IMG/VR virus record: IMGVR_UViG_3300022602_000095
Coordinates: 1-62,503 of that record
Direction: 5' to 3' (one strand)
Length of the DNA: 62,503 nt
Source of the DNA: a virus
The position numbers and the translations under genes were made by a program. Positions 1 to 62,503 of the stretch are shown piece after piece. Position 1 is the stretch's first letter. Each line of letters opens with the position of its first letter. The notes under the pieces were generated by a model. That model was not told where the DNA came from and made no database searches. It was given only the letters and a program-made list of their open reading frames with translations.

Positions 1-23
1 CAAAACAATAATACACTATTCAC

Positions 24-248
24 ATGACAGTCAGTGAATTAATACAAAAATTACAAGCATTTGATCCTAATTTAGAGGTATATTGTAGCGGATATGAAGG
101 GGGTTATGATACCCCACAAGAGCCTTTCCAATCTCCTATGAAATTGAATGTACATAGTAAAGAGTTTTGGTACTATGGATTACACGAACTTCATAAAGTA
201 TCTGACACCGTACAACCTGATGCTGAAGCTGTAATCATTCCTAGGTAA
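24..248 (+). CDS. Small conserved phage protein with EGGYD motif
   Basis: A 74-residue soluble protein. It begins with a short helix (TVSELIQKLQAFDPNLEV) followed by the motif YEGGYD near residue 25. This arrangement resembles a family of small phage proteins of unknown function with an EGGYDD-type motif; the resemblance is from memory. The next gene starts one base after its stop (TAAtATG), a junction used repeatedly in this region, so the two are probably co-transcribed. No Shine-Dalgarno sequence is visible upstream. Function unknown. Confidence 0.7.
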   Translation: MTVSELIQKLQAFDPNLEVYCSGYEGGYDTPQEPFQSPMKLNVHSKEFWYYGLHELHKVSDTVQPDAEAVIIPR

Positions 249-249
249 T

Positions 250-480
250 ATGCTGCAATATATCTTTTGGTCTTCGGTTCTAGGTGGTGATGATAAACCT
301 GTTGTTCATCACGGTCATATCACTACCTCACCTCCTGTAGATCAAAGTAGTTGTATGCTTCTTTGTTTGATCTTCTTTGTTGTTATTCCTTTTTTAGTTA
401 TTGGTGTTCCTATTATAGCAATCTGGTGGGATATAAAGAAGCATCCTAATAAGCTTGTAAAGAGGGTAATAAAGAAATAA
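250..480 (+). CDS. Small single-pass membrane protein
   Basis: A 76-residue protein with one strong hydrophobic segment (about residues 36-60) and a lysine-rich C-terminal tail, which predicts a membrane protein with a cytoplasmic tail. It follows the previous stop codon by one base and has no Shine-Dalgarno site, so it is probably translated from the same early transcript. The family is not recognised. One of several tiny membrane proteins in the left 10 kb, possibly acting on the host envelope (inference). Confidence 0.6.
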   Translation: MLQYIFWSSVLGGDDKPVVHHGHITTSPPVDQSSCMLLCLIFFVVIPFLVIGVPIIAIWWDIKKHPNKLVKRVIKK

Positions 481-488
481 ATACTAAT

Positions 489-779
489 ATGATTGGCTTT
501 GATTTCCTTTTAGGCTGGATCATGTTTAACGTATGTTTAGTAGATCTTTTAGATCTTAGATACAACAAAGAACGTTATCTATATATCTTACCAACAATCT
601 GTATTTCATGGATTGGTAAAGGAAAGTCAACAATCTTTAGTTTAATCATCTCTTGGTTAAATCTTGAACTCAGTATCATAGCTGTTAACTTTGATTACTA
701 TTGCGATAAGCTTGAAGAGATAATTGAGTCTATGGATCTTCCTCCAGAAGCAAAAAAAGAAGAAGAAGATAAAGAATAA
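489..779 (+). CDS. Small hydrophobic phage protein
   Basis: A 96-residue protein with a hydrophobic N-terminal two thirds and an acidic, lysine-rich end (EAKKEEEDKE). The first part (FDFLLGW, YNKERYLYILP, WIGKGKS) recalls small phage proteins of unknown function that begin with a similar FDFxxG motif. AATAAATA at 476-483 lies 5 nt before the start and could be a late-type promoter, although neighbouring genes look early. Function unknown. Confidence 0.6.
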   Translation: MIGFDFLLGWIMFNVCLVDLLDLRYNKERYLYILPTICISWIGKGKSTIFSLIISWLNLELSIIAVNFDYYCDKLEEIIESMDLPPEAKKEEEDKE

Positions 780-781
780 TC

Positions 782-810
782 TTGCCGGTCCCTACTATTC
801 TGTATATACT
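782..810 (+). promoter_or_regulatory. Early sigma70-like promoter with short leader
   Basis: -35 TTGCCG (782-787), 17-nt spacer, -10 TATACT (805-810). Unlike most promoters here, no start codon follows 6 nt later. The predicted RNA begins near 817 and has a leader of about 39 nt, rich in A and C and without a Shine-Dalgarno site, before the gene at 856. Confidence 0.7.
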
Positions 811-855
811 GAAAGAGTAAAATAAATCAACAACCCCAACCCCATAACGTTACCT

Positions 856-1029
856 ATGTCAACACAATCTATAATCGTCGCCGTTGTATCAGCCTTTAAC
901 ATCCTATTCTGTGTCTATGAAATGGGCAGAATGTCCGCTGGAGCTCCTATGTCTCTCTTCTCTGCAATTATAATTGCTATCATCTCAGTATTCACTCTAG
1001 CAGATGCCTTTAAGACACCTTCGAAGTAA
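856..1029 (+). CDS. Small two-helix membrane protein
   Basis: A 57-residue protein found by reading the gap between longer ORFs. It has two hydrophobic stretches (about residues 5-20 and 34-50) joined by a short loop (EMGRMSAGAP), so a hairpin membrane protein is likely. The promoter at 782-810 drives it, with a SD-less A/C-rich leader. The next gene begins at 1031, one base after its stop, giving a TAAtATG junction. No family recognised. Confidence 0.6.
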   Translation: MSTQSIIVAVVSAFNILFCVYEMGRMSAGAPMSLFSAIIIAIISVFTLADAFKTPSK

Positions 1030-1030
1030 T

Positions 1031-1288
1031 ATGAACCCTCTTGATAAAACGTTTGTAACTCGTGGTGAGTTTAAGCGAGCTCTTCGTCTTAAAGTATTCA
1101 AAGAGCTTCATATTGATTACAATGATCTACCTGATATTATCTGTATTGATGATCATTATTACGAAGGTATGGATGAGCGAGACGCTGTAATTGCTCTTGA
1201 GGGTATCATTGAAGATATCCAAGATGAACTAAACTATAAGCCTATTCATACAGTTAATGCTCCAACCTATACTTCAATCGATGAATAA
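1031..1288 (+). CDS. Hypothetical acidic early protein
   Basis: An 85-residue protein. The ATG at 1031 was chosen over an upstream in-frame start at 1004 because it gives the common TAAtATG junction and leaves the upstream gene intact. The N-terminal part is basic (RGEFKRALRLKVFKE) and the rest is acidic, with a DDHYYEGMDERD stretch. No domain recognised. The next gene overlaps its last 8 bases. Confidence 0.6.
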   Translation: MNPLDKTFVTRGEFKRALRLKVFKELHIDYNDLPDIICIDDHYYEGMDERDAVIALEGIIEDIQDELNYKPIHTVNAPTYTSIDE

Positions 1289-1472
1289 AACTCCATTTGA
1301 TATTATTAAAGAATTCTACTCGAAAGACGCTTCGTTTCAAGCTAGAACTATAAAGTATGTGAAGGCGCAATTAAAGAAGCTTGGTTATGCTCGACCTAAC
1401 TCCGATCTTATTGATCGAACTATCGTAGAACTCTATTCGACTTGGTCAAAGAATAAGCTTGTGGTTTCCTAA
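1281..1472 (+). CDS. Hypothetical basic early protein
   Basis: A 63-residue, mostly helical basic protein. The start at 1281 overlaps the previous stop (ATGAATAA) and is preferred to an upstream in-frame codon at 1257. The 3' end contains the -35 box of the next gene's promoter. No domain recognised. Confidence 0.55.
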   Translation: MNKTPFDIIKEFYSKDASFQARTIKYVKAQLKKLGYARPNSDLIDRTIVELYSTWSKNKLVVS

Positions 1473-1493
1473 TCCTGGTGCCATAATAAGAGT
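1459..1493 (+). promoter_or_regulatory. Early leaderless promoter for the 1494 gene
   Basis: -35 TTGTGG (1459-1464), 17-nt spacer, -10 CATAAT (1482-1487), then 6 nt to ATG. The expected transcription start coincides with the A of the start codon. Confidence 0.75.
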
Positions 1494-1715
1494 ATGAAAA
1501 ATAAATTCACTGCAAAAGAAATCAATAACTACAAGAGCTACGAAATCGTTCGTAAGTCCGGAGCCTATAATATGTTCTCTTCCCAGGCTCGTCTCTCTAC
1601 AGGCCTTACTAAAGAAGAGTACATTTTTGTAATGGAGAACTATGGAGAGCTGAAGGATGCCGCTGGAGCATTTGACGCCGATAGCTATCTTCTAAAGCAA
1701 ACCGATCATAGCTAA
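1494..1715 (+). CDS. Hypothetical MKNK-type early protein
   Basis: A 73-residue soluble protein starting MKNKFTAKEINNY, the recurrent 5' end ATGAAAAATAA. It is predicted to be translated from a leaderless mRNA made from the promoter at 1459-1487. No domain recognised. A 20-residue membrane protein follows one base after the stop. Confidence 0.65.
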   Translation: MKNKFTAKEINNYKSYEIVRKSGAYNMFSSQARLSTGLTKEEYIFVMENYGELKDAAGAFDADSYLLKQTDHS

Positions 1716-1716
1716 A

Positions 1717-1779
1717 ATGACTGTTGTTTATATATTATTAGCAATCGCTTTGATTTATTATATAAATCGTACAAAGTAA
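1717..1779 (+). CDS. 20-residue membrane microprotein
   Basis: A very short ORF, MTVVYILLAIALIYYINRTK, that is essentially one transmembrane helix with a positively charged end. It starts one base after the preceding stop and is followed by a TAAtATG junction to the next gene, the same spacing as between longer neighbours, which supports it being real. Function unknown; the size and topology fit a small phage effector or an inhibitor of a membrane protein (inference). Confidence 0.45.
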   Translation: MTVVYILLAIALIYYINRTK

Positions 1780-1780
1780 T

Positions 1781-1969
1781 ATGACATACCAAGACTTTAT
1801 AGATAAGATTCATCTTATCGGATGCTACAACGATCCCGTTAAACTTATGTCAATGCACACCAATGATGTGTTCAAGATTACAACCTGGCACGAAGCCAAA
1901 GAAGATGTTCCATACGAGAGTATTGAGAAAGGTCAGCTCATCTTTGATATCGAACTAAACAATTACTAA
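1781..1969 (+). CDS. Hypothetical early protein
   Basis: A 62-residue soluble acidic protein (MTYQDFIDKIHLIGCYNDP). It is linked to both neighbours by one-base TAAtATG junctions, so it belongs to the 1494-2180 operon. No domain recognised. Confidence 0.6.
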   Translation: MTYQDFIDKIHLIGCYNDPVKLMSMHTNDVFKITTWHEAKEDVPYESIEKGQLIFDIELNNY

Positions 1970-1970
1970 T

Positions 1971-2180
1971 ATGGAAACAAAAGGTATAGCACTTTATATT
2001 AAATTCAACGGTCGTGGATGGTGTGTATGGCACGCTCCAGATGACGAACTCATCGCTATCCCCGAAGATGAGAAAGCCTTTACAGAGAATGATATGATCG
2101 ATCTACGAACTTATCTTTACAACGAAGGTTTCTTCGCTGACTTCTTTAAGAAGAAGTTAGATTTTCTCGACAACCTTTAA
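1971..2180 (+). CDS. Hypothetical early protein, operon end
   Basis: A 69-residue acidic protein with an aromatic GRGWCVWH motif near residue 15 and a C-terminal FFADFFKKKLDF stretch. It is the last gene before a hairpin region and the convergent HNH gene. No domain recognised. Confidence 0.6.
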   Translation: METKGIALYIKFNGRGWCVWHAPDDELIAIPEDEKAFTENDMIDLRTYLYNEGFFADFFKKKLDFLDNL

Positions 2181-2189
2181 TTTTATAGC

Positions 2190-2259
2190 AGTTCAACAGT
2201 AGAGTGTAGAGAGATTCTACACCCCGCCTTTTTTATTGCGGCATTTATCAGTTGAACTG
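2190..2259. terminator. Convergent hairpin/terminator region
   Basis: Contains the hairpin GTGTAGA-gaga-TTCTACAC followed by a C/T-rich run ending in TTTTTT. An outer inverted repeat, CAGTTCAAC (2190-2198) and GTTGAACTG (2251-2259), spans it and includes the stop of the HNH gene. It probably ends the plus-strand early operon and perhaps the minus-strand HNH transcript. Confidence 0.5.
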
Positions 2260-2895
2260 TTTCTCTTTTATATCACTACCGTCTATGGGTCTCGATAAAT
2301 TATCTACAGCCCAAAGAGGGCGCAGATTAGAGTAATGAAAGCATTCCTTTTGTTGTACAGGATCGGTTAAATCAAAAGTATTACAAGGTTTGATATGATC
2401 GACATGCCATCCTTTGTGAGAGTAATTTTCCCAGGACATTCCTGGAAGCCATAATGATTCGAGATGTTTTTTAAGCTCATTGAGTGTGCAACCTAAAAGA
2501 GTTAAAGTTGTTTGATTTTTAATTGCTTTTTGAGATTTTAATGCAGTGCTAACTCTCGATCTCTGTGTTTTTACTAATTTATATTGAAGATTGTTTTCAA
2601 ATCTAATTCGCTCACATGTATGTGCCTTTTCCTTGTTATTGCTATACCATTTTTTTGCATTAGCAATACATTTACTTTTATTTTTCTTCTGATATGATCG
2701 TACAGTTGTCAAGTGTTTCTCTTTATTTTCGCTATAGTATTGTCGTGTATCTGCTAGGCATTTATCACGATTTTTGTAATAATAATCAAGTGTAGCTTTA
2801 CTTCTCTTCTCTCTATTACGTTGATAGCTTAAACGATTAGCTAAACGTCTTTTCTCAATTTTAGAGAGTTCTTGTGTGGTATTATTTGTGTTCAT
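2248..2895 (-). CDS. HNH homing-type endonuclease with Y-x-x-N-K repeats
   Basis: A 215-residue basic protein. Residues about 20-95 form tandem 16-17-residue repeats with an aromatic-x-x-N-(K/R) core (SYQRNREK, YYKNRDK, YYSENKEK, YQKKNKSK, WYSNNKEK), a likely DNA-contacting array. The C-terminal part is an HNH nuclease: LPGMSWENY, WHVDHIKPC with catalytic His, and NLRPLWAVDN. The ATG at 2895 is chosen over 2943 because its paralogue at 4315-5085 starts equivalently and TATAAGTA lies just upstream. It is opposite in strand to the early genes, which is typical of a free-standing homing endonuclease. Confidence 0.85.
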   Translation of the reverse strand: MNTNNTTQELSKIEKRRLANRLSYQRNREKRSKATLDYYYKNRDKCLADTRQYYSENKEKHLTTVRSYQKKNKSKCIANAKKWYSNNKEKAHTCERIRFENNLQYKLVKTQRSRVSTALKSQKAIKNQTTLTLLGCTLNELKKHLESLWLPGMSWENYSHKGWHVDHIKPCNTFDLTDPVQQKECFHYSNLRPLWAVDNLSRPIDGSDIKEKQFN

Positions 2896-2910
2896 AGTAT
2901 ATATACTTAT

Positions 2911-2983
2911 ATCCCTAGGTGCGCTTTTGCATACAATCTGCAAAGGTATTTGTGTTCATAGTAAAACCAATGCACCTAGGGAT
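2911..2983 (-). repeat. 73-nt composite hairpin element, copy 1
   Basis: Outer arms ATCCCTAGGTGC (2911-2922) and GCACCTAGGGAT (2972-2983) pair perfectly. An inner 6-bp stem, TTTGCA/TGCAAA, has loop TACAATC. A 17-bp direct repeat (2883-2899 and 2947-2963) places a second copy of the HNH start region inside the element. The element at 5101-5173 has exactly the same segment lengths with different but complementary arms. On the plus strand it resembles a terminator, since the stem is followed by ATTTTCTT. Confidence 0.75.
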
Positions 2984-2990
2984 TTTCTTA

Positions 2991-3025
2991 TTGCAATTTC
3001 CTTCAGATTTCATCATAATGTATGC
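2991..3025 (+). promoter_or_regulatory. Early leaderless promoter for the 3026 gene
   Basis: -35 TTGCAA (2991-2996), 17-nt spacer, -10 CATAAT (3014-3019), then 6 nt to ATG. It sits directly after the 73-nt hairpin element. Confidence 0.75.
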
Positions 3026-3241
3026 ATGAAGAATAAGAAAGAACCAATCAATGGAGCAATTATCGAAGCTGTCGACGTCCGCTCTGGAGTCCATCAGTAT
3101 GACCCACAGAACAAGACAGTTGTTGAGATCTCTTTCAAGGGATACAACAGCAATTACATTCAGGTAGTTGATATGAATACAGCACGCTCGTTGATGAACC
3201 AACTCAAAGAGATTCTTCCTCCTAACTATGTCAACCTTTAA
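3026..3241 (+). CDS. Hypothetical MKNK-type early protein
   Basis: A 71-residue soluble protein (MKNKKEPINGAIIEAVDV). The start at 3026 is fixed by a leaderless promoter 6 nt upstream; a longer in-frame ORF from 2876 would read antisense through the HNH start and hairpin and is rejected. No domain recognised. The next gene overlaps its last 14 bases. Confidence 0.65.
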   Translation: MKNKKEPINGAIIEAVDVRSGVHQYDPQNKTVVEISFKGYNSNYIQVVDMNTARSLMNQLKEILPPNYVNL

Positions 3242-3500
3242 GAGAAAGTATTGGTATCCTATCTCAGTTGATATCGAGATAGGATTAACAAAGCTTCGTC
3301 GATTTGTTGATAAACTTTATCTGAAAGTCTGGCGATTTATTCTAGCATTCTGGATTGTTCTCTGTCTATCCTGGGGCTATCTAATGTTCATGCGTGACTA
3401 TAATCTTCTATCAAATCACGCAGATCTTGATGCTCCTTTCCAACCCTATTATACTAACTGGAACACCTATGGAGCCCCAGGTCAAGATCCTCCAAAATAA
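3228..3500 (+). CDS. Single-pass membrane protein
   Basis: A 90-residue protein with a basic N-terminus, one transmembrane segment at about residues 36-55 (WRFILAFWIVLCLSWGYLMF) and a Pro/Tyr-rich C-terminal part of about 35 residues, probably periplasmic. It overlaps the preceding gene. No family recognised. Confidence 0.55.
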   Translation: MSTFKRKYWYPISVDIEIGLTKLRRFVDKLYLKVWRFILAFWIVLCLSWGYLMFMRDYNLLSNHADLDAPFQPYYTNWNTYGAPGQDPPK

Positions 3501-3503
3501 AGC

Positions 3504-3538
3504 TTGTAACTTCCTTTCAATCTAGCCATAATAAGAGT
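3504..3538 (+). promoter_or_regulatory. Early leaderless promoter for the 3539 gene
   Basis: -35 TTGTAA (3504-3509), 17-nt spacer, -10 CATAAT (3527-3532), 6 nt to ATG. Confidence 0.8.
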
Positions 3539-3892
3539 ATGAAAAATAAAGCAACTGCAATAAACAACAACGTAAATAAGAAAGCAATCCTAGAGTATAT
3601 GACTTGGTCATCTCCCTTGAACCAAGCTTTTATTATAGAAGCTCTAGGAAGAGATAACATTGAGTTTACTTATGAAGGCAAGGAGACTAATATCACAAAA
3701 GTGAAGCAAGCTATTAAACTCTTCGGTGCTGATCGAATTATGAATGCCCTTAAGTCCTATGCTTCGGAAGTTTGGAATGAAAAAGAGCTGCTTAAAAAGC
3801 AAATGAAAGGTTGTTTTATTAGTGCTGATGCCTGGATTCAGTGTGCTAATGAGGCTCTAAGACTTACAAGTTCGGAGAGGGTTTGGAGTTAA
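3539..3892 (+). CDS. Hypothetical MKNK-type early protein
   Basis: A 117-residue, mostly helical protein starting MKNKATAINNN. Its middle (SSPLNQAFIIEAL, IKLFGADRIMNAL) suggests a compact helical fold; no known domain is recognised. It has its own leaderless early promoter. A 70-residue gene follows 12 nt after the stop. Confidence 0.65.
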   Translation: MKNKATAINNNVNKKAILEYMTWSSPLNQAFIIEALGRDNIEFTYEGKETNITKVKQAIKLFGADRIMNALKSYASEVWNEKELLKKQMKGCFISADAWIQCANEALRLTSSERVWS

Positions 3893-3904
3893 TTTTTTTA
3901 CAAA

Positions 3905-4117
3905 ATGATCAATCTACAAACTTACGTTGATAAAGTCTGGGCGAGCTCCGATCGAGGTGAGAAGATTAAACACCTGACAGAGATGGTAAACGCATCTACT
4001 GCTAAAAAACTCACAAAGATTAAAACCCTTCGCGACATGACTCGTATGAGTAGTACTCAATTGGATTTCCTAGCAAGTAATTATTCAATGTCTGGAATTG
4101 GAATGAAAGTTATTTAA
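3905..4117 (+). CDS. Hypothetical basic early protein
   Basis: A 70-residue basic helical protein (MINLQTYVDKVWASSDRGEK). No domain recognised. It is joined to the next reading frame by a TAAtATG junction. Confidence 0.55.
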   Translation: MINLQTYVDKVWASSDRGEKIKHLTEMVNASTAKKLTKIKTLRDMTRMSSTQLDFLASNYSMSGIGMKVI

Positions 4118-4118
4118 T

Positions 4119-4311
4119 ATGATTAAGTACTTAGGTGAAGGAACAGCCTAAGTTAGAACAACTTGTAGAGATTTTAACCGTACAAGGAAAAGAACCGCGT
4201 AGTATTATTAGCATCCTTTGTTCTATAATTAAGCAGCAAATGATGTACGGTGGTACTTTAGAAGATAAGATTAACTTTCACATTGAAGAAGCCAAAAAAA
4301 GAAGCTTGTAA
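4119..4311 (+). pseudogene. Early gene with apparent +1 frameshift
   Basis: The expected start (TAAtATG junction, ATG 4119) reads only MIKYLGEGTA before a stop. The +1 frame continues for 58 codons to 4311 with good coding character (EQPKLEQLVEILTVQG, ending EEAKKRSL). That frame could also start at GTG 4135, but no ribosome site is visible. Options are a decayed gene, a sequencing indel, a programmed +1 shift near TTA-GGT-GAA, or a GTG-started gene with an overlapping leader peptide. The 3' end overlaps AAGCTTGTAATTC, an orphan early -35 element. Confidence 0.45.
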
Positions 4312-4314
4312 TTC

Positions 4315-5085
4315 TTAATATCTCTTCCCATTGTAAAACGATCCTTTTGAACAATTATCTTTACTCCAAAGCGGTTGAAGATTTGTGTAGTGAAAACATT
4401 GTTTTTGCTGTTCCTTATCGGTTAAATCAAACGAAACACAAGGTTTAATGTGATCAATATGCCATCCGTGTGACGTGTAATTATCCCAAGACATTCCTGG
4501 TAGCCAATGTTTTTCAAGATGTGTTCTCAACTCATTCAATGAACAACCAAGTAATGTCTCTATTCGTTTTGAGTGTGTATTGTTCGCTCTTTTAAGAGCC
4601 CCTCTAATTCTAGATCTACACTTTACAGATAGCTTGAATTGTATATCATTATGGTATCGATCAGTAAACCATGTATTGATCTTTTCTCTATTCTTTGTAC
4701 TCCATTCTTTAGCACGAACAATACACTGCTCTTTATTTCTTTGATAATAATCTCTGCTCTGTTGTGATTTTATATCTTTGTTTTCTTGATATAAATTCTT
4801 ACTTTTCTGCAATACAATATTTTTATTTTTTTGATAGTATTTTTTACATTTAATAGACAGTACATCTTTATTTTCTTGATAACGTATCTTGTGTTGTTGC
4901 AATATAGTATCTTTATTTTTGGTGTAGTATTGTTGTGTAGTTAATATACATCTCTCTTTATTATTCTCGTAGTAATTACGAGCTGCTCTTTTTCTCTTTT
5001 CTTTATTACGTTGATAGCTTAAACGATTAGCTAATCTTCTTTTCTCAATTTGAGATAGTTCTTGTGTAGTATTATCGTCCTTCAT
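4315..5085 (-). CDS. HNH homing-type endonuclease with expanded Y-x-x-N-K repeats
   Basis: A 256-residue paralogue of the 2248-2895 gene. The N-terminus is nearly identical (TTQELSQIEKRRLANRLSY) and the repeat array is longer, with about eight 15-17-residue units such as YYENNKER, YYTKNKDT, YQENKDV, YYQKNKNI and YYQRNKEQ. The C-terminal HNH domain has LPGMSWDNY, WHIDHIKPC and NLQPLWSKDN. CATAAATA ends 7 nt before the ATG and is a T4-type late promoter. The gene lies between an orphan early -35 element (4303-4313) and an early gene, as if inserted into a promoter. Confidence 0.85.
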   Translation of the reverse strand: MKDDNTTQELSQIEKRRLANRLSYQRNKEKRKRAARNYYENNKERCILTTQQYYTKNKDTILQQHKIRYQENKDVLSIKCKKYYQKNKNIVLQKSKNLYQENKDIKSQQSRDYYQRNKEQCIVRAKEWSTKNREKINTWFTDRYHNDIQFKLSVKCRSRIRGALKRANNTHSKRIETLLGCSLNELRTHLEKHWLPGMSWDNYTSHGWHIDHIKPCVSFDLTDKEQQKQCFHYTNLQPLWSKDNCSKGSFYNGKRY

Positions 5086-5100
5086 GCATAATTATTTATG

Positions 5101-5173
5101 TCTCCGAACGCTCTTTCCGTATACATTCTACGGATTGTGTAGTCCTTCATGCAGAAGATTCAGCGTTCGGAGA
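5101..5173 (-). repeat. 73-nt composite hairpin element, copy 2
   Basis: Outer arms TCTCCGAACGCT (5101-5112) and AGCGTTCGGAGA (5162-5173), inner stem TCCGTA/TACGGA with loop TACATTC, then a 27-nt segment holding a second ATGAAGGAC copy of the HNH start. Segment lengths (12-3-6-7-6-27-12) match the element at 2911-2983 exactly while both stems differ and remain complementary. Confidence 0.75.
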
Positions 5174-5181
5174 TTTTTTTA

Positions 5182-5216
5182 TTGCCGATTCATAATTTTT
5201 CCACCATAATGGTGTT
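5182..5216 (+). promoter_or_regulatory. Early leaderless promoter for the 5217 gene
   Basis: -35 TTGCCG (5182-5187), 17-nt spacer, -10 CATAAT (5205-5210), 6 nt to ATG. Confidence 0.75.
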
Positions 5217-5405
5217 ATGAAAAATAAAAACGAAGAATACATCGGTTGGATAGCTGATTACCTCCAGGACCTAGAATACAAGTACTCGGAGAGATCAATG
5301 GATCGAGAAAAGTTCCTGTTAGTTAATGAGATCTTGGAGACAATTCAGGAGAAGTATAGTGAGATGGTTCTAGGTATTCCTTCCGACCACGAAGAAGAAG
5401 CTTGA
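5217..5405 (+). CDS. Hypothetical MKNK-type acidic protein
   Basis: A 62-residue acidic helical protein (MKNKNEEYIGWIADYLQ...), ending DHEEEA. It has its own leaderless promoter, and the promoter of the next gene overlaps its stop. No domain recognised. Confidence 0.65.
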   Translation: MKNKNEEYIGWIADYLQDLEYKYSERSMDREKFLLVNEILETIQEKYSEMVLGIPSDHEEEA

Positions 5406-5436
5406 AATTCCTTTTGAATTCCTTTATACTAATAGT
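5402..5436 (+). promoter_or_regulatory. Early leaderless promoter for the 5437 gene
   Basis: -35 TTGAAA (5402-5407), 17-nt spacer containing TTCC, -10 TATACT (5425-5430), 6 nt to ATG. This is close to the family consensus. Confidence 0.85.
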
Positions 5437-5664
5437 ATGAAAAATAAAGAAAGAAAGACGTTCGAAGAAGTAATGACAGAGTATAAGACCCTCGGGGATA
5501 TGTTCCAGAGGATGGTTAGGAAGACTGCCTCATTGGAGTTAAAGGAATGGGGTGTAGAAGAGATAGGGTCATCGGATATTAACCATCAGATTGTTTCCCT
5601 CTATAACTCATATGGCGGGTTTGACGAGATTGTCCGTCATGGTTTGGATCTAGTTCGGAGTTAA
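5437..5664 (+). CDS. Hypothetical MKNK-type early protein
   Basis: A 75-residue soluble helical protein (MKNKERKTFEEVMTEYK). Its promoter gives a leaderless mRNA. No domain recognised; probably co-transcribed with the next gene 7 nt downstream. Confidence 0.65.
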   Translation: MKNKERKTFEEVMTEYKTLGDMFQRMVRKTASLELKEWGVEEIGSSDINHQIVSLYNSYGGFDEIVRHGLDLVRS

Positions 5665-5671
5665 TATAACA

Positions 5672-5884
5672 ATGGAATACAAACTCATTCAATATAGAGA
5701 TAAGGATCTAAAGAAGTTCAATGATGATATCAATAAGCTTCTGAAGGATGGATGGACCTTACATGAAGATCTACGGATTATTACTATAGAACAAACCGAT
5801 GAAAAGGATGGTTATGTAGTTAATAGTCAGCAGCTACAGAAGGAAGAGGATAAACCCCAGCTTGGGTTTAATGTAAAGAAATAA
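5672..5884 (+). CDS. DUF1737-like small protein
   Basis: A 70-residue protein. Residues 1-35 (YKLIQYRDKDLKKFNDDINK followed by LLKDGWTLHEDL) match the pattern of the DUF1737 family, in which a short beta strand and helix precede a GW motif. The C-terminal half is charged. Family function is unknown. It follows the 5437 gene closely, and its stop abuts the promoter of the next gene. Confidence 0.6.
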   Translation: MEYKLIQYRDKDLKKFNDDINKLLKDGWTLHEDLRIITIEQTDEKDGYVVNSQQLQKEEDKPQLGFNVKK

Positions 5885-5889
5885 GAAGC

Positions 5890-5924
5890 TTGAAATTCCT
5901 TTTTGATTACTGTATTATACTAAT
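5890..5924 (+). promoter_or_regulatory. Early leaderless promoter for the 5925 gene
   Basis: -35 TTGAAA (5890-5895), 17-nt spacer, -10 TATTAT (5913-5918), 6 nt to ATG. Confidence 0.8.
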
Positions 5925-6191
5925 ATGAAAAAAGCTAAGATTGAGGATGTACTCAATACAATCTCCGAACTTAGTAGGAGGAGGGAAGAGAGAGATAATC
6001 CTTACCGTAAAGTAAACGAACTTCAATCTATTATAGGAAGTACAATCAATGGCGTATATCCTAGCCTTCAGGAAGCCATTAACATTAGATACAAGAAGAT
6101 TAAAGAAGAAGTTGATGGACTAAAACCTATTCGTAAACCTTTTAGTAGCGGGATGGAGGATGAGATGCTCGTAAGAGAGTATGATTGGTAA
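5925..6191 (+). CDS. Hypothetical early protein, possible paralogue of the 8552 gene
   Basis: An 88-residue basic/acidic helical protein (MKKAKIEDVLNTISELSRR). The 8552-8809 product aligns by eye over most of its length (SELxxxxEE..., a central hydrophobic patch, YxxIKEEVDGLKPI versus YNNVKKEMDTFEPL), so the two may be diverged duplicates. It has its own leaderless promoter. Function unknown. Confidence 0.6.
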   Translation: MKKAKIEDVLNTISELSRRREERDNPYRKVNELQSIIGSTINGVYPSLQEAINIRYKKIKEEVDGLKPIRKPFSSGMEDEMLVREYDW

Positions 6192-6200
6192 TAGTAAAGC

Positions 6201-6236
6201 TTGAAATTCCTAATTAAATTCCAATAGAATAATAGT
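6201..6236 (+). promoter_or_regulatory. Early leaderless promoter for the 6237 gene
   Basis: -35 TTGAAA (6201-6206), 18-nt spacer, -10 TAGAAT (6225-6230), 6 nt to ATG. Confidence 0.7.
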
Positions 6237-6437
6237 ATGAAAATTGAACTAGAGATCTCAAACGACGAGGTAAAAACAATCATCGAAGCATGTAAGGATC
6301 AAGGGATTGATGTTACTGTAGATGACGTGAAGGAACAGTTAGAGGAATGGTTTCATGCTACAGTAGAGGACTATAATGAACCGAGGATGGATGACATCAT
6401 TAGCTCCCTAATTGATCTAGCTGACAATCCTTCCTAA
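6237..6437 (+). CDS. Hypothetical acidic early protein
   Basis: A 66-residue strongly acidic protein (MKIELEISNDEVKTIIEACK). The acidic surface would suit a protein-binding or DNA-mimic role, but nothing specific supports that. The next gene starts immediately after its stop. Confidence 0.65.
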   Translation: MKIELEISNDEVKTIIEACKDQGIDVTVDDVKEQLEEWFHATVEDYNEPRMDDIISSLIDLADNPS

Positions 6438-6605
6438 ATGAATTACGACGTTACCGTCTATGATCTAGAAGGAAATGAAGTAAAGAAGTTCTATAACTTC
6501 AATGATATAGACGCCACAAACATGTATAGTTACTACGTTACTAACGATGACTATGTAGTAAAAGTAAAAGAGACAGAGTTATTCTATAGTCAAAAAGACA
6601 GATAA
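6438..6605 (+). CDS. Small early protein, all-beta
   Basis: A 55-residue protein (MNYDVTVYDLEGNEVKKFYN...) with alternating strand-like residues, starting directly after the upstream stop with no gap. No domain recognised. It is the last gene before a 400-bp non-coding stretch. Confidence 0.55.
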   Translation: MNYDVTVYDLEGNEVKKFYNFNDIDATNMYSYYVTNDDYVVKVKETELFYSQKDR

Positions 6606-6972
6606 AATAAGGAAAAAGAGTTAGTTTTAAGTAAAAAAATAAGAAAAGACTAAGAAAGTTAGTCTAGACTAACATTTATAGTATAAGACAACATAGTATC
6701 TTACGTAGAAGTACGAATAACTATTAGCCCTGATTAACTATTAAAAGCGCACGGATTCTACAGCCCCGTTGAGGGAGAAACTGAAGCACCTATACTAAAC
6801 AGACGTAGATAATAGAGAAAGAAATATAGAAATTCTATTGTTTCTCCGGAGAGAGTGAGTTCTAGTAAGTCCTGCGAGTATTAAGAGTAGTCCCTCCCCA
6901 CTCCCGGAAGCTCCAGCAGAAACTTTCCCGCGACCAAACTGCATCATCTACGGCAAAAACGGTTTTATTGTA
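6606..6972. other. Non-coding stretch with a perfect 16-bp palindrome
   Basis: No ORF with a supported start is seen. It contains the palindrome GTTAGTCTAGACTAAC (6659-6674), a smaller palindrome ATAGAAATTCTAT, and a C-rich segment (about 6895-6935). It does not read as a tRNA. It could hold an RNA, an operator or an origin; no specific function can be assigned. Confidence 0.5.
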
Positions 6973-7007
6973 TTGCCGGTTCCTAGAAAAGCCCATATAC
7001 TGATCAT
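6973..7007 (+). promoter_or_regulatory. Early leaderless promoter for the 7008 gene
   Basis: -35 TTGCCG (6973-6978), 17-nt spacer, -10 TATACT (6996-7001), 6 nt to ATG. Confidence 0.8.
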
Positions 7008-7217
7008 ATGAAGAATAAGAACTACTACGATCACTTCTGTGATTCTATCCTATCCCTAGACCCGAAGACCCGGTACGTTCTGCTTAAGGCAGCCTCTGCC
7101 GTTGTCCCGGACAATAACGCACTCTCCTATCTATGGAGTGCTTACCAGGACCTAGACAACTCACTTGGTATCTTTATTAGTGCTTTGTTAGATGAATCTA
7201 AACTCGCAATTGACTAA
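7008..7217 (+). CDS. Hypothetical MKNK-type early protein
   Basis: A 69-residue helical protein (MKNKNYYDHFCDSILSLDPK). It has its own leaderless early promoter. No domain recognised. A 47-residue gene follows 7 nt after the stop. Confidence 0.65.
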   Translation: MKNKNYYDHFCDSILSLDPKTRYVLLKAASAVVPDNNALSYLWSAYQDLDNSLGIFISALLDESKLAID

Positions 7218-7224
7218 TACTGAC

Positions 7225-7368
7225 ATGAATGTAATATTAAAGATGTTTGGATATGAAGTCCGTAAACCTTCACTTCTTTTATTTTCGATGTTAGATTTTA
7301 CTAACGAAACTTACTTTCAAACAGTTCAGAGACATGGTCGAATCTCAGACTATTTAATTAAACACTAG
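7225..7368 (+). CDS. Small early protein
   Basis: A 47-residue protein (MNVILKMFGYEVRKPSLLLF...), basic and partly hydrophobic. It lies in the same direction directly after the 7008 gene and was found between longer ORFs. No domain recognised. Confidence 0.45.
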   Translation: MNVILKMFGYEVRKPSLLLFSMLDFTNETYFQTVQRHGRISDYLIKH

Positions 7369-7419
7369 TATGCAGGTACTTCTGGGAATCTACAAGCTGG
7401 AAATAAGAAAAGATTCCCA

Positions 7420-7454
7420 TTGAAGTTCCTTTAAGATTCCCTCATACTCAGAGT
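7420..7454 (+). promoter_or_regulatory. Early leaderless promoter for the 7455 gene
   Basis: -35 TTGAAG (7420-7425), 17-nt spacer, -10 CATACT (7443-7448), 6 nt to ATG. Confidence 0.8.
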
Positions 7455-7586
7455 ATGAAAATCAAGACATTCAGAATCGAGCTGAAGGAACCTCCGAAGG
7501 TACGCCAACCCTGGGCACCAGTAACTAGGAAGTTCAAGGACAGAACCAAATACAATCGTCGGGACTTTAAGCTTGTACATTCCTGA
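7455..7586 (+). CDS. 43-residue basic early protein
   Basis: A very basic short protein (MKIKTFRIELKEPPKVRQPW...) ending in a KFKDRTKYNRRDFK stretch. Small phage proteins with an RQPWAPVT-type segment followed by a basic YNRxxFK tail are common, but their role is unknown. It has a leaderless promoter, and its 3' end carries the -35 of the next promoter. Confidence 0.6.
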   Translation: MKIKTFRIELKEPPKVRQPWAPVTRKFKDRTKYNRRDFKLVHS

Positions 7587-7607
7587 TCTTTGAGCCATAA
7601 TAATAGT
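7573..7607 (+). promoter_or_regulatory. Early leaderless promoter for the 7608 gene
   Basis: -35 TTGTAC (7573-7578), 17-nt spacer, -10 CATAAT (7596-7601), 6 nt to ATG. It fixes the start at 7608 rather than the upstream in-frame codon at 7590. Confidence 0.8.
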
Positions 7608-7868
7608 ATGAAAAATAAAAACACACTGACACCCGAAGCCATCATCGCCATCGCCGGAGCCTACGACGATATCGTAGGTAAGATTTACGACGCTCTTAAC
7701 GAGCTGAAAGAGCTGATGGAGACACCCCAGTATAAAGAGGCTGTTAACATCATCGATACCGAAGATGAGGTATATGAAGAGGCAGCAGTAGCTGTTGAAG
7801 ACGCTTGTATGAGCGGTGAGTTTAGTTGCTTTATCCAAGACCTGGCTGAAGGATGGGCCAGGGAATAA
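7608..7868 (+). CDS. Hypothetical MKNK-type acidic protein
   Basis: An 86-residue acidic helical protein (MKNKNTLTPEAIIAIAGAYD). The promoter position sets the start. No domain recognised. Its acidity and size are typical of early phage proteins that bind host factors (inference only). Confidence 0.65.
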   Translation: MKNKNTLTPEAIIAIAGAYDDIVGKIYDALNELKELMETPQYKEAVNIIDTEDEVYEEAAVAVEDACMSGEFSCFIQDLAEGWARE

Positions 7869-7871
7869 GGC

Positions 7872-7906
7872 TTGAAGTTCCAATCAAATTCCCTTATACT
7901 GAACGT
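7872..7906 (+). promoter_or_regulatory. Early leaderless promoter for the 7907 gene
   Basis: -35 TTGAAG (7872-7877), 17-nt spacer, -10 TATACT (7895-7900), 6 nt to ATG. Confidence 0.85.
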
Positions 7907-8008
7907 ATGAAAAATAAGATCAACAATCCAATCAACCTCTGGGTTCTAGCAGCTACCTCGATCATCGTAGTCATTAATATCATCGCGTTCGCAACAATGC
8001 CCCGATAA
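7907..8008 (+). CDS. 33-residue membrane microprotein
   Basis: MKNK start followed by one transmembrane helix (about residues 11-29, LWVLAATSIIVVINIIAF). It is shorter than most gene finders report, but it has a full-strength leaderless promoter and the common ATGAAAAATAA 5' end, which argues that it is real. Function unknown. Confidence 0.6.
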   Translation: MKNKINNPINLWVLAATSIIVVINIIAFATMPR

Positions 8009-8014
8009 AAAAGC

Positions 8015-8099
8015 TTGATCGTTCCTTTAAAAGAAGACATAATAAAAGAGTAGAATAAGTCAAACAACAACAACAAAAACAAACAACAACAAAACACAT
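8015..8099 (+). promoter_or_regulatory. Early promoter with CAA-repeat leader
   Basis: -35 TTGATC (8015-8020), 17-nt spacer, -10 CATAAT (8038-8043). The RNA should start near 8050, giving a leader of about 50 nt composed of CAA/CAAA repeats, with no G-rich ribosome site, up to ATG 8100. Such a leader would be unstructured. Confidence 0.7.
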
Positions 8100-8456
8100 A
8101 TGAAAAATAACAACGCAACTCCGATCGAAGTCATTGACTATCTCTGCGCATACTATGATCAATTTGGCAACTTGCCTGTTCCAGTCATTGAATGCCAGAT
8201 CTCCGGAACGGCCTATACGGCATTCGGAACTAATCTTAAAAACAAGATCGATCGCGCTGGCGGTATTAAGGAGCTTCTTACAACCTTTCAGGGACGTGGA
8301 GTAGCCAAAAAGGAGAAGAAAGCCGAAGTTAAGGCGACGGAGACTGAGAACGTTTCCGCTACGATTACTAAGCGTTCACGTCCTAGCCGTTCGAAGGCTG
8401 CCATTGCAGCTCGTATGGCTGAAAAGGCTACGGCTGAGGTTCAGATTGCAGAGTAG
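8100..8456 (+). CDS. MKNN-type early protein with basic/Ala-rich tail
   Basis: A 118-residue protein. Residues 1-60 form a compact helical domain (ATPIEVIDYLCAYYDQFG, followed by a KNKIDRAGGIKELL segment). Residues 65-118 are low-complexity and rich in K, A, E, T and R (KRSRPSRSKAAIAARMAEK), reminiscent of a nucleic-acid-binding tail. It is the only gene here with a long CAA leader and its own strong 3' hairpin, which suggests high expression. Family not recognised. Confidence 0.65.
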   Translation: MKNNNATPIEVIDYLCAYYDQFGNLPVPVIECQISGTAYTAFGTNLKNKIDRAGGIKELLTTFQGRGVAKKEKKAEVKATETENVSATITKRSRPSRSKAAIAARMAEKATAEVQIAE

Positions 8457-8476
8457 TTTCTGAGACGTAAGCGTAA

Positions 8477-8505
8477 GGGGGTGGTGGTAAAGGGCCATCA
8501 CCCCC
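8477..8505 (+). terminator. Strong GC hairpin after the 8100 gene
   Basis: An 11-bp stem, GGGGGTGGTGG / CCATCACCCCC (one G-T pair), with a 7-nt loop. There is no long T-run, so it may stabilise the mRNA end rather than act as a classical terminator. Confidence 0.6.
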
Positions 8506-8516
8506 ACATTATGTTC

Positions 8517-8551
8517 TTGAAGTTCCAATCAAATTCCCTTATACTGATCGT
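8517..8551 (+). promoter_or_regulatory. Early leaderless promoter for the 8552 gene
   Basis: -35 TTGAAG (8517-8522), 17-nt spacer, -10 TATACT (8540-8545), 6 nt to ATG. The spacer is nearly identical to the promoter at 7872, suggesting duplication of promoter cassettes. Confidence 0.85.
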
Positions 8552-8809
8552 ATGAAAAATAAGAACAACGTAACGAACAGAACGGTATCAGAGCTTGTAG
8601 ACCTCATTTGTGAGCTCCAGGAGAAGAAAGGTAATGGAGACTTCAAACATTCATATGCATTGGGTACCATTCAGGCCATCTTAGATTGGCACGTTAAGGG
8701 CTATACAACTGACCTTCAGGGAACGATTAACGATTCATATAACAATGTAAAGAAAGAGATGGATACTTTTGAACCGCTAACAGCAGTCACTGACTACCCA
8801 ACAGACTAA
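8552..8809 (+). CDS. Hypothetical MKNK-type early protein, possible paralogue of the 5925 gene
   Basis: An 85-residue protein (MKNKNNVTNRTVSELVDLIC...). The pattern of residues from SELVDLICELQ to MDTFEPL parallels the 5925 gene product. No known domain. It is followed through a TAAtATG junction by two tiny membrane proteins. Confidence 0.65.
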   Translation: MKNKNNVTNRTVSELVDLICELQEKKGNGDFKHSYALGTIQAILDWHVKGYTTDLQGTINDSYNNVKKEMDTFEPLTAVTDYPTD

Positions 8810-8810
8810 T

Positions 8811-8882
8811 ATGAAGAAACGTTACATCATCTTATTCATCCTAGCTTTAATTACTATCAACTACCTAACTGACTCCTTCTAA
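8811..8882 (+). CDS. 23-residue membrane microprotein
   Basis: Basic start (MKKRY) then one hydrophobic helix (IILFILALITINYL). It starts one base after the 8552 gene stop, the operon junction used throughout this region. Function unknown. Confidence 0.45.
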   Translation: MKKRYIILFILALITINYLTDSF

Positions 8883-8883
8883 A

Positions 8884-8994
8884 ATGAATCCTTATCTACT
8901 CATCTTCATCCTTCTTCTAGCTATCCTTATCCTACCACTTCATGTTATAGTCCTGGCTGTACTCATTGCCTTGATTGTTAAAGCATTGGCATAA
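8884..8994 (+). CDS. 36-residue membrane microprotein
   Basis: Almost entirely hydrophobic (two short runs around a Pro-Leu-His turn: LLIFILLLAILILPLHVIVL). It starts one base after the preceding stop. A membrane hairpin or a single long helix is likely; function unknown. Confidence 0.45.
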   Translation: MNPYLLIFILLLAILILPLHVIVLAVLIALIVKALA

Positions 8995-9003
8995 TTACTA
9001 TAG

Positions 9004-9165
9004 ATGAATCAATTACAACAATTAGTTATAGACATAGAGAGAAAGAAGCTTCTGAAGGCATTGGACTATACGTCAGATGGATTGGTATATGATGGTGAGA
9101 TAGAAGCACTAATTCAAACGATGGTAGGTGTTCTAAAATCATGTCACTGTTCTAGAAACACCTAG
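9004..9165 (+). CDS. Small early protein ending in a hairpin region
   Basis: A 53-residue soluble protein (MNQLQQLVIDIERKKLLKAL...). Its last 15 codons lie inside the inverted-repeat region at 9127-9183, which may compete between two structures. No domain recognised. Confidence 0.5.
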   Translation: MNQLQQLVIDIERKKLLKALDYTSDGLVYDGEIEALIQTMVGVLKSCHCSRNT

Positions 9166-9183
9166 TGGGGTTCTAGAACAGTG
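9127..9183 (+). repeat. Overlapping, mutually exclusive hairpins
   Basis: CACTGTTCTAGAA (9145-9157) pairs perfectly with TTCTAGAACAGTG (9171-9183). AGGTGTTCTA near 9126-9135 can instead pair with the TAGAAACACCT at about 9153-9163. The arrangement resembles an attenuator or a terminator with alternative folding. A G-run follows. Confidence 0.55.
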
Positions 9184-9366
9184 TGGGGGGATATAACCCA
9201 TAGTACGGGAATTTATAGATGTAGAAAAAAGGTTGTTGGGAGATAGGATGTGCATGGCCAAAATTTTGGGGAAAATTTTTTTTAGAATTTCCTATAAGGT
9301 TCCTATATAGGGGGGGATTTAGTAATATATAGGTTTTCCTGGGGATTACAAAACTAAGTATACTAT
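9184..9366. other. Intergenic G/A-rich stretch
   Basis: No supported ORF. It contains runs GGGGGG, TTTTGGGGAAAATTTTTTTT and GGGGGGG. Purpose unclear. Confidence 0.4.
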
Positions 9367-9553
9367 ATGAGATTATTCTTAGACATCTTCAATATTATTA
9401 TTATCTTCATTCTTACCGTTGTTCTATTATTAACTCTTTGGTACTACCCCGGTCCTAACTAATGCCGTCTATAAGTCCGAGGTTATTAAGCATGGATGTG
9501 CCCATTGGGAGACGGATTTATCTGGTAATACAGAGTTTATCTGGAATAAATAA
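9367..9553 (+). pseudogene. Membrane protein gene with apparent +1 frameshift
   Basis: ATG 9367 reads a 31-residue membrane segment (MRLFLDIFNIIIIFILTVVL...) and stops at 9462. The +1 frame directly continues with TNAVYKSEVIKHGCAHW and ends IWNK at 9553. That second part has the look of a conserved small phage protein (Ala-x-x-x-Gly-Cys-Ala-x-Trp pattern, then a TG-x-x-x-F-x-W end) but has no start codon of its own. Joining the two frames gives a plausible membrane-anchored protein. Decay, a sequencing indel or programmed shifting at CCC-GGT-CCT-AAC-TAA are possible. Confidence 0.4.
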
Positions 9554-9559
9554 TATTGT

Positions 9560-9694
9560 ATGCGTCTCAGGGAGCTCCACAAGATGTACAACATCTTGAT
9601 ATTCATCTTCATCTGGAACTTCATCTTTAATGTACTTGCCTGGCTTACCTGGATTGCTTACTACTTCTTTGATTACAGAGTACCTAGTCTGTAG
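9560..9694 (+). CDS. 44-residue membrane protein
   Basis: A basic N-terminus (MRLRELHKMYN) is followed by about 28 hydrophobic, Trp/Phe-rich residues (LIFIFIWNFIFNVLAWLTWI), so it is a single-pass membrane protein. Function unknown. It lies in line with the neighbouring early genes. Confidence 0.5.
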   Translation: MRLRELHKMYNILIFIFIWNFIFNVLAWLTWIAYYFFDYRVPSL

Positions 9695-9730
9695 ATTTTT
9701 ATTTCCTTCATCCTTAATATACTGACATTC

Positions 9731-10003
9731 ATGGCAACAGTACTAATACCAGCACCACTCCGTAAACTAACCAACAACGTAGATACTGTATTTGTAGATG
9801 GATCTACGATCTTAGAGGTTATTGAGAACTTAGATTTCGGTTATCCTGGTATTCAAGAACGGATCTGTAATGAACACGGAGCCATTAGAAACTTTGTGAA
9901 CGTGTACCACAATGATGAGGATGTACGCTTTAAGTCCGGGCTCAGTACTGAGGTTAAGGATACTGATCTTATCTCTATAGTTCCTGCCATTGCCGGTGGT
10001 TAA
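9731..10003 (+). CDS. MoaD/ThiS-family ubiquitin-like sulfur carrier
   Basis: A 90-residue protein with the beta-grasp sulfur-carrier pattern: PAPLRKLTNNVDTVFVDG, then ILEVIENLDFGYPGIQERIC, then VNVYHNDEDVRF, ending VPAIAGG. The terminal Gly-Gly is the hallmark of MoaD, ThiS and CysO, which are adenylated and thiocarboxylated there. The sequence looks closest to the CysO/MoaD-like group of bacterial carriers. TATACT at 9718-9723 precedes the start by 7 nt. No E1-like adenylase or JAMM protease is seen in the window, so host partners may be used. Unusual for a T4-like phage. Confidence 0.85.
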   Translation: MATVLIPAPLRKLTNNVDTVFVDGSTILEVIENLDFGYPGIQERICNEHGAIRNFVNVYHNDEDVRFKSGLSTEVKDTDLISIVPAIAGG

Positions 10004-10065
10004 TAATTTTTTTTTTGTTTCCGGGCCGACTGGCGTTGAAGGGTAGGGTTAACTAAATAGCTTAG

Positions 10066-10306
10066 ATGAAGATGTTTAAAGCTTTTGTTGAAAGTTCACT
10101 AGAGAAGTATCATCATCATGCCAAGCATTCTAAAGCTGAAGCCGGCTATCAGGCACGTCCTTATAAAGGTCAGATCTGTAAGCTATGTACTATGTGGAGA
10201 CCTCCTAATGGGTGTACGGCTGTGAGTGGGTATAATAAACCCAAAGGGGTGGTGTGAGTGGTATAAACGCTCTAAGCTTCCGGCCGGGCATACTAAGGAA
10301 GGATAA
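10066..10306 (+). pseudogene. Four-Cys (HiPIP-like) small protein with +1 frameshift
   Basis: Frame 0 from ATG 10066 encodes 63 residues and stops at 10257. Skipping one G in AAAGGGGTGG (10243-10252) restores WCEWYKRSKLPAGHTKEG, ending at 10306. The joined product carries C-x2-C, a third Cys in PPNGC and a fourth in GWC, a layout like the high-potential iron-sulfur-type small phage proteins. The N-terminus MKMFKAFVESS resembles a T4 internal-protein targeting peptide with possible cleavage after F-V-E. CTAAATA lies 6 nt before ATG (late-type). The extra G is a mutation, a homopolymer error or a programmed slip. Confidence 0.55.
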
Positions 10307-10334
10307 GAATTTAAATCGTTCTAAAGCCGGGCCG

Positions 10335-10376
10335 GGCTCGAAGGCATGAAGGGTTCTGTGAAAAAAGAACCTTAGA
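10335..10376 (+). terminator. Hairpin before the 10396 gene
   Basis: AAGGGTTCT-gtgaaaa-AGAACCTT can form a stem-loop just upstream of the late promoter at 10378. It probably separates the two transcription units. Confidence 0.4.
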
Positions 10377-10377
10377 C

Positions 10378-10385
10378 TATAAATA
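10378..10385 (+). promoter_or_regulatory. T4-type late promoter
   Basis: TATAAATA, exact T4 late consensus, 10 nt before the ATG at 10396. Confidence 0.7.
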
Positions 10386-10395
10386 TTACTATAAT

Positions 10396-10953
10396 ATGAG
10401 TTCCCAGGATTTTCACCGCATTGACGAAGTCTATCACAATATCTATAGAAATAAGTTCCATAGAGAAGAACCTTTAATTCAAGAAGAAGACTCGATGTCT
10501 GAGGACGAAGAGTATCATGTTAAGGCCAAGGATCATGCTGAAGAAGCTGCTAAGGCCATCATGCACAAGCTTAAGCTCGAGTACGGTGATAAGTTTAATC
10601 CTGAGAAGGCAAAGGCCGCTGTTCAACACGCCTTGGGTTCAACCTCAGAGGATTGTGAAGAGTGGATGTTAAAACAGGACTACTCCCATACCCCCCAGCA
10701 GAAGAAAGGTTTAATTGATTACCTTAAGTCTGAAGATTCAGAAGAAACAGACCATAAGGCATATGATGATGCTAAGGCTGTAATTAAGCGTATTGGCAGC
10801 AAGATCGTTCATTGTCTTACCAATAGAAATAGTGACAATACATTTAAGAAGGAATTAGTACCAGTTGAGGCAACTCCTGAGAAGGCCCAATTTGTTATCT
10901 TTGATGAAGAGACAGAAAAGCCTTATAAGGTTTCTGTAGAGCTTGCCAAGTAA
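10396..10953 (+). CDS. Late protein of unknown function, acidic/helical
   Basis: A 185-residue, charged, helical protein. The N-terminus (DFHRIDEVYHNIYRNKFHREE) resembles the start of several other late proteins here. Residues 35-110 are rich in E, K and A. It is transcribed from an exact late promoter, so a virion or packaged protein is likely (inference). The following gene starts 4 nt after its stop. Family not recognised. Confidence 0.6.
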   Translation: MSSQDFHRIDEVYHNIYRNKFHREEPLIQEEDSMSEDEEYHVKAKDHAEEAAKAIMHKLKLEYGDKFNPEKAKAAVQHALGSTSEDCEEWMLKQDYSHTPQQKKGLIDYLKSEDSEETDHKAYDDAKAVIKRIGSKIVHCLTNRNSDNTFKKELVPVEATPEKAQFVIFDEETEKPYKVSVELAK

Positions 10954-10957
10954 AAAT

Positions 10958-11488
10958 ATGAATAACGATAGTAAACTTATTTTTGAAGCTTATAAGAAGA
11001 GACTTCAAGAAGAGGTATCAAAAGAGCTTACCATTGATACTATTAAGGATGCTATTGATACAACGCTTGAACCTTTCTGTGATTCAGGCATTAGCTTTAC
11101 ATCTGAAGGTAAAGTATCAAAGTATCTAGGTGATAAGAAGATAGCCCATTGGGAGGATGATGAGAATTACCGTAAAGCGGCAGCTCTCTTTGACGAGCTT
11201 GCTCAGAAGAGTTCAATGGCTGATAAGAATTTTTCATACGACCAGCATCCAGATGACGAGGAAGAGACACCGGAGTTTAAAGCTGCCATAGCCAAGCACA
11301 GAGAAGAGCTCAAGGCTAGAGGCTGGGAGCCTATGGAGCATGGTGGTTCAATAAAGAACCAAGGTGGTGATACACTCTTTTATTTCTGGAGTGGTGAGAG
11401 CTACTACAAAGGCGCTGCTTTAGAGAGTTCTATTAGAACAGCTAAAGAACACGGCTTTAAGAAAGTCGTATTAGTTCCTCAGGGCTAA
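10958..11488 (+). CDS. Late protein with propeptide-like N-terminus
   Basis: A 176-residue protein. ATG 10958 is chosen over the in-frame TTG at 10943. The N-terminus MNNDSKLIFEAYKKRLQEE has an I-F-E-A site that fits the T4 gp21 cleavage rule (L/I-x-E). The C-terminal half (GWEPMEHGGSIKNQGGDTLF, then YYKGAALESSIRTA) looks like a folded alpha/beta domain but is not recognised. It is co-transcribed with the 10396 gene. Confidence 0.6.
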   Translation: MNNDSKLIFEAYKKRLQEEVSKELTIDTIKDAIDTTLEPFCDSGISFTSEGKVSKYLGDKKIAHWEDDENYRKAAALFDELAQKSSMADKNFSYDQHPDDEEETPEFKAAIAKHREELKARGWEPMEHGGSIKNQGGDTLFYFWSGESYYKGAALESSIRTAKEHGFKKVVLVPQG

Positions 11489-11496
11489 TAATCCTG

Positions 11497-11531
11497 TTGA
11501 TATATTATAAGAAGTAATATATACTCTTCTT
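11497..11531 (+). promoter_or_regulatory. Early leaderless promoter for the SemiSWEET-like gene
   Basis: -35 TTGATA (11497-11502), 17-nt spacer, -10 TATACT (11520-11525), 6 nt to ATG. An inverted repeat, ATAAGAAG (11507-11514) and CTTCTTAT (11526-11533), brackets the -10 box and start codon, which could be an operator or mRNA hairpin. Confidence 0.8.
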
Positions 11532-11810
11532 ATGTTGTATAAGAGTATATTAAGAGATATCTCAGGTGCAGTCATGGCTATCTCGTTCATGCTGTGTTAT
11601 TTACCACAGATTCTTAAGATTATTAAGACTCGTTCCTCTTCTGATATATCGCCTACTATGATCTTCTTAGGTCTTTCCGGTTATATATTTGGTATGATCT
11701 ATATGTTCCTTAATGTGTTCGGAACCTGGTGGTTCCTTAATTACCTGACCGGAATCATTAGTTCCTTGTTCCTTTTATACTATTGGTACAGGCACAGGAA
11801 CGGTTCCTAA
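11532..11810 (+). CDS. SemiSWEET/PQ-loop sugar transporter-like protein
   Basis: A 92-residue membrane protein with three predicted helices (about residues 8-25, 42-62 and 66-84). The segment CYLPQILKIIKTRSSSDISP is the diagnostic PQ-loop, matching bacterial SemiSWEETs, which are about 90 residues long, have three helices and work as dimers that pass sugars. A helix-2 motif (LGLSGYIFGMIYMFLN) also fits. It has a perfect early promoter. A phage copy could alter sugar movement in the infected cell (inference). A different PQ-loop substrate is possible. Confidence 0.85.
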   Translation: MLYKSILRDISGAVMAISFMLCYLPQILKIIKTRSSSDISPTMIFLGLSGYIFGMIYMFLNVFGTWWFLNYLTGIISSLFLLYYWYRHRNGS

Positions 11811-11893
11811 GGAACCTTTGTGCTAGGCTAATCATGTGACGAGGAACCTATACGTTTATATCAGCTTTAAACGTTCCGTGTAACTAGGCACCT

Positions 11894-12829
11894 TTATCTT
11901 GGTATAAAGATAGTATCGAAATTAACGTACAAGGTGGAACCTTGGGCACGAACACCTTCAAGAATTGCCTTTGGAGGAAGATTCTTAATGTGATTATCAT
12001 CTACAAGGTAATACTTTACATTACCATTTGCTAATACGTTAACGACATATCCACCATAACCGGGCTTTTTCTTGAGCTTTGTATCAAGGAATGCCTTAAG
12101 CATGGCAACAGCACCATCTTCTTGTGTAAAATTATTTGATGAAAGACCTAATCCATTTAATAACGTACTAATCTGATCGTAGACGCTCTTAATGGGAATG
12201 AAATTTGGCGCAACAGCTTTAAGCTGACTATTATCGTCCAATGTTTTTACTACTTGAAATGCTTGTTTGAGTTCTTCAGTATTGAATGTATCTAATGAAG
12301 GTGTGCGGCCGCCTTCATTAGTAGTTAAAAGATTACTAAAAAGAGTTTTGAGTCCAAATGCAATTGATAAGAGTTTGCGGTTTTCACTTTGGTTACCGAA
12401 TCTACCGATTCCCTTTGTACCTGTTGTGCCTTTTCTTTTTGACTCCGGATAGGATTTAACTTCCAAGCCAACGGTACCATTAAGACGTAAATCTGGATTA
12501 TCACTTTCACGTGTATCCTCTACACCAAAGCTACTTGACAAAAGCCAATATAAAGCAACCTCGCCATTACCAACACCCTTAGAACCAGCGGCATCAAGAT
12601 CATCACTACCTGCCTTTACAGGTGGGGCTATAGGGAAGAGCTTTCTAAAGCTATCCATATCACGAGGATCAACAGTGAAGCTAGTAAGCTTGCTATAATC
12701 ACCCTTAGGTGCTACAGATGGTATATTTGCAACTTGCTTTGGATCACCAAGGAGATACTTTGCTATTAATTGATTATATTGATCGGAGTTTTGAGATGCT
12801 TCTCTCAACACAAAGTCCTTAAAATTCAT
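11894..12829 (-). CDS. Predicted PD-(D/E)XK nuclease with capsid-targeting-like N-terminus
   Basis: A 311-residue late protein. Its start MNFKDFVLREASQN closely resembles the T4 IPIII capsid-targeting peptide (MKTYQEFIAEA) and contains L-R-E-A, a gp21-type cleavage site. Residues 90-125 hold a nuclease-like pattern: E90 in a helix (GNGEVALYWLL), D113 in NPDLRLNG, and E123-V-K125 in GLEVKSYPE. This is the PD-x(n)-ExK core of restriction-type nucleases; the call is from motif only. TATAAATA (minus strand, 12838-12845) lies 8 nt upstream. A packaged nuclease could act on host DNA at injection (inference). Confidence 0.6.
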   Translation of the reverse strand: MNFKDFVLREASQNSDQYNQLIAKYLLGDPKQVANIPSVAPKGDYSKLTSFTVDPRDMDSFRKLFPIAPPVKAGSDDLDAAGSKGVGNGEVALYWLLSSSFGVEDTRESDNPDLRLNGTVGLEVKSYPESKRKGTTGTKGIGRFGNQSENRKLLSIAFGLKTLFSNLLTTNEGGRTPSLDTFNTEELKQAFQVVKTLDDNSQLKAVAPNFIPIKSVYDQISTLLNGLGLSSNNFTQEDGAVAMLKAFLDTKLKKKPGYGGYVVNVLANGNVKYYLVDDNHIKNLPPKAILEGVRAQGSTLYVNFDTIFIPR

Positions 12830-12837
12830 ATATAAGT

Positions 12838-12862
12838 TATTTATACATCGAGCGTATAAATA
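12838..12862. promoter_or_regulatory. Divergent pair of late promoters forming an inverted repeat
   Basis: Exact TATAAATA on the minus strand (12838-12845) and on the plus strand (12855-12862) lie within TTATTTATAC-atcgagc-GTATAAATAA, perfect 10-bp arms. The plus-strand copy ends 5 nt before ATG 12868 and the minus-strand copy 8 nt before the nuclease gene start. Confidence 0.8.
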
Positions 12863-12867
12863 ATAGT

Positions 12868-13191
12868 ATGCTTAGAGATGCAAGAATGATTGCTGAGATT
12901 GCTTATAATAGTACCGATCCTATGTTACCTGGTCGTGGTATTGCGACGTCACAAACTATGCCTAATATGCCATCGGTAGCTAATGAAGAGCCTAAGAAGG
13001 AAGTTTCAAAGCAAGCAGTTAAAGATTGGATAAGACTTGAACCAGGTTTATATCCTATTGATACTGTACGTAAAGCTGATCATACAGCTCATACTATTCT
13101 TCAATTCATCTATTCTATTTGCGCCAGTCCTGATGCTGTTAATCGTGTATTAAAAACGATTAATAAAGCCTACAAGCAAGATCATAAGTAA
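12868..13191 (+). CDS. Late protein of unknown function
   Basis: A 107-residue protein (MLRDARMIAEIAYNSTDPML...) with a Pro/Met-rich first third and a helical C-terminal half containing DWIRLEPGLYPIDTVRKAD. The late promoter 5 nt before ATG predicts a leaderless late mRNA. No family recognised. Confidence 0.6.
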   Translation: MLRDARMIAEIAYNSTDPMLPGRGIATSQTMPNMPSVANEEPKKEVSKQAVKDWIRLEPGLYPIDTVRKADHTAHTILQFIYSICASPDAVNRVLKTINKAYKQDHK

Positions 13192-13197
13192 AAGCTT

Positions 13198-13225
13198 GAC
13201 ACTTTAATCCATAGGCGTAAAATAC
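13198..13225 (+). promoter_or_regulatory. Putative sigma70 promoter for the 13251 gene
   Basis: -35 TTGACA (13197-13202) and -10 TAAAAT about 16 nt downstream, leaving a leader of about 30 nt. AAAGGA near 13238 is one of the few Shine-Dalgarno-like sequences in this window. Confidence 0.5.
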
Positions 13226-13250
13226 CTATATAACCAAAGGATTAAATATT

Positions 13251-13460
13251 ATGAGTATGACGCTAAAAAATAAAGGTGTTAGTGCACCTGAAGAGAGAAA
13301 AGTAACAACCTTTATTACGTCAGATATGGTTATAGATCTCTATCTAAAAGCTAAAAAAGCAAAGGGTACTGAGAAGAAGATATTGATGGAAAGAGTTGTT
13401 TTCTTAAGTCAACACCTTAATCGGTATACCCCGCTTGTTCCGAGTCTTTATTCCGTTTAA
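13251..13460 (+). CDS. Hypothetical protein
   Basis: A 69-residue basic protein (MSMTLKNKGVSAPEERKVTT...). ATG 13257 inside it (MTLKNK) is an alternative start and better resembles the MKNK-type N-termini. Its 3' end overlaps the convergent zinc-ribbon gene by 44 nt. No domain recognised. Confidence 0.5.
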   Translation: MSMTLKNKGVSAPEERKVTTFITSDMVIDLYLKAKKAKGTEKKILMERVVFLSQHLNRYTPLVPSLYSV

Positions 13461-13656
13461 ATTTTTCGTCATATTTTTTAACGATTTCGTCAATAACTCT
13501 TTTACGATTCTCGTTAAAGTGGTAACCACGACATTTTGGACAAAACGTTACTTCATATAAGGTCACGGTATCACAACCCTCACATACCTTATACCAAAAC
13601 CAAGTTGTTTTAATTTCTTGTTTAATATCCTCCAACGTAGGTTTTTCGGTGTTCAT
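13417..13656 (-). CDS. Small zinc-ribbon protein
   Basis: A 79-residue protein with C-x2-C (VCEGCDTVTLYE) and a second C-x2-C (FCPKCRGYHFN) about 13 residues later, a rubredoxin/zinc-ribbon knuckle pair, followed by a basic helix (RKRVIDEIVKKYDEKFKRNK). Zinc binding with a protein- or nucleic-acid contact role is likely; the target is unknown. It lies convergent with the 13251 gene. Confidence 0.65.
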   Translation of the reverse strand: MNTEKPTLEDIKQEIKTTWFWYKVCEGCDTVTLYEVTFCPKCRGYHFNENRKRVIDEIVKKYDEKFKRNKDSEQAGYTD

Positions 13657-13672
13657 TTACTAAATAGTATAT

Positions 13673-14005
13673 ATGGTCAACGACATGTATGCCATCTTTG
13701 AATCGTATAAGCAGCTTAGAGAAGATCGAGCAGATTTAAGCGGTCTATCCACAGGTACAAATTTAAATGCTAATATTGATCATAATATTAGAAGCAATAT
13801 ACTCACCGGTGGTCAGGGTGCTACTCAGGATTATTCAGCCGGTGGCGGTGTAACGGCAGCGGGCGAAAATAATCAAGAACCAGCTTCTAAGGATATAGCT
13901 AAGATATTGAAGAGTTTAAATAAGTGTGCATACACTGCTGATTATAAACAAATGTTAGTTGATTGTATGCATCTTAGTAAGCTTATACAAAAGCTTATCA
14001 AATAA
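13673..14005 (+). CDS. Late protein with propeptide-like N-terminus
   Basis: A 110-residue protein. The N-terminus MVNDMYAIFESYKQLRED contains I-F-E-S, a possible gp21 cleavage site, and resembles the 10958 gene (KLIFEAYKKRLQEE). The middle is Gly/Asn-rich and flexible; the C-terminus is a helix with two Cys. CTAAATA (13660-13666) ends 6 nt before ATG, a late-type promoter. Probably a packaged or virion protein (inference). Confidence 0.6.
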   Translation: MVNDMYAIFESYKQLREDRADLSGLSTGTNLNANIDHNIRSNILTGGQGATQDYSAGGGVTAAGENNQEPASKDIAKILKSLNKCAYTADYKQMLVDCMHLSKLIQKLIK

Positions 14006-14006
14006 T

Positions 14007-14040
14007 TTGATTTATAAAGCATTTATTGTATAATGCTTTG
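14007..14040 (+). promoter_or_regulatory. Early leaderless promoter for the phosphoribosyltransferase gene
   Basis: -35 TTGATT (14007-14012), 16-nt spacer, -10 TATAAT (14029-14034), 6 nt to ATG 14041. It fixes the start at 14041 and excludes an upstream TTG. Confidence 0.8.
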
Positions 14041-14514
14041 ATGGATACTATAACAAAGAATTTGGCTTGGACTGATATTTTCTATGGAGTTACTTCATTA
14101 GAAGAGCTTCTCAAGGGGGATAATTTTATCCCTGATGTTATTATTACTATTGGCCGAGGTGGTATGATCCCAGGTACCCTTCTTGCCTATCGCTTAGATG
14201 TAAAAATTGTACAAAACTTTTCTGTACAAACGTATAATGAAAAAAACGTAAAGTCGGGTTTTATTATCTCTATTCAGGAACCCGGTCATAGTCTAGCCCT
14301 TAAGCATCGTGATGACAAGATCTTAGTCGTTGATGATATTTCCGATGGCGGTTCGACTCTTGAGTATATTAAAAATGAATTAGCAACAAACTACGGACTC
14401 AATAATCTTCGCTTTGCTACCCTCTATACAAAACCTCATACCACGTTTGTACCTGATTATTACGTAACTGAATATCCAAATGATTCTTGGATTATATTTC
14501 CCTGGGAGGTTTAA
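14041..14514 (+). CDS. Type I phosphoribosyltransferase (purine PRTase-like)
   Basis: A 157-residue protein with the PRPP-binding signature ILVVDDISDGGSTLEYI near residues 104-120 and a GRGGMIPGTLLAYRL loop near residue 45. It most resembles Gpt/Xpt-like hypoxanthine, guanine or xanthine phosphoribosyltransferases that turn free bases into nucleotides with PRPP. The phage could use it to salvage purines from degraded host DNA. It has its own early promoter. Exact base specificity cannot be read from the sequence. Confidence 0.85.
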   Translation: MDTITKNLAWTDIFYGVTSLEELLKGDNFIPDVIITIGRGGMIPGTLLAYRLDVKIVQNFSVQTYNEKNVKSGFIISIQEPGHSLALKHRDDKILVVDDISDGGSTLEYIKNELATNYGLNNLRFATLYTKPHTTFVPDYYVTEYPNDSWIIFPWEV

Positions 14515-14738
14515 TCCTTAAGAATAGAAGAAAGAATCTCTAAGAGTTTATTAGCATCCTTCTTCTTGAGAGTAAATTGTCTCTCTTTAGGCAAGAGATT
14601 ACCACCAATTGCTGATAGATTACTTGGAAACGTATCATTAATGTTACCAGTGGTCATGCCAATATCAGGACCAGTTTGAATGGTGTTTTGACTTTTTGGC
14701 GAGATATTAAAATCTTCTACTAACTTATTGAATTTCAT
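14511..14738 (-). CDS. Small late protein with propeptide-like N-terminus
   Basis: A 75-residue protein. MKFNKLVEDFNISPK carries L-V-E-D, fitting the (L/I)-x-E cleavage rule, then a Gly/Asn/Pro-rich linker and a C-terminal basic helix (LKKKDANKLLEILSSILKD). It lies downstream of, and overlaps by 14 nt, the fibre-assembly gene. Possibly a packaged protein (inference). Confidence 0.55.
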   Translation of the reverse strand: MKFNKLVEDFNISPKSQNTIQTGPDIGMTTGNINDTFPSNLSAIGGNLLPKERQFTLKKKDANKLLEILSSILKD

Positions 14739-15084
14739 TTTTAGGTTTAGGGTATTTTTTCTTTACAGCTTTACAAGCTTTAATATACTTATCAATTTGT
14801 TTATGATCATTCTTTACAATACCATCTATATAATCGTAGATAGAGGGATATGCTCGAGCTCGTAATACTTGATAGGGTACAACAGGTTCTATTTTTTCTA
14901 TAATATTCCAAACTTGTTCCTCTTCGTTAAATTGAAGCAATTCATTTTCTCTAGGACTACGCGTGGGTCTAACAGTAGTAGCGTTGGCTGGAACTAACCA
15001 TCTACCTGGTACTAGAGGATCGGCGTCGGCATCTTCTTCATACCAAAATAGCTTTGTATCAGGATGATAATTATATACTTTCAC
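14725..15084 (-). CDS. Tail-fibre assembly chaperone-like protein
   Basis: A 119-residue protein. The N-terminal part (YNYHPDTKLFWYEEDADADP, then a LVPGRWLVPANAT segment) and the C-terminal YPSIYDYIDGIVKND with a Lys-rich helix are typical of phage fibre-assembly helpers found right after collar-type fibre genes. It would help fold or attach the fibre encoded upstream at 15100-17145. Exact family assignment was not tested. Confidence 0.7.
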   Translation of the reverse strand: MKVYNYHPDTKLFWYEEDADADPLVPGRWLVPANATTVRPTRSPRENELLQFNEEEQVWNIIEKIEPVVPYQVLRARAYPSIYDYIDGIVKNDHKQIDKYIKACKAVKKKYPKPKNEIQ

Positions 15085-15099
15085 TAGCTATATTATAGC

Positions 15100-17145
15100 T
15101 TAGTATTTGATACAGGCAAGAAGTGCTATATTTGTTGGGCGCGTTTCTGTACCACCAGCGATGTTTATTGAGATACCTGTATTATGTGGATTAGTTATAT
15201 GGCCAGGATCGTTAAGTGTAATACCGGTAGGGGTAATACTTGTTTTTGGATGGTTGGTTGTAGCTGTACCGCTCTGAGAATTTACATTACCTGCAGTAGG
15301 CGTTGAACTTACACCAAATGAAGCTGTTGAGTTGACACCAGCAAAACCTTCTACGTGATAATGACCGGGATCGGAAATTGTAATACCTGTGCCATTAACA
15401 GTGTGTATATGACCAGGATCCGAAACACCGTGTGTATGGCCAGCAAAACTATCATCTTGTGTTGTACCAATACCTCTTCCAGCGTCTATACTGCCGTTAT
15501 CAGCCCAACCACGAATAAATTGACCGCGTAGATCAGGTAAACGGAAGTTACTTGGACCATCACCGGGTTGCCACCAAATGGTATTGCCATTAGTTGCTTT
15601 TGGTAAGATATTAAAAAGGTTTTGATAATTAGTAATTGGCAACACTGCGCCATTTGCCTTTACCCAACCAGTTGGGGCTGTTGTTGTTGCAAAGAATGCA
15701 ACGCATCCTGGTGGTGCAGCTGCAACAGCAGATAGAGTAACATTATCTACTTGTGTATCAACATAATTTTTATTTGTTAATTCTGTCGAAATATTTGGTA
15801 CAGATGTAACAAATATTCTATTTGTTGAACTTAACGCACCTGTAATAGTTGCTCCGCCTGAAAGTGGTATGTAATTTGTTGATATTGTTGAATCAACATA
15901 TCCCTTTGTAACAAGTTCAGTTGAATTAACCGGTTGCGTGCTAGCTGTAAGATTACCGGTTAAGGTACTACCACTTAGTGATACAAATTTACTATCAACA
16001 TAAGCTTTATTTGTTACATCTGTGCCAACTGTTGGTGATCCAAGAGACGTAATGAGTGAGGCGCTTAAATTACCAAGTGCACTTATTGATCCGGTTGTGG
16101 TAAAGCTACCAGCTGCTGTTACACTACTACCAAGAGATACTGTGCCATTAACTGTTAAATTACCAGGACTTGTCAGGGTACCGCCTGTTAAAGCTAAAAA
16201 ATGTGAAGCAATATATGCAGGTGTTGTACAGGTATTAAATTGTGTTACATACCCTAGATTAACAACATCATATGTATTAACTGGCGTTACATCTGTAACG
16301 AGTCGCCCGCCATTAGCGTTAAGAGCGCTCAATACCCCAGTGAGACTGCTACCACTTACAGGAACATAGTTTGTTATAACAGGGGAGTTAATACTCAATG
16401 TTGTAGCATTAGTACTCAATATTGTACTACCTGTTGTTGTGAGAGTGATTGGACCTAAAGCAGACCCGGATGAATTTGTTTGGCCGAGAATCTGATTTTG
16501 ATTTATACGAACGTCTGTTATATTTCCAGTGTTATTTGTTATCTTAACGCTATTGGTAAGACCAGGTACAAGTAAATTATTACCTATACTCTGTGATTTA
16601 ATATTAAGTACAACACCAGCACCGCCACTTATTGTTGATGAAGATGTTGTTATGTTTGCGTTAAGATTACTAATACCGACAGCGTTTGGTTGTAAAGTTA
16701 ATTGTGACCCATTATAATTAAATTGATTTGGATTAATGTTTGTTGTGTTATATAGATGTGCTAAATTAGAGAGCGAGATATAGTTTGTTAAATTAGGTAC
16801 TGTACCATAAGTTGTAATACTTGAAACTGTATAAATAGATGTACTGGTTAGATCATAAACAATATCACCGATATTTGCTCCACTTAATTTATAAAAAGCT
16901 GCTGATGTAAGATTTGTTTGAGTGGAATTATTTGGATTAACAAAGCCACCTGAAAGAGCAGGTATTACACCGTAGTTAACAATACTGACAGGTATACCGC
17001 CAGGTGTAACGCCATCACCGATATACACGCGCTTTGTATCGATACTATATGATGGTTCACCTAGATATAAAGGTGCTGTACTTAAATTTATTCTTTGAGT
17101 ATCTGCACCACGACGGAATAGAATCTTAGTTAACGTGTTTGCCAT
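15100..17145 (-). CDS. Tail fibre with collar (gp12-like) domain
   Basis: A 681-residue Ser/Thr/Asn-rich virion protein. Residues 1-60 (ILFRRGADTQRINL, then KRVYIGDGVTPGGIP) are a common fibre N-terminal module that carries an acquired tip. The middle has repeats of the type KGYVDSxxxxxYIPLSG and LTGxLxA (at least four), a repetitive shaft. Residues about 480-590 (PTGWVKANG, NFRLPDLRGQFIRGW, FAGHTHGV) form the phage tail collar domain. The Gly/His/Thr-rich end resembles T4 gp12-type receptor-binding tips. GATAAATA (17162-17169, minus) is its probable late promoter. Confidence 0.85.
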   Translation of the reverse strand: MANTLTKILFRRGADTQRINLSTAPLYLGEPSYSIDTKRVYIGDGVTPGGIPVSIVNYGVIPALSGGFVNPNNSTQTNLTSAAFYKLSGANIGDIVYDLTSTSIYTVSSITTYGTVPNLTNYISLSNLAHLYNTTNINPNQFNYNGSQLTLQPNAVGISNLNANITTSSSTISGGAGVVLNIKSQSIGNNLLVPGLTNSVKITNNTGNITDVRINQNQILGQTNSSGSALGPITLTTTGSTILSTNATTLSINSPVITNYVPVSGSSLTGVLSALNANGGRLVTDVTPVNTYDVVNLGYVTQFNTCTTPAYIASHFLALTGGTLTSPGNLTVNGTVSLGSSVTAAGSFTTTGSISALGNLSASLITSLGSPTVGTDVTNKAYVDSKFVSLSGSTLTGNLTASTQPVNSTELVTKGYVDSTISTNYIPLSGGATITGALSSTNRIFVTSVPNISTELTNKNYVDTQVDNVTLSAVAAAPPGCVAFFATTTAPTGWVKANGAVLPITNYQNLFNILPKATNGNTIWWQPGDGPSNFRLPDLRGQFIRGWADNGSIDAGRGIGTTQDDSFAGHTHGVSDPGHIHTVNGTGITISDPGHYHVEGFAGVNSTASFGVSSTPTAGNVNSQSGTATTNHPKTSITPTGITLNDPGHITNPHNTGISINIAGGTETRPTNIALLACIKY

Positions 17146-17161
17146 AATTAAGCTGTTTAAT

Positions 17162-17202
17162 TATTTATCATAATTATATAAATTACCATATAATCATAAA
17201 TA
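17162..17202. promoter_or_regulatory. Divergent late promoters
   Basis: Minus strand GATAAATA (17162-17169) for the fibre gene with a 16-nt leader. Plus strand CATAAATA (17195-17202) ends 5 nt before ATG 17208. Confidence 0.7.
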
Positions 17203-17207
17203 CTAAT

Positions 17208-17441
17208 ATGACTAAGTTATATTCAGCGGTTATATCTGGAAAAAATACAATATCTGTATTTGATGTTCAGAAAGGTATAACTAGCTATAAAATAAATCTT
17301 GGCGATGTTGAGATAGTGAATGGACCTGTTGTGACACAGGATAAATTAACTGTTGTTATTAAGACAAAACAAGGATTAATGCAAGGTAAGGTGTACTCTC
17401 TACCAAAAGGTATACTTTCCTATTCTTTTCAGATTAAATAA
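17208..17441 (+). CDS. Small late beta-rich protein
   Basis: A 77-residue protein with alternating strand pattern (MTKLYSAVISGKNTISVFDV...). The late promoter 5 nt before ATG predicts a leaderless late mRNA. No family recognised; the position between fibre and baseplate genes suggests a structural or assembly role (inference). Confidence 0.6.
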   Translation: MTKLYSAVISGKNTISVFDVQKGITSYKINLGDVEIVNGPVVTQDKLTVVIKTKQGLMQGKVYSLPKGILSYSFQIK

Positions 17442-17453
17442 CTTTAATAAAGT

Positions 17454-17846
17454 ATGCGCAATCTTTCAGTCAAGCCAGCAGAAATTAATAAGATAAAGGC
17501 AGATGTAGAGCATCTCTATAAAACTGTTTATCAGGGCAATGGTAAGCCATCTATTTTAAATCAAATAACAAGTATTGAGCACCGTCTAACTTCTTTAGAA
17601 GAAAAGCTCGATGCGAACTTTAAATCAATGGATAATGAAATGTCTTTAAAGTTTGATAATATTACTGATATTGTTAATGAGCGCTTTTCACATATATCAT
17701 ATCAAATATCACGAGAATTTGAAGTTGAGAAAGTGCATACTGCTGGTAAACATCAGCTTAAAGCAGGTTTGATTACAGCAATTATTGCGACAATAACAAC
17801 ATTCGGCGCTCTATTATTGAATCACCTCTTTGCAGCAGTACATTAG
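17454..17846 (+). CDS. Coiled-coil protein with C-terminal membrane anchor
   Basis: A 130-residue protein. Residues 5-85 are helical with heptad character (ITSIEHRLTSLEEKLDANFK). Residues about 105-126 form one transmembrane helix (LITAIIATITTFGALLLNHL). The layout resembles XhlA-type or other lysis-accessory membrane proteins, so a holin-complex role is possible but unproven. It lies 12 nt after the late gene at 17208 and is probably co-transcribed. Confidence 0.55.
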   Translation: MRNLSVKPAEINKIKADVEHLYKTVYQGNGKPSILNQITSIEHRLTSLEEKLDANFKSMDNEMSLKFDNITDIVNERFSHISYQISREFEVEKVHTAGKHQLKAGLITAIIATITTFGALLLNHLFAAVH

Positions 17847-17852
17847 TATAAG

Positions 17853-17888
17853 TTGATAAAACTATAATAAGTTATATAATGCTATTAT
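17853..17888 (+). promoter_or_regulatory. Early-type promoter for the 17889 gene
   Basis: -35 TTGATA (17853-17858), 16-nt spacer, -10 TATAAT (17875-17880), 8 nt to ATG; leader of at most 1-2 nt. Confidence 0.65.
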
Positions 17889-18425
17889 ATGACTTTAATT
17901 AATGTTGAATCCGCGCAAGAAGCTCTAAAGCTAGATAGTTTTAAATTTATACCCGCTGAAAAGTATCCATATAGTATTATAGGGTTTCAATTAAAGAATT
18001 TTTACGATCAGCAGCGAATTAAAATTAAATCAAAGTATCATACAAAAGATATTATTCATCCTCTACCTACATCAGACTCAACTGTAGCGTGTTTTAGAGG
18101 TATAAAAATCCTATTAAGAGAAAAATATAACCCTCTCATTGAACAGCTTGTAAAATTCAATACAATCCTATCCGATAAGATAGATATCGATGTTTATAGA
18201 AATTTACTCGAAGAGTACGATTTATCATGTTCTGATTGTTTCTCTTTCTTAAAGAAAGGCGTCTATCCAATTGACGGTAAGTGTCTATCTGATATATCAA
18301 ACATTGATATCACGCTCGATTCACTCTATGAGGATGCTTTTAATACAAAGAGTGTACCTGTATACCAATCATTTAGCAGTTTTACAATTTTTATTCTTTG
18401 TAACGAAACAATATTTAATAATTAA
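17889..18425 (+). CDS. Hypothetical protein
   Basis: A 178-residue soluble protein (MTLINVESAQEALKLDSFKF...) with several Cys in its second half (SCSDCFSF, KCLSDIS). No domain recognised. It has an early-type promoter and is followed 11 nt later by a 60-residue gene. Confidence 0.6.
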   Translation: MTLINVESAQEALKLDSFKFIPAEKYPYSIIGFQLKNFYDQQRIKIKSKYHTKDIIHPLPTSDSTVACFRGIKILLREKYNPLIEQLVKFNTILSDKIDIDVYRNLLEEYDLSCSDCFSFLKKGVYPIDGKCLSDISNIDITLDSLYEDAFNTKSVPVYQSFSSFTIFILCNETIFNN

Positions 18426-18436
18426 TAAATATCTAT

Positions 18437-18619
18437 ATGACGTTTCTTATAGAGAACACTTTGCTCTATAAGAAATATATGGAAGAGAAAGCCCATATAC
18501 TTGAAAATAAATGGTATATGTCTGAACGCGCAGGTAAAGATGTAGGTTACGAAAGAGCTCTTCTCGATTGGATGTTAAATAAGAAAGAATATCTTAAGCA
18601 AGATAAGTCACTGCACTAG
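18437..18619 (+). CDS. Small conserved phage protein (MSERAGKDVG motif)
   Basis: A 60-residue helical protein. The segment WYMSERAGKDVGYERALLDW is recalled from small proteins in other T4-like phages that share an E-x-A-G-x-D-V-G-x-E-x-A-L-x-D-W pattern; the function is unknown. Its 3' end overlaps the convergent hub gene by 26 nt. Confidence 0.6.
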   Translation: MTFLIENTLLYKKYMEEKAHILENKWYMSERAGKDVGYERALLDWMLNKKEYLKQDKSLH

Positions 18620-21461
18620 GATCTTTTGCTACTTTGGTGCCACCAAAGTCATCATTTTCTACAGCAGCTAAACTACCCATAGCAAGCTGGCGAACCGCCA
18701 TGTGTGAACCTACTTCACCTTCGTCGTACTGATGTGTATGTTCCTTCATTACTGTACAATCAACATGTGCACCAGTTCCCATGTTAAGTATAGGAAATTT
18801 AGGTGCGCCACCGCTTGCAGGAATACTTGCAGCTTTATGTAGTAGTTGTACTTCGACTGGTGTAAGGCCGCGAATCGATATTGCATTTGAAGGATCGGAT
18901 GGTAATGGGCTTGAGATCGGCACTATTGGCGGTGTATATCCTGGTACAGTTTGTAATGTACCGGTAACACCTACTGGACCGGTTCCAGCTACGCAGAAAC
19001 CAGTTGGTGTAACAACAGGAATTGGCGCGACATTAGTTGAGAAAACTGGTGCTCCAAGATTACCTTTCCCAACAACATTACAAGTACCAGGTAGTATATA
19101 ACCAACAATAGTACCTGTTGGAACGAATCCTGTATATCTACCTGGATCTGTATAACCCATATGAACAGGTAATCCGACACCTGGCTGTAATTCATTAGTT
19201 AATAGGTCGACAATACCACCAGTATCCATTGGTATGCCCATACCTACACTCATATCGGAAGTAGGTCCTCCTCTTGTTACAACAGCGTCAGTTAAGCGTT
19301 TATGTTGAGGGGTGTCGGTAGACTGTGCTGTAAAATTACCTTCAACATGCATACCACCTTGTACAAAGATTCTACCTGTTATACCAATGTCACCGTCAAT
19401 TAATATCTGCTCACCGTTTCGTTGTTTAATATGTACAATGTCACCGGTTAAAGATAAACGTTTACCACCATCAATATTAACTTCATTAGCGCTACCAATA
19501 TTAACCTGTTCACCGGCAATATTAGTCATGGCACCTGAAATATTAACAACACCATATGATTTGAGATTTAGTCCACCTGCACCAACCAATACATTATACC
19601 GATTACATACATTCAGTGAATACGTACCACCAGGGAGATCATCGACCTGTACTTGTTCAATAAGTGGTGATGGTTTACGTATAACTAACGTAGCACCTGG
19701 ATGTACCTGGACATATGCTGGTTCCATCTTACCCTTAGGATCAACTCTTATAGCACCGAAATCATTCATTACAGTGCCGATTGTCTCTACTTTATGTTTA
19801 GTGATTTCAATGATCTCCGAACCACCTTGCCCCATCTGTGCTTCAATCTTAGCAAGTTTTGGTATTGCATCGATCATCATTTGTGGTAGGTCGATAGTTT
19901 TCTTCGTTTCAATCGCCCAAACACCATTAAATGAACTCGGACTCATGCCTGTGCCGCCGCAAGCCGGACAACTATGACCTGCAGGATAACCTGGTGCATT
20001 CTGTAATGTTGAGCCATCGTGCCCAGTCATTGGTGTATTTGCGCCAATGAGTAATGGTGAGCTAGCTTGAAAATTAATCAAACCTTTTACAACATTTGTT
20101 AATATACCAATACCAGCAGAGAAACTCGTAGGTATAACTCCTCTTACAGTTGTTGGTGAGAGATTGAGAAAATTAAACTTAGCTGTACCATCACCACCTA
20201 GATTACTAGTATCGGCAACATTTGATGAAACACCATACCCGGGTGCAAACGAATTATTAAGTGCAAGAGTTGTAGCACCACCTGCACATACTGGGCATAA
20301 CGCTGGGTTACCTGATTTAGCTTGACCGCTTCCATTAAGCTTTAATAACGATGCTACACTTTCGTGTATACCGTCTGTACGTCTGATATCAAATAACTGT
20401 TTTATATCAGCAATTGGATTCATTATAGTTTTCCATTGTTGATATAATGAATAATTTAAATCACCTACCTTACGGTAATGATCACCGGCTATAACATTAT
20501 CGTAGTCCCTTTGGGTAAATTCATTACGTGTACCACGAACAGTTTGAAACAAATCACCAAGAACAAGCTTTTGATCATTACCAGTAGCTAATTCAATATT
20601 AGCTTGATTATTAAATTCTTTAAATGAGCCTGAATAATGTGTAAGCTTTAGTAACTCACGATTATCAGTATTGACAAATGCTAGCGTACCACCCTTTTGA
20701 TTTATGACGTATTTGTTACGATATGTTTCAGCATTAATTGTACCGGAACCTGTAGATGTGTTCTCCCATTCCCCTGGATAGTCTAAACCTGGTTGACCTA
20801 TGGTTGCATCGAAGATGCTATTCCACTCTGTGGCACCATGTGTAGCACTAAAGACAACAGGCTTTAAAGGGTCACCGGCATTAAAGAAGACCCAAACATG
20901 TGAACCAACATTAGGTATTGCAAACGACCCTTTACCGCTATTACTATAACACTCTGGCGTATAATTATAACTTAATTTATTGACGTTATTAACGTTTGTT
21001 AGTTGTGGGTTATTGAAAGCATCACTTAAATTGACAGATGCCATGTCATATATATGACCTGGTTTTTCACCTATATTATCCGAATTTTGTACATAAGGGG
21101 TTGCACTACCACTTGTACCAAACAAATAACTAAAATTTGAACCATCGCTTGTCGTTGCTTGTTTGGTAGCAGCGTGATAACGACCAGCGCTCGACTCACC
21201 AATAATTGGTGATGCTACTTCTGCCCAAGGTAGGATTTGCTTAAGATCATCGAGAATATTTGTTAAATCGCTGCCAACATTACTTCCGATAAATTTAAAC
21301 ACTCTATCAACAGCAGGCTTGTTGTCGCTGTTCTCTGTCCAGTTCTTGTAAACAGTCGGTGTTATATGCGGTACAAAAACTTTAACACGTCCACGATATT
21401 GTGGATCGTTGTTCTGCACCACAATACCCATATAGTTGCCGTAATATTTTGGGTAATCCAT
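18594..21461 (-). CDS. gp5: gp5-like baseplate hub/spike protein
   Basis: A 955-residue protein. Residues 1-150 (YYGNYMGIVVQNNDPQYRGR, VKVFVPHITP, LPWAEVASPI) match the OB-fold N-terminal domain of T4 gp5-type hubs. Around residues 190-230, NVGSHVWVFFNAGDPLKPVV continues the fold. Two CPxC knuckles (CPVCAGG, CPACGGTG) interrupt the middle and may bind zinc. Residues 640-720 (YNVLVGAGGLNLKSYGVVNI, then NIGSANEVNIDGG) look like the beta-helical spike. No lysozyme motif was found in the middle region, unlike T4 gp5. Confidence 0.8.
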   Translation of the reverse strand: MDYPKYYGNYMGIVVQNNDPQYRGRVKVFVPHITPTVYKNWTENSDNKPAVDRVFKFIGSNVGSDLTNILDDLKQILPWAEVASPIIGESSAGRYHAATKQATTSDGSNFSYLFGTSGSATPYVQNSDNIGEKPGHIYDMASVNLSDAFNNPQLTNVNNVNKLSYNYTPECYSNSGKGSFAIPNVGSHVWVFFNAGDPLKPVVFSATHGATEWNSIFDATIGQPGLDYPGEWENTSTGSGTINAETYRNKYVINQKGGTLAFVNTDNRELLKLTHYSGSFKEFNNQANIELATGNDQKLVLGDLFQTVRGTRNEFTQRDYDNVIAGDHYRKVGDLNYSLYQQWKTIMNPIADIKQLFDIRRTDGIHESVASLLKLNGSGQAKSGNPALCPVCAGGATTLALNNSFAPGYGVSSNVADTSNLGGDGTAKFNFLNLSPTTVRGVIPTSFSAGIGILTNVVKGLINFQASSPLLIGANTPMTGHDGSTLQNAPGYPAGHSCPACGGTGMSPSSFNGVWAIETKKTIDLPQMMIDAIPKLAKIEAQMGQGGSEIIEITKHKVETIGTVMNDFGAIRVDPKGKMEPAYVQVHPGATLVIRKPSPLIEQVQVDDLPGGTYSLNVCNRYNVLVGAGGLNLKSYGVVNISGAMTNIAGEQVNIGSANEVNIDGGKRLSLTGDIVHIKQRNGEQILIDGDIGITGRIFVQGGMHVEGNFTAQSTDTPQHKRLTDAVVTRGGPTSDMSVGMGIPMDTGGIVDLLTNELQPGVGLPVHMGYTDPGRYTGFVPTGTIVGYILPGTCNVVGKGNLGAPVFSTNVAPIPVVTPTGFCVAGTGPVGVTGTLQTVPGYTPPIVPISSPLPSDPSNAISIRGLTPVEVQLLHKAASIPASGGAPKFPILNMGTGAHVDCTVMKEHTHQYDEGEVGSHMAVRQLAMGSLAAVENDDFGGTKVAKDPSAVTYLA

Positions 21462-21463
21462 AC

Positions 21464-21497
21464 TTGATTTAATATTATTTACACATATAATCTGAAT
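21464..21497 (+). promoter_or_regulatory. Early leaderless promoter of the 7-deazaguanine operon
   Basis: -35 TTGATT (21464-21469), 16-nt spacer, -10 TATAAT (21486-21491), 6 nt to ATG 21498. Confidence 0.8.
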
Positions 21498-22316
21498 ATG
21501 CTAATTAAAGTATCGCACGAATCTCCGATTTCTATACTGCAGACATCGACATTGTATAATGATTTTGACTATGCACTGGTACATTTATTTGAATCTCATC
21601 CAAAATACTATCAGTATTTTAAAACAGCGCGTGACGTATATAACCGTGAAGTTCTTCTTGATAACTCAATCTTTGAACTTGGATATGCATTTGATAGTGA
21701 TAAGTTCTTAGCTGCTGCTATCGACCTTAAACCGAACATGTTTATTGTTCCTGATGTACTTGAAAACAGTATGGAGACGGTCGAAAGCTTTCATCGCTGG
21801 TCAAAGGACGAGCTAATACGGCAGGTCAAAGATGAATGTATTACAAAAGCTATTGGTGCTGTACAAGGTAAAACATGGCAGCAATTAATTGATTGTTACA
21901 AGTACATGTCAGATAGCGCTGACATGATTGCGATAAGTTTTGATTTCTCATATTATGATTGTACTGGCGAGGGTAGTACACAGCTTGATCGGTGGTGCTC
22001 TGGTCGTCAGCGCTTTATTACTCAACTTATTGATAAAGGTATTTGGAACTGGGATAAGCCTCACCATCTCCTCGGATGTTCTTTAGCTAAGGAGTTTCGT
22101 TATTATGTAAATCATAATATTTTTAATATTGTAAGTTGTGATACAAGTAACCCGATTGTAGCAGCTCTTCATAATATGAAGTATGATGCTGACTACGGTC
22201 TTCCAACTAAACCGTCTACAAAGCTTGCCGATCTCATTGATCATCAAGTAACAAAAGATGAGATGGAGATTATTGATTATAATACTAAAATGTTTAAGAA
22301 GATCCTATGCAGATAG
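21498..22316 (+). CDS. dpdA: DpdA-like DNA 7-deazaguanine transglycosylase
   Basis: A 272-residue protein with the TGT-superfamily pattern seen in phage DpdA enzymes, which exchange guanine in DNA for a 7-deazaguanine base. Features are LLDNSIFELG (active-site Asp region), FIVPDVLENSMETV, GAVQGKTWQQLIDCYKYM (TGT-like GxxQG), HLLGCSLAKEFRYY, and SCDTSNPIVAAL with a candidate catalytic Asp. It is smaller than tRNA TGT, as phage DpdA2-type enzymes are. It heads an operon with a formyltransferase, a DUF1599-like protein, a kinase and QueF, which supports the call. The next gene overlaps its last 10 bases. Confidence 0.8.
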   Translation: MLIKVSHESPISILQTSTLYNDFDYALVHLFESHPKYYQYFKTARDVYNREVLLDNSIFELGYAFDSDKFLAAAIDLKPNMFIVPDVLENSMETVESFHRWSKDELIRQVKDECITKAIGAVQGKTWQQLIDCYKYMSDSADMIAISFDFSYYDCTGEGSTQLDRWCSGRQRFITQLIDKGIWNWDKPHHLLGCSLAKEFRYYVNHNIFNIVSCDTSNPIVAALHNMKYDADYGLPTKPSTKLADLIDHQVTKDEMEIIDYNTKMFKKILCR

Positions 22317-22912
22317 ACACTAATTGGGTAGCTTTTTTTAGTCGTAGTGGATCTGAAATAAATAATATTATTCATCATATTGGTAAATTACCTGCTGCAA
22401 TAATTACAAATCGTCAGAATGACGATGATTTGAATCCATCGTTAAAAGCATTAAGAGATAATAATAAACTTAATTGGATAGTTCTTCCAAAGAACCCTGA
22501 ACTAAAAGACTATAAGCAAGCACTTAAACAGTATACTGACCCATTGATAACTCTTCATGGCTTTCTAAGAATTATACCAAAAGATATTTGTAAAAAATAT
22601 AAAAATATATACAATCTACACCCTGGACTTATAACTGTATATCCAGAGCTCAAAGGTAAAGACCCGCAAATTAGAGCTATAGAGGCAGACCATAAGATAG
22701 CTGGTGCTGTTATTCATAAGGTTATACCGGCTGTCGATGAGGGTGAGATCGTTACTTCGCATGCCATCAATATACATGGACTTAGCAAAGATGAAGTTTT
22801 TAACAATCTACACTCACTAGGTAGTGTAATGTGGTATCAATTTTTTAAAGATTATGAGCATAGAAGAAATAGTAAAAACAATAGAGACACAGTATCCAGC
22901 GACTTGTACTGA
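22307..22912 (+). CDS. Formyltransferase, probable base (preQ1) formylase
   Basis: A 201-residue Formyl_trans_N-type protein. It shows the catalytic triad regions: N and H in YNLHPGLITVYPELKGKDPQ and D in VIPAVDEGEIV, as in PurN and Fmt, which transfer formyl from 10-formyl-tetrahydrofolate. It is too divergent for PurN, lacks the Fmt C-terminal domain, and overlaps dpdA. Phages that formylate preQ1 in DNA are known, so formylation of the DpdA product to 7-(formylamino)methyl-7-deazaguanine is the best inference. The last 19 codons overlap the next gene. Confidence 0.7.
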   Translation: MQIDTNWVAFFSRSGSEINNIIHHIGKLPAAIITNRQNDDDLNPSLKALRDNNKLNWIVLPKNPELKDYKQALKQYTDPLITLHGFLRIIPKDICKKYKNIYNLHPGLITVYPELKGKDPQIRAIEADHKIAGAVIHKVIPAVDEGEIVTSHAINIHGLSKDEVFNNLHSLGSVMWYQFFKDYEHRRNSKNNRDTVSSDLY

Positions 22913-23201
22913 ATTTAAAAAGATTCAGTACGAACATTATCTTACATTTTGTAAGAAGCAGTTTGATTATGGTCCGGGTAATATCTCTTTAGGATCATCG
23001 CTAAATACGGCAGAAGAGCGCAAGGCATCAATCTCAGCTATTGTTGTACGACTTAATGATAAACTACAACGATTGATTAATCTTGTTCTTAGAAAGAACA
23101 GCTTAGAATCTGCCAATGAGTCTGTATTTGACGCTTTTCTAGATACTGCTGTTTATAGTATTATTGCTGAGATTGTTAATCGTGGCAAGTGGGCGAAGTA
23201 G
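22854..23201 (+). CDS. DUF1599/Nmad1-like protein
   Basis: A 115-residue helical protein. QYEHYLTFCKKQFDYGPGNI near residues 25-45, followed by RLNDKLQRLINLV and DTAVYSIIAEIVNRGKWAK, fits the DUF1599 pattern (nucleotide-modification-associated domain 1), often encoded beside base-hypermodification enzymes. Its role is unknown, perhaps nucleotide binding. It starts inside the formyltransferase gene, so translation is probably coupled. Confidence 0.6.
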   Translation: MSIEEIVKTIETQYPATCTEFKKIQYEHYLTFCKKQFDYGPGNISLGSSLNTAEERKASISAIVVRLNDKLQRLINLVLRKNSLESANESVFDAFLDTAVYSIIAEIVNRGKWAK

Positions 23202-23204
23202 AGC

Positions 23205-23216
23205 TATAATTATTAT
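23205..23216 (+). promoter_or_regulatory. -10 box of a leaderless promoter for the 23217 gene
   Basis: TATAAT (23205-23210), 6 nt to ATG 23217. The -35 is poor, so the internal promoter may be weak. Confidence 0.5.
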
Positions 23217-23765
23217 ATGATTATAAGTTTTTCAGGTGTTCAGAGTTCAGGTAAGACTACTCTTTTAAAGGCTTGTAAGGAGATCTATAGCGATCGTTTT
23301 GAATTTGTTGATGAAGTAACAAGATTGGTTAAGCGTGAATTTAATGTACCTATCAACGAGCAAGGTACAGGTCTTACTCAGTGTCTGATTACTAATAAAC
23401 ATATTGAGAATGTATTAAAGCAAAGAGATAAAGATGTTATACTCGATCGTTGTATTCTTGATGGTTTATGCTATACAGGATATCTTCACTTGGAGGGTAG
23501 TGTACCTAAGTGGGTATTTGATTATACACAAAATGTTTTTAAAAGACTTATTAGTCAATATAATATAATTTTTTATACTGATCCTTATGACGTAGCTTTA
23601 ATTGATGATGGTGAAAGAAGTACGGATATTGATTTTAGAAATAGGATGATTGAGACATTTGAACAGGCTATTATTTCATATGGTGATTTATTAGAAAATA
23701 AACTCGTTCGACTAAAAGGAACAGTTGAAGAACGAATGGAAGCTATTAAAATAAAGCTACAATAA
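23217..23765 (+). CDS. P-loop kinase, NadR/deoxynucleotide-kinase-like
   Basis: A 182-residue protein with Walker A GVQSSGKTT (residues 7-15), FVDEVTRLVKREF, VILDRCILDGLCYTGYL (D-R-x-x-x-D substrate motif) and IIFYTDPYDVALIDDGERS. This is the AAA_28/NadR-type P-loop kinase fold. In a modification operon it may phosphorylate a nucleoside or base intermediate; the substrate cannot be read from sequence. It is related in style to the kinase at 48683-49444. Confidence 0.75.
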   Translation: MIISFSGVQSSGKTTLLKACKEIYSDRFEFVDEVTRLVKREFNVPINEQGTGLTQCLITNKHIENVLKQRDKDVILDRCILDGLCYTGYLHLEGSVPKWVFDYTQNVFKRLISQYNIIFYTDPYDVALIDDGERSTDIDFRNRMIETFEQAIISYGDLLENKLVRLKGTVEERMEAIKIKLQ

Positions 23766-23767
23766 TT

Positions 23768-24685
23768 ATGACAACAAACTTAACTGATATTGCTTCTAAA
23801 ACTCTTGGTTCCTCAGCATCCTATGCTGTATACACTGAGCAGTTCGATCCATCGCTTCTTAATCCTATGCCTAGAATTCTTGCTCGTGAAGGGTGGGGTA
23901 TTAAGGGTGATGAGTTTGTAGGTTTTGATACGTGGCATTGTCATGAAGCTACATTCCTTCTTAATAATGGTTATCCTGTTGCTGGTACAATTAAATATGT
24001 TTATCCAGCTGATTCAGAGTTTATGGTAGAATCGAAGTCTGCCAAGCTCTATATGAACTCTTTCGATATGTGTAAGATGGGTGAGAACCTCAACGAGGCT
24101 ATTAAGAATTATGAACAGCAAATTACTACCGATCTCACTAATGTAATCGGAAAGCCTGTTAAAGTTAAATTCTTTCCTTCTGAATCAACAGGTATTTTTC
24201 CTCTAAGGGATTATCGAGATTTGTATGTAGAACTTGCTAATAAAGCTTCGCAAATTACAATTACAGATTATTCAGCTCAACAAGATCATTTAGAATTTTA
24301 TAAGATTCATCCTGAAGATAATAATCTAGTTAGTGATAAGTGGTTTACCAATGCCCTTCGCTCACGCTGCCGTCATACAAAGCAAAAAGATACAGGTGCT
24401 GCTTATGTTCATATTATTACAAAAAATGGTATGCGGGTAAAGCCTGAATCGCTCTTTAAGCAGATTGTAGCACTTCGTGAGGTTAATGAATTCCATGAAT
24501 TTTGTGCTGAGAAGCTTTTTACAAGTATTATGGCTCACGATGAGGTAGCAGACTGTGTAGTAACTCTTCTTTACTCACGACGTGGCTCACTCGATATTAA
24601 TCCCACACGTGCGAGTAGTAAGCATCTCCTACCTCTTATTCTCGGTGACGTAAATCACTATACAGAGAAGGCAATGGGACAGTAG
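23768..24685 (+). CDS. queF: QueF, preQ0 reductase
   Basis: A 305-residue, two-domain QueF (E. coli-like length). It contains ESKSAKLYMNSFDMCKM (residues 88-104), the active Cys201 in ALRSRCRHTKQKDTG with the following Asp208, LREVNEFHEFCAEKLF, and SRRGSLDINPTRAS. QueF reduces 7-cyano-7-deazaguanine (preQ0) to preQ1 with NADPH. Its place beside DpdA and the formyltransferase points to preQ1-type bases in the phage DNA rather than preQ0. It starts 2 nt after the kinase stop. Confidence 0.9.
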   Translation: MTTNLTDIASKTLGSSASYAVYTEQFDPSLLNPMPRILAREGWGIKGDEFVGFDTWHCHEATFLLNNGYPVAGTIKYVYPADSEFMVESKSAKLYMNSFDMCKMGENLNEAIKNYEQQITTDLTNVIGKPVKVKFFPSESTGIFPLRDYRDLYVELANKASQITITDYSAQQDHLEFYKIHPEDNNLVSDKWFTNALRSRCRHTKQKDTGAAYVHIITKNGMRVKPESLFKQIVALREVNEFHEFCAEKLFTSIMAHDEVADCVVTLLYSRRGSLDINPTRASSKHLLPLILGDVNHYTEKAMGQ

Positions 24686-24712
24686 TTTAGCTTGTTAGTT
24701 GTTGTTACAAAG

Positions 24713-24741
24713 AAAAAGCCCTAGCTAAGCTAGGGCTTTTT
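24713..24741. terminator. Bidirectional rho-independent terminator
   Basis: AAAAAGCCCTAGC-TAA-GCTAGGGCTTTTT, 13-bp arms with a T-run on both strands, between the convergent queF operon and the 24765 gene. Confidence 0.95.
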
Positions 24742-24764
24742 TAATTTAGTTTATTATCTTTTTA

Positions 24765-25274
24765 TTAACCGCACTGTGCCACAAGACGTGCGTGACCGGC
24801 TGTTGTACGTACAGCGTTTGATGAATTCAATGATGTTTCACTAGGATTTGTTGAAACAAAGAAGAAGTTATCAAGCTTTGAATTCTGTGTAGTATCAAAA
24901 ACTATAGTTGATGAGTTTCCAGAGAGGAAAAGATTTGTTGTAAGAAGATTAACATTATCAATATCATTGCTTACAGGGAAGATAATATTAAGGGTTACGC
25001 TTGAAATAGAAGTATTAAAAGTTGGTGATACGATATTACCTACATAGTTAACTGTTGTTGGGATTACTGAAGCGGAGCTTAATGATATAACAGCGCTACT
25101 TACACCGGTTTGTAAAGTAAGATAAGCAACATCATCGGTAAGAGCATTGCCAAGAGTTGTATTACTTAAGTTAAGTAGAATAGTTGCGCTTGCGCCAGTT
25201 GTGGCTGAAGAGTATGTATAACTGTTAACAGAAGCAATAGCTGGTGTAACGTTTAAGAGGGATTCGTATGCCAT
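24765..25274 (-). CDS. Probable virion surface protein, paralogue A
   Basis: A 169-residue Ser/Thr/Asn-rich beta protein (MAYESLLNVTPAIASVNSYT). It shares start (MAYES), plan and motifs with the neighbour at 25305-25814: TTLGN, a central INxxLSSPS-like region, KLDNFFFVS versus NLDNFFFLT, and RTTAGHARLVAQ versus RTTGGNARIQAY. The position downstream of the major capsid gene and the late promoter at 25282 suggest a head decoration or tail-tube protein. No clear match to T4 Hoc, Soc or gp19 is seen. Confidence 0.6.
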   Translation of the reverse strand: MAYESLLNVTPAIASVNSYTYSSATTGASATILLNLSNTTLGNALTDDVAYLTLQTGVSSAVISLSSASVIPTTVNYVGNIVSPTFNTSISSVTLNIIFPVSNDIDNVNLLTTNLFLSGNSSTIVFDTTQNSKLDNFFFVSTNPSETSLNSSNAVRTTAGHARLVAQCG

Positions 25275-25281
25275 ATATTAT

Positions 25282-25289
25282 TATTTATT
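25282..25289 (-). promoter_or_regulatory. Late promoter for the 24765 gene
   Basis: Minus-strand AATAAATA, 7 nt before ATG. Confidence 0.65.
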
Positions 25290-25304
25290 CTTTGGTTGTT
25301 TTTT

Positions 25305-25814
25305 TTATCCAAGATAAGCCTGTATTCTTGCATTACCACCTGTTGTACGAACTTGAAATTTAGGATCCGGACTACCTGTTAAAAAGAAAAAATTGTCAAG
25401 GTTTGTTGTTTTTGTCGGATCTAGTACAAATGTAGATGCATTAGCTGAAAGACTTATCGATGTATTGGAGAGCTCCCTTCCAGGAAAGTTAAGAGTAATT
25501 GTAGCACTAGTATTAGCTAAGTAAGTTGATGTTGCAATAGTACCTGGAAAAAGCTGATTTGTTGTTAAAATAGAAGGTGAACTTAATGTCATGTTAATAC
25601 TATTTGCCGGGCTGCCAGATGATGCACTTAATGCATAACCTGTAGAATCAGGGTCTGTATTAAGAGTAATCTTACAAACCATATCGCCATATTTGTTTCC
25701 GAGTGTTGTACCAGAGATGCTCAATAAAAATATTGAGTCAAACCCTGAAGCAATAGCTGTACTATAAATGGTTGAAAGTGTTGGTGTAACTGTTAAAGCT
25801 GATTCGTATGCCAT
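25305..25814 (-). CDS. Probable virion surface protein, paralogue B
   Basis: A 169-residue beta-rich protein (MAYESALTVTPTLSTIYSTA). ATG 25814 is chosen over 25820 because the paralogue also starts MAYES. It ends with GGNARIQAYLG. It is a tandem duplicate of the 24765 gene with strong divergence in the middle. Probable capsid decoration or tube subunit (inference from position after the gp23-like gene). Confidence 0.6.
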   Translation of the reverse strand: MAYESALTVTPTLSTIYSTAIASGFDSIFLLSISGTTLGNKYGDMVCKITLNTDPDSTGYALSASSGSPANSINMTLSSPSILTTNQLFPGTIATSTYLANTSATITLNFPGRELSNTSISLSANASTFVLDPTKTTNLDNFFFLTGSPDPKFQVRTTGGNARIQAYLG

Positions 25815-25850
25815 ATACATTTATTTGTTCAGAGCATAATATATAAAAGG

Positions 25851-25878
25851 GAAAACCCGGTCTTTCGACCGGGTTTTC
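25851..25878. terminator. Terminator downstream of the major capsid gene
   Basis: GAAAACCCGGTC-TTTC-GACCGGGTTTTC, 12-bp arms, followed by CTTTT on the minus strand and TTTTT on the plus strand. It separates the capsid gene from the two surface-protein genes. Confidence 0.9.
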
Positions 25879-25907
25879 TTTTTGATCTTTCGAGGATCGA
25901 ATACTTC

Positions 25908-27434
25908 TTAGAAGTAAACAGACTGAGTAGCAGGCGTAAATGCTGTACTGAGACCCTGAAGAATAATGACGTGGTAATAAAGATTCGCACCGAAGATGTT
26001 ATCTACAACGCCATAACGGGTTAATAGACCAACACGTGGTGAGAAATCGTTAGGACCGATGGTACGCTGAACCATTACAGGGATGTAAGGGCAGTAGATG
26101 ATACCAGTGTCATAGAACTCAGGCCCCTTGTAACCAAGGAGTGCGTAGTCAAGGCGTGTTGTACGAGTGCTATTGGCGGGGAAACCACCTTTACCACCGA
26201 AGTTACCTCCGGCGTTAGCCTCGAACTGTGCCTCTGTACGTGTGTCACGATAAACATTAAAACGACCGGCCAATGAGCCTACCTTTGCAACACCAACGGG
26301 CTGTGTATTTACTGAACCCTGTACTGGTACCCACTGGAATTCAGGGAGCATTTCTAGGATTGCGCAAACGCGAGGTGTACCAACTACGAAGTTGGCGGAA
26401 CCACGGCGGTTACGTACAGCGATACGATTAGCCTCAATGATGAGTCTCTGATAGAAGTCACGATTACGCTCAACGAGCCAACGACCATCGGCTGAAGCAG
26501 GATTCCAGATTGAGAAGCCTACGCCGTAACCGGCGTTAAGGGCTGTCTGAATCATACGGATGATCATTTCACGGTCGATTTCGGCCTGAAGCTCATATGA
26601 CATAGCATTTGTGAGCTCAGTATCGATATCGATACCGTTCATGTTCTTAAGATCCTGTTCAAGCTCAACGGACCAGCGAGCTGCAAGACGGCGTGTGCCG
26701 GCTTCAACTGCTGTCTTCTCAAAGCTGACGACGATCTGTGGGATGTTACTGCTTAACTCAAACTGGCTGAGTAATGCTGCAACGCCCTGATCTTCAACAG
26801 GAATGACGAAGGATGAACCTGCGCCTAAACCGGAGAGAGACTGTGAGCTCGCACCTGTGAAGGCTGTGTTGAGGTACTGATAACCTAATTCTGGGTTAGC
26901 TGAGAGGGCATTGTTTGCATTACCAGCATACTGTTGTGTGCTGGAAGCATCAAGGGAACCTGTCTGATAACCAAGTGAGGTTGGTTCGTACTTATAACGG
27001 AGTGCAAAAGCAAGACCGACTGGGCCACTCATTGGCTGAACACCAACAATCTCGTTTGTTATGAGTTCAGGGAATGTACGTCTGATCATCGGAATGAGGA
27101 TCTTAGGGAGACGAGCGTCACCGGAAGCATAAGCTGAATCGTTCTGTGATGGGAACTGATTGCCATATGAACCTGCGCCACCTGTTTCACCACCGAAAAC
27201 GCCACTACCTGCAACGCCGTAACCGCCAGCTGTGCCGCCGGATTGGTTTGAGGCCTCAAAGCACCACTTCTCTTGGTTCTCAAGGAGGATAGCGGTGTTT
27301 AAGCGTGTGTGGTCGTCTTCAATTGCGCGAACGTTGTTGGATGTGTAATCCAATACTGGACTCCACTTCTCAAGCAATGTACGCGCACTTCTCTCATCGA
27401 TGTAAGACTGTGAAGGACGGATTGATTTTGACAT
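25908..27434 (-). CDS. gp23: gp23-like major capsid protein
   Basis: A 508-residue protein (T4 gp23 has 521). The N-terminal part (LLEKWSPVLDYTS) is typical of T4-like capsid proteins, followed near residue 60 by KWCFEAS, a candidate gp21 cleavage site, and a Gly-rich linker. SYGNQFPSQNDSAYASGDAR (residues 89-108) and IPMIRRTFPELITNEIVGVQ follow. The C-terminal half contains RVCAILEMLPEF and other shell-lattice segments. It carries a longer leader than most late genes here. Residues about 89-113 are echoed in the 60869-61114 protein. Confidence 0.9.
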   Translation of the reverse strand: MSKSIRPSQSYIDERSARTLLEKWSPVLDYTSNNVRAIEDDHTRLNTAILLENQEKWCFEASNQSGGTAGGYGVAGSGVFGGETGGAGSYGNQFPSQNDSAYASGDARLPKILIPMIRRTFPELITNEIVGVQPMSGPVGLAFALRYKYEPTSLGYQTGSLDASSTQQYAGNANNALSANPELGYQYLNTAFTGASSQSLSGLGAGSSFVIPVEDQGVAALLSQFELSSNIPQIVVSFEKTAVEAGTRRLAARWSVELEQDLKNMNGIDIDTELTNAMSYELQAEIDREMIIRMIQTALNAGYGVGFSIWNPASADGRWLVERNRDFYQRLIIEANRIAVRNRRGSANFVVGTPRVCAILEMLPEFQWVPVQGSVNTQPVGVAKVGSLAGRFNVYRDTRTEAQFEANAGGNFGGKGGFPANSTRTTRLDYALLGYKGPEFYDTGIIYCPYIPVMVQRTIGPNDFSPRVGLLTRYGVVDNIFGANLYYHVIILQGLSTAFTPATQSVYF

Positions 27435-27530
27435 AGTTTTAAAAAATTTCTTTCTTTTTGTCGACCTTATATTCTATTCAGGGGAATACCCTCAACAACA
27501 AATCTTCTATTCTTTAGAAGAAAATAAAAC

Positions 27531-28409
27531 TTAGTACTTATGAAGCTCGTTCAAGTAAAGATTGAATGCACGATCCTCACTTGCTGGAGTCTCAATAGAC
27601 TCCTCGATTACTGGGCGATCAACAGATGTAGTAACTGTTTCTTCCCTAGCTTCGGTAACAAGATTGTTGAGCCGCTCTTCTTCGGATTTGTCAAAAAGAC
27701 CAAGGGTATAATCAAAGTTTTCTGCGATAAATTTTGCGGACTTTGAACCCAACATCTTTCTCATGTAGGTCTTTCTGTCCTCATCAAGAGAGGAAATATT
27801 CTTCTCGAGAATCAAACTCGCATTGACTGTGTTTAGTTGCTCGGTCAATGTTGCAACCCGCTTATTAGCGGCTTCAAGCTGCTTGGCAGCTTCATCAATT
27901 CTTGTTTTACCGTCAACGACGGCATCACGAATACTCTCTTGGGCGAGAGCCATATCAACGGAAAGCATGTTGCGCATTTCATTAAGAACTGCTGCTGCAC
28001 GCTTATTGTTGACGGCCTCTTGAATTTCAGCTGCTGGGAGCTTCTCTTCAAGATAAAGTTCAAGGTAATTACTTACCTGGTCAATCATTTGATTTTTAAA
28101 ATCTGCAGCTTCTGTTGTAAGAGCTGTTTCATACTTCTCTACGATCTGCTTAAGCTTCTTTACACGATCAGCATCAAGAGCTGCAACAACTTTGTTGAGC
28201 TTGGCAACGTGATCAGCATCAATAGCTTCGATAAGAGTTTCAAGCTTACTAGCATAATCCTCATCCTGTTCATTGAGAGCTTTTTCAACGTGAAGTTTTA
28301 CTTTAGCGTCGACAGAAGCTTCATAGGCTGTTTCAATTTCCTTAAGAACGTCTTCAGTAAGAATGTCCTTAGTTGCTGCCTTGAGGAGTTCGGAGATATT
28401 ATTTTGCAT
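27531..28409 (-). CDS. gp22: gp22-like prohead scaffold protein
   Basis: A 292-residue, highly charged coiled-coil protein (heptad-rich from residue 20 to 210). Position directly before the capsid gene, with protease upstream, matches T4 gene 22. Tandem segments (LIEAIDADHVAKLNKVVAAL, DADRVKKLKQIVEKYETAL) repeat a D-A-D-x-V-x-K-L-x-x-V motif. It forms the core around which the shell assembles and is then degraded by the gp21-type protease. The start overlaps the end of the 28399 gene by 11 nt. Confidence 0.8.
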   Translation of the reverse strand: MQNNISELLKAATKDILTEDVLKEIETAYEASVDAKVKLHVEKALNEQDEDYASKLETLIEAIDADHVAKLNKVVAALDADRVKKLKQIVEKYETALTTEAADFKNQMIDQVSNYLELYLEEKLPAAEIQEAVNNKRAAAVLNEMRNMLSVDMALAQESIRDAVVDGKTRIDEAAKQLEAANKRVATLTEQLNTVNASLILEKNISSLDEDRKTYMRKMLGSKSAKFIAENFDYTLGLFDKSEEERLNNLVTEAREETVTTSVDRPVIEESIETPASEDRAFNLYLNELHKY

Positions 28410-28755
28410 AAATTGTTGAGTTTTTTACGGCCTTGTCTATTATTGCTTTGAGCTTGCTTTCGACTGTACCTTGTAAATACTTATCGGCTTGAGCGTAATT
28501 TTTTTGTGAAATTGACTTTAAAAAGTTAGCAATATTTGTTGATTCATTCTTTGCTTCTTCTTCATCAGCTTGATCCGCAACTTGAACCTTAATAGCTGTA
28601 GTTGATTTTGATGCTGCATTACCGAGTTGTTTCTTAAGATCCTGCAATTTTTTCTTCTTAGCAAGATCAGCGGGTTTACCTGCTGCCATATTTTTATTAA
28701 TATCTGTAGCAAGAGCATCGACTTGCTGCTGTAATGTTAATGTAGGATCTGCCAT
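28399..28755 (-). CDS. Prohead core protein (gp67/gp68 position)
   Basis: A 118-residue charged helical protein (MADPTLTLQQQVDALATDIN...), Lys/Ala/Glu-rich, with FLKSISQKNYAQADKYLQGT near residue 83. In T4 the small core proteins gp67 and gp68 sit between portal and protease; here the gene sits between protease and scaffold. The core role is inferred from composition and position. TATAAATA (28766-28773) is its late promoter. Confidence 0.55.
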   Translation of the reverse strand: MADPTLTLQQQVDALATDINKNMAAGKPADLAKKKKLQDLKKQLGNAASKSTTAIKVQVADQADEEEAKNESTNIANFLKSISQKNYAQADKYLQGTVESKLKAIIDKAVKNSTIYAK

Positions 28756-28765
28756 ATTATAATTT

Positions 28766-28773
28766 TATTTATA
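28766..28773 (-). promoter_or_regulatory. Late promoter for the core-protein gene
   Basis: Exact minus-strand TATAAATA, 10 nt before ATG 28755. Confidence 0.75.
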
Positions 28774-29436
28774 CTAGAGTTTAGATAAAAACGACAAGAT
28801 TTGCTCTTTTAGGAAAAAGGCAACATCGTGTTTGGGTAAACCGCGAATGCTCTTTTCAAAAGATTCATATACTTCTTCAAGTTTGCCGTCCATACCAAGA
28901 ACATATTGTTTTGATTCAAGAATACCGTTAACAAAAGCTTTAGGGCAACTCGGATCAGCAACACAATCAACAGCAATAAGACGCATTTCGTTTACACGAT
29001 TAATACCATCAGACTGCTCTTCAAGCTGACCAAGGGCACGACTTGACATACCAACCTTAACACCGTCGTTAATAAGTGATCGTACAATCTGACCAACAGG
29101 TGTTGATAATACAATTGATTCACCAATAATAATATTACCATCCTTACGTAAGGAAGTAACCATATGACAGGCTCTTTCAAGATCAACTTCTGCTGAAGCA
29201 GGATGATTTAATTCACCTAACGCGCGCTTTGGTATAACCATTTCCTGAACGTAACGATTAACTTCACGCTCCATATCAGACTCTGTATAGATTCTTTTGT
29301 TCTTATTAACTTCTTCGCAAGCCATATAAGGTCCACGAATTTTCATGATTGACTGGCCCTTTATATTTTTTTGCTCTTCGATATATTCGAACTGCTCTTC
29401 TGAGGCCGGTGTTTCAACTAGTAATCTAAGTGACAT
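28774..29436 (-). CDS. gp21: gp21-like prohead protease
   Basis: A 220-residue serine protease of the T4 gp21/herpesvirus-like fold. GPYMACEEVNKNKRIY precedes ALGELNHPA with catalytic His78, and GVKVGMSSRALG carries catalytic Ser131 or Ser132. It matures capsid and core proteins after (L/I)-x-E. Its own N-terminus SLRLLVETPAS contains L-V-E, suggesting self-cleavage. AATAAATA (29442-29449) lies 5 nt before ATG. It is likely to cut the many propeptide-bearing proteins in this window. Confidence 0.9.
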   Translation of the reverse strand: MSLRLLVETPASEEQFEYIEEQKNIKGQSIMKIRGPYMACEEVNKNKRIYTESDMEREVNRYVQEMVIPKRALGELNHPASAEVDLERACHMVTSLRKDGNIIIGESIVLSTPVGQIVRSLINDGVKVGMSSRALGQLEEQSDGINRVNEMRLIAVDCVADPSCPKAFVNGILESKQYVLGMDGKLEEVYESFEKSIRGLPKHDVAFFLKEQILSFLSKL

Positions 29437-29441
29437 AAAGA

Positions 29442-29449
29442 TATTTATT
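29442..29449 (-). promoter_or_regulatory. Late promoter for the protease gene
   Basis: Minus-strand AATAAATA ending 5 nt before ATG 29436; predicts a leaderless late mRNA. Confidence 0.7.
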
Positions 29450-29459
29450 GTCCGAATAG

Positions 29460-29918
29460 TTATTTATCTATACCTAACTCTTTTTCTGTTAAAATTAAAA
29501 AGCTATAACCATATTTCTGACACCACTTTCTAGCAGCCTCCCATTTTGCTTGATTCTGTGCAAAGCGTGCGGTTTCGTAAACCATTGTCGACATACGCTT
29601 TCTACCTTTTACAGGTGCAATAGTTTGACCACTTGGTTTAATTTCTATGATGTATTTTTTTATTATATTGCTTTCTTTTATCGCTACAACACCATCAGTA
29701 TAGTAACGGTGTACCTTATGATCTAAAGGGCTTACGTAAGGTATAATAACAGCTTCTGATGCCCATTCTACAACATTAGGGTTATCATCTGCCCATCGAA
29801 AAAATTTTAACTCCCAGCCAGATCGATATACAGGTAATTCCTTACCAATATATTTTGATTTATTTTTTGGATTAAAGATGCCTTGCTTGAATTTACCTTT
29901 ACCGTTTAGAGGGATCAT
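29460..29918 (-). CDS. gp4: gp4-like head completion protein
   Basis: A 152-residue basic protein. It begins with GIFNPKNKSKYIGKELPVYR, then RSGWELKFFRWADDNPNVVE, IPYVSPLDHKVHRYYTDG and IIEIKPSGQT. This matches the T4 gp4 (head completion) family, which has a PD-(D/E)XK-like core (D in YYTDG, E-I-K). It acts after packaging so heads can accept tails. It ends close to the gp21 late promoter and follows the neck gene. Confidence 0.85.
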   Translation of the reverse strand: MIPLNGKGKFKQGIFNPKNKSKYIGKELPVYRSGWELKFFRWADDNPNVVEWASEAVIIPYVSPLDHKVHRYYTDGVVAIKESNIIKKYIIEIKPSGQTIAPVKGRKRMSTMVYETARFAQNQAKWEAARKWCQKYGYSFLILTEKELGIDK

Positions 29919-29920
29919 AA

Positions 29921-31000
29921 TTAGCCAATGAAGAACATTGGTGGCGCACCATCACCAAAGCCTGTTGCGGCACCGGAGAATAATTTATCTTCAAGCTGTT
30001 TTTTCTCGTCTAAACCTTGATTTAGAAAGTCATTATAATTAATTGTACCGCCACCAAATAGCGAAGTATTGGCATACTTGCCACGTACACTACCAACAGC
30101 AATTTTACATAACGCTAAGGCATATTGAAACACCCACTGTTCTTTAATTACATCTCGAAGAGGTCTCTCAACATAGCAAGCTACCGTTCCCCAAAAATGA
30201 CTACCTGATCCTGGAGTACGTGGTGGTGGGTAAAAAACTAGAGTCTGTGTTCTGTCATCAAAAGTAAATGAACGACGAATTGCTAACATTTTCTCTCTGA
30301 CCTCTAACCAATTCTTTAAAGTGTACCAACTAATAAGATCAAATCCATAATTACCCATCGCATAACTAAAGTATGTTTGTTGTGCTAAGGTTTGCTCAAT
30401 TGTGAATAGAGTATTGACACCATCCGATGTACCTTCTTCAAAATTAAAAATATCAATAACTTTTCTATAATCCATTACATCATAATCAAAGCTATTAACT
30501 GTTTGTAGCTGACTATTGCTTGATGGTGTAAAGAGATTGGCAACAGTACTATTATAGTTGATAACACTTAAATAAGCTGTTGTCGTGAGAATTTGATTCT
30601 GGAAAATACCAGTTGTATATACACTAGAGAGAGCTGGTGATGCACTAAAGAAGCTAGCTGGTATCGATGACGTGGCAGCGTAAACAGTAGCTGACGGTAC
30701 GTTTGTACGGTTGAAGTATGGTGTTACACTGAATAGATCGTCTAATTTTATACCAACACCATCTTTATATAGATCAGAATTGAATACCAAATATTCCTCT
30801 GTATAACCTGCGAATTTAGTAAACATCTCACAAGCTATTGAAATGAATTCAAATAACTGATCTTGATGTATTTCAATATTGATCATTGGTGCACCGAGCG
30901 AACGTGTTATACGATCACCAAGACGACTAAATGATTGTATCTTACTTGTTAGATTAGTACTCTGAAAAGCTGATACTGGTAATACGGCGGAACAATCCAT
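29921..31000 (-). CDS. gp13: gp13-like neck protein
   Basis: A 359-residue protein. GAPMINIEIHQDQLFEFISI near residue 38, GYTEEYLVFNSDLYKDGVGI, and a C-terminal part with IKEQWVFQYALALCKIAVGS and RGKYANTS are typical of T4-like neck/head-completion (gp13-type) proteins. It ends GGAPPMFFIG. It follows the portal gene and has a late promoter 5 nt upstream. gp13 versus gp14 cannot be fully separated without alignment. Confidence 0.65.
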   Translation of the reverse strand: MDCSAVLPVSAFQSTNLTSKIQSFSRLGDRITRSLGAPMINIEIHQDQLFEFISIACEMFTKFAGYTEEYLVFNSDLYKDGVGIKLDDLFSVTPYFNRTNVPSATVYAATSSIPASFFSASPALSSVYTTGIFQNQILTTTAYLSVINYNSTVANLFTPSSNSQLQTVNSFDYDVMDYRKVIDIFNFEEGTSDGVNTLFTIEQTLAQQTYFSYAMGNYGFDLISWYTLKNWLEVREKMLAIRRSFTFDDRTQTLVFYPPPRTPGSGSHFWGTVACYVERPLRDVIKEQWVFQYALALCKIAVGSVRGKYANTSLFGGGTINYNDFLNQGLDEKKQLEDKLFSGAATGFGDGAPPMFFIG

Positions 31001-31005
31001 ACTAT

Positions 31006-31013
31006 TATTTATT
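31006..31013 (-). promoter_or_regulatory. Late promoter for the neck gene
   Basis: Minus-strand AATAAATA ending 5 nt before ATG 31000. Confidence 0.7.
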
Positions 31014-31026
31014 AAGCTACAGGAGC

Positions 31027-32796
31027 TTAAGCTGTAGGAGTCTCAGGAGCTGGGGCAGCGGCTCCAGTTGTTTCAGGGACACCTGCTTCCTCAGGTGGAG
31101 CTTCTTCACCGCCAGTTGGTGCCGGTCCAAAGGCTGGCGGAGCACCTTCGCCACCTGGTGCACTACCTCCAATAGGAGCTGCACCACCACCACCACTAGC
31201 CAATGAACCAGCTTCACGCCAATCAGGTCCAGTGTTTTCGATCTGTGAAAGTTCCCATAAAAGCTCTTTATCTTTACGTAAGAACTCTCGATTAGCCATA
31301 ACTTCTGAATCCGTCCATCCAAGATATTTCTTTTGTGCGTATGTTTTTGAAACAAAGTCACTTTGTGTAATACTATTAAAGTTTTCAGCTCTTAGTTGAA
31401 ATTTCTGTTGCTCACGTAACTCATAAAAGTTTGTAGGTACGTTGAATGTTAGATCAATATGAGCGTCTCTGAGTTTCATCTCCTCATAGATACCTTTCAA
31501 CTTAAGATGTGTAATAAATCCACCCTTTAATCCTGATGCAAAGCGTTGTTGTTGACGAATAACAAATCGTGCAAATTTAAGCTCCTCTCTAAGAATGTCA
31601 GCACCATCTTTATATGGATCTTCAGGATTTAAGCGCGTTGAGGGTACTTTTAATGATTTGTAGAGCTTCTTAACAAAATACATTAAATCGGTTAATTCAC
31701 CGAGGTTTGCACCGCCTGCAAGCTGTGTCACAGAGGTACCTTCTGATCCCTGACGCTTGGCAAACCAAAAGCTATCAAGCATGGATTGTGGATTAAATTT
31801 CTGTACTGTAGCACCTTGATTTGCATCGTATGTACGCTTTGACCAATAGTTAGTCATTAATTTACGGAGGTAGGCCTCTGCTTTAGGCGGAGCCATATTA
31901 CCTACATCTACGTTAAAGACCAAACGCTCAGGGGCACGTACAAGACGGTATATGACAATTGCATCTTCAATTAAGCTTAGTTGACGATACGCACGACGTG
32001 CATTCTCAATAAATGGAAGTCGTAGATTTTTATTTTCATTCCAAATACCAGAATTAATATAAGTCACCTGATTAATATCCATTGGTATTAATTCTGTTCT
32101 TGCTATCTTACCAGGATTCTTTGCATCGTAAATTGGCTTACGGAGTAAGTATCCTTTTACGATCATATTCTGTACATTCTCAAATACAGGATCAATGACA
32201 TCTGAAGGAATTGAAATAACACCAAGTATACCTTCTTTAGGATGGTTTTTGTGAATTATATGTTCCCAGTATATTTCAGCATCAACAAGCATCTGACGCA
32301 CATACTCCCACCCTTTATGCTCAAGATCAAAATAGCTAATATATTTTTGAAATTCTTTTTTAATTTTATTTTTTTGTATTTCGGATAAACCTGTATCAAC
32401 AAAACTTAATTTAACGATTTCACCCTGATCATCTTTATTAATAAATTCATCACAAATTTCATCCAATGCATCAGCAACTTCAGAATATGCAGCCATGACT
32501 CGGTAGTCCATGAGACGACGACCTTTATCTGGCTGGATATTAGCATACATGAAATCATGATAATCTTTATTTTGCAAAATACTTGCATATTGATCATCAG
32601 TCATCGAGATCGATGATGATACTGACTGTCGTGTAAGCGCCCCTATTCTATCTGTACCTTTACCGTAGAAGACTTCGTATTTCGGATTTAATGCTTTAAT
32701 CTTATCATTAACATCATAAGATTGGTATGGGAGTTTAGATGATACATATTTCATCAACTCCCGTCCAAAAGTACTTTCTCTATTTGAATCTACCAT
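31027..32796 (-). CDS. gp20: gp20-like portal protein
   Basis: A 589-residue protein (T4 gp20 has 524). Typical portal segments are visible: DYRVMAAYSEVADALDEICD, YWEHIIHKNHPKEGILG, AIVIYRLVRAPERLVFNVDV, GNMAPPKAEAYLRKLM, and LAGGANLGELTDLMYFVKKL. The last 60 residues are Gly/Ala/Pro-rich, a low-complexity tail longer than in T4. The portal ring is the DNA entry and exit channel and the tail-attachment point. A late promoter sits at 32821-32828. Confidence 0.9.
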   Translation of the reverse strand: MVDSNRESTFGRELMKYVSSKLPYQSYDVNDKIKALNPKYEVFYGKGTDRIGALTRQSVSSSISMTDDQYASILQNKDYHDFMYANIQPDKGRRLMDYRVMAAYSEVADALDEICDEFINKDDQGEIVKLSFVDTGLSEIQKNKIKKEFQKYISYFDLEHKGWEYVRQMLVDAEIYWEHIIHKNHPKEGILGVISIPSDVIDPVFENVQNMIVKGYLLRKPIYDAKNPGKIARTELIPMDINQVTYINSGIWNENKNLRLPFIENARRAYRQLSLIEDAIVIYRLVRAPERLVFNVDVGNMAPPKAEAYLRKLMTNYWSKRTYDANQGATVQKFNPQSMLDSFWFAKRQGSEGTSVTQLAGGANLGELTDLMYFVKKLYKSLKVPSTRLNPEDPYKDGADILREELKFARFVIRQQQRFASGLKGGFITHLKLKGIYEEMKLRDAHIDLTFNVPTNFYELREQQKFQLRAENFNSITQSDFVSKTYAQKKYLGWTDSEVMANREFLRKDKELLWELSQIENTGPDWREAGSLASGGGGAAPIGGSAPGGEGAPPAFGPAPTGGEEAPPEEAGVPETTGAAAPAPETPTA

Positions 32797-32820
32797 AGGT
32801 CAACACTATTACTTAATACC

Positions 32821-32828
32821 TATTTATT
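32821..32828 (-). promoter_or_regulatory. Late promoter for the portal gene
   Basis: Minus-strand AATAAATA, 24 nt before ATG 32796. Confidence 0.55.
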
Positions 32829-32838
32829 ATATTACCAA

Positions 32839-33645
32839 TTATAAATACGTATTCGTATTAGCATTTGATGATGTATATGCTATTGGTCCTATAATCTGTG
32901 GATATGCATATGTTGAAACTGTATCAACCGTTGTAAATTCGGTAGCGGTAAGCTGATTAACAGATGTTAATAATTCAGTTGCATAGAAGTTACTATCAAT
33001 GTAGAAAACATTACCAACAGGATTTTGAGTAGCAGGAAATAACCAGCCCTTAATTGTAAAGGCTGTGTCGCCGACAATTTTATACTTCTCAGTCGGTTGT
33101 ATATCAGTAGGATAGGATAAATTAACATCACCGCTCCATAGCACCTCACTACGTATCTCTTGTGGTATAGAAAATCCCTGAGGTGATAAATCAGTAGGAA
33201 CCTTCCATGAAAGTATAATATATGGATTGTTATACGGTATAAAATTTGATAAAATCTGGTCCATATCAGATTGAAACTTAGTCATGATGGACATGTTTAT
33301 TGAAATATTAACAGGTACCGGGCTGTTATAGTGAATAGATGAAGATCCTTGATTTGTATCATTTGTTCCAGTTGCAAAGTAGTAGCCGTTAATTTTATTG
33401 AATACTCGTGACTCGTCTCGGCTTATATTGCCTATACTGATAGAGATTACAGGCACAGTTATATTTTGTGCTAAATTAACTAAATCGTATAGTACACGCT
33501 GTTTAGGAGCATAAACATATCGTACCTGTACTTTATTTTGTACGACTCTATTATTATCGTATCTATTAATTATTACATCATCAAACGCAGTTACAAATTG
33601 CGTTATTAGATCTTTTATCTCAAAGTGATATGTTTGATTTTTAAT
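32839..33645 (-). CDS. gp15: gp15-like tail completion/sheath stabiliser, ATT start
   Basis: A 268-residue product (T4 gp15 has 272). SIHYNSPVPVNISINMSIMT, then FQSDMDQILSNFIPYNNPYI and a WKVP segment, match the gp15 core, which caps the contracted sheath and joins the neck. Homology-like sequence (VTAFDDVIINRYDNN, RYVYAPKQRVLYDLV) continues 63 codons upstream of the first ATG/GTG (33456). The only start with a ribosome site is ATT at 33645, 7 nt after GGAGG; an ATA four codons further up is an alternative. GATAAATA (33664-33671) is the late promoter. Confidence 0.75.
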   Translation of the reverse strand: MKNQTYHFEIKDLITQFVTAFDDVIINRYDNNRVVQNKVQVRYVYAPKQRVLYDLVNLAQNITVPVISISIGNISRDESRVFNKINGYYFATGTNDTNQGSSSIHYNSPVPVNISINMSIMTKFQSDMDQILSNFIPYNNPYIILSWKVPTDLSPQGFSIPQEIRSEVLWSGDVNLSYPTDIQPTEKYKIVGDTAFTIKGWLFPATQNPVGNVFYIDSNFYATELLTSVNQLTATEFTTVDTVSTYAYPQIIGPIAYTSSNANTNTYL

Positions 33646-33652
33646 ATGAAAT

Positions 33653-33671
33653 CCTCCTATATTTATTTATC
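33653..33671 (-). promoter_or_regulatory. Late promoter and GGAGG ribosome site of the gp15-like gene
   Basis: Minus-strand GATAAATA (33664-33671) then GGAGG (33653-33657). This is one of the few clear Shine-Dalgarno sites in the window, and it is paired with a non-canonical start. Confidence 0.6.
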
Positions 33672-35298
33672 AATGAATACGATCGATAAAATATTTAGGA
33701 AGCTTAGATTTCGCTCTCTTTACAACGTTTATAAAATTACCATCAAGAATATATGTAGTAGAGAAATCATTCTTATTACGAGTAGCACGGCCTGATGCTT
33801 GTACAACGGAGTTAAGCATTTTATTCTCATACCATTCTTTGTCAAGTTCAAATAATTTTTTAATTCTCTTTGATCCTAGCGAAAGAAAAGGTAGTTTTAC
33901 AATTATTTGAAAACGCGCCAAATCATCTTTAAGATCTATACCATAAACAAGAGATGGTGAAACTAATACTGTAGGCTTATCACTTATACAATGTAATTGA
34001 AGAATATCTTCGTTAGTAGAGTTTGTATCCCTATAAAGATATCGATCGTTACCTAGTCTCTCTTTTATAAAAGTTGTAATGATATTTGTATGGGTATGGA
34101 TGATACCCTTATCATCTTTATGATGTTCAGCAATTTGTTTAATCTGCTCACACATACCTGGTAACATACTCTGTAATGTATTATAACTAGGTTTATATTT
34201 TGATGAAATATAGATTGGTGATTTTTCAGGGTCAAACGTACTATCTACTTCAACATATTCATAATCAGTTATACCAAGTGATTTAGCAAAATGTTTATGA
34301 TCAATAATTGTCGCTGACATTAATACAATTCTTTCACCATAATTAAAAATATACTTTGAAAGTGTATTAGCTCTTAAAGGTGTTAAGATGACACGCTTGG
34401 AATCTATATCTACAACAAACTCACAACCCTGCCAGTGTGCGCTAATAATAGTTAATGAACGATGAATATTCTTTAAAAATTGATATTTTATTTTTTCTGC
34501 TTGGGTTATCTGTTTTTGTCTCTTACTAGTTTTATTGAGAAATACACTTAGTTCATTAGTTACATTTTCAATAAGATTATTAATCCATACTAGCGCTCTA
34601 TTGTTATTATCAGTCACGAGAACCTCACACGGTATTCCATTCTGTGATAATTTATCGTAGTTTATTTCAACTGAGAATTGTCGTATAAGTTCATCTTCAA
34701 GCTCCGATGCTTCGTCACAGATCAAAAAGTTTTTACGCTTAACATGACCTGGCAACGACAAAAACATCTTATAATTTAAAACAGAAGATTTTGATAATAG
34801 GGCTTCGTTTCTTGCCGTATAATAAGGGCATCTGTTTTCGCTCCAGCAAGAGTCTCTTAATGCAGGTGAAAAAGTACAAGGTGCTAACTCAACATCATAG
34901 TTATTGTCAATATCACAGGTATAGTTTGTCTTTCCCTTGAGAGTGGTATTATCGTTGAATAATTCTTGATACTGATCCTGTAAAGATTTAGTTATTGTGA
35001 GAGTAAATGTACCGGAAGAAGGTTCATCTTTGCATTCTTGTTCATACAAATAATTGCCTTCAAAGTCCATCTTAAAGGCATCATAGCTACGAATTAGTTG
35101 TGTAAATGTATCACTTGGTTCTTTACCTATATTAGCAAGTGTTTTGGCTATAAAGCTTTTACCCGACCCAGTAGGTGCACAGCAAATAACAAACTTTTTA
35201 CCGCTACTAAAGGCTTTATCTATTCTATTAATTACATCGACTTGTAGTTTACTAGGTGTAAACCCATCTGGAAATTGCGAAATGAGACTTGTTAGCAC
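33670..35298 (-). CDS. DinG/XPD-family helicase with predicted Fe-S cluster
   Basis: A 542-residue SF2 helicase. Walker A APTGSGKS (about residue 42), then four Cys spaced as in XPD/DinG Fe-S domains (NYTCDIDNN, LAPCTFSP, RDSCWSEN, RCPYYTAR), motif II FLICDEASELED, SATIIDH, and the motif VI-like QASGRATRNKNDF. This family unwinds DNA 5' to 3'. The start is GTG 35298, fixed by TATACT 6 nt upstream, so a leaderless GTG-start mRNA is predicted. It is separate from the UvsW-like helicase at the right end. Confidence 0.85.
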   Translation of the reverse strand: MLTSLISQFPDGFTPSKLQVDVINRIDKAFSSGKKFVICCAPTGSGKSFIAKTLANIGKEPSDTFTQLIRSYDAFKMDFEGNYLYEQECKDEPSSGTFTLTITKSLQDQYQELFNDNTTLKGKTNYTCDIDNNYDVELAPCTFSPALRDSCWSENRCPYYTARNEALLSKSSVLNYKMFLSLPGHVKRKNFLICDEASELEDELIRQFSVEINYDKLSQNGIPCEVLVTDNNNRALVWINNLIENVTNELSVFLNKTSKRQKQITQAEKIKYQFLKNIHRSLTIISAHWQGCEFVVDIDSKRVILTPLRANTLSKYIFNYGERIVLMSATIIDHKHFAKSLGITDYEYVEVDSTFDPEKSPIYISSKYKPSYNTLQSMLPGMCEQIKQIAEHHKDDKGIIHTHTNIITTFIKERLGNDRYLYRDTNSTNEDILQLHCISDKPTVLVSPSLVYGIDLKDDLARFQIIVKLPFLSLGSKRIKKLFELDKEWYENKMLNSVVQASGRATRNKNDFSTTYILDGNFINVVKRAKSKLPKYFIDRIH

Positions 35299-35332
35299 AT
35301 ATACAGTATAATGGCTCAGCTGAAGCTTGCAA
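35299..35332 (-). promoter_or_regulatory. Early leaderless promoter with GTG start
   Basis: Minus strand -35 TTGCAA (35327-35332), 16-nt spacer, -10 TATACT (35305-35310), 6 nt to GTG 35298. Confidence 0.75.
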
Positions 35333-35663
35333 TAACCTTTTTATTAAAAAATTTTGACGTCTTGAGTAATTTAATTGCATTAGTCTGTTCCTTTATACTA
35401 TTGTTGGATAAACAAAACGCATCGAGAGTATAGTCAAATTCAACAATATTGTCTCTAGCGGTAATACCAAATGGGTATGGAAGTTCGTATAATATTTTCT
35501 TATTTTCTTTTTCTAATCCAAGAAGTATAAATATACAGAAAAAATCTTTAATACAAAAGAGCTGTAATTTACCTTGCTTGATAACTTTATTATCAATTGA
35601 AAATGTTACTTTCAAGAGATGTAAAGGTTTTATAATTTGTTCTATTTCTTCTATAGATGTCAT
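35316..35663 (-). CDS. Hypothetical protein
   Basis: A 115-residue protein (MTSIEEIEQIIKPLHLLKVT...), mixed alpha/beta. Its 3' end contains the promoter of the helicase gene. It overlaps the end of the SH3-like gene by 4 nt (ATGA), so the two are co-translated. No domain recognised. Confidence 0.55.
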   Translation of the reverse strand: MTSIEEIEQIIKPLHLLKVTFSIDNKVIKQGKLQLFCIKDFFCIFILLGLEKENKKILYELPYPFGITARDNIVEFDYTLDAFCLSNNSIKEQTNAIKLLKTSKFFNKKVIASFS

Positions 35664-36043
35664 GAGTTCATTAAGCTTATTTTTTGCGCTGCTGATAGGG
35701 TAGCAAGCTTTTCATTAAAGTATTTCCAAAACGTTTGATTTGCAGGTATTATTTGAATAAGATCGCAAGCTACCATATTAACACATCGATAGTCCTGCAT
35801 AAAGATATCCCATGTTATTATTAAGTCTTTTGAGGTAGGGTCAAATTTCGGTACTCTAGTAGCTCGCTTATAGTTAAGAGCTAGACGACCTTCGGGACTA
35901 TTAAGGAGGGCAAGCGAGTTCGTGCAAAGCATTCTTCTTGTTAAAGAAGAATTTACTTTTGGACGACGACGATTAAACTTAATTTCGACGACGTTGTTTA
36001 GTAGTAGACTTTTTAAGGTTGGCAGCGACGCTTTCATTATCAT
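35660..36043 (-). CDS. Probable SH3-barrel-type phage protein
   Basis: A 127-residue protein. The pattern VEIKFNRRRPKVNSSLTRRM, LNYKRATRVPKFDPTSKDLI, TWDIFMQDYRCVNMVACDLI resembles small phage proteins annotated as SH3 beta-barrel fold (DUF2693-like), in which a W-D and a xxR motif recur. Its start overlaps the GroES-like gene by 65 nt; ATG 36037 is an alternative start. Function unknown. Confidence 0.45.
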   Translation of the reverse strand: MIMKASLPTLKSLLLNNVVEIKFNRRRPKVNSSLTRRMLCTNSLALLNSPEGRLALNYKRATRVPKFDPTSKDLIITWDIFMQDYRCVNMVACDLIQIIPANQTFWKYFNEKLATLSAAQKISLMNS

Positions 36044-36446
36044 CTCCTCTTAGTGAGCAAATACCGAAAATACGCTGCTCATTTAAAAATATACCTTTCT
36101 TAAGAGTTCCGTAATTATCAATATCAATATTTGCAACTGGTATACCAAGATTGTTAGGAAAGCAAACATAATCGCCAACCTTTGCATATTTTACATTAGG
36201 TCCCGCTAGAATTACTTCACCAATTCTCCATGCTTTTGTATCAGTATTAACAGGTACATGAAGCCCGTTGCGTATAATACTTGAACCATCTTCTGTCTCA
36301 TCAACAAATGTACAAAGAAGAATATCATCAAGTACTTGTTTTAAGTTATAACCGTAGAATACAGAATTAAATGAATTCTTCGGAAGTGCAGAAAAGTCAA
36401 TTAAGCTTTTCGGTAAAGGACCTAGCATATCAATATCAGCAACCAT
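35979..36446 (-). CDS. gp31: GroES/gp31-like co-chaperonin candidate
   Basis: A 155-residue protein. Residues about 45-120 follow the Cpn10 pattern: DDILLCTFVDETEDGSSIIR, then NGLHVPVNTDTKAWRIGEVI, LAGPNVKYAKVGDYVCFPNN, and the end of the barrel LNEQRIFGIC. T4 gp31 replaces host GroES for folding of gp23, so this gene would suit a phage with a gp23-type capsid. The mobile-loop region is the SSIIRNGLHV stretch. The call rests on pattern only; an unrelated OB-like barrel is possible. Confidence 0.55.
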   Translation of the reverse strand: MVADIDMLGPLPKSLIDFSALPKNSFNSVFYGYNLKQVLDDILLCTFVDETEDGSSIIRNGLHVPVNTDTKAWRIGEVILAGPNVKYAKVGDYVCFPNNLGIPVANIDIDNYGTLKKGIFLNEQRIFGICSLRGDDNESVAANLKKSTTKQRRRN

Positions 36447-36452
36447 ATACGT

Positions 36453-36827
36453 TTAATTAGATAGACTTTCTTTAAATGCAATGTAATGATTAATTTCTCT
36501 TTGAGAAAGTTCTAAATTACTTGCTATCATTTTTATATCATTGTTCTCTTCTTTCTTTTTTTCATCTTTAGTTTTCTTAATATATGAAATACGACGTGAA
36601 GATACCTTAGGCATTACTGCAACAAACAAATTATATAACTCTTTCTTTTCATCAAAGATGCCAAGATACTTGTTTATTATGTTACTAAACGTCGCAACCG
36701 ATGGTGAATACATACTACACCATCGGTTGAGCATAAATGGTGAGAATTCTCCTTCTTCATCGACAGTATTTAAACAAGTTTTCTTTTTAGTAAAGAGAAC
36801 ACTTGATATAAAATCAAATATCGTCAT
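36453..36827 (-). CDS. gp62: gp62-like clamp-loader small subunit
   Basis: A 124-residue protein. MTIFDFISSVLFTKKKTCLN, then FSPFMLNRWCSMYSPSVATF, VAVMPKVSSRRISYIKKTKD, and LELSQREINHYIAF fit the small clamp-loader subunit of T4-like phages, which with gp44 loads the gp45 clamp. It is shorter than T4 gp62 (187 residues) but resembles marine T4-like versions recalled from memory. Its start overlaps the GIY-YIG endonuclease stop (ATGA). Confidence 0.55.
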   Translation of the reverse strand: MTIFDFISSVLFTKKKTCLNTVDEEGEFSPFMLNRWCSMYSPSVATFSNIINKYLGIFDEKKELYNLFVAVMPKVSSRRISYIKKTKDEKKKEENNDIKMIASNLELSQREINHYIAFKESLSN

Positions 36828-37705
36828 ATTGTATATGGATTATAATTGCTATCTATATTGCTATCAATTAAACAGTAATAATTTTTACGGTATTCTCTGT
36901 ATTGTTTAATTTTATTTTGTTTCTGTAATTGTTGCAATATACCCTGTACTTTATATTTTCCATTATTAATATTAAATTGTGTACACAGTTTATTACAAAT
37001 ATCGCGCGCAGTTTGGCTTTTATTCACTGTAATTAAATTTAAAATAATGCTTTCAAAAGAAAAATTAGGTTGAACGTATCGTATATCATTATAGCCAAAG
37101 CTATACATTTTAATTTTATTTTGCTCTATTAGTATTTTAATTCGTTTTTTATAAACAGAGGCGGTACAACTTCTATTAAGAATTTCTGGTATCTCAGCAG
37201 CTTTTACCCATTTGTTTTGTTTGAGATACTTCAAAATCTGCTTATTGTCTTTTTCATATAATTTCAACATGTTATCTGCTCGCGCAGTAACGCGGTTCAA
37301 AATCGTCTGCTGACTTTGCTTATATTCTCCTTTTTTACCTTTATTCCAAGCAGATCTACCCTTTAGACTCTCTGACAGTTTCCTACGTGTATGTTTACCT
37401 AATTTACCGTTTTTACCTCCTTCTCTTATATTACAGTATACAGGATCGACTAGTGCATTACTAGATAAAATCCAGTTTTTTTCGGCAGCATTTAATGCAT
37501 CTACATCATTACAGTATTGTAATATCTTTCTTTTCCAACATCCTCTATATTTCTTATTATAGAATCTTTTTATAAAGATAGCGCCAGACCCAATATAACC
37601 GTCATCGACTGTACCTATATGTTGACCAATATATTTTTTATGTATAATTGCTTTCGGGTGCGTATTTTCCCAGAGATATATAAAACCATAATAATTATCA
37701 CCCAT
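36824..37705 (-). CDS. GIY-YIG homing endonuclease with NUMOD3
   Basis: A 293-residue protein. Residues 5-95 form the GIY-YIG nuclease: YGFIYLWENTHPKAIIHKKY, IGQHIG, GSGAIFIKRFYNKKYRG and EKNWIL. HTRRKLSESLKGRSAWNKGK (about residue 120) is a NUMOD3 DNA-binding motif. The rest is helix-turn-helix-like with repeated units. It sits directly before the gp62-like gene with a 4-nt overlap, a common homing position. The start codon is enclosed in a hairpin with the late promoter in the loop. Confidence 0.9.
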   Translation of the reverse strand: MGDNYYGFIYLWENTHPKAIIHKKYIGQHIGTVDDGYIGSGAIFIKRFYNKKYRGCWKRKILQYCNDVDALNAAEKNWILSSNALVDPVYCNIREGGKNGKLGKHTRRKLSESLKGRSAWNKGKKGEYKQSQQTILNRVTARADNMLKLYEKDNKQILKYLKQNKWVKAAEIPEILNRSCTASVYKKRIKILIEQNKIKMYSFGYNDIRYVQPNFSFESIILNLITVNKSQTARDICNKLCTQFNINNGKYKVQGILQQLQKQNKIKQYREYRKNYYCLIDSNIDSNYNPYTI

Positions 37706-37732
37706 AATATTATTTATGCTATGGGTGATAAT
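37694..37732 (-). promoter_or_regulatory. Late promoter inside a start-codon hairpin
   Basis: ATTATCACCCATA (37694-37706) and TATGGGTGATAAT (37720-37732) are perfect 13-bp complements. The minus-strand start ATGGGTGATAAT lies in one arm and CATAAATA in the 13-nt loop. Read-through RNA would hide the start, while late RNA starts after the first arm and exposes it. Confidence 0.75.
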
Positions 37733-37744
37733 ATTTTTATAAAA

Positions 37745-38332
37745 TTATGCTATTGTAATCTTACAGGACGCAAGAAAGATATCTTCAACCATTCCATAAA
37801 AGACTTCAATAACGTCTTTCATAAACTGCTCTGTCTCGGAATCACCGAGTTTAGTTGAGAAAGCAAATGCCGGTGCTTTCTTACCTGCTTCGATATTAAT
37901 GCCAGTGTGACCAAGAGCTACATTATTTTTTGAATACGTAATACTCACACTACACTTACCTTTCATTTGTGTTACACCACCTTGATTGTGCTCTTTATGT
38001 ACCATAAGATCATCACCATCTACCTCAATCGGAGCTTTAAGATACTTAGCACTAAGGATATTGGCAATCTGTGTATTAAGAAGTCGTTGGAACGCGACAG
38101 CGCCGAAAGGATCTAAGTTAGGAATCTCCCAGCAAAAGTTAATAGCATCATCACTATAGATATAGTCAGCATTCAGAATATCTTCATTATCAATCATTCC
38201 TTCAGCTTCTACTTTCATAGGGGCTCGAAATGCTACAATATTTCCAATTGGAAGGGTATTTTTACGAAAATGCTTATAAGCAAAGCGTGAGTGAATGAGG
38301 TCGCCGTCGTAGATAGGTACATTAATAATCAT
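37745..38332 (-). CDS. DUF366-like protein
   Basis: A 195-residue protein. IYDGDLIHSRFAYKHF, GNIVAFRAPMKVEAEGMIDN, EDILNADYIYSDDAINFCWE and FQRLLNTQIANIL fit the DUF366 pattern recalled from archaeal, bacterial and phage proteins of unknown function. It lies alone between the endonuclease gene and the glycosyltransferase block. Upstream contains a repeated ATCATAC/ATTATAC stretch that may hold its promoter. Confidence 0.6.
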   Translation of the reverse strand: MIINVPIYDGDLIHSRFAYKHFRKNTLPIGNIVAFRAPMKVEAEGMIDNEDILNADYIYSDDAINFCWEIPNLDPFGAVAFQRLLNTQIANILSAKYLKAPIEVDGDDLMVHKEHNQGGVTQMKGKCSVSITYSKNNVALGHTGINIEAGKKAPAFAFSTKLGDSETEQFMKDVIEVFYGMVEDIFLASCKITIA

Positions 38333-38390
38333 ACTATGATTGTATAATGTATGATTGTATTATTCAAGTTTGATTTTTACTTTTTAAATA

Positions 38391-39011
38391 TTATTTTTTT
38401 GAATAAAAAGCGTCACAAGCGACTTTTGTAATAAACTTATAGCCATGCTTTATTAAAAGCTCATCTATTAAATCAGGCTCATAATTAATTTCAACGCTTA
38501 TCAGATCAATTTCTGTTTTATCAAAATCAACACTTCTTAAAATCGGTAACTCTGAACCTTCTGTATCGATTGACAAATAATCAATTTTTGTGATTTTTTC
38601 ATCATTAAGAATTTGTTGCAATGTTTTACACTTTACTTTAACTGTTGAGGATGTACCACCATACCGCAAGTGCTCGGCGTTAACTCTTTCTCTATGTCTA
38701 GGATCATAATTATCAACAAGCCCGCTTAACATATTAGCTTCCCACGAACCTTCGATAGTTAAAAAATCTAATTCACCTTCTTTATCAGAGATTGCGTATT
38801 CAAGACAGGTACAGCCTCTATTGGCTTGAAGTTGCTTAAACATCGTTGGATGTGCTTCAATACATACACCTTTCCAATTATACTGTTTTTCGAGTATAAT
38901 AGTATTAGACCGTGTTACACCATCGTTGGCGCCAATATCTACATAAAAGAGATTACTTTGATCTTGTATATTTGAAAAATATGAGACTGTGAATTCAGGA
39001 GGTTGCTGCAT
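38391..39011 (-). CDS. FkbM-family methyltransferase
   Basis: A 206-residue SAM-dependent methyltransferase. FYVDIGANDGVTRSNTIILE (SAM loop), GVCIEAHPTMFKQLQANRGC and KIDYLSIDTEGSELPILRSV are classic FkbM motifs. FkbM enzymes usually O-methylate sugars or lipids; in this block the target is probably a glycan made by the neighbouring glycosyltransferases. It is the last gene of the eleven-gene block. Confidence 0.85.
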   Translation of the reverse strand: MQQPPEFTVSYFSNIQDQSNLFYVDIGANDGVTRSNTIILEKQYNWKGVCIEAHPTMFKQLQANRGCTCLEYAISDKEGELDFLTIEGSWEANMLSGLVDNYDPRHRERVNAEHLRYGGTSSTVKVKCKTLQQILNDEKITKIDYLSIDTEGSELPILRSVDFDKTEIDLISVEINYEPDLIDELLIKHGYKFITKVACDAFYSKK

Positions 39012-39033
39012 AATATATCTAGTTTAGTATATA

Positions 39034-39879
39034 TTATATATCAAAATGCTTTTTTAATTGCAAAGTATTAAAATAATCTTCAAGGTATATTTCTGCCCCT
39101 TGTGGATTGAATAAGAGAGATTCTTGTGTAATATCACTAAACTCTATAAAATTAATCGATTGACTCAATTCTGGGTACAGGTAAGTCATTTCCTGAGTTA
39201 TTTGCTGTATCGGTATACAGCCGAGTTTTAATGCCTCATAAAAACGTAAGTTTAAAAACTTACCAGTACCGAGTGGGTTCAGTATAAATTTATATTGATT
39301 TAATTTTGTTAAAAATTCATTATAGGTATATCTGCGATCTGACACAATAATATCTATAGGTAAGTCTGAACTACGTGCACTTTCTAATACTTGTCTACGT
39401 GTAGGATAATATTCGTTTACCTGACCGATGAATAATATTCTATCTAATTTTTCTACATTTGCAGCTTGTAAATAGGTATCCTTCGAAAGAAATTGTTTGT
39501 TTATTGCGGTATGACCTAAAATTGCAGCGTCATCTATATCACTTACTAGTTGTACGAGATTATTAATCGATTCAAGTTTTCGCTGATGATCGGCGTTCCA
39601 TGGAAAACTTGAACTAAAGATTTTCTCAAAATTAAATACTAATGTTTTAATATTCAGATTATTAAGTTGATTTATAAATGCATCGTTCTTCCAAATCGCT
39701 ACACAAGGTATGTGATGTTCATCAACAATAATTAAATGTGTTATATCGTTAAGATCATTTATAGAAGTTACATTTTTTATAAATTCTCTTCCAAGATAAT
39801 TATATAATGCTAGTCTAAAATTATTAAAAAGACTATGCCCGACAATTTCAATATCATCAACGCATAAAAGACCGTACAT
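39034..39879 (-). CDS. GT-B-like (exostosin-type) glycosyltransferase
   Basis: A 281-residue protein. The C-terminal part FILNPLGTGKFLNLRFYEAL-KLGCIPI is a donor-sugar-binding pattern of exostosin-like GT-B enzymes, also seen at 40595, 42212 and 43826. Preceding LDRILFIGQVNEYYPTRRQV resembles the GT-B linker. It acts in the cytosol on an unknown acceptor. It lies 3 nt after the preceding gene in the block. Confidence 0.7.
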   Translation of the reverse strand: MYGLLCVDDIEIVGHSLFNNFRLALYNYLGREFIKNVTSINDLNDITHLIIVDEHHIPCVAIWKNDAFINQLNNLNIKTLVFNFEKIFSSSFPWNADHQRKLESINNLVQLVSDIDDAAILGHTAINKQFLSKDTYLQAANVEKLDRILFIGQVNEYYPTRRQVLESARSSDLPIDIIVSDRRYTYNEFLTKLNQYKFILNPLGTGKFLNLRFYEALKLGCIPIQQITQEMTYLYPELSQSINFIEFSDITQESLLFNPQGAEIYLEDYFNTLQLKKHFDI

Positions 39880-39882
39880 ATA

Positions 39883-40584
39883 TTATTTTTGTAGTAGTAT
39901 CCATGTTATAACAGGGTTATGAATTTCATTAATTCCAGGATTTGATAATTGATTATAGTCGGACCATCCCGGGTTACGCGTCCACAATTTGACAAGGTAT
40001 TCTGCATTACCCCACTGACCTGCCTCACATATTTTGAAACCTGCTTGATAAGATACTGCAACTAATCCCATAGGAGTAAATCCGGTAAAGTGATGAAACG
40101 GTTCACTATGAGGAGCGTTACACGCCGGGACGTTAATATAAAGATAACCACCTTCTTTCATATGGTTGTGGATATTAGTTAGGCATTGATAAGGATTATA
40201 GATATGCTCAAGTGTTTGGTGTAGACAAACAAAATCATAATCTGTACGAGGAAGCTTTAACTGGTGTAAATCATAATTAACAGTATCAGCCATATAATCG
40301 AAATTATGTAACGTCTTAATTCTATTACCTAGATACTCAATCTCTGGATCATCTTCACCATTAAAGATTAATAAATCATTAATTTGAAAATTATATTTTT
40401 CAATATATCTTTCAAATTCTAAAAGCGAGATAACGCGTGGAAAATCTTTTCCATCCCATTTCCATTTTTTATTGTTCTTATGTATAGGTAGAGGATTATA
40501 TCTATTTGTAAAGTCTGATGTGTAATTAACTTTTACAAATTGCTCATATAACTCAACGATCTTGTCATGTGATAGTACCAACAT
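39883..40584 (-). CDS. Class I SAM methyltransferase
   Basis: A 233-residue protein. YDFVCLHQTLEHIYNPYQCL, then EGGYLYINVPACNAPHSEPF and HHFTGFTPMGLVAVSYQAGF are the post-SAM motifs of Methyltransf_11/23-type enzymes (E-H-x-x-x-P). The first 80 residues lack an obvious GxGxG loop but end LHNFDYMADTVNYD. Probably methylates a glycan or a sugar nucleotide product (inference). Confidence 0.75.
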   Translation of the reverse strand: MLVLSHDKIVELYEQFVKVNYTSDFTNRYNPLPIHKNNKKWKWDGKDFPRVISLLEFERYIEKYNFQINDLLIFNGEDDPEIEYLGNRIKTLHNFDYMADTVNYDLHQLKLPRTDYDFVCLHQTLEHIYNPYQCLTNIHNHMKEGGYLYINVPACNAPHSEPFHHFTGFTPMGLVAVSYQAGFKICEAGQWGNAEYLVKLWTRNPGWSDYNQLSNPGINEIHNPVITWILLQK

Positions 40585-40594
40585 TAGTTTTATT

Positions 40595-41458
40595 TTATAT
40601 CAAGCTCTTCCAATAATCTAGGTGTAATTGTTGAATATCTGCTACATTAAACTGCTTTAAATTTGCGAGTAGAAAATCCTCTGTTACGGTATTCCAATCA
40701 TCAATAAACAAAATTGGTAAGTCACTATACTGATTAAAACACGGGTGTCGTTTTACAACTGGTATAGTTTTAAAATACAAACATTCCCAAACTCGATGAC
40801 AATCGACGCCGTTACCAGGTGGACTAATAACAAACATACTTTGAGCTAGTTTTACGAAGTAATCTTGCTGGTTACAGTGAGGTGACATTAGTATATTGTT
40901 TTTTGTCGTAATTTGATCAATCATTGATCGTTCAGAAAAATTTGTATTAATATCAAAATTTTTGAAAACAAGAATCTCTTTGTTGATATTTGTTTCCATA
41001 ATATGCTTTATTAGTGTAACGTTTCCGTGCGGGTATTGTTGATTACCAAGACCAATCGGTAAAGATATTAACTTCTCATGTATAAAGTACACATTTTGAC
41101 TAAACCACTTTATTACCCTATCATCATTTAAAAAGCTTAGATGCCTCTCTGCAAATCCAAGATCTGAATTATGTGATATAAAGATATATTGTCCCTTTAA
41201 CAACGGAAAGATGGTATTAAAAAATTTATCTAACGTCCATGTATTGACAAATATCTTTTTAATATTTGACATATCTGGTAATACTGTAGTATTACTATCG
41301 TAATAAAAAACATTATAATTATTATTACGCTGCTGATCTCTTACAAAGCCGCATTCACTTTCACCGTTATTATTACCAATAGGTATAAAGCTAATGTCAG
41401 CTAAAGCTTGAAACCTCTCACCGGATATAAAATTTTCTACATCCATGATGAGTGCCAT
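40595..41458 (-). CDS. Exostosin-like glycosyltransferase
   Basis: A 287-residue protein. FVISPPGNGVDCHRVWECLY followed by KTIPVVKRHPC is the exostosin-type GT-B donor site, with a conserved Arg and Glu. The N-terminal half (YIFISHNSDLGF, VYFIHEKLISLPIGLGNQQY) forms the other Rossmann-like lobe. It overlaps the start of the previous gene in the block by 22 nt. The sugar is unknown. Confidence 0.8.
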   Translation of the reverse strand: MALIMDVENFISGERFQALADISFIPIGNNNGESECGFVRDQQRNNNYNVFYYDSNTTVLPDMSNIKKIFVNTWTLDKFFNTIFPLLKGQYIFISHNSDLGFAERHLSFLNDDRVIKWFSQNVYFIHEKLISLPIGLGNQQYPHGNVTLIKHIMETNINKEILVFKNFDINTNFSERSMIDQITTKNNILMSPHCNQQDYFVKLAQSMFVISPPGNGVDCHRVWECLYFKTIPVVKRHPCFNQYSDLPILFIDDWNTVTEDFLLANLKQFNVADIQQLHLDYWKSLI

Positions 41459-42201
41459 AGATGTACACAGATACTTTCATTTTCTATGTAATTATTATAT
41501 GATGAGCCTTTTATCTGATCACGAGCAAAATTTGGATATGCATAAAAGAATGAAACTGGTAATGCAACAATTGCTTCCACATTTTTATATTCGTTAAAAA
41601 ATTTATTACCCATGTACCAAGGCCCTGTTGTATTAAACACATGCTCACATTGTCTGCTATCTTGAATATTAGACATGACAATATCGTTAAGCGATTTAAT
41701 GAGAGCGTTATCCCTTGTACTACCTATCAAACCATTAAACATTGTAGGTTCACTATCATAAGCAATACCTGTAAAAAAATCTAAATGTAATAGTGATTCA
41801 AATGACTTAACACCAACAAAATCTGTATCGAGATAAATACCACCAAACTGCTCAAGTAAGGCGTATCTTAAAATATCTGATTTTTGTCCAAAGTTAGTAC
41901 ATTTATCAAATATTTCTTTATTTTTAAATTTAAGTGTTTGAACATCCTTATCAGTCCATAGTATATGTTTAAAGGACGGATTAGTTGCTTTAATAGACTC
42001 AACTAATTCTACTATCACCGGAGGTGGTGTACTACCGAGCCATACTTGGTGTATTATCTTCGGTATCTTTTGTATACCTGTATCGTGGTCGCAGTTATAT
42101 AAATTTTCAAGAATATTCCATTTTTCTTTTTCTTTTAAAGATGTATAACCACTACTATTTTTCATAGCTTGTGAAAATGAAACGTTGTTAAATTTTGTCA
42201 T
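41437..42201 (-). CDS. GT32-family glycosyltransferase (DXD)
   Basis: A 254-residue protein. IPKIIHQVWLGSTPPPVIVE, then FGQKSDILRYALLEQFGGIY and LDTDFVGVKSFE carry the GT32/OCH1-like signature with the metal-binding D-T-D. Such enzymes move a hexose from a nucleotide sugar in a GT-A fold. It is followed in the block by an exostosin-like GT. Confidence 0.9.
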   Translation of the reverse strand: MTKFNNVSFSQAMKNSSGYTSLKEKEKWNILENLYNCDHDTGIQKIPKIIHQVWLGSTPPPVIVELVESIKATNPSFKHILWTDKDVQTLKFKNKEIFDKCTNFGQKSDILRYALLEQFGGIYLDTDFVGVKSFESLLHLDFFTGIAYDSEPTMFNGLIGSTRDNALIKSLNDIVMSNIQDSRQCEHVFNTTGPWYMGNKFFNEYKNVEAIVALPVSFFYAYPNFARDQIKGSSYNNYIENESICVHLWHSSWM

Positions 42202-42211
42202 AAATATAAAA

Positions 42212-43060
42212 TTACTTTGTCTGTAATATTCTCAATATTTGCTTAGATACAGCATTAAGTGTAAAGTAATTATTGTAAATGGATTTACCTACTTCGAGCA
42301 TTTGTTGTATCTGGTTATTATTAATACCTTTGATAATAGTTTTAATATTAGAGAGTTCTGATATATGTATTAGAACACTAAACTCACTCCAGTTAATCTC
42401 GTCACTAAACGGAAACCATTCTTTATCATATATTATAATAGGTATGGATCCAAGCTGCATAACTTCATATAATCTAAAACTCTGAGCACCATATCCACGT
42501 GGGCAAAGTGTGAATATAGACTGTTTTGTAATATTAATAAATTCTTTTAATCGTGAAGGTTGTACTTGACTTGTCCAATTTTGTGGTGAAAAGTATATAT
42601 CCTTATCATCTTTAAGTTGATGGTATATTTGCTCTCGTAAAGAACCGGGAATTACCGAACCTACAAATGAACATAAAATATTTTTTTCATGTGTAATCTC
42701 CTGCTCATTTAACCTCGAACATACAAGAGGAATAGGTATGCCGTTTTTATTACCACCAGCTTCAAAGCTTATTGTACCTTCTGGTAAACGTTCTGTTACG
42801 GCATCATCGTGTTGTGAAACAGTAAAATACTTTGCTGATGGTAATGCGTTTAGATAATGCTGTATAAGATGTCTATTTTCATTATTATTATAAACATTAG
42901 TCCAAAAAATTGGTATATATGTGTATCCTGTTTTATCAAACTCTTGCTTTTGCTTAATATAAAACTTATAGAAATATTCTTCAAGATAATCACCTACGTG
43001 GTATGGTGGATATACCGGGTATTTTGCTTGTGGTCGTAGTAGTTTGAAATCGTAAACCAT
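42212..43060 (-). CDS. Exostosin-like glycosyltransferase
   Basis: A 282-residue protein. ATG 43060 is chosen over 43135, because the longer version would overlap the previous gene by 68 nt and start in non-homologous sequence. NILCSFVGSVIPGSLREQIY and SIFTLCPRGYGAQSFRLYEV-MQLGSIPIIIYD are exostosin-type signatures. The N-terminal YPPYHVGDYLEEYFY is aromatic-rich. Function in glycan synthesis inferred. Confidence 0.8.
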   Translation of the reverse strand: MVYDFKLLRPQAKYPVYPPYHVGDYLEEYFYKFYIKQKQEFDKTGYTYIPIFWTNVYNNNENRHLIQHYLNALPSAKYFTVSQHDDAVTERLPEGTISFEAGGNKNGIPIPLVCSRLNEQEITHEKNILCSFVGSVIPGSLREQIYHQLKDDKDIYFSPQNWTSQVQPSRLKEFINITKQSIFTLCPRGYGAQSFRLYEVMQLGSIPIIIYDKEWFPFSDEINWSEFSVLIHISELSNIKTIIKGINNNQIQQMLEVGKSIYNNYFTLNAVSKQILRILQTK

Positions 43061-43067
43061 TGTGGTA

Positions 43068-43829
43068 TTATAATATAAATTTTTCTGAAAAGCCAAAGTT
43101 AAAATATAAGTCAACATCTTTCGACGAAGGTTCAATAAACCATAGTCCTCGTTCTCTACTAAATGGAAATATTATTCGCTTATGATCACCAAGAAACGCT
43201 GCCATCCACGAGTATGAAGATTGTGATATAGCAATGTTTTCGCTTTCTAATAATGTTTTAAAGTCGTACATTCCCCTATCATCGCAAGTATGTTCAAATT
43301 TACTCACATACCCTTCAGAATTTAGCTTACAACCTTCACTCAATAAACGCTGCACGGTTTCACAGTTTGAATTATCCGTTACTATAATAATATCACTATA
43401 ATTAGTACTTTTTATTAAATTCAAATAGAATTCATAACCTAAGAAAGCATTAATTTGTGTGTAGTCTGTTTCGCGTATATGTACGATTAATTTATTCGTA
43501 TTTTGGATAGTGCTTGGTCTTACGAATAAGTTACGTAACACATCTCTATATTCAATATAATACTCCGCACGTTGAAGAAAGCTGTTTATTACTATATCAC
43601 GATCTGTTTCTAGAAGTTCATTAAGATCAACATAATTATCACCGTAGTTTTTAGTATAGATGGGATTTATAGGCTGTAGAGTGGTTGTCTTACCTATAAT
43701 ATTAAAATTCGGTATATCATCAGAATATACTTCACAGTTTTTTAATGTTGCTAAGATATGACCGAACGCATATTGAAACATTCTATTTCCCATTCTTCCC
43801 CATTGATCATATTGAATGAATATACTCAT
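43068..43829 (-). CDS. GT11-like fucosyltransferase
   Basis: A 253-residue protein. GRMGNRMFQYAFGHILA (residues 11-27), LIVHIRETDYTQINAF, then AISQSSYSWMAAFLGDHKRI are the motifs of alpha-1,2-fucosyltransferase-like GT11 enzymes (G-x-x-G-N-x-x-F-Q-Y, H-x-R-x-x-D-Y, S-x-S-x-x-W-W/M-A). GDP-fucose or a related donor is likely, so the glycan may be fucosylated. The next gene overlaps by 4 nt. Confidence 0.85.
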   Translation of the reverse strand: MSIFIQYDQWGRMGNRMFQYAFGHILATLKNCEVYSDDIPNFNIIGKTTTLQPINPIYTKNYGDNYVDLNELLETDRDIVINSFLQRAEYYIEYRDVLRNLFVRPSTIQNTNKLIVHIRETDYTQINAFLGYEFYLNLIKSTNYSDIIIVTDNSNCETVQRLLSEGCKLNSEGYVSKFEHTCDDRGMYDFKTLLESENIAISQSSYSWMAAFLGDHKRIIFPFSRERGLWFIEPSSKDVDLYFNFGFSEKFIL

Positions 43830-44740
43830 TGAGTGTATTTTAACAACAAATATCTAGTAAAGCCAGGAGGGCAAATAAACTGCTCGTATGTTTGCCTTAT
43901 TCTACTCTGCATTGATATATATTCATTGTATGAAATTTTATTCCAAAAATTATTAATACTGTTATTAATGTCTTCAATATTTTTAACTCGGATGCAAATT
44001 GAATCCCAATCAATCATATCCTCGCACGGTAATACGATATCTGTGTCTACAATGACTGGTACACGACCTAGAGATATTGTTTCATACAAACGATAAGAAA
44101 AATTACCTGCACCTCTACAACATAATACAAGATCGCTTGTATTAATATTGTCAATATAATCCTCGCGTAACTGTAGATCGTGTATACGACCTCCCCAAAA
44201 ATTATTTCTTATTATAAAACTCGTTTCAATATCGGAATTTTTTTTAAGTTGTGTTATAGCTTTCTGTCGTATATGATGTGTAAAAGCTCCACAAAAACTT
44301 ACTGTAGGTTTAATATTTTTTGGTCTCAAAGATAGTCTCTCCTGTGTACCAAAATCTTCACTCCAAGCAGGAAATGAATATTCGTTATCTTTTTGTTTGC
44401 TCTTATAAAGAGATGTACGATATAAATTTACACACTTCGGAAGCGCTGCCGGTCTATCATTATCATCGTTATAAAAAGCCAAGATCGGCTTGTTATATTG
44501 ATTTGCCAATTGAATAGTATTACTAATATCAGTATCGAGTTTATTATGATAAACTAAAACATCAGCATCTTCAATATCTGCTTCTTGTATAAAGAATGAA
44601 ATCGATTGTATCCAATATTCAGCATTTTTAAAATCTTTATTTTCTTTAATAATACGTTTATCAAAAAACGGTGTTAATAAAAATTGCTCAGAAACAAAAG
44701 AAGAAAAGTCAAGATTTGATCTATCGAACCAGATTTTCAT
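43826..44740 (-). CDS. Exostosin-like glycosyltransferase
   Basis: A 304-residue protein. LVLCCRGAGNFSYRLYETIS followed by LGRVPVIVDTDIVLPCEDMI is the exostosin/GT-B donor motif. The N-terminal third (IWFDRSNLDFSSF, DVLVYHNKLDTDIS) is a second lobe. Overlaps neighbours by 4 nt on each side, so the block is tightly co-translated. Confidence 0.8.
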   Translation of the reverse strand: MKIWFDRSNLDFSSFVSEQFLLTPFFDKRIIKENKDFKNAEYWIQSISFFIQEADIEDADVLVYHNKLDTDISNTIQLANQYNKPILAFYNDDNDRPAALPKCVNLYRTSLYKSKQKDNEYSFPAWSEDFGTQERLSLRPKNIKPTVSFCGAFTHHIRQKAITQLKKNSDIETSFIIRNNFWGGRIHDLQLREDYIDNINTSDLVLCCRGAGNFSYRLYETISLGRVPVIVDTDIVLPCEDMIDWDSICIRVKNIEDINNSINNFWNKISYNEYISMQSRIRQTYEQFICPPGFTRYLLLKYTQ

Positions 44741-45387
44741 ATACTATCTTTAATAAGCTGCATTAACTTAAGTTTATTCGATGTACCCTTTACATAATTA
44801 GCATGATGTAGAATTATATTTGAAGGTGGTACGATAGGTGTTACATTATCCCATATATGTGTCCCATCATTATTGTTAAAAAAATTACCTATTGTAAAAT
44901 ATTTTTCTTTATCAAGTAGTTTGTATTTAACAATATTTTTATATTCATTCATTGCGACTTGATCGTTCACAAGATATCTAAAGTTTTGTTTTATCTTTTT
45001 AAATAACTGTTGTGTATTATCGTTGCTTTTACATGCAAAAAAACCAGCACATAATGAATCACAGTCATTCTGACATACTAAATCTACATCATTGAGCTCT
45101 AATTTTATATCTTCTAAGAAAGGTTTAAAGAATTGTATGTCACAATCTGCAAAAATAAACCAATTATTTTTATTTTCCTCTAACGCTAATAATATAATAT
45201 CGAGCTTGATATCCATTGACTCAAGCCAACCCTGTGACATGAACAATCCATCTTTTGTTGTTTGTTTATGATACGCACCTCTTATACCGATATCATCTTC
45301 ACTGTAAATTTTACGAAGTGATGATTTGAAATACTCATCATACATCACTTTGTGACTATCACTATAGTGAGTATATATCTTAATCAT
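44737..45387 (-). CDS. Nucleotide-diphospho-sugar transferase (GT77-like)
   Basis: A 216-residue protein with a GT-A metal motif in NNWFIFADCDIQFFKPFLED (D-C-D) and the following LCAGFFACKSNDNTQQLFKK, the pattern of the nucleotide-diphospho-sugar transferase family (PF03407). A C-terminal ILHHANYVKG supplies the usual His. The acceptor is unknown. Confidence 0.75.
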   Translation of the reverse strand: MIKIYTHYSDSHKVMYDEYFKSSLRKIYSEDDIGIRGAYHKQTTKDGLFMSQGWLESMDIKLDIILLALEENKNNWFIFADCDIQFFKPFLEDIKLELNDVDLVCQNDCDSLCAGFFACKSNDNTQQLFKKIKQNFRYLVNDQVAMNEYKNIVKYKLLDKEKYFTIGNFFNNNDGTHIWDNVTPIVPPSNIILHHANYVKGTSNKLKLMQLIKDSI

Positions 45388-46145
45388 TAGTCTAAAGCTA
45401 TTGTACTACCTTGTGTATCAACGACACTCCAATTAGGTTTCACATTTAGATAAGCTGCAAGCAATTTAACATCTTTGATACGCTCATCAACAAGATCAAA
45501 CCAAAGCTTGTCACTAATTTTATTAACGTCGGCGACTGCCATTCTTTCAGCAGTATTATCACGCTTATCCTTACCAAGAACCCAATGACGATGTTCGATC
45601 ATAATATCACCGCGATATACTAATCGATCGAATGCACTGAATACCTGGTGCAGCCATTGATCTACCCAATTAATCTTAAATTCTTCGCGCATAAAGCGAC
45701 CGAGAACCTCAGCATATTTTCTATGACAGAATAGATTTACAGCGAGCTTTGCTCCATGACAATCATCATTACAATGAACGGCTTTGATTTTATCAACCGG
45801 TCCATTTACAGTAAATTCTTTTATTATCTCAAGATCCCAATTTGGTGTACGGAAAACCATATCGTCACCAATCATTGATATGATTTCTTCAGTTGAGTTA
45901 TCAACACATATATTCCACATCTTACCAAGCCCAATAAACTTACCATCATTGTTAATATCAACAATTTTTACACAAGGAATAGCGCTTGCAACTTTATATA
46001 TCATTTCTCGTGTTGGATCATCTTTATCGACACCGAAGTAAATATTGACGTTATTAATATCACTAACTGTAGTAATGATTGATGTGAGAAGAGTTAGTCT
46101 TCTGTTCATTCGTTCTCTAGACGGTACTAGTATTGCAATTTTCAT
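45387..46145 (-). CDS. GT-A (GT2-like) glycosyltransferase
   Basis: A 252-residue protein. IAILVPSRERMNRRLTLLTS, VNIYFGVDKDDPTREMIYKV, and EIISMIGDDMVFRTPNWDLE (G-D-D metal motif) are GT-A features. The C-terminal half with KINWVDQWLHQVFSAFDRLV and EHRHWVLGKD provides the acceptor side. Shares one base with each neighbour, consistent with an operon. Confidence 0.8.
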   Translation of the reverse strand: MKIAILVPSRERMNRRLTLLTSIITTVSDINNVNIYFGVDKDDPTREMIYKVASAIPCVKIVDINNDGKFIGLGKMWNICVDNSTEEIISMIGDDMVFRTPNWDLEIIKEFTVNGPVDKIKAVHCNDDCHGAKLAVNLFCHRKYAEVLGRFMREEFKINWVDQWLHQVFSAFDRLVYRGDIMIEHRHWVLGKDKRDNTAERMAVADVNKISDKLWFDLVDERIKDVKLLAAYLNVKPNWSVVDTQGSTIALD

Positions 46146-46921
46146 ATATAGATTGATGTTTGATTAGGGTTAAAATAAAGTGAAGCTGTAGCCATGTTAG
46201 ATATTGGGTGTATAAAGTATTGGCCCTTTGAAAGCATATAAACTTCTAAATAGTTGTTCAAAGCATCTTCCTCTGTGCCGGGTAAAAAATGTGGTTCTTC
46301 ATCTGTTACAAAATTAGTGCGCCTTGTTTGAGGATTATATATACAACGTTTATACCGTTCAACAAATTTATTTAAATCATATATATTATCTACAGCTAAG
46401 CAAAGATAGGTTTCCTCATCGAAATTTTTATCAATATTATTGAAATAATCCTCTAATGAGGGTAAAGTGCCATTTGTTTGCTCACACCTTAATCGTTCAT
46501 TTCTTTTTAAAATACTAATAATTTTTTTGCCTGCAAGAGATTTAAAAGTATTGTTTAATATATCAATTTTTTGTTTTAATTTTTCGTTTGGTGAAAAATA
46601 CGATAATGTTTTGTTGAGGTTAATTCGCCACTCGTTATCATTACTATTGTAGTAATTACTAACATTATTGCCTGTAAATTCTTGTTGTGTATATTCTTCT
46701 AGTGTTATAATTTTTGTAATTGACTTTTTATTGTCATATACTTGAAAGAGTTTGCCAAACACCTCGCCGCAATTATATGCGAAAGCTCCATATGGCTGAC
46801 CGTATAAATCCCAGACTATTCTACATACATTGGGATTATCTTTTAAAAAGGTAGTTACCTTATTAAAATTTGAAAAAAAGCCACCTTCGTGATGCTTGAC
46901 TACGAGTTGAATATTATCCAT
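46142..46921 (-). CDS. Fucosyltransferase-like GT-B protein
   Basis: A 259-residue protein. KIISILKRNERLRCEQTNGT, then DEETYLCLAVDNIYDLNKFV and the end YLEVYMLSKGQYFIHPISNM-ATASLYF resemble the O-fucosyltransferase/NodZ fold (peptide-O or GT23-like) at the level of pattern. GT activity is supported mainly by context. It overlaps both neighbours slightly. Confidence 0.55.
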   Translation of the reverse strand: MDNIQLVVKHHEGGFFSNFNKVTTFLKDNPNVCRIVWDLYGQPYGAFAYNCGEVFGKLFQVYDNKKSITKIITLEEYTQQEFTGNNVSNYYNSNDNEWRINLNKTLSYFSPNEKLKQKIDILNNTFKSLAGKKIISILKRNERLRCEQTNGTLPSLEDYFNNIDKNFDEETYLCLAVDNIYDLNKFVERYKRCIYNPQTRRTNFVTDEEPHFLPGTEEDALNNYLEVYMLSKGQYFIHPISNMATASLYFNPNQTSIYI

Positions 46922-47759
46922 TTGCTTTTAATTTAAGTTGTTTAACAATATCAATAACCTTTTCCTTACTTACATATGGTGGTTGATTTGGATAATGACC
47001 GTGTTTTTTAAGATAAAGCTCACGACCGCCGTAGACATTTTTTTGCCATTGCTCAGATTGGTTCGCAATAGATGAATTATCAATAGCACCTGGCGCTTCT
47101 GTTAACAGCTCATGACTATTAGCCAAATCTGCAAACCACCAAAAAGGAGGGTGATAACCTGCTTTAATAATACAATATGTATGATCCACGTGTTCCCAGG
47201 CATTATAAAATTGTTCATCAATATACCCGATTTTATTAATAATTTCTCTTGTAAAGAATGAAAACATGGCAACTGTATGTTCATACAGAGCTATTTTACA
47301 GGTCTTATAATCCAGAATCATCTTCGGGTTTGGTTCAGTATCCTGATCTAATAAATGACGATTATGTAAATCAAAGTCTTGGATCTTTTGCTTACGATTG
47401 AAAGGTGAACCTGGGCCGTAATTAAAATGGTGTATACCAGAAACTTTATATGCTTCTATATATTGTTTAAAAACGGATTGATCTTTGATAATCATATCAT
47501 CCTCAATAATAAAGAAATAATCACAATCTTTAGCAACTAACTCTTTAAGAGCTATATTTTTTGCTTTACCAACACCAGTTCTGCCAGATGTTTTAATAAT
47601 ATTACCATCAAATACTGTTTTCGCAGTATCTTCATTACCATCATCAACGACGACAAGTGTATTGATACCTGTTTCTTCTATATTAACAGAAGCAATCAAA
47701 CTTTTTAAATACTCCGGCCTATCACATGTAACTATTCCTACTCCTATTTTTTCAGTCAT
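46914..47759 (-). CDS. GT2-family glycosyltransferase
   Basis: A 281-residue GT-A enzyme and the first gene of the block. VGIVTCDRPEYLKSLIASVN, NTLVVVDDGNEDTAK, KAKNIALKEL, and DYFFIIEDDMIIKDQSVF (E-D-D metal site) are classic GT2 motifs. The acceptor part contains IGYIDEQFYNAWEHVDHTYC with the usual E-D/H. Promoter not clear. Confidence 0.9.
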   Translation of the reverse strand: MTEKIGVGIVTCDRPEYLKSLIASVNIEETGINTLVVVDDGNEDTAKTVFDGNIIKTSGRTGVGKAKNIALKELVAKDCDYFFIIEDDMIIKDQSVFKQYIEAYKVSGIHHFNYGPGSPFNRKQKIQDFDLHNRHLLDQDTEPNPKMILDYKTCKIALYEHTVAMFSFFTREIINKIGYIDEQFYNAWEHVDHTYCIIKAGYHPPFWWFADLANSHELLTEAPGAIDNSSIANQSEQWQKNVYGGRELYLKKHGHYPNQPPYVSKEKVIDIVKQLKLKANG

Positions 47760-47781
47760 ATGGTTAATCCATATATATTAC

Positions 47782-47789
47782 TATAAATA
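47782..47789 (+). promoter_or_regulatory. Late promoter for the fibre-like gene
   Basis: Exact TATAAATA, 6 nt before ATG 47796. Confidence 0.85.
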
Positions 47790-47795
47790 CTATCG

Positions 47796-48686
47796 ATGGC
47801 AACAAATCCTACCAATAGTACTACAGTAAGTATTTTAAACTTACCACAAGCTCAGCTTGCAACAGCTACTGATAACCTTGTATTACAAACAACTAATGGT
47901 ACGCAGATCATTTCTTTTCAAAACTTTAATGTTGTGAAGACAGATATTAATGGTAATGCTACAGTTGTGGGAGACCTTTCCGGTAATAACGCAACGTTTA
48001 TTGGTGGTATTAATACTGTAACATTAACAGCTTCGCAATACTACACAACAGGTGGACAGAAAGGATACAACCCACCACTGCCTGGTATTAACTACTACGA
48101 TAGTTTTACAATTGCTAATGGTTTAATTGTTAGCGCTATACCAACAAGTGTTGATTATATCAACAATCCTATTTATACGACTCTCAATACACAAATTACA
48201 GGTCTTTCATCAACTTTTAATTCCCAATTAACATCAATATCTGCAACACTGAATACGCAGCTAACGGCTATGTCCAGCTACGTTACAACACAGCTTCAAG
48301 CAGCAACAGCTAGCTATGGTACACAGCTCAATACACTTACAAGTTATTCAACGGGTATATACGATGCTACTGTCAATGCATCTATACAGCCTGCAGCTAA
48401 TGGCTCCTTAAGTGGTGTTATTGTCCCATTTACAAATTTCTTTAATGGGTTGCCGTTAGGTATAAATCAAATTATACCATCAGACTTTATTTTATCACCT
48501 GCTGCAACTACTGTAGCACAAGCTACTGCCTACTATGCTGCAGCACCATTTATTGCGCAGGGTAGTATTTCTTCTATTAACGGTGGTACAGGGTTACAAG
48601 TAACAGTCAGTGCAGCTAATATTGTTTCAGCACAGTTACCAATTAACGTAAGACTACTTGTATCGTACAACGCGGCACCGCATTAA
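47796..48686 (+). CDS. Fibre-like virion protein
   Basis: A 296-residue Thr/Ser/Asn/Ala-rich protein. Residues 1-70 (TVSILNLPQAQLATATDNLV, FQNFNVVKTDING) resemble fibre or virion-attachment N-termini. Residues about 125-185 contain heptad-like repeats (LNTQITGLSSTFNSQLTSIS, LNTQLTAMSSYVTTQLQAAT), a trimeric coiled-coil shaft. The end is a small beta domain. A full-consensus late promoter precedes it. It may be the product glycosylated by the neighbouring block (inference). Confidence 0.65.
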   Translation: MATNPTNSTTVSILNLPQAQLATATDNLVLQTTNGTQIISFQNFNVVKTDINGNATVVGDLSGNNATFIGGINTVTLTASQYYTTGGQKGYNPPLPGINYYDSFTIANGLIVSAIPTSVDYINNPIYTTLNTQITGLSSTFNSQLTSISATLNTQLTAMSSYVTTQLQAATASYGTQLNTLTSYSTGIYDATVNASIQPAANGSLSGVIVPFTNFFNGLPLGINQIIPSDFILSPAATTVAQATAYYAAAPFIAQGSISSINGGTGLQVTVSAANIVSAQLPINVRLLVSYNAAPH

Positions 48687-49444
48687 TCTACGGTTTCATC
48701 ACCTAGGGTTTTAGCACGTACAATATTTGTACGGAATTTCTCTTCCTGAAGTTCAGCAGACTGAACTTCCTTTTGATCACCCATAAGCTTAGCAATAAGA
48801 TCGAGATTCTTTGAATCTAAAACACTTGTTTCCTCTACAACCGCTTTACCTTCTGCATCAATATAAAATTCAACCATAGCAATACGTTCTTCTCTTGTAC
48901 CAAATACTTCAATAATAGGTGGCCGATCTTCATCTGGAAAAAATGGTGAGGCACCAGTACGAGTATAACTATATTCAATAGCTTTGAATATATTGTCAAT
49001 CTCTTTAATATAGTCTTCCTCTATATTACGTGTATCACGTGCTTCTTTTGGAATAGGTGAGAATTTAGTAATAGGTGTAAAGAATATGATATCTAATGAA
49101 TGCATCGTTTCTTTAACGAGTGGTATACATTTCTGTATAAACTCATCACTAATAATCTTGTTATCCTTTGCATTAGCCCATAGAGAATATACAAGATTAT
49201 CTAAAGCACAGCGATCGAAAAGTACAAAATCATCTTTAGATGTTTTTTGAATATCATCTAAAAGACAATTTAGAATCTTCCATTGCCCTTCCTCGGTAAC
49301 GTCCTTATTAAGAGGTATATTTTCTGTTTTAATTGCAGTACGATACGATTCTTCAGACCGTTTGTACATTGGCCATTTTTTAATAATATCATCAATTAAT
49401 GTACTCTTACCCTGACAAGCTGAACCGGAGATTGCAATACGCAT
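48683..49444 (-). CDS. P-loop kinase/ATPase, NadR-like
   Basis: A 253-residue protein. Walker A GSACQGKST (residues 7-15), FVLFDRCALDNLVYSLWANA (D-R-x-x-x-D), and IIFFTPITKFSPIPKEARDT form the AAA_28/NadR-type kinase core seen also at 23217. The last 60 residues form an acidic helical tail (VQSAELQEEKFRTNIVRAKT). Substrate unknown. CTAAATA lies 6 nt before ATG, so late expression is possible. Confidence 0.7.
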   Translation of the reverse strand: MRIAISGSACQGKSTLIDDIIKKWPMYKRSEESYRTAIKTENIPLNKDVTEEGQWKILNCLLDDIQKTSKDDFVLFDRCALDNLVYSLWANAKDNKIISDEFIQKCIPLVKETMHSLDIIFFTPITKFSPIPKEARDTRNIEEDYIKEIDNIFKAIEYSYTRTGASPFFPDEDRPPIIEVFGTREERIAMVEFYIDAEGKAVVEETSVLDSKNLDLIAKLMGDQKEVQSAELQEEKFRTNIVRAKTLGDETVD

Positions 49445-49474
49445 ATGCTTTATTTAGCTTAAATTAATAATTTA

Positions 49475-50251
49475 TCAAACTCGTAATGCCTTATCCCAAA
49501 TTACCAGCTGTAGACGTGGGCTAAAATTAACGCAGAGTGCTTTTGCATATTCAGCAACAGTTGCAGCTTTTTCTGTATGTTCGGCGCGGGAACCGCAGCA
49601 AGGCATAAACCAGATGCGGTTAAGTGGTATATTGATACCTTCTTTATCGTCAACATATTTGCGCCAAATTTCTTCAATATCCTCAGAGCGGTTAATAACA
49701 AACTTAAATCCAGATTTATATTTTACATGCCAGCGCAAAACTTCAGGTACATATGTTTTATCCTCAGGATCACCGTTAGAAATAAGTTTTGGTGATGTAG
49801 TAAAAGTTGCACCATATATACCATTAACGTGGTCCTTCGGATGTAACCAGCGAGCGTCTGGTGTGATTGTAGCATTAGTCTCAAAATCAATACGTGGTAT
49901 GAAATTATACCGCTCAGTAAATTTTCTAATAAAGTTTAACAAAGGTGTCTGTCGGAGCATTGGTTCACCGCCTGTTAATTTAAGTATAGCACCGTACCGT
50001 AAGTGTTCAATAAAACCGTGTTGCTCATAAAAAGCAAACATCTCATCAAATGTATATTTATTTTTCTTAGACCATGAAATATATGAATCGCACCCGTGAG
50101 GTGAATCCGTGGATGAGAAGCCTTTGCACGTAAGGTTGCAGCCAAATAATCTCAAAAAAACTGAGGGTTTACCTACATGTTCACCTTCCCCTTCTACTGT
50201 GAGAAATCCTGGTCCATCATCACTAATAAGTAAATAATCTTGTTCATCCAT
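49475..50251 (-). CDS. queE: QueE, 7-carboxy-7-deazaguanine synthase
   Basis: A 258-residue radical SAM enzyme. TVEGEGEHVGKPSVFLRLFG precedes C38-x3-C42-x11-C54 (GCNLTCKGF ... HGC), an expanded cluster motif like the C-x3-C-x14-type insert found in some QueE. LKLTGGEPMLRQ (GGEP) and DFETNATI follow. It turns 6-carboxy-tetrahydropterin into CDG, the 7-deazaguanine core. A minus-strand early promoter TTGCAA-16-TATAAT lies 8 nt upstream. It belongs functionally with FolE, QueD, QueF and DpdA. Confidence 0.9.
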   Translation of the reverse strand: MDEQDYLLISDDGPGFLTVEGEGEHVGKPSVFLRLFGCNLTCKGFSSTDSPHGCDSYISWSKKNKYTFDEMFAFYEQHGFIEHLRYGAILKLTGGEPMLRQTPLLNFIRKFTERYNFIPRIDFETNATITPDARWLHPKDHVNGIYGATFTTSPKLISNGDPEDKTYVPEVLRWHVKYKSGFKFVINRSEDIEEIWRKYVDDKEGINIPLNRIWFMPCCGSRAEHTEKAATVAEYAKALCVNFSPRLQLVIWDKALRV

Positions 50252-50252
50252 A

Positions 50253-50891
50253 TTACTGTATTATAATAGAATAAAAATCGCTTGCAAGCATTTCCTTCGA
50301 TGGATTCGAATTATACTGCATGCGATAGACCTTCCATCCAGCTTGTTTTAATATTTTATCTCTTTTTTTATCAGGTGTTCTTATTGTTTTTTGATTTAAT
50401 TTATGCCAATACATTCCATCATATTCAATGTTTATTTTTAATTCAGGTATAGCTATATCAAGGTATATTTTATGATCATCTTTAATTTTAAATTCATAAT
50501 CTAATATAGCGGTCGGAAATTTATGTAATACTATTTCATATAATAATCTTTGTGGTTTACTAATACGTTTAGCAAATTTTCTAATATTATTTTTCTTCAA
50601 CCATTTACTTCGCTTTTGTTTCATTTCTGTTGCTTTACTTCCATATAATTGTTCATATGTTTTACCGCGTGAGTGACCTGCAACAGATTTAAATCCTTTA
50701 GCTCTAGAGTGATTATTGTTTTGCTTTAACTTCGATAATATATTTGACTCATTAAATATACGAACTATCTTCAATACGGTAGGCCAACTTAATTTTATTT
50801 TTTTAGCTATTTGTGTAGTCGAAAATCCGTGCACTATTAATGTACAAATAATTTTATAATCATTTTTATATTTTTTAGTATAATCTACCAT
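50253..50891 (-). CDS. Vsr/DUF559-like free-standing homing endonuclease
   Basis: A 212-residue basic protein. Residues 1-60 have helix-turn-helix features (FSTTQIAKKIKLSWPTVLKI), residues 60-100 a NUMOD-like basic stretch, and the C-terminal part IYLDIAIPELKINIEYDGMY-WH then KKRDKILKQAGWKVYRMQYN is the Vsr/DUF559-type PD-(D/E)XK nuclease pattern used by several homing endonucleases. It is inserted 1 nt upstream of queE, and the queE promoter lies in its 3' end. Late promoter at 50899-50906. Confidence 0.8.
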   Translation of the reverse strand: MVDYTKKYKNDYKIICTLIVHGFSTTQIAKKIKLSWPTVLKIVRIFNESNILSKLKQNNNHSRAKGFKSVAGHSRGKTYEQLYGSKATEMKQKRSKWLKKNNIRKFAKRISKPQRLLYEIVLHKFPTAILDYEFKIKDDHKIYLDIAIPELKINIEYDGMYWHKLNQKTIRTPDKKRDKILKQAGWKVYRMQYNSNPSKEMLASDFYSIIIQ

Positions 50892-50898
50892 ATATGCT

Positions 50899-50906
50899 TA
50901 TTTATA
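50899..50906 (-). promoter_or_regulatory. Late promoter for the Vsr-like gene
   Basis: Exact minus-strand TATAAATA, 7 nt before ATG 50891. Confidence 0.75.
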
Positions 50907-50995
50907 ATTCGACCCTGTATTGTATAGAATAAATTATAATTTAATGTTTAATTGTCTTACATAAATCAAGGCTCAAATTGATTAAATAATTGTAG

Positions 50996-51823
50996 ATGAA
51001 AAAGAAGAAGGCTACGAAAGTAGCCCCACCATCGGGTGCCATCTCGGTTGAAAAACCAGCTGACACATCACTATACGTAGCCCAAAGAGAAAAAATTGAT
51101 TTCACTCTTAATGTTCGAGAGCTTCCTTGGACAGATAAGCAAAAAGAAATTATAAATTTATTTCTTGATAAGAATACAAAGTTAATGATTCTCAAGGGTC
51201 CAGCTGGTACATCAAAGACTATTCTTTCAATGTATCTTGGCTTACAACTTCTTAATATGAAGAAAGTATCAGATATTGTACTTGTACGTTCAGCCGTTGA
51301 AAGCTCTGATTCAAAACTTGGCTATCTTCCTGGCGATATTAATGAAAAGGTTAATGTATATATGACACCTTTCAATGAGAAGTTTTCTGAGCTTATCGTT
51401 GAGCCACAAATTCACCGTTTACATAAGGATAACCGCATTACAATCTGTCCGATTAATTTTGCACGAGGTCTTCACTTTGCTGTTAAATTCGTATGTTGTG
51501 ATGAGAGTCAAAATTTGACAATTCGTGAATTACAAACTTTATTTACACGTATGGGTGAATTTAGTAAAATGATTATATGCGGTGATCCGGATCAGTCAGA
51601 CTTACCTTACGGTAAGTCAGGCTTTAATACTGTATATAAGGCTTTCGATAACGACGATGCTAAATTACATGGTGTACATTGTGTAGAGCTAACTGAGGAT
51701 CATATCGTTCGTTCTGAACTCTGCCGTTATGTAACGCATATATTTAAAGGCATTATGCCTGTTACAAATACAAAGGAAACTAACGGTAAAGATTACAGAC
51801 CGTCAGACTCTAAATTTCATTAA
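50996..51823 (+). CDS. phoH: PhoH-like ATPase
   Basis: A 275-residue protein. KLMILKGPAGTSKTILSMYL (Walker A, residues 68-75), DIVLVRSAVESSDSKLGYLP, then VKFVCCDESQNLTIRELQTL (Walker B) and KMIICGDPDQSDLPYGKSGF are the PhoH core. PhoH-like proteins are common in T4-like phages of aquatic hosts and are linked to RNA or phosphate-stress metabolism; the exact phage role is unsettled. The Lys-rich N-terminus is about 40 residues longer than the core. Confidence 0.9.
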   Translation: MKKKKATKVAPPSGAISVEKPADTSLYVAQREKIDFTLNVRELPWTDKQKEIINLFLDKNTKLMILKGPAGTSKTILSMYLGLQLLNMKKVSDIVLVRSAVESSDSKLGYLPGDINEKVNVYMTPFNEKFSELIVEPQIHRLHKDNRITICPINFARGLHFAVKFVCCDESQNLTIRELQTLFTRMGEFSKMIICGDPDQSDLPYGKSGFNTVYKAFDNDDAKLHGVHCVELTEDHIVRSELCRYVTHIFKGIMPVTNTKETNGKDYRPSDSKFH

Positions 51824-52214
51824 GAGATTTTAGCTCTTCAAGTGCTCGTAATACAGCATCGTTAGCTTGATGTATATCATCACTTGATTGATCTTTAATT
51901 ATAGGTGTAAAGTTAGTATTCACTTTACTATCTGGTATAAGGTTATGTTCAGCAGCTACTTTAGATAGTGTTGCTTGGAGCTGATGTATAAGAGGATCAG
52001 GCTCTCTTTCAATGAGAGAGCTTGGATTTAAATTTGTAGATAATCTTGTTACAGCAACACTACCAACGGGTTTAACCTGGGTATTATAAATGTCACCAAG
52101 CTTTTGATTGTTATTAACAATTGAATCAATAAATTCAGGAGCAAATTTACCTTGTATTTTAAAATGATCCGATATTTCACCGCCATACTGCTGTTGCAGT
52201 GTTTCAGCGTTCAT
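51810..52214 (-). CDS. Hypothetical protein
   Basis: A 134-residue protein (MNAETLQQQYGGEISDHFKI...) with a flexible Asn/Pro/Ser-rich middle and a helical C-terminus (NDAVLRALEELKSL). It overlaps the queD stop by 4 nt and the PhoH end by 14 nt. No domain recognised. Confidence 0.55.
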   Translation of the reverse strand: MNAETLQQQYGGEISDHFKIQGKFAPEFIDSIVNNNQKLGDIYNTQVKPVGSVAVTRLSTNLNPSSLIEREPDPLIHQLQATLSKVAAEHNLIPDSKVNTNFTPIIKDQSSDDIHQANDAVLRALEELKSLNEI

Positions 52215-52897
52215 CGTCCCCAGCTAGTACCGCCAAAGAAATTTGAATAACCTGATGTTACAGGGTTACGTAATGGTACCGGGCCATTTTTTGGCTTGTC
52301 AGGTGATGACGGTGCTGGAGGAGTTTCAATAGGATATAAAATTTGTTCAGTAGCTTGATGTTGTGGTTCAGTATTGACTGCATCAATAGGTGTAGCTTCT
52401 ATAGGTGTTGTATATGTCGATTGAATCGGTGTAGTATAACTTGTTGAATATGTAACCGGACGCTGTTCGCCGTAAATAGCAGAATTTGCTTCATGTTCAA
52501 ATACTTCAACTTTTTCAACCCAACACCGATCACCATAATTATTTTTAAGCCATGTTGTAGCTGCTTTAAAGCAAAATTCAGCAGTCTTTTCAATACCTAC
52601 AGAATCCATAATGCGAAGGTCACATCCTCCCATATTGTGTAAGTGTTGAAATATTTCAAGCAATGGATCATCACTCGCAACACATAATGTGTGATCAAAT
52701 TGATGTTGTAGTTCAGCCTTTAATGTTTTAAGACTAGCGAAGTCAACAACCCAGTTTTTTTCATCAAGTGATGATGCTGAAAAATAAAATTTAGCTAATA
52801 ATTGATACCCGTGAATTTTTGAACAATGTGAAGTAGCTCTCCATTGTCTAAAGGCACAAGATCCAAGTTCGATAAGTTTAGTACTCTGATAACTCAT
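52211..52897 (-). CDS. queD: QueD-like 6-carboxy-tetrahydropterin synthase
   Basis: A 228-residue protein. Residues 1-140 are the 6-PTP synthase fold: FRQWRATSHCSKIHGYQLLA (His24, catalytic Cys25, His29), WVVDFASLKTLKAEL, FDHTLCVASDDP, and KVEVFEHEANSAIYG. The usual C-x3-H-G-H reads C-x3-H-G-Y here, so one expected zinc ligand is a Tyr. A Thr/Pro-rich tail of about 75 residues (140-228) is extra and looks unstructured. The enzyme makes the precursor for QueE. Early leaderless promoter at 52898-52931. Confidence 0.85.
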   Translation of the reverse strand: MSYQSTKLIELGSCAFRQWRATSHCSKIHGYQLLAKFYFSASSLDEKNWVVDFASLKTLKAELQHQFDHTLCVASDDPLLEIFQHLHNMGGCDLRIMDSVGIEKTAEFCFKAATTWLKNNYGDRCWVEKVEVFEHEANSAIYGEQRPVTYSTSYTTPIQSTYTTPIEATPIDAVNTEPQHQATEQILYPIETPPAPSSPDKPKNGPVPLRNPVTSGYSNFFGGTSWGR

Positions 52898-52931
52898 AAA
52901 GATAGTATGTCTCGGAAAAAACAGAAATCAA
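52898..52931 (-). promoter_or_regulatory. Early leaderless promoter for queD
   Basis: Minus strand -35 TTGATT (52926-52931), 16-nt spacer, -10 CATACT (52904-52909), 6 nt to ATG 52897. Confidence 0.75.
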
Positions 52932-53028
52932 CAGGAAAATTATATAAAAAAAAAATAACTCTCTACCGTCCCTTCTCTCAAATCCTATATTCTCTATTAG
53001 TTATTCTTGGTAAAAAATAAATCAACTA

Positions 53029-53223
53029 TTAGAGTAGAATTTTTAGCAAATTATTTACAACCTGATCAAAACTCTCATGCGCGTGTTTGCTTATTTCTAT
53101 GGCTGCAATACGCTTTCTAGCCTTTTCTTTCGATGCGGAAGCACCTGGTACAGTATGCATCTTACCATTCTTTTTATAACGAACTTTGTAACCTGCTTTG
53201 GATTTTTGAATATTGTATGGCAT
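53029..53223 (-). CDS. Small basic protein
   Basis: A 64-residue basic protein. AGYKVRYKKNGKMHTVPGAS then KEKARKRIAAIEISKHAHES follows a pattern (GYKV...K...S...KAxKxxxAIE) recalled from small phage and giant-virus proteins of unknown role. Ends in a hydrophobic VVNNLLKILL. It is downstream of the 53226 gene by 2 nt. Confidence 0.6.
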   Translation of the reverse strand: MPYNIQKSKAGYKVRYKKNGKMHTVPGASASKEKARKRIAAIEISKHAHESFDQVVNNLLKILL

Positions 53224-53225
53224 AA

Positions 53226-54068
53226 TTATCTTCTTCTATTTACTGGTGATTTACTATGCAATGGATGTGATGGTAAATTCATTTCTGTTTCATCTTTCTT
53301 CGTTGGCGGCTTAACGGGTACACCAGCCTTTGTCTGTGTAGCACCTTTTGTTATAGGTACAGCCGGTATCGTAGCTTTAGAAGGTTGAGTTGAAGGTTGT
53401 GGTATTTGTGTAGTTACTGCAGGTGTTTGTTGGGTAGTAGGCGTTACTGTATTACCTTGTTGTAGATCTATATTATCCGGTTCATTATACACATCTTGAG
53501 CTATCCTATTGAGATCAGAGCTTCTAATCGATGGCATTCCTTTTTTTATTATCGTATCAATTTCTTCAACCGTCTTTGCATCTTTTATCTTTGATTTAAC
53601 AGAAGGGATCAATTTTTGTCCATATCTATCATTAAGTTTTTCTCTGTACTTACTTACAAAAACTTCCTGTTCTTTTTCTCTTTCGTACGATTGACCGTAT
53701 TGACGAATAGTATTACTTGCTTTTTGAGGTGCACCAGTAATTGCTTTACCGGTACTTGCCACTGCACCCCCAACATTTGAAACAGCGCCACCGACTTTAT
53801 TCGCTAAAGCTGCACCTTGCGTACCGCCAAGGGCACCGTATACTTTACCAGCACCTTGAATCACCTTACCGGCTAATTGACCTAATTTACCTAATCCTTG
53901 AATAGTTCGACCTGGTACTTGAGCTACACCCTTAATAGCTCCTTTAGCCATTTTTTTACCTATAGGCTTTTTTGCAGCTGCATTACCGGCACGTTTTGCA
54001 GCATTAACATAATCACTTAATGTACCTTCGTTGAGTACGAGCTCAGCTAAATCGTTAAAATTATTCAT
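53226..54068 (-). CDS. Gly/Ala-rich propeptide-bearing protein
   Basis: A 280-residue protein. MNNFNDLAELVLNEGTLSDY carries L-N-E-G, a gp21-type cleavage site. Residues 20-135 are Gly/Ala/Lys-rich amphipathic repeats (AKGAIKGVAQVPGRTIQGLG, LGKLGQLAGKVIQGAGKVYG), which could insert in membranes or bind DNA. Residues 135-200 are a helical module; 205-280 are Thr/Pro/Gln-rich and disordered. Together with the neighbouring genes it looks like a packaged, ejected protein (inference). It overlaps the next gene by 8 nt. Confidence 0.6.
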   Translation of the reverse strand: MNNFNDLAELVLNEGTLSDYVNAAKRAGNAAAKKPIGKKMAKGAIKGVAQVPGRTIQGLGKLGQLAGKVIQGAGKVYGALGGTQGAALANKVGGAVSNVGGAVASTGKAITGAPQKASNTIRQYGQSYEREKEQEVFVSKYREKLNDRYGQKLIPSVKSKIKDAKTVEEIDTIIKKGMPSIRSSDLNRIAQDVYNEPDNIDLQQGNTVTPTTQQTPAVTTQIPQPSTQPSKATIPAVPITKGATQTKAGVPVKPPTKKDETEMNLPSHPLHSKSPVNRRR

Positions 54069-54489
54069 TGGCTATATAATATTTATAAAGTTGAACTATC
54101 TCTTCTTCCGATAGACCTCTATCTTTAAGGAAAAACTCTACATCGTCGATTGATTCAGCAGCATGAAGCTGCTGTATAAGAGGTTCATCAATTGCAACAT
54201 CGAGAGCTAATATAATAAATTCCTTTAGCGCGTTTAAGTTATCGTTAATGTTTACGTATTGGGATAAATGTTGATTTGGTACATCCATAACAGTCATACT
54301 ACCGTCAGAATTAGGTGATATAACAAGTACTTTTGTAAGTTCTTGATCTTCAGCAAGTACATACCCTTCATATCCATTACATTTCGTTAAATCCTCAGCA
54401 ACGTTCACTGAAGCAGGGTCAACTCTAATACGCACTTTCTTAAGAGATACTTTTTGTAAACTCTCTAAAATGATCTTATCATACTTCAT
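54061..54489 (-). CDS. Late propeptide-bearing protein
   Basis: A 142-residue protein. MKYDKIILESLQKVSLKKVR contains I-L-E-S, fitting the cleavage rule. Residues 20-95 look like a small beta barrel (VRIRVDPASVNVAEDLTKCN, GYEGYVLAEDQELTKVLVIS); the C-terminus is helical (LQQLHAAESIDDVEF-type). CATAAATA (54496-54503) ends 6 nt before ATG, so a leaderless late mRNA is expected. Function unknown. Confidence 0.55.
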   Translation of the reverse strand: MKYDKIILESLQKVSLKKVRIRVDPASVNVAEDLTKCNGYEGYVLAEDQELTKVLVISPNSDGSMTVMDVPNQHLSQYVNINDNLNALKEFIILALDVAIDEPLIQQLHAAESIDDVEFFLKDRGLSEEEIVQLYKYYIANE

Positions 54490-54495
54490 CGCTAT

Positions 54496-54531
54496 TATTT
54501 ATGTTGAACTAGATTAAGCTGCTAGTATAAT
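54496..54531. promoter_or_regulatory. Divergent late and early promoters (54061 gene / folE)
   Basis: Minus-strand late CATAAATA (54496-54503), 6 nt to ATG 54489. Plus-strand early TTGAAC (54504-54509), 16-nt spacer, TATAAT (54526-54531), 6 nt to ATG 54538. Confidence 0.75.
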
Positions 54532-54537
54532 ATGGTT

Positions 54538-55188
54538 ATGTCTGAATATACAAAAGTTGTTAAGCTTAAAGAAGCTAACGGTAATCATCCACGTACAGAA
54601 GATGAAAAGAGGGCTATTATTGAAAAGGCTGCAGCAGCATACGAAGTTTACCTCGATGCTCTTGGATTCGAGTGGCGTAATGATCCTAATAGCTCTGGTA
54701 CCCCACTTAGAGTAGCTAAAGCATTTGTTAATGATCTAGCTGCTGGATGTTATGAAAATCCTCCTAAGATTACATCGTTTCCAAGTAACGGGTATGATGG
54801 TATGGTATTTCAAGGAGGTATTCCTGTCAAATCAATGTGCAGTCATCACCATTTAGCGTTTACAGGGGTTGCGCACGTTGCATATATCCCATCAAAAGAA
54901 GGTCGAGTAATTGGTCTTTCAAAGCTTAATCGTATTGTAGAGCATTATGCTCGTAGACCTCAGATTCAAGAGTCGATGACAGTACAGATTCATACAGCTA
55001 TTAATGATGTATGCGAATTAAATGACGGTGTGGCAGTGGTAGTAAGCGCTACCCATACCTGCGCGTGTTTACGTGGAGTAAAGCATGATGGTTGCGAGAT
55101 GAAGACATCTAAGCTTTCCGGTGACTTCCTTGATGATGCAGCAACAAGGGCAGAGTTTTATAACTTTGTTGCTGATATGAAAAGCTAA
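54538..55188 (+). CDS. folE: FolE, GTP cyclohydrolase I
   Basis: A 216-residue enzyme. Promoter spacing points to ATG 54538 rather than 54532. VKSMCSHHHLAFTGVAHVAY has Cys101 and catalytic/zinc His residues, RVIGLSKLNRIVEHYARRPQ-IQE and AVVVSATHTCACLRGV (second zinc Cys) are diagnostic. It opens GTP to dihydroneopterin triphosphate, the first step towards 7-deazaguanine bases and towards folate. With QueD, QueE and QueF it lets the phage boost preQ1 supply. Early promoter. Confidence 0.95.
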   Translation: MSEYTKVVKLKEANGNHPRTEDEKRAIIEKAAAAYEVYLDALGFEWRNDPNSSGTPLRVAKAFVNDLAAGCYENPPKITSFPSNGYDGMVFQGGIPVKSMCSHHHLAFTGVAHVAYIPSKEGRVIGLSKLNRIVEHYARRPQIQESMTVQIHTAINDVCELNDGVAVVVSATHTCACLRGVKHDGCEMKTSKLSGDFLDDAATRAEFYNFVADMKS

Positions 55189-55595
55189 ACACCCTGCTTT
55201 ACATCTACTAAAGCGTTGAGCCGTTTAATAAACGGCTCTCCTATTAATATTTGCTGTTCATTATCAGCGCGATCAGCTATACTAAAAGTGATATCTTTAT
55301 AATGTTTATTCTTTAAAGTAATATCGAATACAACCGTTGGGCGGCTCTCGATGTTACCACTACCAATATTAATATCAATATTGCCAGTGCAAGGGAGTGT
55401 AATTTTTTTATCATTAATAGTAGTAAAGGTTACGGTATCATCTCCGTTGTGTTTAATGTCTACACCGTGTAGTACATTATAAGCTTCATTACCACTATCT
55501 ATCTTAGCAACAACAGATCCAATCCCATCTATTGTTATATATTCTGTAACTCCAAGAATAGGTCTACTTTGTGTAAAGTCTTTAAATGTTTTCAT
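55185..55595 (-). CDS. Retropepsin-like protease (RimB/PF05618-like) with propeptide
   Basis: A 136-residue protein. SVVAKIDSGNEAYNVLHGVD has the aspartic-protease-like D-S-G, and ESRPTVVFDITLKNKHYKDI then FSIADRADNEQQILIGEPFI-KRL-NALVDVKQG match the RimB/ATP-dependent-zinc-protease-like retropepsin family. The N-terminus MKTFKDFTQSRPILG resembles the capsid-targeting starts of its neighbours, although no clear (L/I)-x-E is present. It may trim packaged or host proteins on entry (inference). Convergent with folE, overlapping 4 nt. Confidence 0.65.
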   Translation of the reverse strand: MKTFKDFTQSRPILGVTEYITIDGIGSVVAKIDSGNEAYNVLHGVDIKHNGDDTVTFTTINDKKITLPCTGNIDINIGSGNIESRPTVVFDITLKNKHYKDITFSIADRADNEQQILIGEPFIKRLNALVDVKQGV

Positions 55596-55601
55596 ATAAA
55601 A

Positions 55602-55850
55602 TTATTTTTTCTTCCAGGAAATTCTTTTTGAACTCTTTTTCTTGTTCTTACTACTGTTACACATTGCCATTGTTGGGCGACATGCTGGGTACCCGCGTCT
55701 CTTCTCACCTTTCTGTCTACCACAAGGTTTACCCGTCTTGCAATCTACCCATCCCTTACCATGATTACGTGCAAACCAGCCATGGAGACCTTCTTTCTTT
55801 TCCTTCTCAAAGCCTTCTAATATAAGATTGACTAGGTTATCGAATTTCAT
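55602..55850 (-). CDS. Basic Cys protein with propeptide (GWVDCKTGKPCGR family)
   Basis: An 82-residue, strongly basic protein. MKFDNLVNLILEGFEKEKKE contains I-L-E-G. GKGWVDCKTGKPCGRQKGEK-RRGYPACRPT is a recurrent Cys motif recalled from phage and giant-virus proteins, probably zinc- or nucleic-acid binding. It ends KNKKKSSKRISWKKK. Likely DNA-associated in the head. Start overlaps the 55847 gene stop (ATGA). Confidence 0.65.
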   Translation of the reverse strand: MKFDNLVNLILEGFEKEKKEGLHGWFARNHGKGWVDCKTGKPCGRQKGEKRRGYPACRPTMAMCNSSKNKKKSSKRISWKKK

Positions 55851-55999
55851 TTCTTTTTCCAGATCTTACCTTGGCGACATTTTACTACAGCACCGGACTT
55901 ATAAGCTGATGTTTTACTACCGTATACTGCATCAGCTCTACGTAAACAACGATCACGCTTAACCTTTTTTTCGGTAAGAAATTGCTTGAAAGTTAGCAT
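55847..55999 (-). CDS. 50-residue basic protein with propeptide
   Basis: MLTFKQFLTEKKVKRDRCLR then ADAVYGSKTSAYKSGAVVKC and RQGKIWKKK. The first ten residues are nearly identical to the ligase-like protein at 57578 (MITFKQFLTE), a strong hint of a shared targeting signal. GGAG lies 6 nt before ATG, but inside the upstream coding sequence. It overlaps both neighbours (ATGCTAA upstream, ATGA downstream). A short basic Cys protein, probably DNA-bound in the head. Confidence 0.65.
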   Translation of the reverse strand: MLTFKQFLTEKKVKRDRCLRRADAVYGSKTSAYKSGAVVKCRQGKIWKKK

Positions 56000-56304
56000 T
56001 TCCATCTCCTTCTTGCTGCGCAACCACGTGTATTTTTACCTGCACAACCACCAGCTGGTATCCAGGCTCTACTTCTAGCACAAAAACTCTTTCTACGCTT
56101 TGAAGCCTTTGATCCCTTCTTAACTTTACCTGTTACAGGTGCTTTAAGATGAGATCCAGTCGCACGATTATATTTCGCTCTACCTTTAGCTGTTAAGCCA
56201 CCACCACGACTTACAGGTAATTTTTCACCTCGTTTAATTGAAAGGCTGAGTCCATTCTTTTCTTCCAATACTTCAATGAAGCGCGATTCAAACAAACTTT
56301 GCAT
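55993..56304 (-). CDS. Basic Cys-rich protein with propeptide (KYNRATGS family)
   Basis: A 103-residue protein. MQSLFESRFIEVLEEKNGLS contains L-E-E. GLTAKGRAKYNRATGSHLKA and PVTGKVKKGSKASKRRKSFC-ARS match a small basic family (KGRAKYNRATGSxLKxPV) recalled from phages and large DNA viruses. It ends with GGCAGKNTRGCAARRRWKC. Probably DNA- or metal-binding. GATAAATA (56310-56317) is 5 nt before ATG, so the first of a late, tightly overlapped operon. Confidence 0.7.
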   Translation of the reverse strand: MQSLFESRFIEVLEEKNGLSLSIKRGEKLPVSRGGGLTAKGRAKYNRATGSHLKAPVTGKVKKGSKASKRRKSFCARSRAWIPAGGCAGKNTRGCAARRRWKC

Positions 56305-56309
56305 ATTAT

Positions 56310-56330
56310 TATTTATCAGAAGAATAAATA
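56310..56330. promoter_or_regulatory. Divergent late promoters
   Basis: Minus-strand GATAAATA (56310-56317) 5 nt before ATG 56304, and plus-strand AATAAATA (56323-56330) 9 nt before ATG 56340. Confidence 0.65.
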
Positions 56331-56339
56331 TATTTACAT

Positions 56340-56957
56340 ATGGCTCTTAATTTTATCGATGATATTAATGCTCTCTACGTTAACAGAGTATTCTTAAAGG
56401 AAAATGTTGGTTCAGGTACTGGTCCGAACGTTGACGGTCCATCTGAAGGTAAAGCTGAAGATTACGAAGCACCACATAGAGATTGTTTATGTACAGGTGA
56501 TAGTAATGAATGTTCATGTGAGCACGAAGAAGACGAGATGGTATTTGCGCCAACAAATAAAACAAAAGAAGGTGAATACCCTGAAGATAGTGAGCACAAA
56601 CATCATGAATCAAATGCATATATGGCCAAACAACAGCTTTACAGAACTGTTAAGATGGCATCAATGTTACATGATATTATTAAAGATGAGGAAGAACTTG
56701 AACCTTGGATGGCTGCAAAGATTACTCAAGCTTTCGACGACTTAAATTCAATTTTTGGTTACAAGGACTATCAGCATTTTAGAGATCAAATTGATCACGA
56801 TATGGAGATAGAAGAAAAAACAGAGCACGATCTATATAAGAGTATAGATCAGGGCGGTGAATCGTTGATTAATAAAATCAAAGAAATGATGCGTGGTCAG
56901 TCGAAAGAAAAAGTTGAGACAGCTGTTTACGGTATGATCAAGATGCTCGAAGCTTAA
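56340..56957 (+). CDS. Late acidic protein with propeptide-like N-terminus
   Basis: A 205-residue acidic protein. INALYVNRVFLKENVGSGTG contains L-K-E-N, a candidate cleavage site. A Cys cluster near residue 50 (DCLCTGDSNECSCEHEEDEM) may bind metal. The C-terminal 110 residues are helical (MASMLHDIIKDEEELEPWMA-AKI). The function is unknown; likely a virion or packaged protein. Late promoter at 56323. Confidence 0.55.
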   Translation: MALNFIDDINALYVNRVFLKENVGSGTGPNVDGPSEGKAEDYEAPHRDCLCTGDSNECSCEHEEDEMVFAPTNKTKEGEYPEDSEHKHHESNAYMAKQQLYRTVKMASMLHDIIKDEEELEPWMAAKITQAFDDLNSIFGYKDYQHFRDQIDHDMEIEEKTEHDLYKSIDQGGESLINKIKEMMRGQSKEKVETAVYGMIKMLEA

Positions 56958-56958
56958 T

Positions 56959-57576
56959 TTATTTCAAATTCTTTCTTATATCATCAAAAAGAACTCTTGC
57001 CTCATCTTCAGGCATCCCTGTAGGTAAAATCTTTTTAAACGCTGTAAAATCTCCTAGTTTAGCCAAATTACGTGCTTTGGTAGCGCTTATTCCCGACGCA
57101 TCATCACTATCTGGATCACGGTTCTCACCAGCTACAGCTGTCTTAAAGCTTGTTAAATTTAAACGCTTTTCAGGATCTGGATTATTAATATATTTGTTAA
57201 ATAAAGCATCATACTCAGCTGCACGGTCACTACCACAAACAAGTGTTAAATCTTGATAACCACTATCAATTAAGAATTGCACAGCGTCAAAGATTGTTTT
57301 AATTTTATCCGAATCAATAAAATTAACTTGCGGCAATGTAGCATTCAAAGCTTTCATCTTATCTGAATACGGAATAGGGTTCTTTTTTGCATCTTGAGTC
57401 TTTGTAACAACTACAAAGGTATCTGCTTTCTCCTGTCTTCCTACTTCAACAGCTTTTGCTATTAATAATTCATGTCCAAGAGTAGGTGGATTCATTCTAC
57501 CAAAAACAAATACAGCTTTTGTATTTGTCGGCTTAATATCAGAAATAATCTTCTCAACAAGTGTTTTAAAGCTCAT
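56959..57576 (-). CDS. HIGH-motif nucleotidyltransferase with propeptide
   Basis: A 205-residue protein. ATG 57576 is chosen over 57633 because it follows the upstream stop by 1 nt and yields the MSFKTLVEKI targeting-like start with L-V-E. KAVFVFGRMNPPTLGHELLI has the T-x-G-H motif of the HIGH superfamily, LTLVCGSDRAAEYDALF and SGISATKARNLAKLGDFTAF (ISxTxxR) complete it. The closest families are NMN or pantetheine-type adenylyltransferases or glycerol-3-phosphate cytidylyltransferases; substrate unknown. Confidence 0.7.
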   Translation of the reverse strand: MSFKTLVEKIISDIKPTNTKAVFVFGRMNPPTLGHELLIAKAVEVGRQEKADTFVVVTKTQDAKKNPIPYSDKMKALNATLPQVNFIDSDKIKTIFDAVQFLIDSGYQDLTLVCGSDRAAEYDALFNKYINNPDPEKRLNLTSFKTAVAGENRDPDSDDASGISATKARNLAKLGDFTAFKKILPTGMPEDEARVLFDDIRKNLK

Positions 57577-57577
57577 A

Positions 57578-58693
57578 TTATGATCCAAATTTTTCTGCAC
57601 CTGCCTCACCACCACCAACACCATATGGTGCACCTACAAAAATTGTTTTATTATTTGTTATGGGATCTGGGTATCCTGAATAATCATCATCTCCTAATAA
57701 TGCATTAGTACTTGTCATGCCTTCAAGTTCTTCATCATCTTCTCTTTCTTGAGCTCCAAATTTCGAGCTCATGAAATGCGGACTATTTACCTTAAACATT
57801 AGATCGCCAGCCTTAATAACATATCCCTCAATATCACCAAGAAGACCTTCAGTCTTAAGAAGATTATTAACAATCTTTGTATACATCTGTTTTTGTATAG
57901 GTAAAAGCTTTTCATTAATCTTAGATTCAAGTTCTTTTCTACGCTGAACAAGCTTGTTGCGACCAGGTCCACCAATAGCAATTTGATCTTTTAACTCCGT
58001 TAGTTCCTGTTCTATCTTAGTTAAATTACTAAGAGCCTTCTGTGCATTTAGTAATTCAGGTCTAAGATCAATTGAATGAAAAACATTAACGTTAGGTAAA
58101 ATAAATTTTACCTCCTTATCATTAATAGATGTTAGTTTCTTGATGATCGAAGCGGCATTAGTACCCTCTTCTCCTTGTACATTAATAACAATAAATGTCG
58201 ACCAAGTACCTAATCTATCCTTATTATATTGTGCAACAACAAAACTTACTTTTCCGGAATTAGGATCTGCTTCGAGTGCATTAGGTGAATAGAGCCATTC
58301 AAGTTGAACAGTAACATTATGCTTACCGATAATTGGACTAATTAAATGCTTAATGCGTTCAAAGCTATTCATAAACGCCTGGCGAGCTGGTGGATATTTA
58401 ATAGCAGTTATAAAATCTTCAGGTTTATATACTTTACCTGAATAGCTTGAGCGTACAAAAAATCCATTCTCGTCATTGCCAACCTTAAGAGCCATACCGT
58501 CAACTTTCTCTGTTACAGTTGAATTCTCAGGTGTAATCATTCCCTTGTTTTGCTGTAAATAGCTAACAAAGCGTTTAAAGTTATCTATACTCATTGAGTA
58601 TAACTCCGGCTTATTTTGGGAATAAAGATGTTGGATACCTACTCTATCACCCTCTTTTGGTGCTTCTGTTAAAAATTGTTTAAATGTAATCAT
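57578..58693 (-). CDS. ATP-dependent ligase-like nucleotidyltransferase with propeptide
   Basis: A 371-residue protein. MITFKQFLTEAPKEGDRVGI carries L-T-E-A. TEKVDGMALKVG contains K63-x-D-G (motif I nucleophile), VQLEWLYSP has E132 (motif III), DIEGYVIKAG has E289-G and K294 (motif IV), and LMFKVNSPHF the motif V-like K301. This is the covalent nucleotidyltransferase (DNA/RNA ligase) core. The acidic C-terminal tail (REDDEELEGMTSTN) and a long coiled region (220-275) are extra. Linked by ATGA to the next gene. Confidence 0.75.
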   Translation of the reverse strand: MITFKQFLTEAPKEGDRVGIQHLYSQNKPELYSMSIDNFKRFVSYLQQNKGMITPENSTVTEKVDGMALKVGNDENGFFVRSSYSGKVYKPEDFITAIKYPPARQAFMNSFERIKHLISPIIGKHNVTVQLEWLYSPNALEADPNSGKVSFVVAQYNKDRLGTWSTFIVINVQGEEGTNAASIIKKLTSINDKEVKFILPNVNVFHSIDLRPELLNAQKALSNLTKIEQELTELKDQIAIGGPGRNKLVQRRKELESKINEKLLPIQKQMYTKIVNNLLKTEGLLGDIEGYVIKAGDLMFKVNSPHFMSSKFGAQEREDDEELEGMTSTNALLGDDDYSGYPDPITNNKTIFVGAPYGVGGGEAGAEKFGS

Positions 58694-59385
58694 AAAAATG
58701 TATGTCCTGTTGTTACTTCTGCGTCTTTTACAATTTCCTTCGCCTGAGCAGAGCCATATATTTGTACAAGCTTCTTAGTAATTGTCTGTATATTATTTAA
58801 ATCTTTAGCAGTAGAATTTTTATCAAAAATTGCTTTTGCAATTATATCAGGATCTCTAGAGATGAGTTGTTTTGTTTCTCTACTGAATAGACCGTTTGTC
58901 GATAACGTAAGTCCTTTATGTTTAGCTATAGCTGATAAAAGGATATTTCTATCCCTACCCTTAAAGGGAACTTGTTCATTAGCTGCATAAAAGAATTTAA
59001 GATACTCAGGATCGTCATGGAACATAAAATCTACCTGTACAAAATTACCTGTCATCTTACCTTCTTTATTCCAAACTGGCGATAAGAAGTGTACTGATAC
59101 TCCTGATTTTTTTGTGCCTATAATATCGTTATTATTTTTTTTCCAGAATTCTTGCAATTTACTCTCCAAGGTTGCCTTACTAATAGTTTTTGCATCAACA
59201 ACAAGATCTATATCGCCAGAATCAGCAGCTCTGCCTGTTGTACCAAGCATATTATTTAAAAGTGGAAGACCGGTAATTCTCTCAAGATGCCGTACTGTGG
59301 GTACGACGTCTTCACGAGATATACGGCCTGTATCTGTAAATACATTGCCACCTTCTTTTAAAATATATGACTTAAAGGTTAACAT
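58690..59385 (-). CDS. Pol-beta-type nucleotidyltransferase with propeptide
   Basis: A 231-residue protein. MLTFKSYILKEGGNVFTDTG has L-K-E-G. LGTTGRAADSGDIDLVVDAK has the catalytic pair D58 and D60, and NFVQVDFMFHDDPEYL supplies the third Asp (D119). PFKGRDRNILLSAIAKHKGL is a downstream helix typical of the family. Enzymes of this fold add nucleotides to proteins, RNA or antibiotics. Together with the ligase-like and HIGH-type genes it forms a three-transferase cassette. Confidence 0.75.
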   Translation of the reverse strand: MLTFKSYILKEGGNVFTDTGRISREDVVPTVRHLERITGLPLLNNMLGTTGRAADSGDIDLVVDAKTISKATLESKLQEFWKKNNNDIIGTKKSGVSVHFLSPVWNKEGKMTGNFVQVDFMFHDDPEYLKFFYAANEQVPFKGRDRNILLSAIAKHKGLTLSTNGLFSRETKQLISRDPDIIAKAIFDKNSTAKDLNNIQTITKKLVQIYGSAQAKEIVKDAEVTTGHTFL

Positions 59386-59824
59386 CAGTCTTTAAGTAAG
59401 GATCTTGCTTATTCATGGCCGCAAGTATCTGCTTATATTTGTTTATAAAGTTACCCGTATTAATACTATTGATAAACTTCTTAACATTAATATTATCCAA
59501 TCTTTCAGGATTATCAGCATACATTTCGTTTTGTTTAATAGCAGCTTCTAAGGCTGTCTGCATTGGAAATGCATTTTCTGCTGTAATATCTGTTCTATAA
59601 ATTTCATCCAAAGCACCTGGTGGAAAAGTCATTGCAGCTGCTTTTGATAAAAGATTAACAAGCCCTACATAACCCTCAGGAGCAACTTGCGCTACGGTAT
59701 TATCGGTAGGTGCTGGTGCATTAGGATCAGGCGCTGTAGCATCAGGCGCTGCAGCATCAGCTGATGTGTCATCTGCTTCATTAAGAACTGACCATTCCTT
59801 GTTAATTTTATCGATAAATTTCAT
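59372..59824 (-). CDS. Acidic Ala/Pro/Asp-rich late protein with propeptide
   Basis: A 150-residue protein. MKFIDKINKEWSVLNEADDT has L-N-E-A. Residues 18-45 are Ala/Asp/Pro low complexity (AAAPDATAPDPNAPAPTD). The rest is helical (GLVNLLSKAAAMTFPPGALD). It overlaps the nucleotidyltransferase start by 14 nt. CTAAATA about 6 nt before ATG suggests late expression. Function unknown; perhaps a scaffold for the cassette. Confidence 0.55.
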   Translation of the reverse strand: MKFIDKINKEWSVLNEADDTSADAAAPDATAPDPNAPAPTDNTVAQVAPEGYVGLVNLLSKAAAMTFPPGALDEIYRTDITAENAFPMQTALEAAIKQNEMYADNPERLDNINVKKFINSINTGNFINKYKQILAAMNKQDPYLKTDVNL

Positions 59825-59840
59825 CGTAAGTATTTAGTAT

Positions 59841-60416
59841 CTATACATAGATAAGTTGCTTTGTTTTGAGTTGTTCAAAGTACTTCTCACTTAGAAATGT
59901 TAATTCATTACGTTTAACGAAATTCTTAACTCTTGCAAATGTATAATATGATCTAATAAAGCTTTTCTCCCAAGCAAAATTACGAATACGCTCAATGAGT
60001 TCTACAACATCACCGTTACGTTTTGTATATAAATGATTGATTAAATTAAATTCAATATTTTCATAACCATATATGCTTATTGGTAGAAGTTTAGCCAGCT
60101 GTAATGCAGCTCTATCAACGTATCTTTCAATTTGTTGTTTGTCAAAATATTGTATGATACGAGTATTTGAAAGATCTAATTGTATAGATTTAAGAATAAC
60201 AATACGTTCTTTTGATTTTAAAGAGAGCAAATATTCACAAGTACCGTGAAAGATGTGATGATATAGAAGTTTCTTAATATCTTTAGTGATTTTCTTCGAT
60301 GTAAGAAGCTGATATTTTGCAAGATCATTAATAAAATCAATCTCTATAGTGCTAAAGATTGACTCAAAACTTATTAATCTAAGATTAAACTGATTAAATG
60401 TACAACTCTCAATCAC
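59841..60416 (-). CDS. Hypothetical helical protein
   Basis: A 191-residue basic, helical protein (MIESCTFNQFNLRLISFESI...), rich in I, L, K and aromatic residues. No domain or catalytic motif recognised. It lies 15 nt after the GIY-YIG gene and 16 nt before the propeptide-bearing cassette, so it may be transcribed with them. Confidence 0.55.
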   Translation of the reverse strand: MIESCTFNQFNLRLISFESIFSTIEIDFINDLAKYQLLTSKKITKDIKKLLYHHIFHGTCEYLLSLKSKERIVILKSIQLDLSNTRIIQYFDKQQIERYVDRAALQLAKLLPISIYGYENIEFNLINHLYTKRNGDVVELIERIRNFAWEKSFIRSYYTFARVKNFVKRNELTFLSEKYFEQLKTKQLIYV

Positions 60417-60431
60417 TAATTCATTATAACA

Positions 60432-60857
60432 CTATAAATTATAATTTGCAAGCTCTTGTTTTGGAGCTTTTCCTATTCTTACATTACATATACCATTATA
60501 ATAATCATCTCTTAAAAGTACATCTTCACCTAGCTGTTCTTTTATTTCATAATAAGCTAACGCCCATTTAGAGTTACAAGTACGTAGAATCTTAAAAATA
60601 AATTTATCTTTACCGTGCTTTATTATATCCGCATTTAATTCATTAGATGAACTGGTATATGTCTTCCAATCAGATTCTTTGTGTTCAATACGACTATTTT
60701 TCCTACCCTTAAGAGGCTTGCGTTTTATACGGCTTGTACATTGCTTCTTACCGATGTATTTCTTATTATTAACAGTATTAACAATCAAATAAATAAAACC
60801 AAAGGTATCTTCTGTTATAACAACACCTTCATTCAATAACCAATGACCACTATCCAT
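60432..60857 (-). CDS. Small GIY-YIG nuclease
   Basis: A 141-residue protein. GFIYLIVNTVNNKKYIGKKQ is the GIY-YIG motif; HKESDWKTYTSSSNELNADI and KFIFKILRTCNSKWALAYYE (with Arg and Glu) complete the nuclease core. It is short and lacks NUMOD repeats, like widely shared phage GIY-YIG proteins rather than a homing enzyme. The start HWLLNEGVVITED contains L-N-E-G, so it too may be a packaged protein. ACTATC-TACATG-GATAGT around the ATG could form a small hairpin. Confidence 0.75.
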   Translation of the reverse strand: MDSGHWLLNEGVVITEDTFGFIYLIVNTVNNKKYIGKKQCTSRIKRKPLKGRKNSRIEHKESDWKTYTSSSNELNADIIKHGKDKFIFKILRTCNSKWALAYYEIKEQLGEDVLLRDDYYNGICNVRIGKAPKQELANYNL

Positions 60858-60868
60858 GTAGATAGTTA

Positions 60869-61114
60869 TTACACACCTGATAAACGTCTACGTTTAATAG
60901 GTACTTTAACTTTTTTCTTTCTACCTGTCGCCTTAGCACCTAATATAGCAGGCATTCTTGCGTCCCCAGGTGCATAAGCATTATCATTTTGTGAAGGAAA
61001 TTGATTTCCATAATTACCTGATGTTACAGGTCCTGTTACCGCGCCAGCGCCTCCTGCAATGTTGGCAGCCATTTCAGCTAAAAGTCTATCTACAAGTGTA
61101 TTGAAATTGCTCAT
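60869..61114 (-). CDS. Capsid-peptide mimic with basic tail
   Basis: An 81-residue protein. MSNFNTLVDRLLAEMAANIA has L-A-E, a gp21-type site. After a Gly/Ala linker, GNYGNQFPSQNDNAYAPGDA-RMPAIL (about residues 33-58) is almost the same as SYGNQFPSQNDSAYASGDAR-LPKIL in the major capsid protein (residues 89-113).  The end (GRKKKVKVPIKRRR) is strongly basic. It may bind the same partner as the capsid arm and tether DNA (inference). No homologue recognised otherwise. Confidence 0.65.
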   Translation of the reverse strand: MSNFNTLVDRLLAEMAANIAGGAGAVTGPVTSGNYGNQFPSQNDNAYAPGDARMPAILGAKATGRKKKVKVPIKRRRLSGV

Positions 61115-61144
61115 TGATTTTTTAAGTACCTTATACTATATTTA

Positions 61145-61540
61145 ATGTTAATGCTTGAGGATTATATCAAAGAATTAGAGGAAGATCTTAAGATTAATGA
61201 ATTAAATCTTAAGGACTATCAGCTTCGTTTACCTGCTATTAAACACAAATGGACAGGTAGAATGATTCGTCTTAAGTCTCTCATCAATAATCTTAAGAAG
61301 CAAAAAGATAAAATTAAATCTGATATTATGTCAGAGATTGATCATACTAGTGCTGTTAAATTAACTCAGCCTGTTATAGCTGCTACTGCTGATAAGCACA
61401 GTAAAATACAGGATATTAATAAACAAATTCAAGATGCTGAGCTAATTGTTGAACTTTTAGAACGCTCTGAAAAGACGTTAAGTAGTTGCTCATATGATAT
61501 ATCAAATATCATAAAGATTATGCAGCTTGAAACGACATGA
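61145..61540 (+). CDS. uvsY: UvsY-like recombination mediator
   Basis: A 131-residue helical protein (T4 UvsY has 137). MLMLEDYIKELEEDLKINEL, RLPAIKHKWTGRMIRLKSLI, and DIMSEIDHTSAVKL resemble UvsY, which loads UvsX recombinase on ssDNA. It is followed with an ATGA overlap by the UvsW-like helicase, the same pairing as in T4. TATACT lies 7 nt before ATG 61145; ATG 61151 is an alternative start. Confidence 0.7.
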   Translation: MLMLEDYIKELEEDLKINELNLKDYQLRLPAIKHKWTGRMIRLKSLINNLKKQKDKIKSDIMSEIDHTSAVKLTQPVIAATADKHSKIQDINKQIQDAELIVELLERSEKTLSSCSYDISNIIKIMQLETT

Positions 61541-62503
61541 TAAAGTTTGATTACGACGAGAAAAAAAAGCTTGGTATTATCTCAGGAGAGATGTTTGATG
61601 AGATACGTGAGCATTTCTCAGTAAAAAATGAAGCAGCACATTTTATGCGTCGCCGAGGGCGCTTTATGCCTTCAAGAACTTACGCTATCACACCGACAGG
61701 AAGGTTTGAACCCTGTCTATATACAGAAATAAAGAAATTCTTAACTAGTGTACAGTACGTTGGTGAGATTGAATACAGTAAAGGTGTATTTGAGCAAGTT
61801 GTACCAGCAAGACATGGTTGGCATCAACAGTTAGATTTTAAAAATGAGATTTTACCTCTTAAACTTGAATTAAGAGACTACCAGGAAGAGATTGTAAAAA
61901 CATGTTTGTTTAACGGTAGAGGTACAATAATTTTAGCTACAGCAGGGGGTAAGACTCTTACATCAGCATCATTGATATCAAAAGTATACCAGCTTTATAT
62001 GTCTCCATATAATAAACAAAATTTTAAATGTCTGTTTATTGTACCTGATCGAGGACTTGCGTCTCAGACTTATCAAGATTTTATTGATTACGGTGTACCA
62101 TTTAGTGTATCAAAATGGACAGGTGACGATGATTTAGATTTATCATCAAATGTAATTGTTTCAAATCTTGGTATCTTACAAAGCAAAAATAGTAACTTAG
62201 AATGGCTTGCAGATATTGACCTGCTTATTGTTGATGAATGCTTGCGTTCAAATACACTCATAACAACTGATAAGGGATACAAAAAAATACAAGATATTAA
62301 AGTTGGGGATATAGTTAAGTCATATAACTGTATTACACACAAGGAAGAGTTAAAACCCGTAATCAACACATGGAAGAATTTGATTAAAAGTAATTCTTAT
62401 ACATATTTTTTAGAGATAGAGCTTGAAAATGGGTCTCTTATACAAGTTACTCCAAATCATAAAATATATACAAGCCGCGGCATGGTTAGAGCTGATGAGC
62501 TCA
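61537..62503 (+). CDS. uvsW: UvsW-like helicase, partial, split by an intein
   Basis: The first 322 codons of a gene that runs off the window. Residues 1-105 form an UvsW-type N-terminal region. LELRDYQEEIV (Q-motif, 111-120), TIILATAGGKTLTSA (Walker A, 136-140), and LLIVDE (233-234) are SF2 motifs. UvsW drives branch migration and reverses R-loops in T4. The expected D-E-C-H box is cut after D-E: the next residue is Cys235, which starts an intein. The rest of the helicase is outside the window. Confidence 0.85.
   Translation, partial: MIKFDYDEKKKLGIISGEMFDEIREHFSVKNEAAHFMRRRGRFMPSRTYAITPTGRFEPCLYTEIKKFLTSVQYVGEIEYSKGVFEQVVPARHGWHQQLDFKNEILPLKLELRDYQEEIVKTCLFNGRGTIILATAGGKTLTSASLISKVYQLYMSPYNKQNFKCLFIVPDRGLASQTYQDFIDYGVPFSVSKWTGDDDLDLSSNVIVSNLGILQSKNSNLEWLADIDLLIVDECLRSNTLITTDKGYKKIQDIKVGDIVKSYNCITHKEELKPVINTWKNLIKSNSYTYFLEIELENGSLIQVTPNHKIYTSRGMVRADEL
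62239..62503 (+). mobile_element. Intein inserted in the helicase DExH box, N-terminal part
   Basis: Cys at 62239 followed by LRSNTLITTDKGYKKIQDIK-VGDIV (intein block A, with C1 and the conserved G-D), then LENGSLIQVTPNHKIYTSRG-MVRADEL (block B, T-P-N-H with the catalytic His). Insertion is in the most conserved ATPase motif, a frequent intein site. Splicing is needed to restore helicase activity. The C-terminal splice site and any endonuclease domain lie beyond the window end. Confidence 0.9.

Follow-up and report, generated by a model that had tools for sequence, protein, structure and literature searches.

We propose that a freshwater, T4-like phage carries, inside its head, a small set of enzymes dedicated to the repair of its own DNA. 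In the stretch analysed here (the window, 62,503 bases long and recorded as a virus in IMG/VR), three neighbouring genes encode a PolX-like protein, a ligase-like covalent nucleotidyltransferase with a KxDG active site, and a nucleotidyltransferase of the HIGH superfamily (Table 1). On our preferred reading, to which we give a probability of about 0.5, the three would constitute a head-packaged module for gap filling and nick sealing, delivered together with the genome and repairing the incoming phage DNA.

Table 1. Positions of the module and of the head genes in the window. Arrows mark predicted cleavage sites.
Feature	Position	Strand	Basis
HIGH-superfamily nucleotidyltransferase, 205 aa	56959..57576	-	Start ATG 57576; CTP_transf_like, phrog_3041/395, orthologue starts, invariant motifs
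KxDG covalent nucleotidyltransferase, ligase-like, 371 aa	57578..58693	-	RNA_ligase below cut-off, invariant motifs, distant DUF6267 homology; helical insert
Predicted head-targeting tag of the KxDG protein, MITFKQFLTE↓	58664..58693	-	Sequence; kept in orthologues
PolX-like protein (family X DNA polymerase palm and thumb), 231 aa	58690..59385	-	AF2 model, Foldseek, VIA, weak Pfam, invariant residues
Predicted head-targeting tag of the PolX-like protein, MLTFKSYILKE↓	59353..59385	-	Glu or start Met before GGNVF in 40/42 loci
Acidic tagged partner protein, 150 aa (MKFIDKINKEWSVLNE↓A)	59372..59824	-	Kept upstream of PolX in orthologous contigs
Head maturation protease (T4 gp21 type), presumed processing enzyme	28774..29436	-	phrog_207 E 1.2e-51
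Major head protein (T4 gp23 type)	25908..27434	-	phrog_138 E 3.5e-81

A first-pass annotation of this DNA had described three consecutive nucleotidyltransferases of different mechanistic classes, overlapping or 1 nt apart. The open reading frames agree, lying one after another on the minus strand and encoding three different nucleotidyltransferase folds: the PolX and KxDG genes share a 4-nt overlap (58690–58693), and a gap of 1 nt separates KxDG from HIGH. The overlap described for the acidic partner is likewise real, extending 14 nt into PolX; the acidic protein itself has no family match in Pfam or PHROG. The true start of HIGH is the ATG one base past the KxDG stop codon, and the GTG at 57633 is spurious, because orthologues begin at the equivalent of that ATG. 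The same gene order and spacing recur in independent IMG/VR contigs, far beyond chance. A megablast search of the region against GenBank phages found no DNA match, and the window KxDG protein likewise gave no phage match by tblastn. The T4 late-promoter octamer TATAAATA does not exceed its chance frequency. A loss of catalytic residues, which would have told against the first-pass description, can be set aside because the active-site residues are kept, invariant, in the alignments of all three proteins.

The pol-beta member had been annotated as a generic nucleotidyltransferase, a label that its fold and its weak Pfam palm and thumb similarity make too broad. In an alignment of 29 divergent sequences, D58, D60 and D119 are invariant, and the pattern G..G...GDxD with a third Asp occurs without exception, so that the family X catalytic signature (G[ST]..GDxD plus third Asp) is present. 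An AlphaFold2 model of moderate quality (pLDDT 71.8, from a shallow alignment) found Pol lambda, mu, beta or TdT in all of its top 50 Foldseek matches in the PDB (best E 3.3e-4, probability 1.0). VIA-align placed the same model closest to Pol mu (Z 8.5, 3.8 A over 122 residues) and returned family X proteins as nearly all top matches, with TUT-type nucleotidyltransferases close behind (7.6 vs 8.5), a closeness that counts against the repair module. Pfam similarity to DNA_pol_B_palm (E 0.0013, 2/29 members) and to the thumb (E 0.031, 3/29) stays below cut-off. From its model, then, the protein looks like the palm and thumb of a family X DNA polymerase. With some 20 residues before the palm, it has neither an 8-kDa nor a fingers domain and falls short of full Pol beta architecture. 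We call it PolX-like because this palm-thumb core stands without those two domains; the ASFV PolX likewise lacks the 8-kDa domain (PMC5330486). Identity with RlaP (PF10127) was considered and rejected, as none of the 29 members matched at E<=1 and none was found in the window, while control genomes were positive. The protein has no Pfam or PHROG family of its own, and a scan of bacterial and archaeal genomes with the PolX profile, using a single peptide pattern, confirmed no relative, a weak negative. A PolX-like identity of the pol-beta member favours DNA as its substrate.

The KxDG protein retains ligase-superfamily motifs I (KxDG), III (E), IV (EG) and V (K), with K63, D65, G66, E132, E289, G290 and K301 invariant across ten proteins of the window type. 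Its best Pfam match is RNA_ligase (Rnl2-like, PF09414), which scores 24.3 bits against a cut-off of 27 (E 4e-5) and matches seven of the ten members. The AF2 model is poor (pLDDT 53.8, shallow alignment) and has no significant match in the PDB; T4 Rnl1, LigD and Rnl2 are among the weak ones. A protein of Atu_ph07 that is named 'RNA ligase' (324 aa) ranks second among the BFVD matches of this model (probability 0.93); the KxDG protein beside PolX in Atu_ph07 has the same length and may be identical to it. No domain follows motif V, the shortest members ending within about 15 residues of it, and the C-terminal OB domain with motif VI of classical ATP- and NAD-dependent DNA ligases is absent. A KxDG protein nearest to RNA ligases rather than to DNA ligases, without the classical C-terminal domain, is an observation that counts against the repair module, as does the poor model.

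These Pfam and BFVD matches favour the main rival to DNA gap repair, a packaged RNA repair system. In it, KxDG would act as an RNA ligase of the Rnl type, and the PolX-like protein would put nucleotides back on RNA ends, as has been proposed for RlaP, so that tRNAs cut by host abortive-infection nucleases are mended. The idea stays live because the KxDG protein lies nearest RNA ligases and because a Pol-beta nucleotidyltransferase, RlaP, is known to be paired with an RNA ligase in jumbo phages (PMC7824862). The HAD hydrolases that adjoin PolX in five loci would also suit it. However, the polymerase has no match to the RlaP profile and shares the fold of DNA PolX, the scheme has no role for HIGH, and we know of no precedent for RNA repair acting at injection. 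On balance we consider RNA repair possible but doubtful, and prefer DNA gap repair.

A related KxDG family is DUF6267 (PF19782), the KxDG protein of T4-like cyanophages, which is found in 471 phage records and keeps KWDG, EG and the motif-V Lys invariant in 14 sequences. Profile comparison gave probabilities of 82 for the window type and DUF6267, 88 for the window type and a jumbo-phage group, and 42 for the jumbo-phage group and DUF6267, against controls below 5 for unrelated profiles and below 1 for column-shuffled ones; the three groups appear to be distantly related. Profile searches recognised no ATP- or NAD-dependent DNA ligase in five complete genomes of DUF6267-bearing Kyanoviridae, in agreement with the published absence of a g30-type DNA ligase from cyanomyoviruses (PMC2984593). 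DUF6267 is a candidate for the missing ligase of T4-like cyanophages. For the tagged gene upstream in cyanophages and in contig L054, assignment as a PD-(D/E)XK nuclease had no Pfam support and was dropped.

The third protein shows the (H/T)xGH and ISxTxxR motifs and the CTP_transf_like profile that define the HIGH superfamily. Among 16 HIGH proteins, GR..GH, GxD (D117) and R169 are invariant, and Pfam CTP_transf_like scores above cut-off for the window protein and in 14 of the 16. There is a weak resemblance to NMNAT families (phrog_3462 E 0.0075; PDB NMNAT chains E 0.06–1 with profile A7), and searches of PDB sequences with four other profiles of the analysis (A1, A2, A4 and A6) gave no meaningful match. 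Together with superfamily membership, this resemblance is what could be said for a set devoted to NAD or nucleotide metabolism, in which HIGH would be an NMN adenylyltransferase and the trio would counter host NAD depletion or support NAD-dependent ligation. We think this unlikely. Against NAD salvage, the NMN-making NadV is missing from the tested phages in which HIGH adjoins KxDG: none was found in C48C1, HTVC008M, Melnitz, S-CAM9 or Syn19, nor in the possibly fragmentary contigs L006 and L112, and in NadV-bearing records HIGH lies elsewhere in the genome or is weakly detected. Further, the NAD-dependent ligase profile is unmatched in the genomes of the KxDG protein, and NAD metabolism offers no role for PolX. 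For gap repair, in turn, we know of no textbook role for HIGH.

That PolX, KxDG and HIGH form one functional unit is indicated by how often they are joined. In contigs from three different metagenome records, PolX, a DUF6267-type KxDG protein and HIGH occur as a single open reading frame: L083 (941 aa), L084 (875 aa, at a contig end) and L108 (886 aa), L083 and L084 being 93% identical and L108 63%. The three parts are recognised at E ~1e-34 to 1e-36 for PolX, ~1e-18 to 1e-23 for DUF6267 and 6e-5 to 1e-7 for HIGH, using seed-only profiles built without these three sequences; such values are preferred because iterated profiles contain the sequences, which inflates their E-values. PolX–DUF6267 fusions (such as L032) occur in more than 30 contigs, many of them near-copies, and in L074 and L114 PolX is fused to a window-type KxDG protein (E 2e-65 and 2e-58) with HIGH next to it, so that two different KxDG families have been joined to PolX. 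In L067–L073, it is DUF6267 and HIGH that are fused, with PolX adjoining on the opposite strand. On the PolX tree, fusion to DUF6267 requires four changes, at least two of them forced by well-supported branches.

The slots of this unit can also be refilled. Distant homologues occupy the HIGH slot in L003, L021 and L074, and a DUF6267-type protein takes the KxDG slot beside a PolX of the window clade in L022, L023 and L025, where all three proteins begin with an M[KI]xFxxxF...E-type start and the genes overlap by 4 nt. In PA5oct, Phosso and Atu_ph07, PolX lies beside or near KxDG, and HIGH is elsewhere in the genome. Of 43 non-redundant PolX loci, drawn mainly from one motif-based IMG/VR scan with many fragmentary or nearly identical contigs, 16 have KxDG fused and 16 more have it within 2 kb (32/43 together, three jumbo-phage assignments resting on motif and profile comparison); HIGH is fused in two and lies within 3.5 kb in 14, leaving aside L003 and immuto, whose HIGH types are distant. 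The search for the triplet in other phages that the first-pass annotation called for thus finds it conserved, and even fused. There are exceptions that tell against the repair module: no KxDG was detected near several of the 43 PolX loci, and PolX is missing from all eight Kyanoviridae tested, although they carry DUF6267 and HIGH.

Evidence that these enzymes travel in the virion comes from their N-termini. The first-pass annotation placed a start ending in x-E on all three proteins; this is borne out for PolX (MLTFKSYILKE↓GG) and KxDG (MITFKQFLTE↓A), which carry the (I/L)xE↓G/A tag of T4-type head packaging in a genome with a head protease gene, but not for HIGH, whose start in the window is MSFKTLVEKIISDIK. 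HIGH does carry such a tag in L003, L021–L025, L074 and S-SM1. Of 42 loci, 31 have Glu immediately before the GGNVF of PolX, nine have the start Met there and two have Lys; two positions ahead of that Glu, nearly all have I or L. Such a dichotomy of Glu or Met would be expected if a T4-type head protease took off a tag at (I/L)xE↓G. Within the window, N-terminal x-E tags are concentrated in the 53–62.5 kb block (12/16 genes, vs 10/68 elsewhere; Fisher p=6e-6). Among relatives, the HIGH protein of S-SM1 (T4-GC190) was detected in purified virions by mass spectrometry (PMC3037559); it has the tag MKKFSAFLNE↓A, and its gene overlaps the DUF6267 gene T4-GC71. The PolX of PA5oct is on record as a virion protein (ESI-MS/MS). 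The tagging of at least two of the three proteins for the virus head is thus well supported, and we infer from their sequences that they are packaged in the virions of the window phage itself. The first-pass suggestion of a coordinated system, possibly inside the virion, gains from the tags, the head protease gene, the fusions and the detection of relatives in virions.

Two further explanations bear on packaging. The proteins might be ordinary intracellular enzymes of repair or nucleotide metabolism whose N-termini merely resemble tags, since HIGH is untagged in the window, the tag pattern occurs in some other window genes, and the virion evidence comes from relatives rather than from the window phage. 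Given the Glu-or-Met dichotomy, the enrichment in the block and the virion detection of relatives, we consider this very improbable. Alternatively, the enzymes might nucleotidylylate host proteins or RNA on injection, following the logic of T4 Alt. Packaging tags and virion presence of relatives would be expected of such host-takeover proteins, as of T4 internal proteins, but the palm-thumb build of PolX and the ligase-type active site suggest that the substrates are polynucleotides, and family scans showed no similarity to known AMPylators, so that we regard host takeover as decidedly unlikely. The RNA, NAD or protein-modifying system first envisaged therefore needs revision: the PolX-like member favours DNA, the tested phages with HIGH beside KxDG lack NadV and protein modification lacks support, while RNA repair remains live.

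On the preferred reading of DNA gap repair, the T4-type head protease would trim away the prohead-targeting tags, and the enzymes would be enclosed in the capsid and enter the host along with the genome. There, the PolX-like protein would extend or fill 3′ ends and the KxDG protein would seal the join, with HIGH perhaps activating or supplying a nucleotide for it, the weakest step of the scheme. Since the module would arrive from the head, it could act on the incoming genome before transcription, and repair of gaps, nicks or breaks would precede phage gene expression. That the proteins are active enzymes, that they work on DNA, when they act and what HIGH contributes are all inferred here. We also offer, tentatively and as a rather improbable elaboration, a new class of virion-delivered machine with three activities for healing nucleic-acid ends, in which HIGH adenylylates the 5′-phosphate, PolX rebuilds the 3′ end and the OB-less KxDG protein joins them, one polypeptide sufficing in some phages and DUF6267 being the ligase missing from T4-like cyanophages. 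Adenylylation of 5′-phosphate ends by HIGH is speculative; chemically, it is the same kind of reaction as that of NMN and ATP to NAD.

If the repair module is real, the DNA of many aquatic and jumbo phages enters the host accompanied by a ready-made set of repair enzymes, a response to sunlight damage or host nucleases that precedes gene expression. DUF6267, with its 471 phage records, would gain a testable function that addresses the absence of g30 from cyanomyoviruses (PMC2984593). The trio also adds an apparently phage-specific PolX-like family without a Pfam or PHROG entry, and natural fusions of polymerase, ligase and HIGH may have value as tools.

The claim that no described phage system has this exact set stands, in that none was found in the open PMC literature, and the parts are already known: a cytidyltransferase with DUF6267 in cyanophages, and RlaP with an RNA ligase in jumbo phages. 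The internal proteins of T4 (Alt, IPI-III) are head cargo processed by gp21 at (I/L)xE tags. The trio resembles them in its short tags ending in xE before G or A, the head protease in the genome, small tagged neighbours and relatives in virions; to our knowledge, no trio of polymerase, ligase and HIGH has been described among T4 internal proteins. In bacteria, LigD fuses a polymerase to a ligase for NHEJ and so, like the fused trios, holds both on one polypeptide, but its polymerase family and ligase type are different, it has no HIGH domain, and it is unpackaged.

ASFV performs gap repair with a minimal viral PolX and an error-prone viral DNA ligase (PMC5330486, PMC6344480). It shares with the trio a virus-encoded minimal PolX paired with a ligase-type enzyme, and differs in being a eukaryotic virus with separate genes, a classical DNA ligase, no HIGH and no T4-type head tag. 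The RlaP and Rnl pair of jumbo phages (PMC7824862) similarly links a Pol-beta-fold nucleotidyltransferase to a KxDG protein of RNA-ligase type, whereas the trio is unmatched by the RlaP profile and has a PolX-type fold, packaging tags and fusion to HIGH. The cyanophage pair of DUF6267 and cytidyltransferase (T4-GC71, T4-GC190) lacks the PolX partner in the Kyanoviridae tested, and its HIGH often bears long C-terminal extensions, yet here too a KxDG gene adjoins or overlaps a HIGH gene whose product, GC190, is found in the S-SM1 virion.

At IMG/VR loci L030, L031, L042, L044 and L081, which hold relatives of the window's PolX-like gene, a gene for a HAD-type hydrolase lies immediately upstream of PolX, overlapping it at most of these loci and encoding a tag-like N-terminus and the motif DMDGVLADF or a close variant. 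Comparable HAD genes occur close to the sets of phages immuto (immuto_183) and HTVC008M. This hydrolase is a possible end-cleaning phosphatase. At L045, L066 and L054, the first PolX-like gene is adjoined by a second.

In the clade of L112, PolX, DUF6267 and HIGH are otherwise fused, and the interrupting ORF of L112 (Table) possibly reflects the splitting of this fusion by a homing endonuclease. The PHROG 447 name for the GIY-YIG SegE-type family, 'NAD synthetase', looks like a misannotation; the name also appears close to the PolX gene in the immuto record.

Table. Features accompanying the nucleotidyltransferase set.
Feature	Source	Position or gene	Remark
Second PolX-like paralogue	L045	4944-5963	very divergent
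Second PolX-like paralogue	L066	2571-3707	very divergent
Second PolX-like paralogue	L054	1-1452	very divergent
GIY-YIG SegE-type nuclease	window	60432-60857	
GIY-YIG SegE-type nuclease	immuto	immuto_170	
GIY-YIG-like ORF	L112	6137-6754	between PolX-DUF6267 fusion and HIGH
GTP cyclohydrolase I	window	54532-55188	
QueD-like (6-pyruvoyl-tetrahydropterin synthase) protein	window	52211-52897	
Retropepsin-like aspartic protease-like protein	window	55185-55595	tagged block; weak PF05618 and Asp-protease matches
Retropepsin-like aspartic protease-like protein	L001	8718-9251	weak PF05618 and Asp-protease matches
Retropepsin-like aspartic protease-like protein	L004	6121-6654	weak PF05618 and Asp-protease matches
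Small tagged proteins	window	55602-55850, 55993-56304, 60869-61114	mostly basic

Because the window phage encodes GTP cyclohydrolase I and a QueD-like protein, a 7-deazaguanine or pterin pathway is suggested. The retropepsin-like ORFs of L001 and L004 open with a tagged extension (MLTFKQF...E). The window's tagged block looks like an internal-protein island, and its small tagged proteins resemble the internal head proteins of T4.
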